Of a stretch of 21,199 nt of DNA, positions 1 to 21,199 are shown one piece after another. The stretch covers positions 1-21,199 of the forward strand of contig NCCR01000075.1 of the NCBI GenBank assembly GCA_002279765.1. Direction: 5' to 3'. Position 1 is the stretch's first letter. The number at the start of each line of letters is the position of its first letter. Below the pieces are notes generated by a model. It worked only from the letters and a program-made list of their open reading frames with translations. It made no database searches and was not told the origin of the DNA. The translations under genes were made by a program, and so were the position numbers. Origin of the DNA: Verrucomicrobia bacterium 12-59-8 (lineage in GTDB: Bacteria > Verrucomicrobiota > Verrucomicrobiae > Verrucomicrobiales > Verrucomicrobiaceae).

Positions 1-175
1 GATCGAGATGCAGCGCCTTGATGGCGTTGTGCGTGCGGATGCCGTGGGCCGTGGCCATCTCGCAAAACCGTGCGCCATCATCGGCCTCCGCCTTCGTGTA
101 GCCGCGATGCTGGTAGGCGGCGCGGACAAGATCGTTGTGGGCTTCAGTGGGGACGATGTGGTACGTGGTGGGCAT
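1..175 (-). CDS. Malate/L-lactate/ureidoglycolate dehydrogenase family protein (Ldh_2), 5' part only
   Basis: The frame opens at an ATG at 175-173 and runs off the window edge without a stop, giving 58 residues. The N-terminus begins MPTTYHIVP. It is followed by an amphipathic helix with an RGYTKAEADD segment and then MATAHGIRTHNAIKALHLD. That last part resembles the family's N-terminal segment, where a 'dG-x-x-S/T-H' patch lies near the active site. Members of this family are cytosolic NAD(P)H-dependent 2-hydroxyacid (malate, lactate, ureidoglycolate) dehydrogenases of about 340 residues, so most of the protein lies outside the window. The upstream leader shows no clear Shine-Dalgarno site. 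The substrate cannot be judged from this fragment. The family call rests on memory of N-terminal patterns and is moderate. Confidence 0.6.
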   Translation of the reverse strand, partial: MPTTYHIVPTEAHNDLVRAAYQHRGYTKAEADDGARFCEMATAHGIRTHNAIKALHLD

Positions 176-221
176 GATTGGCGGATATTGGAGCATCCGA
201 CCAGACACGCAAGAAGCAGAA

Positions 222-253
222 ATAAAGAAGGCTCCGCTCTTGCGAGCGGAGCC
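222..253 (-). terminator. Rho-independent terminator of the small cytochrome gene
   Basis: A perfect 10-bp inverted repeat (GGCTCCGCTC at 230-239, GAGCGGAGCC at 244-253) surrounds a 4-nt loop. On the minus strand it is followed directly by the T-rich run TTCTTTATTT. It lies 26 bp beyond the stop codon of the minus-strand cytochrome gene and upstream of the next minus-strand gene, so it should separate the two transcripts. Confidence 0.9.
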
Positions 254-279
254 CTCCGGGAAATCAGATGAACCAGGGT

Positions 280-630
280 TTACTTACCCTTGAACACATC
301 GTGGCAGGCCTTGCAGTTGACGGCCTTCTTCCACTCGCTGATGCCGCTGGCGTCCTTGGCTTTCACCTTGTTGAGCGCAGCGACCATGGCCTTGCACTTT
401 TCGACCCAGGCGTCCTTGTCGCCTTTCGGCGGTGTGGCGGCGCAGATGGCCTGCACGCATTTGATCAGGGAGTCGAGTTCAGCGTCGGTGGCTTCGCCTT
501 TGCCCACCTTCTTGGCAATGGCGTCCTCGGGCTTGAAATTCTTTTTCATGGCTCCTTTGATGACGTCATCCGCAGAGGCGGTGCTGAGGGCGATGGCGAG
601 GCAGAGGAGGGAGAGAGCAGTCTTCTTCAT
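280..630 (-). CDS. Small periplasmic c-type cytochrome (class II-like, C-terminal CxxCH)
   Basis: The 116-residue product has a classic Sec signal peptide (MKKTALSLLCLAIALSTASA, predicted cut after residue 20). It carries a single heme c attachment motif, CKACH, at residues 106-110, near the C-terminus. A C-terminal heme motif on a small, probably all-helical protein is typical of class II cytochromes (c'/c556-like) and not of class I, where the motif is N-terminal. Met28 in the GAMKKNFK segment could be an axial ligand. Three further cysteines (58, 63, 79) are not in a heme motif. It probably carries electrons or binds small ligands in the periplasm; the partner is unknown. The gene is monocistronic, with its own terminator downstream. 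The start is fixed by the signal peptide; no Shine-Dalgarno site is evident before it. Confidence 0.82.
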   Translation of the reverse strand: MKKTALSLLCLAIALSTASADDVIKGAMKKNFKPEDAIAKKVGKGEATDAELDSLIKCVQAICAATPPKGDKDAWVEKCKAMVAALNKVKAKDASGISEWKKAVNCKACHDVFKGK

Positions 631-869
631 GGGATGTCTGACGTGTGTAATGATGTGATTTTAGGATGGGGAGGAACCGCAGCGCGCACGGCTTTGGAAA
701 AACGCAGATCAAGCAGTTCTTTTACCAACAACAGAGTGCATTATTTCCAATGCCACGTTTTAATTCCGCCACGCTGTCCGCGTCAATACTGGAATCTCCC
801 GCCGCGCATTCTTCTGCAAAACTAGGCGCGAGATCACCCAAATCTCCGCGTTTTACGCCGCCTCCAGCC

Positions 870-3800
870 ATGAAACTTCTCCTTCTCTCTCTCATCCTGC
901 TTGGCAGCTTCGCCTCTGCCGCAGACACCGAGCTGCTGATCCATCTCGGCCTCAATGACAAAGCATCCACCGTCTGGGACGGCTCCATCACCGTGACACC
1001 GGGTGAGGTGCAGGAGATCAGCGGCTATCGCTTTGAGCAAAAGGACACGATCACGGGCAAGGATGCGTGGCAGGCCAGCAGCCGCACGCCCCAGGGCGCA
1101 GGTCCCAACAAAGCACGCGGCAACAACCCGAAAAAGATCGGCGCGATGGCGAAACAGCTTGGCCCGATTTTTGAAAACGGGGTGTTCGTGAAACTGAAGG
1201 ACATCACGCCCGAAAGCAGCGTGGAGGTCACCACCGCGCAGGGCAAGGAGTCCTTCAAGCTGGCCGATGTGAAACCCGGCGAGCCGCTGGATCTGCTGGA
1301 CGGACGCATAGCAGTTCAACAGACGGCCTTCAATCTGCGCCGCATGTCGCCGGAGCGCACGGACGATGACTTCCCTGCCCTCGCCATCGGGCCCAACGGC
1401 AACGGCTTCCTCCTGTATCAGAGCTTCACGCCCGGCCTTGACCGCGATGAGCGTGCGAAACGCTTGGACAAGGAACCAGAGGATTTCTCGTTCCTCGCCA
1501 ACCCCGCTGGCGGCGACCAGCTCTGGCTGCATCTGCGCAAGCTCAACAAATGGGAGGATGAGCGCATCGCCGCCACGGAGCCTGGACGCGACATCTACAA
1601 GTCCGCCGTCTCGCTTGATGGCAAAGGCGGCGCATGGATCGTGTGGAGCGAACGTATGGACGGCCACTTTGAGATCCTCTCGCGCCACTTCACCGATGGA
1701 AAACTCAGCGCGGTGGAAAACCTGTCCACCTCTCCCGGCAACGACCTTTGCCCCGTGATCGCGCTGTCCACCAAGGGCAGCGTGATGCTGGCCTGGATGG
1801 CCGCTAAGGGTGGCAAATTTGAAATCCGCACCCGCACGCATCAAGACGGTGCCTGGGCACCCGCTCAGACCGTATCCAACAGCACCGGCAACTGCTGGAA
1901 TCCCTCGATCAGCACCGATCCACTCACCGAAGGCAGCAGCGGCCAGTTTGCACTGGCCTGGGATACTTATGAAAAGGGCGATTACGACATCTGGCTGTGT
2001 CTGCTTGATGCCTCTGGCAAAGGGCCGTTCAAATCCATGCCGGTGGCGAACACCGCGCAGTATGAGGCGCGCGCGTCCGTGGCCTATGACCACCAGGGCA
2101 ACGTGTGGGTCGCCTATGAAAAGAGCGGTGCCACCTGGGGCAAGGACTGGGGTGCCTACGACAGCAATGACGGCATCGGCTTGTACCGCAATCGTGAAAT
2201 CGGCATCGCCGTGTGGAACGGCACGGCATGGAAGGAGCCGCAGGGCAACATCGCCGACGCACTGCCCGGAGCCATGGCCGCCAGAACACGCGGCAAGGGA
2301 AAAGGCAAAGGACGCGGTGCCGATGTAACCGCACCCGCTCCGGCCAAAAGCCCCGAAGCCCCCGATGGCCTCGCTTTCGAACAGCCCGCCGCGCGCAAAG
2401 GCGCGCCGGGTGCGCATGCCGAAGCCACCGGCCCGCAGACCTACAACAATCTGGGCCGCATCATCTGCGATGCCGAAGGGCGCATCTGGCTCATCGCACG
2501 CACGCGCCTGAACAGCTTTCGCGGCCCGCTGGGCAGCGCCTGGGGCAGCGTGGCGACGTATCTCGACGGCAGTGAATGGGTGGGCCCCATCAGCATTCCG
2601 CACAGCGACAATCTGTTGTACAATCTCCCCGCGCTCGCCGCCGGGGCGAAAACACTCTTCGTCGCGCACAGCAGCGACCACCGCATGGACCGCATGAATG
2701 AGTTCAACCGCGCCAAGATCCCGGGTGGCAAGGGCGGCAACGCCGCGCTCGATGCCAGCAAGGACCCCTTTGACAACGATGTCTATTTCAGCCGCCTGAG
2801 CACCGCCACTACGGCCAAGGCGGCCGAGCTAAAGCCCCTCGCGGAAGCGCCGCAGGACAATCCCACACCTAGCAAGCGCACGCAGGCTGAACGCGCCGAA
2901 CTGACCGCCATCCGCAGCTATCGCTCCACCATCGGCGGCACGGAGCGGCAGATCCTGCGCGGCGAATTCCACCGCCACACCGAGATCAGCGGTGACGGCG
3001 CGAATGACGGCCCGCTGGAGGACATGTGGCGCTACGCCATTGATGCCGCGTCCATGGACTGGATCGGCAACGGCGACCACGACAACGGCAATGGACGCGA
3101 GTACAGCTGGTGGCTCACGCAGAAGACTACGGATGCGTTTTTCCTGCCCAAGGCATTCACCCCGATGTTCAGCTACGAGCGCAGCGTGGTCTATCCCGAA
3201 GGCCACCGCAACGTAGTCTTCGCCCAGCGCGGCGTGCGTACCCTGCCCCGACTGCCCCTCAGTGATGCACGCGTGCATGAGCCCGCGCCGGACACCAACA
3301 TGCTCTACAAGTACCTCAAAAAATTCAACGGCGTCTGCGCCAGCCACACCAGCGTGGGCAGCATGGGCACCGACTGGCGCAACTGGGGCGGCGAATTCGA
3401 ACCGATGGTGGAGATCTACCAAGGCGCACGCCAAAACTACGAGTACCCCGGCTGCCCGCGCTGCCCCACGGAAAACGACGCCATCGGCGGTTGGGAGCCC
3501 GGTGGCTGGGTGTCTGACGCCTTCGCCAAAGGCTATAAGTTCAGCTTCCAGAGCAGCAGCGACCACGGCAGCACGCACATCAGCTACGCCATGATCCTGG
3601 CCGAGGACTACAGCCGCGAAGGCATCCTCAAAGCCATGCAGCAGCGCCACACCTACGGCGCCACGGACAACATCATCGCCGACAGCCGCTGCACCGCCGC
3701 TGACGGCAAAGAGCACATGATGGGAGACGAGTTCGCCGTCAAAGGCGCGCCCACCTTCACGCTAAAACTCATCGGCACCATGCCCTTTGAGAAAGTGACC

Positions 3801-3938
3801 CTCATCAAAGACAACGTCGAGATTCCGATGAACGCCCCGAAGCCGGAGAAAGGCAAGACCAGCTACTACTATTTCCGTGGCGAACAGACCAATGGCGAGC
3901 TTGTGTGGGTGTCGCCGATGTGGATTACTTTGGAATGA
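870..3938 (+). CDS. Secreted DUF3604 (PHP-like metal hydrolase) protein with N-terminal beta-propeller-like repeats
   Basis: The product has 1022 residues. The reading frame is open from 666, but the ATG at 870 begins a clean signal peptide (MKLLLLSLILLGSFASA), so I start there. Residues about 230-620 hold repeats of the kind 'G-x-x-W-I-V-W' (SLDGKGGAWIVWSE, QGNVWVAYEKSG, EGRIWLIARTR), typical of sialidase-like or other beta-propellers. A basic, proline/alanine-rich insert (GKGKGKGRG...) lies at about 470-520. From about residue 695 a DUF3604/PHP-like domain follows: EFHRH (His701, His703), GDHD (736-738), a SYERSVVYPEGHRNVVF stretch, SHTS (His826), Glu848 and SSDHGSTH (898-903). These resemble the metal-binding His/Asp set of PHP-type hydrolases. 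Secreted DUF3604 proteins are common in Planctomycetes and Verrucomicrobia; their substrate is not known. The stop codon overlaps a downstream ATG (ATGA), which suggests coupling with the next gene. Confidence 0.8.
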   Translation: MKLLLLSLILLGSFASAADTELLIHLGLNDKASTVWDGSITVTPGEVQEISGYRFEQKDTITGKDAWQASSRTPQGAGPNKARGNNPKKIGAMAKQLGPIFENGVFVKLKDITPESSVEVTTAQGKESFKLADVKPGEPLDLLDGRIAVQQTAFNLRRMSPERTDDDFPALAIGPNGNGFLLYQSFTPGLDRDERAKRLDKEPEDFSFLANPAGGDQLWLHLRKLNKWEDERIAATEPGRDIYKSAVSLDGKGGAWIVWSERMDGHFEILSRHFTDGKLSAVENLSTSPGNDLCPVIALSTKGSVMLAWMAAKGGKFEIRTRTHQDGAWAPAQTVSNSTGNCWNPSISTDPLTEGSSGQFALAWDTYEKGDYDIWLCLLDASGKGPFKSMPVANTAQYEARASVAYDHQGNVWVAYEKSGATWGKDWGAYDSNDGIGLYRNREIGIAVWNGTAWKEPQGNIADALPGAMAARTRGKGKGKGRGADVTAPAPAKSPEAPDGLAFEQPAARKGAPGAHAEATGPQTYNNLGRIICDAEGRIWLIARTRLNSFRGPLGSAWGSVATYLDGSEWVGPISIPHSDNLLYNLPALAAGAKTLFVAHSSDHRMDRMNEFNRAKIPGGKGGNAALDASKDPFDNDVYFSRLSTATTAKAAELKPLAEAPQDNPTPSKRTQAERAELTAIRSYRSTIGGTERQILRGEFHRHTEISGDGANDGPLEDMWRYAIDAASMDWIGNGDHDNGNGREYSWWLTQKTTDAFFLPKAFTPMFSYERSVVYPEGHRNVVFAQRGVRTLPRLPLSDARVHEPAPDTNMLYKYLKKFNGVCASHTSVGSMGTDWRNWGGEFEPMVEIYQGARQNYEYPGCPRCPTENDAIGGWEPGGWVSDAFAKGYKFSFQSSSDHGSTHISYAMILAEDYSREGILKAMQQRHTYGATDNIIADSRCTAADGKEHMMGDEFAVKGAPTFTLKLIGTMPFEKVTLIKDNVEIPMNAPKPEKGKTSYYYFRGEQTNGELVWVSPMWITLE

Positions 3939-4069
3939 GGAATGACGAATCCAAGAATATGCCCTATTCGTCCTATGTCTCCCGTAGGTTCTATTTCGCC
4001 ACTTCACTCAAGCGACTGAGACGCGCCTTGCCGCTGGCGGTTGTCATTCTCTCATTCGGCATTCGTCAT
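3934..4069 (+). repeat. REP-like imperfect inverted repeat (GAATGACGAA family) across a gene junction
   Basis: The motif ATGACGAAT at 3942-3950, inside GAATGAGGAATGACGAATCC, returns in inverted orientation as ATTCGTCAT at 4061-4069, inside TCTCATTCGGCATTCGTCAT. Between them lies a related stretch, CTATTCGTCCTATGTCTCCC, starting at 3964. I recall such GAATGACGAA/ATTCGTCATTC and GTCCTAT units as short, dispersed, mostly intergenic repeats in Verrucomicrobiota genomes; that is memory, not a search. Here the element overlaps the 3' end of the DUF3604 gene by a few bases and covers the signal-peptide region of the following gene. Confidence 0.5.
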
Positions 4070-4933
4070 GCCGCTCTCGCTCACCCCGCAGACCAAAGCG
4101 AGATGCGCGTGCGGCCAAAGCCGCATCAGTTGGAGATACGGCTGACATTCAACATCCTCACGCTGACTCGCTTCACCGGCATCGACACAGATGGCGACGC
4201 GAAGATCAGCATGGCGGAGCTGACCGCTGCGCAGCCGCGCCTTGGCACGTATTTGAACCAGCACATCCACGTGGAGATCAACCAGAAGAAGGCCTTTCTG
4301 GGCTCGGGCGTGCGCTTTGAACCCATTTGGCCGGACGCTGCACAGACCCCGCCGATGGCCGAAATCGAGTATGCGGCGCGCAATGTGGATGTGACCTTCG
4401 TGCAAACCATCGAGGGCAAGGTGCTGGAGGACTTCTGGCTGGGCTTCGAGATCTTTGAGCAGACCGGCCCCATGCAGACGATCCATGCCGTCTATGAGCA
4501 GGACGGGCGGATCGAAGATGTGTCCTTCAGCGTGCAGGAGCCGGAGTATCTCTACGACACCGGGTATGCGGACGATCCCTTCATCCAGGAAGCGGAGAAG
4601 AAACAGAAAGCCGGACTCTCCGCGCCGGCCGGCGAAGACATGCTCCTGCGCCCCGCAGCGACACTCGCTGCCGCATCGCCCTATGCGGCCCCCGCCGTGC
4701 CCTCCTCCTTTGGCCGTCAGGCAGCCACCCTCGCGTCTGCGCCCGCAGGCAATCCCGCCGTCACACTCGCCACCCCCATCGAACCCACAGCCACACCCGC
4801 CGCTCCCAGCAGCAAAAGCTGGGGGATGATCCGCGCGGCAGTCGTCTTGATCCTGCTGGTCGTGGGCCGCAAGCTGCAACTCAGCGCCCGAGCCCGCCTG
4901 GTCAGCCCCCGCCGACGCCCACGGCCGATGTAA
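3959..4933 (+). CDS. Exported EF-hand protein with C-terminal membrane anchor, function unknown
   Basis: The product has 324 residues from the chosen ATG. An N-terminal basic segment (KRLRR) and hydrophobic stretch (ALPLAVVILSFGIRHAALA) form a signal peptide, probably cut before HPADQ at about residue 42. A canonical EF-hand loop, DTDGDAKISMAE, lies at 76-87 (Asp76, Asp78, Asp80, Ser84, Glu87) and should bind calcium. An alanine/proline-rich linker (about 220-285) leads to a short hydrophobic helix (MIRAAVVLILLVV, about 290-302) and an arginine-rich tail, which suggests a C-terminal anchor with the tail inside. The 'AHP' start and beta-rich domain recall the exported N-terminal part of HupE/UreJ-like proteins, but I cannot confirm homology. 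Alternative starts are 3935, overlapping the upstream stop as ATGA, and 3905. The start region overlaps a REP-like repeat. It is probably cotranscribed with the DUF3604 gene. Confidence 0.65.
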   Translation: MPYSSYVSRRFYFATSLKRLRRALPLAVVILSFGIRHAALAHPADQSEMRVRPKPHQLEIRLTFNILTLTRFTGIDTDGDAKISMAELTAAQPRLGTYLNQHIHVEINQKKAFLGSGVRFEPIWPDAAQTPPMAEIEYAARNVDVTFVQTIEGKVLEDFWLGFEIFEQTGPMQTIHAVYEQDGRIEDVSFSVQEPEYLYDTGYADDPFIQEAEKKQKAGLSAPAGEDMLLRPAATLAAASPYAAPAVPSSFGRQAATLASAPAGNPAVTLATPIEPTATPAAPSSKSWGMIRAAVVLILLVVGRKLQLSARARLVSPRRRPRPM

Positions 4934-4987
4934 GCGGCCAAAGCAAGGCACCAGAAGCTCGAACCGCCGTGTCCCTGGTCGCAGCAA

Positions 4988-7900
4988 TCAACCGTCCGCA
5001 TTCATGGCCAGGATCGGCTGAGTCGAGGCTTCGCCACGGAGTTCCGCGATCTGCTCTTTGAGGGTGGCAATTTTTTCCAGGAGGTTCTTTTCTTCAATCG
5101 CGGCGCTCTTAAGCCGCTCCTCCCAGTGGGAGGTGCCTTCATGTGCGTTCCCGTTTTGACCTTCCTGAGCCGCATGCAACTGCGGGCGGCTGCGGGCACG
5201 GAGTTCGAGGGAGCGGGAGTTTTGACGCAGAAAATGCAGGCGGGTCTCCTCACGCTGGAGGTCTTCGCGCAGACGGTTGAGGCGGCTGGTTGGCTTGATC
5301 TCACTGAGCAGCGGGCCGCTGCTTTTCACCTCGCCGGGCGCGGATGAGTTAAAGGTCCTTGAGGGCGCGGAGGCTTCGGCAGTGACCGCTCGCGACGGTA
5401 CTCCAACAGACTCCAACTTGCTGGATTGGAGGCGTTCCATGATGTGACGCAGAGCGCCAAGCGCTAGGTGCATTTCATCGTTCGCGCTGCGCGCTTCAGG
5501 TGAATCCGCTCCGGCCTGCTGCAGTCGGTTCAGGCACTGATCCATCCGCCCTTTCCAATCCAGCAATGCTGCTATCTGCGTCTCCCAGCCGCTGAGTTGC
5601 TGGCGCACATCTTTGATCTGCGTGGCGAGCGCGGCACTCTCCTCGTCATGCAAATGGCGTGCTTCCTTCGACAGTGAGCGCAGTTCATCGTACATCACCC
5701 GCTCCTGCTGTGCTGAGGTCGTCAGGGTCGCGATTTCCTGGCGGAGGTCTTTTTCCTGGGCAGTCATCTGCTCCAAGCGCTGTCGGGTTTCAGTTTCCTG
5801 CTGGTTGACGGCGTCACAACGTTCAGTGGCGGCGGCGAGCTGCTGGGTGACATCGTTCAGCGCTGTGTCGAGCTGGGCACGGCGCTGAGAGGCTTCATCC
5901 ACCTGGCGACCCAGAGCACCCAGATGCTGCTCTGCCGCTGCCACGTTCGCCTGCCGGGATGTAAGGGCCTCCAGGGTGACCTTCAAGTCATGCGCCAGGG
6001 AGAGATCCTGTGTCACGCCCTCGAGTGCGCTGCGGGTTTCCACCAGCTTTTGCTCCTCGCCAGCCAGACTGGCACAGGTGGCTGTCAGACTGCTCTCTGT
6101 CGCCTGCACGGTTGACTTCAACTCTGACAGCTTGGCCGCTGCCGCAGTCAGACCAGCCTGCTGCTCGGCCAGTTCCCTGCGGACTGCTTCGACAGCCGCG
6201 GTGCTGGCCGCGTGCTCCTGCTGGGCTTCGCGTGCTCCTGCTGCGGAGGTTTCTCGTTCATGGTCGCGGCGGACAATCTGGGCTTCGATTTCACGCAGGA
6301 TCATCTCCTGGTTTTGCTGTCGCATGAGCAGATTTTCCACATCGTGGCTCAAGGCCATGCGGCGTTCCTCCGCCTGCTGGCACTCCTGCAGAGCTTGTTG
6401 CAGTCGCGCCCCAGCGGTGTCGATCTCGGCATGTCGGGTTTCCAGCCGGATGCCAGCCTCTTCATTTTGCTGGGTGAGCCGCTGCAGCGTGATCTCGGCA
6501 CCAATGCGTTCCTGGCGCAGCGTTTCGAGCCTTCCGGTCTGCTCCTGCGTCTGGGTCTCCAACTGGCGAGACTGCTGCTCCAGCACGTGAATGTGGTCAT
6601 TGAGGACGGCTTCCGCCTCCTGCCGTTCCTGCAGGCTCTGGGCAAGGGATGCCAGATGCGCTTCAGTAGCCTGACAGTCATTCCGGGTGCTTTGCAGCCG
6701 CTCCTCAGTGGCGGACAGTTCGGCACGGCAAGTGTCCAGGGCTGCAGAGGCTGATTGCCGGGTGCTGACCAAAACGGCGATCTCCGCTCCGAGCGTGCGA
6801 TGTTGCTCGCCCAGCGCTGCCAGCGTGGTTTCCGTGTCCGTGATCTGGTCCTGCACCTGCTGGCGTTTGACGCCAAGATCACCGAGTTCCTGGGTGAACT
6901 GTTGAATCTGCCGCGCTGCTGCTGCTTCATGCATCTCCAGTTCGTCCACCGCACGGCCGAGGTCGGCCAGATGCGCGGTGGCTTCGATGCACTCGTTCAA
7001 GATGATGCCCAGCTTCTCATCCGTACGGCCAAGATCACTGCGGCGGGACAGCAGAGCCTGCGCGATGGTCTGCTCGCAGGCGCGCAGTTTCTCCATTTCC
7101 GCCTGACTTTCCGCCCGCTGCTGCCGGAGCACCCCCAATGCCTGCTCCTGCTGTACCGCCTCGGCCTGGAGTTCACCAAGCGCTGCTGCCGCTGCCACGC
7201 GCCGGCTGGCCAGATCTTTGACCGAGTGCTCCAGATCGGTGTGGTGCTGGCTGGTCTGCTCAGCCTCCTGGCGTAGTTCCTGCAACCGCGCCCGTTCATC
7301 GGCGATGGCGCTACGGGTGAGATTCAGCGATGCCTCGCTTTCCCGGCACTGCGCGGTGAGCTGCGTGTAATCCTTTTCCAACGACTGGTAGCGCGAGGTC
7401 AGATCCACGACATGACCAGTAGCCCTGGCGCCAGCCTCCTCTAGATAGTTGAGCCGCTCCTGTTTGAGCTTGCAGTTGGCTTCCGCCTGCTGGCTGCTCA
7501 CTTCCAGCCGTGCGACATTGATCGTCAATTCCTGCTGCCGTGTCTCATGCCGGACCACCAGGCCACGCGCCTCGACAATGCGCTCCTGCTGGCGGGTCAC
7601 CTCGTCGATCGCATTCTGCAGCAGGTCGGAAAGCTCCGAGCTGCGTTCATTGAGAAGCGCGGACTCCGCCTTCAGCCCTGTCAATTGTCTGGCTGCTGCG
7701 GCCACCTGCGCCTCCAGCGTTTGTTTCTGGCTCTCGCATTCGCTCAGTTGCTGTTGTGTCTTTTCCAGCCGGCCCTGGTCTTGCAGATAGCGGCCATTGA
7801 TCTCCTGCAGCCGGCCCTGCAGCAATTGCCGGTGTCCATTCAATTTGCCCAATTGATCATTCAGGCTCGTCTCCAGGCTGAGGAGACGGTTCACTTCGGA

Positions 7901-8119
7901 GGTCTTCTGTTCGTGCAGCCGCGTCATCTGCTGCAGTTCGTGGGTCCGCGCCCGGTGCTGCTCCTGCACGGATTGCAGTTCTGCGTGCCAGTGATGGCAG
8001 GTGGCCTGGGCATCAGCGGCGGCGGCATTGAGTTCGACCAAACGCCCGACAGGCAGCCCTGAGGTCATCGGTGCCTTGGTCTCCCGACCACCATTCAATT
8101 CGAAAGTGATGTTACTCAT
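4988..8119 (-). CDS. Giant coiled-coil protein without ATPase heads
   Basis: The product has 1043 residues, nearly all predictable as coiled coil. A short globular or disordered head (residues 1-28, MSNITFELNGG...) precedes about 830 residues very rich in Gln, Glu, Leu, Ala and Arg with heptad-like spacing. A break rich in Ser/Pro (about 885-960) follows, then a short second coil (about 965-1030). No Walker A, Walker B or SMC signature motif is present, so similarity to SMC, Rad50 or myosin tails would be coil composition only. No signal peptide or membrane segment is seen, so it is likely cytoplasmic. A cytoskeletal or scaffold role, as for Ccrp/crescentin-type proteins, is possible but unproven. 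The start is supported by GGAG seven bases upstream and a good promoter. It converges with the EF-hand gene, with 54 bp between the stops. Confidence 0.75.
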   Translation of the reverse strand: MSNITFELNGGRETKAPMTSGLPVGRLVELNAAAADAQATCHHWHAELQSVQEQHRARTHELQQMTRLHEQKTSEVNRLLSLETSLNDQLGKLNGHRQLLQGRLQEINGRYLQDQGRLEKTQQQLSECESQKQTLEAQVAAAARQLTGLKAESALLNERSSELSDLLQNAIDEVTRQQERIVEARGLVVRHETRQQELTINVARLEVSSQQAEANCKLKQERLNYLEEAGARATGHVVDLTSRYQSLEKDYTQLTAQCRESEASLNLTRSAIADERARLQELRQEAEQTSQHHTDLEHSVKDLASRRVAAAAALGELQAEAVQQEQALGVLRQQRAESQAEMEKLRACEQTIAQALLSRRSDLGRTDEKLGIILNECIEATAHLADLGRAVDELEMHEAAAARQIQQFTQELGDLGVKRQQVQDQITDTETTLAALGEQHRTLGAEIAVLVSTRQSASAALDTCRAELSATEERLQSTRNDCQATEAHLASLAQSLQERQEAEAVLNDHIHVLEQQSRQLETQTQEQTGRLETLRQERIGAEITLQRLTQQNEEAGIRLETRHAEIDTAGARLQQALQECQQAEERRMALSHDVENLLMRQQNQEMILREIEAQIVRRDHERETSAAGAREAQQEHAASTAAVEAVRRELAEQQAGLTAAAAKLSELKSTVQATESSLTATCASLAGEEQKLVETRSALEGVTQDLSLAHDLKVTLEALTSRQANVAAAEQHLGALGRQVDEASQRRAQLDTALNDVTQQLAAATERCDAVNQQETETRQRLEQMTAQEKDLRQEIATLTTSAQQERVMYDELRSLSKEARHLHDEESAALATQIKDVRQQLSGWETQIAALLDWKGRMDQCLNRLQQAGADSPEARSANDEMHLALGALRHIMERLQSSKLESVGVPSRAVTAEASAPSRTFNSSAPGEVKSSGPLLSEIKPTSRLNRLREDLQREETRLHFLRQNSRSLELRARSRPQLHAAQEGQNGNAHEGTSHWEERLKSAAIEEKNLLEKIATLKEQIAELRGEASTQPILAMNADG

Positions 8120-8126
8120 AGAATAG

Positions 8127-8130
8127 CTCC
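8127..8130 (-). promoter_or_regulatory. Shine-Dalgarno site of the coiled-coil gene
   Basis: GGAG on the minus strand sits 7 nt before the ATG at 8119. It is one of the few convincing ribosome-binding sites in this window and supports the chosen start. Confidence 0.6.
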
Positions 8131-8191
8131 GTTACAGCAATTCATCAACTTACATCAATATTATGTATTGGTTAAGCTGTTTTTTTGAAAT

Positions 8192-8219
8192 TTTATACAT
8201 TATGGAAGGTGGTTTTCAA
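8192..8219 (-). promoter_or_regulatory. Sigma-70-type promoter of the coiled-coil gene
   Basis: On the minus strand TTGAAA (8219-8214) is followed after 16 bp by TATAAA (8197-8192), close to the -35/-10 consensus. It sits in a clearly AT-rich stretch (about 8130-8225) that contrasts with the GC-rich surroundings. The transcript would have a 5' leader of roughly 65-70 nt before the ATG at 8119. Confidence 0.55.
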
Positions 8220-8237
8220 AAAACCAGGCTCATCTGG
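8218..8237 (-). terminator. Weak possible terminator after the MBL-fold hydrolase gene
   Basis: On the minus strand CCAG-6 nt-CTGG is followed directly by six T residues. The stem is only 4 bp, so it is a weak candidate. It lies about 80 bp beyond the hydrolase stop and overlaps the -35 box of the coiled-coil promoter. Confidence 0.25.
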
Positions 8238-8316
8238 ATAAAATCATATCCCCTCTGCGCGTCACCACGCCCGTTACGGCGCAGCATCACCCGGGTAAGT
8301 CCCTCTACAGACTCCT

Positions 8317-9204
8317 TTAACGACCTTTCTCGCAAAACAATCGCACGCCGTCGGCACACATGGAGGTGACGTTAGCGTCTTCACCTTTACGCCAGAGTTC
8401 CTCGCTGACCCCAGCCTGCATGGCGATCTGATGCTCTGCCTCTACATAACGCCTGCGGTTCTCATCCACGCTGATGCCTTCACGGAAGCCAGCGACGACG
8501 CGATCATAAACCTCGGTGACACGTTGGCGGTAGGAGGCGAGATGCCACGCCACATCGCCCACCGCGCCAAAGTGGGTGAGGTAGAGCGTCTTGAAGTTCG
8601 CAGCAGCAAGACGGTCCACGGACTGCACGTAAGCAACGGGATCAAACTGCGGCGGCGCAGCGGTGACGGAAAGATAGCGGCTGTGTTCCAGCCGCATGCC
8701 TGCCACGTCACCAGTGAAACAGAGGTCTCCGATGGCAAAGGCATGATGATGCCGCGCATGCCCCGGCGTGTCCCAAGCGATGATCTCGGTCTCGCCCAAC
8801 GAGACGCGTTCATTGTCTTGCAGGGCGATCACACGTTCCGCAGGCACAGGCAGCATATCGCCCCAGAGTGCATCCATCTGCGCGCCATAAACCATGCGGG
8901 CGCTCTCGATGAGCTTGGAAGGATCGATCAAATGCCGCACTGCATTGGGGTGGCAGTAAACTGTGGCCCCATGCTGAGCGAACCACCCGGCAGCACCGGC
9001 GTGGTCCAGGTGAATGTGAGTGACGAAGACCTTCTTGATCGCCGCTTCATCGACTCCGACCGCGCGAATCGCGGCACGCAGCGTTTCAAGCGTGGAACCC
9101 GGACCCGTTTCGATCAATGCGAACTCGCCTCCGCTCTCCGCGATAAATGCGGCGATAAGTCCAGGGATGCCCTGAAATTGGAGATCGAGCGTATGAATGC
9201 GCAT
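8317..9204 (-). CDS. MBL-fold metallo-hydrolase (glyoxalase II-like)
   Basis: The product has 295 residues from the ATG at 9204. The metallo-beta-lactamase fold signature is complete. THIHLDHAG gives the HxHxDH metal site (residues 63-68). His149 lies in DTPGHARHHH, Asp166 in FTGDVAG, and His211 in LTHFG. These residues build a di-metal (usually zinc or iron) hydrolase centre. The overall layout resembles cytosolic thioesterase/glyoxalase II-like hydrolases; the substrate is unknown. The frame is open to an ATG at 9249, which would add 15 residues (MTLDEADILTSLALS) before MRIHTLDLQFQG. I prefer 9204 because the fold's first beta strand begins there, but 9249 is not excluded. It lies just downstream of korB on the same strand (39-84 bp gap), so it may be the third gene of the korAB transcript. 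Confidence 0.8.
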   Translation of the reverse strand: MRIHTLDLQFQGIPGLIAAFIAESGGEFALIETGPGSTLETLRAAIRAVGVDEAAIKKVFVTHIHLDHAGAAGWFAQHGATVYCHPNAVRHLIDPSKLIESARMVYGAQMDALWGDMLPVPAERVIALQDNERVSLGETEIIAWDTPGHARHHHAFAIGDLCFTGDVAGMRLEHSRYLSVTAAPPQFDPVAYVQSVDRLAAANFKTLYLTHFGAVGDVAWHLASYRQRVTEVYDRVVAGFREGISVDENRRRYVEAEHQIAMQAGVSEELWRKGEDANVTSMCADGVRLFCEKGR

Positions 9205-9288
9205 GGAAAGAGCCAATGAGGTCAAGATGTCTGCTTCGTCAAGAGTCATACAATGACCTGCTTGACCGCGCAGCCTTGACCTCCGCTC

Positions 9289-10197
9289 CTACCTCATCGT
9301 CTCAAACCGCTTCTTTAGCACGTCCTTCTGGGACGCACCTCCAAGTTTGGACTGCGTGTCGTCGATCCACTTCTGTTCGAGGGCGTTCTTCGTGGGGCGA
9401 CTGACCTGATAGTACACGCCGAATTTTCCGGGAGCGAGGTTTTCGGCCATCTTGTAGGCGGACACGTCGTCGGTGACGTCGTGCTGCGTTTCATCGATGG
9501 TTTCAAAGGTACCACCTTTCTTCGGCCAGCTGTCATCAAAGGCACCGGCGTAGAACATGACGCACTCGCTGAGGCACTCGACGACGCTGAAGCCATCATG
9601 CAGGATGGCACGCTCAAACATGGCCTCCATATGCTTCACCTGCGCGGCATGCGTGCGGGCGATGAACGTGGCACCGCTGGCGAGGAGCTGGCGCATGGGA
9701 TTGATCGGGCGGTCGATGCTGCCGGTGGGGTCGGTCTTGCTCTTGAAGCCGATTGGGCTCGTCGGGCTGGTCTGCTTCTTGGTCAGGCCATAGACGAAGT
9801 TGTCCATGATGACGTAGGTGAGCTTGATGTTCTTGCGCGCGGCGTGGTTGAGGTGGTTGCCACCGATGGAGAAGCCGTCGCCGTCGCCGCCAAAGACGAA
9901 GACATGCACGTCAGGGCGGCTCAGCGAGATGCCTGTGGCCAGCGGGATGGCACGGCCATGGATGAAGTGGATGCCGTGCGTGTTCATGAAATACGGGAAG
10001 CGGCTGGAGCAGCCAATGCCAGCCACGCAGACGATGTTTTCATGCGGATACTGCAACTTCTCCAGCACGCGGTAGAAGATGTTCAGCACAGCGAAGTCGC
10101 CGCAGCCGGGGCACCACGTGGGATGGTCGGCGGTGAGGGCTTTTTTGGTGAGCTTGTCCGTGGCAGGAGCTGCTAGAGTGACGAGGTCGGTGGACAT
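9289..10197 (-). CDS. korB: 2-oxoglutarate:ferredoxin oxidoreductase, beta subunit
   Basis: The 302-residue product is the thiamine-diphosphate and Fe-S subunit of a 2-oxoacid:ferredoxin oxidoreductase. It joins KorA to convert 2-oxoglutarate and CoA to succinyl-CoA, CO2 and reduced ferredoxin. It shows CPGCG (residues 29-33) and IGCSSRFPYF (61-70), cluster-ligand and cofactor-region cysteines. HGRAIPLATG (80-89) follows. GDGDGFSIGGNHLNHAARKN (104-123) is the TPP/Mg-binding motif, and MDNFVYGLTKKQTSPTS (131-147) completes it. Length and motifs match KorB-type two-subunit enzymes, not four-subunit pyruvate enzymes. It lies 48 bp after korA on the same strand. No Shine-Dalgarno site is seen; the leader reads CCAACCACC before ATG. 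Other 2-oxoacids, such as pyruvate, remain possible substrates. Confidence 0.92.
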   Translation of the reverse strand: MSTDLVTLAAPATDKLTKKALTADHPTWCPGCGDFAVLNIFYRVLEKLQYPHENIVCVAGIGCSSRFPYFMNTHGIHFIHGRAIPLATGISLSRPDVHVFVFGGDGDGFSIGGNHLNHAARKNIKLTYVIMDNFVYGLTKKQTSPTSPIGFKSKTDPTGSIDRPINPMRQLLASGATFIARTHAAQVKHMEAMFERAILHDGFSVVECLSECVMFYAGAFDDSWPKKGGTFETIDETQHDVTDDVSAYKMAENLAPGKFGVYYQVSRPTKNALEQKWIDDTQSKLGGASQKDVLKKRFETMR

Positions 10198-10245
10198 GGT
10201 GGTTGGAAAAGTGGAAGGTTGGAATGCTGCGGGTTCGGACCAGGA

Positions 10246-12033
10246 CTAGGCGGCCATGATTTTTTCGACGCCGGTGACGATCTCGCGGATGCGGAAGGCG
10301 AGGCCGTCGGTTTTGCATACGGACTGGATGCGCGGGTCAGCGAGGCTGGCGCGCAGCAGTGTGGCCAACTGACCGTAGCCGTAGAGGCCGGAGTCATTCA
10401 TCTCCACGCAGACGACGTGTTTGAACTTCTTGAAGAGTCCGTCCAGACCGTCCGGCATCGGGTGCAGGTGACGCAGGTGCATGGCACCTACTTTGTGGCC
10501 TTCAGTGCGCATGCGGTCCACGCTCTCCTTGATCGGGCCGTAGGTGCTGCCCCAGCCGAGGACGAGGACGTCGCCGGTTTGATCGCCATGGATCTCGGGC
10601 AGCGGCAGTTCTTTGGAAAGCTGCACCAGCTTGTTGCGGCGCTTGGCCGTCATCAGCGTGTGCATCTTGGGGCTGCCGCTGGGGTGGCCCATCTCATCGT
10701 GCTCAAGACCGGTGGAGACAGGGTACTTGCCACCGGCCATCTTGGAGCCCGGAGGTGCGTGCTGCGTGATGGAATCGAGCGGATAAGGCTTGAAGCCTTC
10801 CGGGCGGGTGGAGATGTCGAGTGTGGGTTCGACCCAGTGCTTGTCGAGATCCGGTTCTTCAAAGGCCTCGATGCGGCTGCTCAGCGCCTGATCGCTCAGG
10901 ATGATGACGGGGCAGGAGTATTTCTTGGCGAGCTTACCGGCTTCGAGGGCGATGTAGAAGCAGTCTTCCACGTCCTTGGGGGCCAGCACGATGCGCGGGC
11001 TGTCGCCATGGCTGCCGTAAATGGCCTGCATGAGGTCGGACTGCTCCACGCTGGTGGGCAGACCGGTGGAAGGACCGCCGCGCTGCACATTGACGACGAT
11101 GAGCGGGATCTCCGCCATGCTGGCGTAACCGAGAGCTTCCATCTTCAAGCTCAGGCCCGGACCTGCACTGCCGGTGATGGCAAGGTGTCCGGCAAAGGCC
11201 GCACCAATGGTCATGGACACGGCGGCGAGTTCGTCCTCCGCCTGCACGTAGAGGCCGCCATACTTCGGCAGTTCGACGCGCAGCGTTTCCATGATGGATG
11301 ACCATGGCGTGATCGGATAGGCGGAACCGTAGCGCACCCCGGCGGCGATGAGGCCGAGGGTGAGCATCTGGTTGCCATCCGCGCTGATGCGGTGGCCGCT
11401 GGTGGCCTCCCCCGGCACAAAAGCAAATTTCTCGACATCGCCGACCTGATAGGCAAAGCCCGCGTCAAAGGCCAGCAGCGCATTGCGCAGCACGCTTTCG
11501 TCCTTCTTGCCAAACTGGCGGCTGACGATCCCCACGAGCTTTTCCTTGTCCAGATTGAAGACGGCGCAGACCATGCCGAGTACAAACATGTTCTTGCCAC
11601 GGTCACGTGTGGAACCGCCCACGGCCTCCACCGTGGCGGAGGTGAAGGGGACGCCGATGTGGATGATGCCACGCTCGTGTTTGACATCTTCCGCCCCCAT
11701 GTCCGCAGTGTCGTAGAAGCAGATGCCGCCATCGCGCAGCGCGGCAATGTGGTTCTCGTAGCTGTGCTTGTAAAAGGCCACCAGCACATCCGCTTCATCG
11801 CCCTCATGCAGCACCTCTCCCGAGCCCAAATGCACCTGGAAGATGGAGGGACCGCCAGAAATCGTGGACGGGATGGTCATGTAGGTCATCACTTCCTGCG
11901 CCGTGCGGCCGGCTAGACGGGCCAGGAAGCCGCCGATGGACTGGATGCCGTCCTGGGAGTTGCCTGCGAGGCGGATGACGGCGTTGCGCAGGGACGTGGG
12001 AGAAGACGACGAAGGAGCTGAAGCTGTGGACAT
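10246..12033 (-). CDS. korA: 2-oxoglutarate:ferredoxin oxidoreductase, fused gamma-alpha subunit
   Basis: The product has 595 residues from the ATG at 12033. Residues about 18-200 form the gamma domain (RLAGNSQDGIQSIGG at 21-35, TIPSTISGGPS at 53-63). The alpha (pyrimidine-binding) domain follows, with YPITPWSSIME (239-249), QAEDELAAVSMTIGAAFAG (264-282) and TGSAGPGLSLKMEALG. A C-terminal transketolase-C-like domain holds the GWGSTYGPIKE segment. This gamma-alpha fusion is typical of KorA enzymes. The frame is open upstream to 12237, but those 68 residues do not resemble the family and include an out-of-place basic/cysteine stretch, so I use 12033. The leader CTCCAACC-ATG has no Shine-Dalgarno site. 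No ferredoxin-like delta subunit gene is adjacent. Transcription is divergent from the RNA helicase gene. Confidence 0.92.
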   Translation of the reverse strand: MSTASAPSSSSPTSLRNAVIRLAGNSQDGIQSIGGFLARLAGRTAQEVMTYMTIPSTISGGPSIFQVHLGSGEVLHEGDEADVLVAFYKHSYENHIAALRDGGICFYDTADMGAEDVKHERGIIHIGVPFTSATVEAVGGSTRDRGKNMFVLGMVCAVFNLDKEKLVGIVSRQFGKKDESVLRNALLAFDAGFAYQVGDVEKFAFVPGEATSGHRISADGNQMLTLGLIAAGVRYGSAYPITPWSSIMETLRVELPKYGGLYVQAEDELAAVSMTIGAAFAGHLAITGSAGPGLSLKMEALGYASMAEIPLIVVNVQRGGPSTGLPTSVEQSDLMQAIYGSHGDSPRIVLAPKDVEDCFYIALEAGKLAKKYSCPVIILSDQALSSRIEAFEEPDLDKHWVEPTLDISTRPEGFKPYPLDSITQHAPPGSKMAGGKYPVSTGLEHDEMGHPSGSPKMHTLMTAKRRNKLVQLSKELPLPEIHGDQTGDVLVLGWGSTYGPIKESVDRMRTEGHKVGAMHLRHLHPMPDGLDGLFKKFKHVVCVEMNDSGLYGYGQLATLLRASLADPRIQSVCKTDGLAFRIREIVTGVEKIMAA

Positions 12034-12213
12034 GGTTGGAGTACGGGCATGGTGGCACCCGCAGGTTGGTTGGCTGAAGAAACGCGATTCTAGGAGGACT
12101 TTTGCAGCCGTCCATACTGTTGAGTGGCTTTTTTCTGCGCCCCCCCGTAGACGTCCTCTCAGGTCCTCAAGATCAAACACCTTGCTATCTCCTCCATTGA
12201 TGAGACTATGACC

Positions 12214-12233
12214 GCCCCCAAATACCCCGGGGG
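12214..12233 (+). promoter_or_regulatory. GC hairpin in the helicase leader
   Basis: CCCCC (12214-12218) can pair with GGGGG (12229-12233) across a 10-nt loop, and CCCCGGGG (12225-12232) is itself palindromic. It lies just before a U-rich stretch (TTTTGTTTTT) that abuts the helicase ATG at 12249. The G-run is too far from the ATG to be an ordinary Shine-Dalgarno site. A role in leader folding is only a possibility. Confidence 0.25.
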
Positions 12234-12248
12234 ACACGTTTTGTTTTT

Positions 12249-14636
12249 ATGAGTACGCATACCTTCCCTGAACTGGGAATCTCCCCCGAGCTTCTTGAAG
12301 CCGTTAAATCCCTCGGCTTCGAGCAACCCTCCCCCATCCAGGCTGAAGCTATTCCTGTGGCCCTTACCGGACGTGACGTTGTGGGCCAGAGCCAGACCGG
12401 TTCAGGCAAAACGATGGCCTTTGGCATCCCTGTAGTGCAGGGCGTTGATGGTGCGAAGCGCCATGTGCAGGCTCTCATTCTCTGCCCTACCCGCGAGCTG
12501 GCCATGCAGGTCTGCGCGGAGATCCACAAGCTGGCTAGCTTTAAGGAAGGCGTGCGCGCCACGCCGGTGTACGGCGGTGCTTCCTATGACCGCCAGATCC
12601 GCGCGCTGCAGAGCGGCTCCCAGATCGTCGTCGGCACCCCTGGGCGTATCCTCGACTTCATGGAGCGCGGGTTGATCAAGTTCGACGGCCTCAAGATGCT
12701 CGTCTTTGATGAAGCCGATGAAATGCTGGACATGGGCTTCAGCGACGACATCGACCGCCTCATGGCCGCAGTGCCCAAGGAGCGCCAGACCATTTTCTTC
12801 TCCGCCACCTTTGAGCCGCGCATCCGCCGCCTCGTGGAAAACTACACGAGCAACGCCGCCACCATCACCATTCAGCAGAAGGCGCTGACCGTGGCCACCG
12901 TGGAGCAGCGCTACTACGAAGTGCAGGGCCGCTCCAAGCTGGAAGTGCTCTGCCGCGTCATCGACATCGAAGCCCCGCGCCTCACGATCGTTTTCGCAAA
13001 CACCAAGCGTGCCGTGGACGACGCCACCGACGCCCTCGTGGCGCGAGGCTATGCCGCCGACCGTCTGCATGGGGACATCAATCAGACCATGCGCGAGCGC
13101 GTCATGCGCAACTTCCGCAGCGGCGCTGTGGAAGTCCTCGTGGCCACAGACGTGGCCGCCCGCGGTCTGGACGTCAACGACATCGATCTCATCGTCAATC
13201 TGGAGCTGCCCTATGACGCAGAGGACTACGTACACCGTATCGGCCGCACGGGGCGTGCAGGGCGCAGCGGCAAGGCCTTCAGCCTCGTGGCAGGACGTGA
13301 AATCTACCTCATGCAGCGCATCCAGCGCTTCATCAACATCCGCGTGGAGCGCGCCAAGGTGCCCTCCCAGGAAGAACTCGAAGCCACCCGCGTGGACAAG
13401 ACCTTTGAGAAGGTCAAGGCCGTGCTGGAAGGTGCCAGCTACTCCAATCACGAGCATAGCATCCAGCGCCTGCTGGACGCCGGCTTCACCGCCACGGAGA
13501 TCGCCAGCGCCCTCATGGACCTGCTCATGAAAGACCAGGTGCGAGAGGCCGAGCAAATTATGGAAGACCGAGCCGGCAAGCGGCAAGAGATCCCTCAGCG
13601 CGAATTCAAGCCCCGCCCGCAGGCCGCAGCAGCGCCTACGCCGAAATTCGTCCCCGCACCACCTCCGGTGCCACAGCCAGTACCCGCAGCAGAAGTGTCT
13701 GCCGCTGAAGGCACGGAAGCTCCTGCCCCCACCTCTTCTGAAGCACCTGCAGCTGCTCCGGTGGAAAACCCCGCCGCAGACTCAGCAGCCCCAACCGAAG
13801 AATCCGGCCACGAAGAAGACGCCGGACCAACGAACCATCAGGCTGCCGCCCCAGCGACACGCCCCGCCAAGTTTGACAACGAATTCGAAAGCGACCACGA
13901 AGACGAGCGCCCCCTGCCGCGCAAGCAGAGCAGCTACGTGCAGAAAGGCCCGCGCTCCGGCATGGTGCGCCTCTTCATCAATGTCGGCGGCATGGACCAG
14001 GTGCGTCCGCAGGACATCGCCGGAATGCTTTACAACACCATTCAAGACCTGACCCCCGGCAGCATCGGTGCCATCGACGTGCTGGAGAAATGCAGCTTCG
14101 TCGAAGTCCCCGGTGACTCCGTGGAGTCCGTGCTCGAAGGCGTCAAAGGCGCGCAGTTGCGTGGCCGTGACGTCCGCATGGACCATGCAGACCGTCCTGA
14201 CGACATCAGCGGCGTGCGGCCCAAACGCTTCGGCGGTGGCGGCGGCTTCATCAAGAAACCCGGTTTTGGCGGCGGCTTTAACAAAGGCGGCTACGGCGGG
14301 GGTGGTGCATCTGGCGGCGGCTTCAAAGGCTACGGTGGCGGTGCAGGTCACCAAGGCGGTGGTTTCAAAAAACCTGGCTTTGGCAGTGGTGGCGGCGGCG
14401 GTGGATACCAAGGCGGCGGCTTCAAGAAGCCCGGCTTTGGCAGCAAGCCCTGGCAGCAGCGTGAAGGCGAAGGCCCCAGCCCCGGATACGGTGGCGGCGG
14501 TGATGACGGCCCACGTCGCGAAGACGCTGGTAACGGCGGCAGTGGTGGTGGCGGCGGCTACGGCGGTCCACCCAAACGCCCCTTCGGCGGCGGCAATCGC
14601 TTCGGCGGTGGCGGCGGTTTCAAAAAGAAGTGGTAG
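12249..14636 (+). CDS. deaD: DEAD-box RNA helicase (DeaD/CsdA-like) with DbpA-type RNA-binding domain and glycine-rich tail
   Basis: The 795-residue product unwinds RNA with ATP, probably in ribosome assembly, RNA decay or cold adaptation. The helicase core shows every motif: F6 and the Q-motif (GFEQPSPIQ, 23-31), SQTGSGKT (48-55), PTRELA (80-85), TPGR (130-133), DEAD (154-157), SAT (185-187), ARGLDV (304-309) and HRIGRTGRAGR (329-339). After a proline/alanine-rich linker (about 455-530) a DbpA-like RNA-binding domain lies at about 571-648 (GMVRLFINVGG...). A glycine-rich tail with FKKPGFG repeats fills 662-795. Gene symbol deaD is by architecture; DbpA or CsdA naming is equally arguable. The leader is U-rich (TTTTGTTTTT) with no Shine-Dalgarno site. 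Its stop is 13 bp from the convergent gene's stop. Confidence 0.93.
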   Translation: MSTHTFPELGISPELLEAVKSLGFEQPSPIQAEAIPVALTGRDVVGQSQTGSGKTMAFGIPVVQGVDGAKRHVQALILCPTRELAMQVCAEIHKLASFKEGVRATPVYGGASYDRQIRALQSGSQIVVGTPGRILDFMERGLIKFDGLKMLVFDEADEMLDMGFSDDIDRLMAAVPKERQTIFFSATFEPRIRRLVENYTSNAATITIQQKALTVATVEQRYYEVQGRSKLEVLCRVIDIEAPRLTIVFANTKRAVDDATDALVARGYAADRLHGDINQTMRERVMRNFRSGAVEVLVATDVAARGLDVNDIDLIVNLELPYDAEDYVHRIGRTGRAGRSGKAFSLVAGREIYLMQRIQRFINIRVERAKVPSQEELEATRVDKTFEKVKAVLEGASYSNHEHSIQRLLDAGFTATEIASALMDLLMKDQVREAEQIMEDRAGKRQEIPQREFKPRPQAAAAPTPKFVPAPPPVPQPVPAAEVSAAEGTEAPAPTSSEAPAAAPVENPAADSAAPTEESGHEEDAGPTNHQAAAPATRPAKFDNEFESDHEDERPLPRKQSSYVQKGPRSGMVRLFINVGGMDQVRPQDIAGMLYNTIQDLTPGSIGAIDVLEKCSFVEVPGDSVESVLEGVKGAQLRGRDVRMDHADRPDDISGVRPKRFGGGGGFIKKPGFGGGFNKGGYGGGGASGGGFKGYGGGAGHQGGGFKKPGFGSGGGGGGYQGGGFKKPGFGSKPWQQREGEGPSPGYGGGGDDGPRREDAGNGGSGGGGGYGGPPKRPFGGGNRFGGGGGFKKKW
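14232..14633 (+). repeat. Glycine-rich low-complexity repeat encoding the helicase tail
   Basis: The segment consists mainly of GGC/GGT codons encoding runs of glycine broken by Phe, Tyr and Lys. The block QGGGFKKPGFGS occurs twice (14352-14387 and 14409-14444, 57 bp apart, with silent differences), and FIKKPGFG is a third, partial copy just upstream. Such tails bind RNA non-specifically and can drive phase separation. The repeats are prone to length change by recombination or slippage. Confidence 0.8.
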
Positions 14637-14649
14637 GTGCGAAAGGCAC

Positions 14650-15315
14650 TCACGCCTCAATTCGCCTCTGTTGCTCAACCCATTCACGTGACACGATGGG
14701 TTTGAAATCAAACCCCGACAGGTGACGGTCAACGACTGCAAACAACGAACTTGCCAGCGCGATCACCACCTCGGTGTCGCCCTGGGACAGGAAGTAGCTC
14801 ACCGACACGTTGTAGGCGGTGACTTTTTCCTTCATCATGTTGAGAGCTGAGTCATGTCTTCGGGCCGCGTTGCCACGAATCTCCGCCGCCTCTTTGCGAT
14901 AAATCACCGCCAGACGTGGATTCGGCCCGGTAAGTGGGCTGCCCACCGTCTCTGTACGTGTGGCCAATTGTTCCTTCGCCAGCGCCTGCCGCTCCGCCTT
15001 GGCCAGAGCATTCTCCGCCGCAGCAAGCTCCATTTCCTTTTTGAAGAGGTCCGAGAAAATAAACGCCAGCGCATCGACGGCGCGCTTCGCCATGCCTTCC
15101 TGGGTTGAGGCGAACGACTTGAGCCGCTTCACACTTTCCACCGCGTCCGTCACTCGCGGTTGTTCCGCCAGACGCAAGGGGCGCAGACACAGTACGATCG
15201 TAGGCGAGAGCAACGGATCACCCGTTCGATCCGCTGCTGCATATGCCACAGTGGTCCACACTGTCAGCAGGAAAAGGAAGCATGCTTTCATTGTCATCGA
15301 AGGCAATAACCTCAT
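14650..15315 (-). CDS. Small secreted protein of unknown function
   Basis: The product has 221 residues. A signal peptide (MKACFLFLLTVWTTVAYA, cut before ADRTG) starts at ATG 15291. Upstream ATGs at 15297 and 15315 only lengthen the n-region; GAGG lies 12 nt before 15297. The mature part is probably mostly helical: a charged, alanine-rich helix (KKEMELAAAENALAKAERQALAKEQLATRTE) sits at about 93-123, followed by a second helix-rich half (RLAVIYRKEAAEIRGNAARR). No cysteine in the mature core forms an obvious pair, and no catalytic motif or membrane anchor is seen. I do not recognise the family. It is transcribed alone, convergent with the helicase gene and divergent from the TPR-AAA gene. Confidence 0.65.
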   Translation of the reverse strand: MRLLPSMTMKACFLFLLTVWTTVAYAAADRTGDPLLSPTIVLCLRPLRLAEQPRVTDAVESVKRLKSFASTQEGMAKRAVDALAFIFSDLFKKEMELAAAENALAKAERQALAKEQLATRTETVGSPLTGPNPRLAVIYRKEAAEIRGNAARRHDSALNMMKEKVTAYNVSVSYFLSQGDTEVVIALASSLFAVVDRHLSGFDFKPIVSREWVEQQRRIEA

Positions 15316-15499
15316 TTACCCTGATTTGTAACATGCAAACTTCAAGCTCGATCCATAGGCAGCCCATCCGCGTATCTTGAATCGTGACCTGTCAACCAAC
15401 CTAAATGCCCGGACGTGTACCAAGAAATCATTGGCGGCACGCTCCATGCGCTCTTAAATCTCAGCAGGATCGCCTCTCGGCTGTCTCACACTTAAAATC

Positions 15500-16936
15500 A
15501 TGCCAAACTCCTCCGCACTCAGGGACGCTCTAACCCAGTCACCAAACAACCTGTCGTTGCTGCTGCTCTACGGTCGTGCGTGCTTGGAGGAATTGCACCT
15601 GGATGAGGCACGTGAGGTCTTCACCCGTGCCTTGGAACAGGACCCGGACCAGACCGACGCCATGTTGGGCATCGCCAAGGTCTTGTTCATGGAGGGAGAC
15701 ACCTCCGGTGCCGCCGTGCGTGCCGAGCGGGTCATTTTTCTGGAGTCCACCAATGCCCAGGCGCATCTGCTGCTGAGCCGCGTGTATCTGAGCGAAGGTG
15801 ACCGCAGCAAGGCCATTGAGCATTTTGACCGTGCAGCGCAGATCGACGGCACCATGAGCGATCCTGCGCTAGAACGTGAACTTGGCCGCACAGCACGTGA
15901 TGCCCGCAAAACTGCCCCTGCCCCGGCTCCAGAACCTGCCAGCCAGGAGGTGCCTATTTCTAACGGTGGCGATCAGGATGAGTTCTTCGATGACCCCTTC
16001 GATGATCCACCCTATGACTGGCGCCCCGAGACGTTCTACGCCCCCGGAGACCCCGAGCGTGGCAACGTGACCTTTGCCGATGTGGGTGGCATGGAGGAAC
16101 TCAAAGAGGAAATCCGCCTCAAGATCACCTACCCGTTGCAGTTCCCTGATCTCTACAAAGCCTACGGACGCAAAACCGGCGGCGGCATCCTCATTTACGG
16201 CCCGCCCGGCTGCGGCAAGACGCTCATTCTCCGTGCCGTCGCGGGAGAAGTGCCATGCAATTACCTGTCCGTCGGCCTGCACGAAATTTTCGACCCCTAC
16301 TTTGGCAGCACCGAGCGCAATCTGCATCAGATCTTCGAAACCGCGCGCGCCAACGCCCCCTGCGTGCTCGTCTTTGATGACATCGACTCCCTCGCCCAGG
16401 ACAGGCGGCAGATCCGTGAAAGCCAGATGCGCAATCTGGTGAACCAGTTCCTGCATGAGATGGACGGCATCCGCAGCGAAAACCAGCGCATCCTCGTCAT
16501 TGGTGCCACGAACCAGCCCTGGGCGCTTGATCCTGCCTTCCGCCGTCCCGGTCGTTTTGATCAGGCCATCTTCGTCGCCCCGCCGGATGCCCCGGCACGC
16601 GCCCAGATCATTGAACTGCTCGCCAAGGACAAGCCCATTGCGGAATTCGACACAACAGAATTGATCGAAGCCACCAACGGTTTCTCCGGAGCCGACTTGA
16701 AATGGGTCTTTGATCGCGCCGCAGAACTGGCCCTGTCAGCTGCCATTCATACCGGTCAGCCCGTGCCGATCACGCTCGAACTGCTCCTTGCTGTGGCCAA
16801 AGCACACTCGCCAAGCACCCAAGAATGGTTTGAAGGTGTCCGCACCCACGCGCAAACCCAGGAAGGCCCGGACAGCATCTTCAACGATATGCGCAAATTT
16901 CTCAATGCGCCGTCGAATACGAAGAAGGAGCGATAA
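15500..16936 (+). CDS. TPR-AAA+ ATPase fusion
   Basis: The 478-residue product joins an N-terminal TPR array (about residues 15-118, three 34-residue helix pairs) by an acidic/proline-rich linker (137-180) to one classic AAA domain. That domain has FADVGGMEELKEEI (192-205), Walker A GPPGCGKT (234-241), Walker B VLVFDDID (289-296), and the second region of homology GATNQPWALDPAFRRPGRFD (335-354) with probable arginine fingers Arg349/Arg352. The closest relatives by motif are the Cdc48/FtsH/spastin-like AAA clade. The Walker B position usually filled by glutamate is aspartate (FDDID instead of FDEID). No signal peptide, membrane helix or protease domain is present, so it is probably a soluble remodelling ATPase using the TPRs to bind partners. 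The partner is unknown. No Shine-Dalgarno site is evident before the ATG. Confidence 0.85.
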   Translation: MPNSSALRDALTQSPNNLSLLLLYGRACLEELHLDEAREVFTRALEQDPDQTDAMLGIAKVLFMEGDTSGAAVRAERVIFLESTNAQAHLLLSRVYLSEGDRSKAIEHFDRAAQIDGTMSDPALERELGRTARDARKTAPAPAPEPASQEVPISNGGDQDEFFDDPFDDPPYDWRPETFYAPGDPERGNVTFADVGGMEELKEEIRLKITYPLQFPDLYKAYGRKTGGGILIYGPPGCGKTLILRAVAGEVPCNYLSVGLHEIFDPYFGSTERNLHQIFETARANAPCVLVFDDIDSLAQDRRQIRESQMRNLVNQFLHEMDGIRSENQRILVIGATNQPWALDPAFRRPGRFDQAIFVAPPDAPARAQIIELLAKDKPIAEFDTTELIEATNGFSGADLKWVFDRAAELALSAAIHTGQPVPITLELLLAVAKAHSPSTQEWFEGVRTHAQTQEGPDSIFNDMRKFLNAPSNTKKER

Positions 16937-16949
16937 GCAGCCAAGGCAT

Positions 16950-16979
16950 TAGCTCGTCCTGAAAATTCAAGACGAGCTA
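16950..16979 (+). terminator. Hairpin between convergent genes, probable bidirectional terminator
   Basis: TAGCTCGTC (16950-16958) pairs perfectly with GACGAGCTA (16971-16979). Inside, TGAA/TTCA extends the stem across one mismatch, leaving an AA turn. It lies between the TPR-AAA stop (16936) and the aldehyde dehydrogenase stop (16996). A run of six T residues follows on the plus strand but 12 nt past the stem (16992-16997), so it is not a textbook terminator. No T-run follows on the minus strand. Confidence 0.6.
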
Positions 16980-16995
16980 CGCTTTGGGCAATTTT

Positions 16996-18579
16996 TTACC
17001 GCGACATCACGCCGTCCACGATGCGCATGGCACCGCGTGGATTGGCATCTTTGAGCAGTTCAGGCAGCGCCTCCTCCGGGAAGCCCTGGTAGGAAACAGG
17101 ACGCACGAAGCGATAGATACTGCCGGTGCCAATACTGGTGAAAAAGCTGTGGCTGGCTGCGGGATATGGGCCGCCGTGATGCATGGAGGGACAGACTTCG
17201 ATGCCGGTGGGGAAACCGTTGAAGATGATGCGGCCCACCTTGCGCTCCAGCACGCGAATGAGCGGGGCGAAGTCACGCAGGTCTTGCTCGGTGCCCTGTA
17301 GCGTGGCCGTGAGCTGGCCTTCGAGGCTGTTCGCATAGCGCAGCATGTCTTCGAGGGTTGCACATTGTGTAATGATCGAGCACGGACCAAACACCTCGCG
17401 GCGCAGTTCGGCATTGGCCTCCAGCACGTCAATCGTCGTGGTGAAGATGCGGCACGCCGCCTGAGAAGCCGTTTCGCTGGACGGAGTTTCCGACTCACCG
17501 ACAAGCTCCAGGCCATCCACCGTCTGCCACACGGCTGTGCCGGCGTCATAGGCTTCGCAGATGCCGCGATGCAACATCGTCTGCGGCGCCACTTTGCCCG
17601 CGAGGGCCGCAGCGTTGCTGATGAACTGGTTCAGCTCGTCGCTCTTCAGACCGAGGACGACCGCAGGATTGGTGCAGAACTGGCCCACACCCATTGTTAC
17701 AGAACCGACGTAGCCTTCAGCGATTTTCGAGGCACGTTCCTTGAGTGCCCCCGGCAATACAAAGACCGGATTTACTGAACCCATTTCAGCATAAACTGGA
17801 ATCGGATGCGGACGCGCAGCCGCCACGTCCATCAGCGCACGACCACCGCGTAGCGAACCCGTAAACGCCACGGCCTGCGTGAGCGGATGCTTGGTCAGCG
17901 TGGTGCCGATGTCATTGCCCTTCCCATGGAGGAGCGAAAAACAGCCTGCTGGCAGACCCACCTTGTGCAGAGCGCTCAAGACTGCACGTGCGAGCATCTC
18001 ACAGGTGCCTGGATGAGCTGGATGACCTTTGACGACGACCGGACAGCCCGCCGCCAGCGCACAGACCGTATCCGTACCAATGACGCCGATGGCGAAAGGG
18101 AAATTACTCGCGCCAAACACCACGACTGGCCCGATGGGCAGCATCACACGGCGCACATCCGGCTTCGGCAGCGGCTGGCGGTCAGGGATCGCATGATCCA
18201 CACAGGCATTCGCCCAGGAGCCTTCACGGATCAATGCCGCGAAGAGTTTGAGCTGGCCAATCGCACGACCACGCTCACCTGTGAGACGGGCCATTGGCAG
18301 AGCGCACTCGGCATGCGCACGCTCTAGCAGCGCATCACCCAAGGCGGTGATTTCTTCGGCAATCGTGTCCAGTAGCGTAGCGCGCGTCTCAGGTGTCGCG
18401 AGACGCAGAGCATCAAAAGTTCCATCCGCCGCCTGCATGGCTTCATTAGCCTCGGCGTGCGTGGCATCACCATAGGCAGGCTCAAGCTGGGCGCTGGTGG
18501 TGGGATTGAAGGCGTGAAACAAATGGCCGTGGGGAGCCGCCTCGCGGCCCGCGATGTAGTGATGTCCAGTGAGTGTCAT
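16996..18579 (-). CDS. Alpha-ketoglutarate-semialdehyde dehydrogenase (NADP-type aldehyde dehydrogenase)
   Basis: The 527-residue product oxidises 2-oxoglutarate semialdehyde (2,5-dioxopentanoate) to 2-oxoglutarate, most likely with NADP, in the cytosol. The aldehyde dehydrogenase fold shows GASNFPFA with Asn159, the cofactor lysine Lys184 in VVKGHPAHP, FTGSLRGG (239-246), catalytic Glu265 in YAEMGSVNP and the nucleophile Cys302 in GQFCTNP. The KGHPAHP and AEMGSVNP signatures and about 525-residue length fit KGSADH-type enzymes of sugar-acid and hydroxyproline breakdown better than general aldehyde dehydrogenases. It follows the FAH-family dehydratase gene by 30 bp on the same strand, which gives two consecutive steps of a Weimberg-type pathway. 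The leader reads CCCAACC-ATG without a Shine-Dalgarno site. Exact substrate is inferred. Confidence 0.88.
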   Translation of the reverse strand: MTLTGHHYIAGREAAPHGHLFHAFNPTTSAQLEPAYGDATHAEANEAMQAADGTFDALRLATPETRATLLDTIAEEITALGDALLERAHAECALPMARLTGERGRAIGQLKLFAALIREGSWANACVDHAIPDRQPLPKPDVRRVMLPIGPVVVFGASNFPFAIGVIGTDTVCALAAGCPVVVKGHPAHPGTCEMLARAVLSALHKVGLPAGCFSLLHGKGNDIGTTLTKHPLTQAVAFTGSLRGGRALMDVAAARPHPIPVYAEMGSVNPVFVLPGALKERASKIAEGYVGSVTMGVGQFCTNPAVVLGLKSDELNQFISNAAALAGKVAPQTMLHRGICEAYDAGTAVWQTVDGLELVGESETPSSETASQAACRIFTTTIDVLEANAELRREVFGPCSIITQCATLEDMLRYANSLEGQLTATLQGTEQDLRDFAPLIRVLERKVGRIIFNGFPTGIEVCPSMHHGGPYPAASHSFFTSIGTGSIYRFVRPVSYQGFPEEALPELLKDANPRGAMRIVDGVMSR

Positions 18580-18609
18580 GGTTGGGGAGTGGGCGTTTGG
18601 AAGAGTTGG

Positions 18610-19437
18610 TTAAGCCATCGGATTCATCAGCGTGCCGATGCCGTCGATGGTGATGTTGATGATGTCTCCGCTTTGCAGGGTGAATTCATCGCCAGGGACG
18701 ATGCCGGTGCCGGTCATGAGGAAGGTGCCGGTGGGAAAGGTGTTGTCACGGAAAAGGAAGCCTGCAAGTTCGGCTGGCGTACGCTTGAGCTGCGACACCG
18801 TCGTTTCACCTTCAAAGGCGGCGACTCCGGCGCGGTCGATCTGCAAGTGAATACGTGTTGCTGGCGCGGGTGCTTCGCTTTGAATCAAGATGGCTGGACC
18901 GAGTGCGGCGCAGAGCTTGAAGCACTTCGCCTGCGGCAGGTAGAGCGGGTTTTCCCCTTCGATATCACGGCAGGAAAGGTCGTTGCCCACGGTGTAGCCG
19001 ATGATTTCACCACGGCTGTTGATGCAGAGCGTCAGCTCGGGCTCGGGCACCATCCATTTGGAGTCGCTGCGCAGATGCATCGCCTGCCTCGGATGCGCCA
19101 CGCGCTGTGGCGTGGCCTTGAAGAAAATCTCGGGGCGTTCTGCCGCATAGACGCGGTCATAAAAGCTGCCACCACCCGCGTCTTTGCTCTCCTCCATCCG
19201 AGCGGTACGACTGCGGAAGTAGGTGACGCCTGCGGCCCACACTTCCTGGGAAATGATGGGAGCTAGAATACTTTCCGGCGCGGGGGCGTCCACAGCAGGC
19301 GTCGTCGCGGCAATCTGTGAGAGGTAGGCGGAGAGACCCACGACTTCGAGCAGTGCATCCCAGTTGGTTTCCGGCACGGCGTGCCAGGAGGTCGCGGTTT
19401 GGATGAAGCAGCCGGTGGAGGTACGGTATAAAAGCAT
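18610..19437 (-). CDS. FAH-family 2-keto-3-deoxy-sugar-acid dehydratase
   Basis: The 275-residue product belongs to the fumarylacetoacetate hydrolase superfamily. The metal-binding set Glu132-x-Glu134 (VPEPELTL) and Asp153 ([14 protein letters not shown]) is intact, with [15 protein letters not shown] following as in the superfamily. The segment [15 protein letters not shown] (70-84) is typical of the 2-keto-3-deoxy-D-arabinonate/xylonate dehydratase branch, which forms 2-oxoglutarate semialdehyde by losing water. The next gene, 30 bp on, encodes the matching semialdehyde dehydrogenase, which strongly supports this role. It follows the B12-binding regulator gene by 42 bp, so all three may share a transcript. 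Whether the sugar acid is arabinonate, xylonate or another 2-keto-3-deoxypentonate cannot be told. No sugar dehydrogenase or first dehydratase is seen here. Confidence 0.82.
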
Positions 19438-19479
19438 GAGGCAGGCAGACTAGAGGGAGTCGTGCCGCGTGCAACCTGC

Positions 19480-20418
19480 TCACCGCTGATTCTTGCATAA
19501 GGCCTCGTCTAGGCCGTGGAGACAACTGACCCACTGGATGGCTTCATTGGGCAAAGCTACGCGGTAACCTTCAGACGCCCGCCCGCCCACAATGAAGCGC
19601 ATCGATGGCGGCAGCAGCTCGCGCATGCGGCGCAGTTTTTCCACGATGACCGGGCATTTCTCCGGGTAAACCACGCTCAGGGCCACCGCCGAGGCATTCC
19701 GGGCGAGGGCACATGCGGCGATTTCCTCGACGGGTAGATTGGGGCCGAGGTAGGTCACATACCAGCCCAGATCACGGGCGGTGGCGGCGACGATCAGAGC
19801 CCCGAGTTCATGAAGTTCCCCCGCTGGCGTGGCAACCACAAGCTCCGGGGCATGCGCGGGGGTCTGACAGCCAGGCACTGGTGTGAGGAGCATCTCTCGA
19901 ATCACGGCTGTGGCAATGTGTTCGTGACTCGGGCGCATCACCCCCTGCTGCCAGTTGCTGCCGACTTGAACAATCAGCGGACAGACCACCTGATGAAGCA
20001 TGCCGCGCTGGCCGAGATGCATCCGAGCCTGGAGCAGCACGCGGCGTAGGCCCTCGCAGTCATATCGTTTGGAGGCGGCGATGGCGGAATCGATGTACTG
20101 CTCCGGTTCCACCAGTTGGCTCTGCTTCACGAGATCGTCGGCAGGCACGGGCTTCGTCGGATCTGCGGGAATGACCTGCACCACTTTGACCAGTTCCTCC
20201 AATTCAGCCGTGCCAAGCCGCGCCACACCACCGATGCGATGACCATTCTCAGTGAGAATTTTCAACAGCTTCAGCCGCTTGACCGCCTCGTCACAATACA
20301 TGCGGCGATTCGTTCCGGTGCGGCTGGGGCTAAGCGCGCTGTAGCGCCTCTCCCAGATGCGGATCACATGCTGGCTGAGGCCGCTGAGCTTGCTGGCGAG
20401 CTGGATAGGACAGGGCAT
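19480..20418 (-). CDS. MerR-family regulator with cobalamin-binding domain (CarH/LitR-like)
   Basis: The 312-residue product has a MerR-type winged helix at the N-terminus (VIRIWERRYSALSPSRTGTNRRMY, 18-41, with following helix to about 66). A four-helix B12-cap domain (about 100-180) and a Rossmann-like B12-binding domain (about 190-305) follow. Key residues match CarH: W156-x9-Glu166-His167 in the cap, and ExHxxG (Glu201, His203, Gly206) for the lower axial ligand. The spacing from His167 to His203 (36) is close to that in Thermus CarH. CarH binds adenosylcobalamin, tetramerises on DNA in the dark and falls apart in light. By analogy this is a light- and/or B12-responsive repressor. It is the first gene of a run with the dehydratase and semialdehyde dehydrogenase and is divergent from the SpmA-like gene. 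Light sensing is inferred; B12 binding is fairly sure. Confidence 0.85.
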   Translation of the reverse strand: MPCPIQLASKLSGLSQHVIRIWERRYSALSPSRTGTNRRMYCDEAVKRLKLLKILTENGHRIGGVARLGTAELEELVKVVQVIPADPTKPVPADDLVKQSQLVEPEQYIDSAIAASKRYDCEGLRRVLLQARMHLGQRGMLHQVVCPLIVQVGSNWQQGVMRPSHEHIATAVIREMLLTPVPGCQTPAHAPELVVATPAGELHELGALIVAATARDLGWYVTYLGPNLPVEEIAACALARNASAVALSVVYPEKCPVIVEKLRRMRELLPPSMRFIVGGRASEGYRVALPNEAIQWVSCLHGLDEALCKNQR

Positions 20419-20439
20419 GAACGATGTTAAAGGACAGTT

Positions 20440-20451
20440 GCCACTTGTGGC
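20440..20451. promoter_or_regulatory. Short palindrome in the divergent regulator/SpmA promoter region
   Basis: GCCAC-TT-GTGGC (5-bp arms) lies 22 bp upstream of the regulator ATG and 64 bp upstream of the divergent gene. The 97-bp region between the two genes is the natural place for an autoregulatory operator of the CarH-like protein. No second copy of the palindrome is seen, and it does not clearly match a known operator. Confidence 0.25.
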
Positions 20452-20515
20452 TGGAGCGGGAAAGTTTACGCATTGTCGCCGCCTCTGGCTACTGCGTTGT
20501 TATCAATTCCGTCAC

Positions 20516-21199
20516 ATGCTGAACTACATCTGGTCCTTTCTCCTGCTCTCCGGCCTGTGCGCCGCTGCGCTACTCGGCAATGTCTCGGGAGATACCGGCA
20601 TCGTGGCCGCCATCCTGTCCAAATCCAAAGCAGCGGTGATGGACATCGCCCTGCCGCTCGCCGGGCTGATGATCTTCTGGCTCGGGGTGATGCGCGTGAT
20701 GGAAAAAGCCGGACTCCTGCAACTGGCCGCACGCCTTCTCTCCCCCATCATGCGCCGCCTCTTTCCCGACGTGCCGGGCGATCATCCTGCCATGAGCGCC
20801 ATGATCATGAACCTCGCGGCAAACATGCTCGGCCTCGGGAACAGCGCCACGCCGCTCGGGCTCAAGGCCATGACGCATTTGCAGGAGCTGAACCCGCAGA
20901 AGCACACTGCCAGCAATGCCATGGTGACGTTTCTCGCCATGAACACCGCCGCCTTCACACTGGTGCCAATGACGGCCATCAACTACCTCAACGCCGCTGG
21001 CATCAAAGGCGCGCATCAGATCATCGTGCCCACCATTCTGGCCACCGCCTGCACAGTCGTGACCGCAGTGGTTGCGGCCAAGCTGTATGGCAGACTGCCA
21101 TGCTTCGCCATGCAGCCGGATGACCTCACGACAGACACGCCCACGCCGGAATCAGACGGCGGTCCCACCTCCACAACGATCACGCCGCGCCGCAAATTC
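20516..21199 (+). CDS. Nucleoside-recognition (Gate) domain membrane protein, SpmA-like, 3' end missing
   Basis: The frame opens at ATG 20516 and stays open for 228 codons to the window edge. The product is a multi-helix inner-membrane protein. A first helix (IWSFLLLSGLCAAALLG), an amphipathic SKSKAAVMDIALPLAGLMIFWLGVMRVMEKAGL segment, and the family signature NLAANMLGLGNSATPLGLKAM (about 100-120) identify the Gate/SpmA family. Helices near 140-155 and 167-185 follow, then a hydrophilic Thr/Pro-rich stretch at the edge. SpmA of Bacillus is a spore-maturation protein of about 200 residues, but most relatives occur in bacteria that do not form spores and are of unknown or transport function. 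The frame continuing past that length suggests an SpmA-SpmB fusion, which cannot be seen here. It is divergent from the CarH-like regulator gene. Confidence 0.82.
   Translation, partial: MLNYIWSFLLLSGLCAAALLGNVSGDTGIVAAILSKSKAAVMDIALPLAGLMIFWLGVMRVMEKAGLLQLAARLLSPIMRRLFPDVPGDHPAMSAMIMNLAANMLGLGNSATPLGLKAMTHLQELNPQKHTASNAMVTFLAMNTAAFTLVPMTAINYLNAAGIKGAHQIIVPTILATACTVVTAVVAAKLYGRLPCFAMQPDDLTTDTPTPESDGGPTSTTITPRRKF

Follow-up and report, generated by a model that had tools for sequence, protein, structure and literature searches.

The window, that is the whole stretch of DNA analysed (21,199 nucleotides), carries near its end three genes on the minus strand and, divergent to them, the start of a membrane protein gene:

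16996..18579, minus strand: aldehyde dehydrogenase, candidate 2-oxoglutarate-semialdehyde dehydrogenase (527 aa; PF00171; 3v4c and 1eyy, E ~1e-133)
18610..19437, minus strand: FAH-superfamily 2-keto-3-deoxy-pentonate (arabinonate-type) dehydratase (275 aa; PF01557; 2q18, E 1.5e-57)
19480..20418, minus strand: regulator with MerR and cobalamin-binding domains, CarH/LitR class I type (312 aa; Pfam PF13411, MerR_1, and PF02310, B12-binding)
20516..21199, plus strand: divergent Gate-domain membrane protein (SpmA/SpmB-like; PF07670), the gene running past the window end

The coordinates agree with the first-pass annotation in the common strand of the three genes, in the gaps of 42 bp (regulator - dehydratase) and 30 bp (dehydratase - aldehyde dehydrogenase) and in the divergent gap of 97 bp (20419-20515). 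The three open reading frames are regarded as genes and not chance ORFs because of their identity across nine close loci: 76-89% for the regulator and 89-95% for the dehydratase (9/9 loci each), and 91-96% for the aldehyde dehydrogenase in the 6/9 loci showing it as such. No relative was found in viral contigs. The best solved relative of the dehydratase is the 2-keto-3-deoxy-D-arabinonate dehydratase 2q18, a close kinship, with the next FAH match at E 9.7e-19; those of the aldehyde dehydrogenase are 3v4c and 1eyy. Both enzymes belong to the sequence families of Weimberg-type pentonate oxidation; a Weimberg-type sugar dehydrogenase, lactonase and sugar-acid dehydratase were not identified within the window. 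A full-length relative of the divergent membrane protein possesses two stretches of the Gate domain (PF07670).

The CarH-like identity given to the regulator at first reading is borne out by sequence signatures and by its model. CarH 5c8d is a PDB match by sequence (E 2.1e-25) and the best structural match of the AF2 model (E 7.1e-15). The MerR domain (PF13411, E 3.9e-14) contains RIWERRY, corresponding to the RxWERRY signature, in 26/26 aligned rows, near relatives among which are not independent. The Wx9EH motif, described for CarH and class I LitR in the available part of PMC9304148, lies in the four-helix bundle as W156-x9-E166-H167 and is invariant in the same rows. The B12 motif D/ExHx2G/P-x41-SxT/V-x22-27-GG is present as ELHELG, 41 residues, SVV, 27 residues and GG. 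Domain order, RxWERRY, Wx9EH and the B12 motif with its exact spacing are shared with the class I LitR proteins known as CarH from Thermus thermophilus, Bacillus megaterium and Myxococcus xanthus. The four light-response signatures listed in the accessible text of PMC11796333 (GxxW, EH, GxxH and GxxxP) occur as GSNW, EH, GELH and GPNLP. The regulator differs from CarH in the residue after the Trp of Wx9EH, which is Gln, and Gln or Arg across the 26 rows, instead of the His that forms the upper ligand in the CarH light form of many but not all proteins (PMC9304148, as far as available). NF052513, the CarH equivalog of NCBIfam, is the best match there but scores 105 bits where the cut-off is 400. 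The regulator is probably a CarH/LitR-type cobalamin photoreceptor that would act as a repressor; the response to light and B12 and the direction of regulation are inferred.

Gene neighbourhoods were counted in 55 genomes of the family with the regulator and in 13 without it; related genomes in these sets are not independent of one another, and some may be incomplete. The dehydratase follows the regulator in 26/55 genomes, across 49-89% regulator identity, the gene order expected from the first reading being conserved in part; several relatives have insertions between the dehydratase and the aldehyde dehydrogenase. The Gate-domain gene is divergent to and adjoins the regulator in 49/55 genomes, while other neighbours change. 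In regulator-less genomes the dehydratase is present in 9/13 and the membrane gene in 8/13, and four regulator-bearing genomes have the membrane gene on other contigs. Beside relatives of the regulator in other families the membrane gene is absent (0/31 loci). A CrtI-like oxidoreductase gene (Pfam: Amino_oxidase) is found near at least 5/31 of these loci.

The 42-bp gap between regulator and dehydratase contains a predicted promoter:

19469..19474, minus strand: -35-like TTGCAC of the predicted dehydratase promoter (TTGNNN-N16-TANNNT in 27/27 gaps)
19447..19452, minus strand: -10-like TAGTCT of the same promoter, 9 nt upstream of the dehydratase ATG

This sigma70-like form with a 16-bp spacer occurs in 27/27 regulator - dehydratase gaps, with 0.05 expected. 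Ten close loci had first drawn attention to it; a further 17 served to test it, as did 29 dehydratase loci unlinked to the regulator, of which 15 also retain it. It adjoins the dehydratase ATG even where 112-333 bp separate the two genes. A -10 box only 9 nt from the ATG predicts a nearly leaderless mRNA. A standard sigma70 scan of the window gave no match. The 200 bases before the dehydratase contain 13 TNGACA against 3.6 expected (26 loci), which are not taken as operators because six loci show a TTGACA -35 box.

The first-pass annotation had read the three genes as a single transcript led by the regulator, under light or cobalamin control through the regulator's promoter. Tight spacing on one strand, the regulator - dehydratase order in 26/55 genomes, the lack of a terminator-like site between the three genes in the window (the sole such site is within the aldehyde dehydrogenase) and the lack of a promoter of the same form before the aldehyde dehydrogenase (0/23) are consistent with such a transcript. 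Against it stand the promoter kept beside the dehydratase ATG whatever the spacing, dehydratase genes in genomes without the regulator, the insertions between both metabolic genes, and the window itself, where no CarH operator was found. We consider this arrangement quite improbable. The separate promoters that had been named as speaking against it are predicted for the dehydratase in every gap, although transcription may also run on from the regulator gene into the dehydratase. On the best reading, dehydratase and aldehyde dehydrogenase would be neighbours of the regulator and not its conserved direct target.

The upstream region of the regulator contains a promoter of another kind:

20487..20493, minus strand: -35-like AGTAGCC of the predicted ECF-type promoter of the regulator (from de novo dyads)
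20467..20470, minus strand: -10-like CGTA of the same promoter, 48 nt upstream of the regulator ATG

Sites of the form WGTWNCC-N16-CGTA directed toward the regulator reach at least 9/10 matches in 36/50 divergent regions, the spacer always being 16, a circular count since the score was built from the same regions; on the opposite strand, toward the Gate gene, they occur in 0/50. The dyads give an independent measure, with counts reaching 16/33 regions where 20 shuffles gave no more than 10. The regulator's own promoter thus looks ECF-type. Before relatives in other families, 0/30 regions have the site toward the relative at 9 or more matches, and two reach 9 on the other strand. Canonical CarH repeats were sought in the regulator - Gate region and rejected, their score (7.34) being level with that of shuffles (7.30); TNGACA occurs there 8 times in 50 regions against 4.5 shuffled, and 5 against 8.3 on the other strand. 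In this lack of upstream CarH repeats the regulator is unlike its relatives in other families.

The main target might instead be the divergent Gate-domain gene, by an operator of unspecified form within the 97 bp between the two genes. The pair is kept in 49/55 neighbourhoods and the region is well conserved in ten close loci, both in favour of such an operator. Yet the family-wide motif reads toward the regulator and not toward the Gate gene, CarH repeats are absent from the shared region, and the membrane gene occurs in regulator-less genomes, on other contigs in four regulator-bearing ones, and nowhere beside the relatives in 31 other-family loci. The Gate gene is thus an unlikely main target.

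Repeats of the CarH kind are found upstream of an ECF sigma-factor gene unlinked to the regulator. With the TnnACA operator adopted beforehand from PMC9304148 (available in part), the sense strand contains 146 TNGACA against 11.6 shuffled and the other strand 28 against 10.2 (53 regulator-bearing genomes); at least two copies precede the gene in 50/53. Same-strand distances cluster at 11-12, 20-23, 31-32 and 42-43 bp, i.e. in steps of ~11 bp, and a strict three-in-a-row 11-bp score exceeds the 95th percentile of own shuffles in 28/53 regions. The sigma gene is present in 53/55 genomes with the regulator and in 5/13 without it, with completeness of the assemblies not established and at an ortholog cut (E < 1e-60) chosen after the search results were seen; at the search's own cut of 1e-40 the counts are 53/55 and 7/13. 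Three of the five regulator-less genomes that retain it possess at least two repeats. In other families of the order, an ECF sigma gene lies divergently next to 4/22 full-length relatives of the regulator and to 7/9 relatives matching its DNA-binding part only; both sets carry the repeats upstream. The pattern suggests that the conserved direct target of the regulator is likely this unlinked sigma gene, not the sugar-acid genes.

Genome-wide, the strict paired repeat pattern gave no support (7 genomes: 7 matches, 5 in the control). Three of the 7 lie at the sigma gene (one in G048; two, overlapping, in G023), and three genomes have none, two of which (G002, G060) show sigma-gene repeats by eye. 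An ECF regulon was rejected: the strict ECF-type pattern is rare, with 5 matches in 3 genomes, below the backward control (28), so that no regulon is seen. Two of these matches fall on the site before the regulator itself, and the remaining three are followed by genes that look mutually unrelated. Photolyase genes are usual light targets. As candidates here they were rejected, with operator scores of only 7-8 of 12 in 8/8 loci (raw scores, no shuffles; at one more locus, L248, no reading frame was obtained), and an ECF-type site precedes them in 1/8.

The regulator may also bind cobalamin and sense its level or the redox state instead of light. The photolyase result and the absence of the His with which Thermus CarH completes its bis-His light state are compatible with a sensor of this kind, which is nevertheless rather unlikely in view of the four light-response signatures and of the CrtI-like gene near other-family loci.

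On sequence evidence we therefore favour, as the fairly probable explanation of the whole, a light relay similar to LitR-LitS, in which the sigma gene is unlinked, the sugar-acid genes being neighbours. Without light, the AdoCbl-bound regulator would occupy 11-bp-type T-N-N-ACA repeats running into a TTGACG -35 box and block the sigma gene; in light it would be released and the sigma factor made. The ECF-type promoter WGTWNCC-N16-CGTA of the regulator gene may be read by this or another ECF sigma, with feedback as the consequence. The dehydratase, and the aldehyde dehydrogenase behind it, would be transcribed from a housekeeping-type promoter of their own within the 42-bp gap, and the regulator would be an old neighbour of sugar-acid genes in part of the family. 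At the predicted target, repeats resembling the TnnACA operator of class I CarH extend into a -35 box; unlike there, this target is an ECF sigma gene unlinked to the regulator, which lacks repeats at its own promoter. In Streptomyces coelicolor, according to the available part of PMC12705666, LitR represses in the dark and also promotes litS transcription in light, and LitS reads crtE. Control of an ECF sigma gene by a MerR-type light sensor that binds cobalamin, predicted here, is thus described there as well; in contrast to LitR-LitS as described in that part, repression alone is proposed here, and regulator and sigma gene are unlinked.

The genes, coordinates and CarH-like identity of the first-pass annotation hold, and its gene order in part, whereas its light- or B12-controlled single operon is not supported. 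The case also warns, in general, that narrow spaces between same-strand genes can conceal a conserved promoter. No CarH/LitR protein in Verrucomicrobia was found in the literature among the matches listed. A tempting operon story gives way to a testable target, namely a B12 light sensor of Verrucomicrobiaceae that would act via one unlinked ECF sigma gene. Improbable but conceivable for the family is a two-step relay: the photoreceptor would repress the separated sigma gene at its repeats, the sigma factor would read the ECF-type promoter of the photoreceptor, and read-through would provide a second, light-raised supply of pentonate-oxidation mRNA beside that from the genes' own promoter.

The genes concerned were assigned by domain search as follows:

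19480-20418, minus strand, MerR-B12 regulator
18610-19437, minus strand, FAH-family dehydratase
16996-18579, minus strand, aldehyde dehydrogenase
20516 (start), divergent from the regulator, Gate-domain membrane gene

Gaps of 42 bp (regulator to dehydratase) and 30 bp (dehydratase to aldehyde dehydrogenase) bear out the compact same-strand layout of the first-pass annotation. The best solved relative of the dehydratase is 2-keto-3-deoxy-D-arabinonate dehydratase (E 1.5e-57); those closest to the aldehyde dehydrogenase are 3v4c and 1eyy, enzymes of a kind which we take to include 2-oxoglutarate-semialdehyde dehydrogenases. An adjacent gene pair at 9289-12237 resembles, by eye, 2-oxoacid:ferredoxin oxidoreductase subunits, a candidate enzyme for which 2-oxoglutarate, the pathway product, would be a possible substrate. 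Convergent with the aldehyde dehydrogenase, 15500-16936 encodes a single protein that combines TPR repeats with an AAA ATPase; six of the nine close loci preserve it at 96-97% identity. The divergent gene product, seen in full in a relative's ortholog of 20516-21199 (L002:6500-7903), has 467 aa and two Gate stretches and resembles a fused SpmA and SpmB; the gene is present in 61 of the 68 family genomes. Named organisms among the 120 closest proteins listed are Prosthecobacter or Verrucomicrobia, and the nine close genome loci belong to metagenome-assembled genomes.

The regulator matches Thermus CarH (5c8d, E 2.1e-25), and a structure search with its predicted model (mean pLDDT 81.9, pTM 0.64) gave Thermus CarH/LitR entries for all 50 matches listed. 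Its sequence contains RxWERRY, GxxW, Wx9EH, GxxH and GxxxP, signatures of CarH/LitR as defined in PMC9304148 and PMC11796333, besides the B12 motif with spacings of 41 and 27 residues. The proposed CarH-like identity is upheld by the match to a solved CarH structure, the model search and the signatures. Many CarH proteins carry a His directly after the Trp (PMC9304148); this His is absent from the regulator sequence. The top NCBIfam hit is the CarH model, yet with 105 bits against a cut-off of 400. Because the signatures are present but this His is absent and the score lies far below the cut-off, the regulator is CarH-type by sequence, and its light sensing is what we infer.

All nine close loci have the dehydratase after the regulator. 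Eight show the divergent Gate gene, and in the ninth the contig stops there; six show the aldehyde dehydrogenase, and of the three without it at least two end soon after the dehydratase. The regulator occurs in 55 of the 68 family genomes, with the divergent Gate gene beside it in 49. Conservation of gene order holds only in part: the dehydratase lies downstream of the regulator in 26 of the 55 genomes, followed by the aldehyde dehydrogenase in 23 of these 26. Remaining regulator neighbours differ from clade to clade. On the regulator tree (one regulator excluded as too short) the dehydratase label requires at least four changes, and well-supported branches make two of these unavoidable. L001, L004, L007 and L042 have insertions between regulator and dehydratase, and several loci have them between dehydratase and aldehyde dehydrogenase. 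Two of the inserts ahead of the dehydratase (L001:2677-2972; L004:8943-9275) contain a run of GAGGAC-type repeats and lie upstream of the predicted dehydratase promoter.

The pattern TTGNNN-N16-TANNNT is found directly before the dehydratase ATG in all 27 regulator-dehydratase gaps (26 relatives and the window), invariably with a spacer of 16, against 0.05 expected in total from mononucleotide shuffles. This predicted promoter stays with the dehydratase where the intergenic distance is 112 to 333 bp. Of the 68 family genomes, 59 have the dehydratase, and 33 of these have it at a site apart from the regulator. In 29 of these 33 loci (four partial or contig-end copies omitted) the predicted promoter is kept 15 times (0.17 expected); of the other 14, five have the aldehyde dehydrogenase upstream on the same strand, and nine have neither. 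No promoter of this form precedes the aldehyde dehydrogenase in any of 23 loci. Given the conserved predicted promoter, transcription of the dehydratase, and with it of the aldehyde dehydrogenase downstream, can, as judged from sequence, proceed without the regulator, and the light-controlled sugar-acid operon led by the regulator, as first proposed, finds no support; read-through from the regulator gene into the dehydratase is possible. Just 9 nt (19438-19446) lie between the -10 box and the dehydratase ATG, so that a nearly leaderless mRNA is predicted, in the window as in relatives.

The binding sites of CarH proteins are 11-bp repeats in tandem, of the form nnnnTnnACAn (PMC9304148). Between regulator and Gate gene such repeats do not exceed chance (mean best-of-three score 7.34 vs 7.30 shuffled, 50 regions), and the whole window contains neither repeat triples at 11 or 12 of 12 nor TNGACA-TNNACA pairs at 11 bp. 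Relatives outside the family, in the same order, comprise 24 full-length places (22 examined) and about 47 matching in the DNA-binding part only (nine examined). The repeats are present in the 180 upstream bases of both sets, which score 9.19 vs 7.72 shuffled (21 full-length loci, the 22nd having too little upstream sequence) and 9.67 vs 7.74 (nine DNA-binding-part-only loci), and the divergent neighbour is an ECF sigma gene in 4/22 and 7/9, respectively. In the second set, L115 to L123, the genes code for MerR regulators; Pfam finds no B12 domain in the single one checked.

Within the family, the first four genomes searched each have one clear ECF sigma match (E about 1e-53, the next about 1e-26 or weaker), which sits away from the regulator and is preceded by repeats running into a TTGACG box. 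In 53 regulator-bearing genomes with the ortholog, TNGACA occurs before the sigma gene 146 times on the sense strand (11.6 expected) and 28 times on the other (10.2 expected), twice or more in 50 genomes; same-strand distances cluster at 11-12, 20-23, 31-32 and 42-43 bp. The strict three-repeat score exceeds the 95th percentile of own shuffles in 28 of the 53 regions and fails to do so in 25, since the spacing between many repeats amounts to one or two turns and they do not follow in a row. The strict repeat pair is not enriched genome-wide (7 matches vs 5 in the control, seven genomes); in one genome, G048, its sole match is the sigma gene. The sigma gene accompanies the regulator in 53/55 genomes, vs 5/13 without it (Fisher p 6.7e-6, kinship of genomes ignored; 7/13 at the looser cut of 1e-40); corresponding counts are 53/55 vs 8/13 for the Gate gene and 50/55 vs 9/13 for the dehydratase. 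Five genomes have the sigma gene and no regulator; three of these keep two or more repeats, perhaps a sign that their draft assemblies miss the regulator. In G013 (L226, L228) and G012 (L227, L229) the closer ECF ortholog lacks sense-strand TnnACA; TAGACA repeats stand at another, more distant ECF gene, as though a switch of target had taken place.

As to the regulator's own promoter, a spaced-triplet (dyad) search in 33 thinned divergent regions gave dyads that read in the direction of the regulator; up to 16 regions share one, vs a shuffle maximum of 10. WGTWNCC-N16-CGTA, at 9 or more of 10 matches, occurs in 36 of 50 divergent regions, with spacer 16 in each (23/33 in the thinned set vs 0.7 expected), and nowhere on the opposite strand of the 50. 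Its form resembles that of ECF sigma promoters, and this or another ECF sigma factor may read it; the strict ECF-type pattern shows no genome-wide enrichment, and just 1/8 photolyase promoters carry such a site.

LitR proteins are described in five classes, class I being AdoB12 sensors (PMC9758184). The Streptomyces LitR has the promoter of litS as its target, and crtE is in turn under the direction of the sigma factor LitS (PMC12705666). By analogy, regulator and ECF sigma gene are predicted to form a light relay here; unlike in the LitR-LitS system, the two are unlinked in Verrucomicrobiaceae, and the regulator would act on the distant sigma gene in the manner of LitR on litS. The best explanation, which we consider fairly probable, is a CarH/LitR-type repressor of an unlinked sigma gene, with the sugar-acid genes on a promoter of their own.
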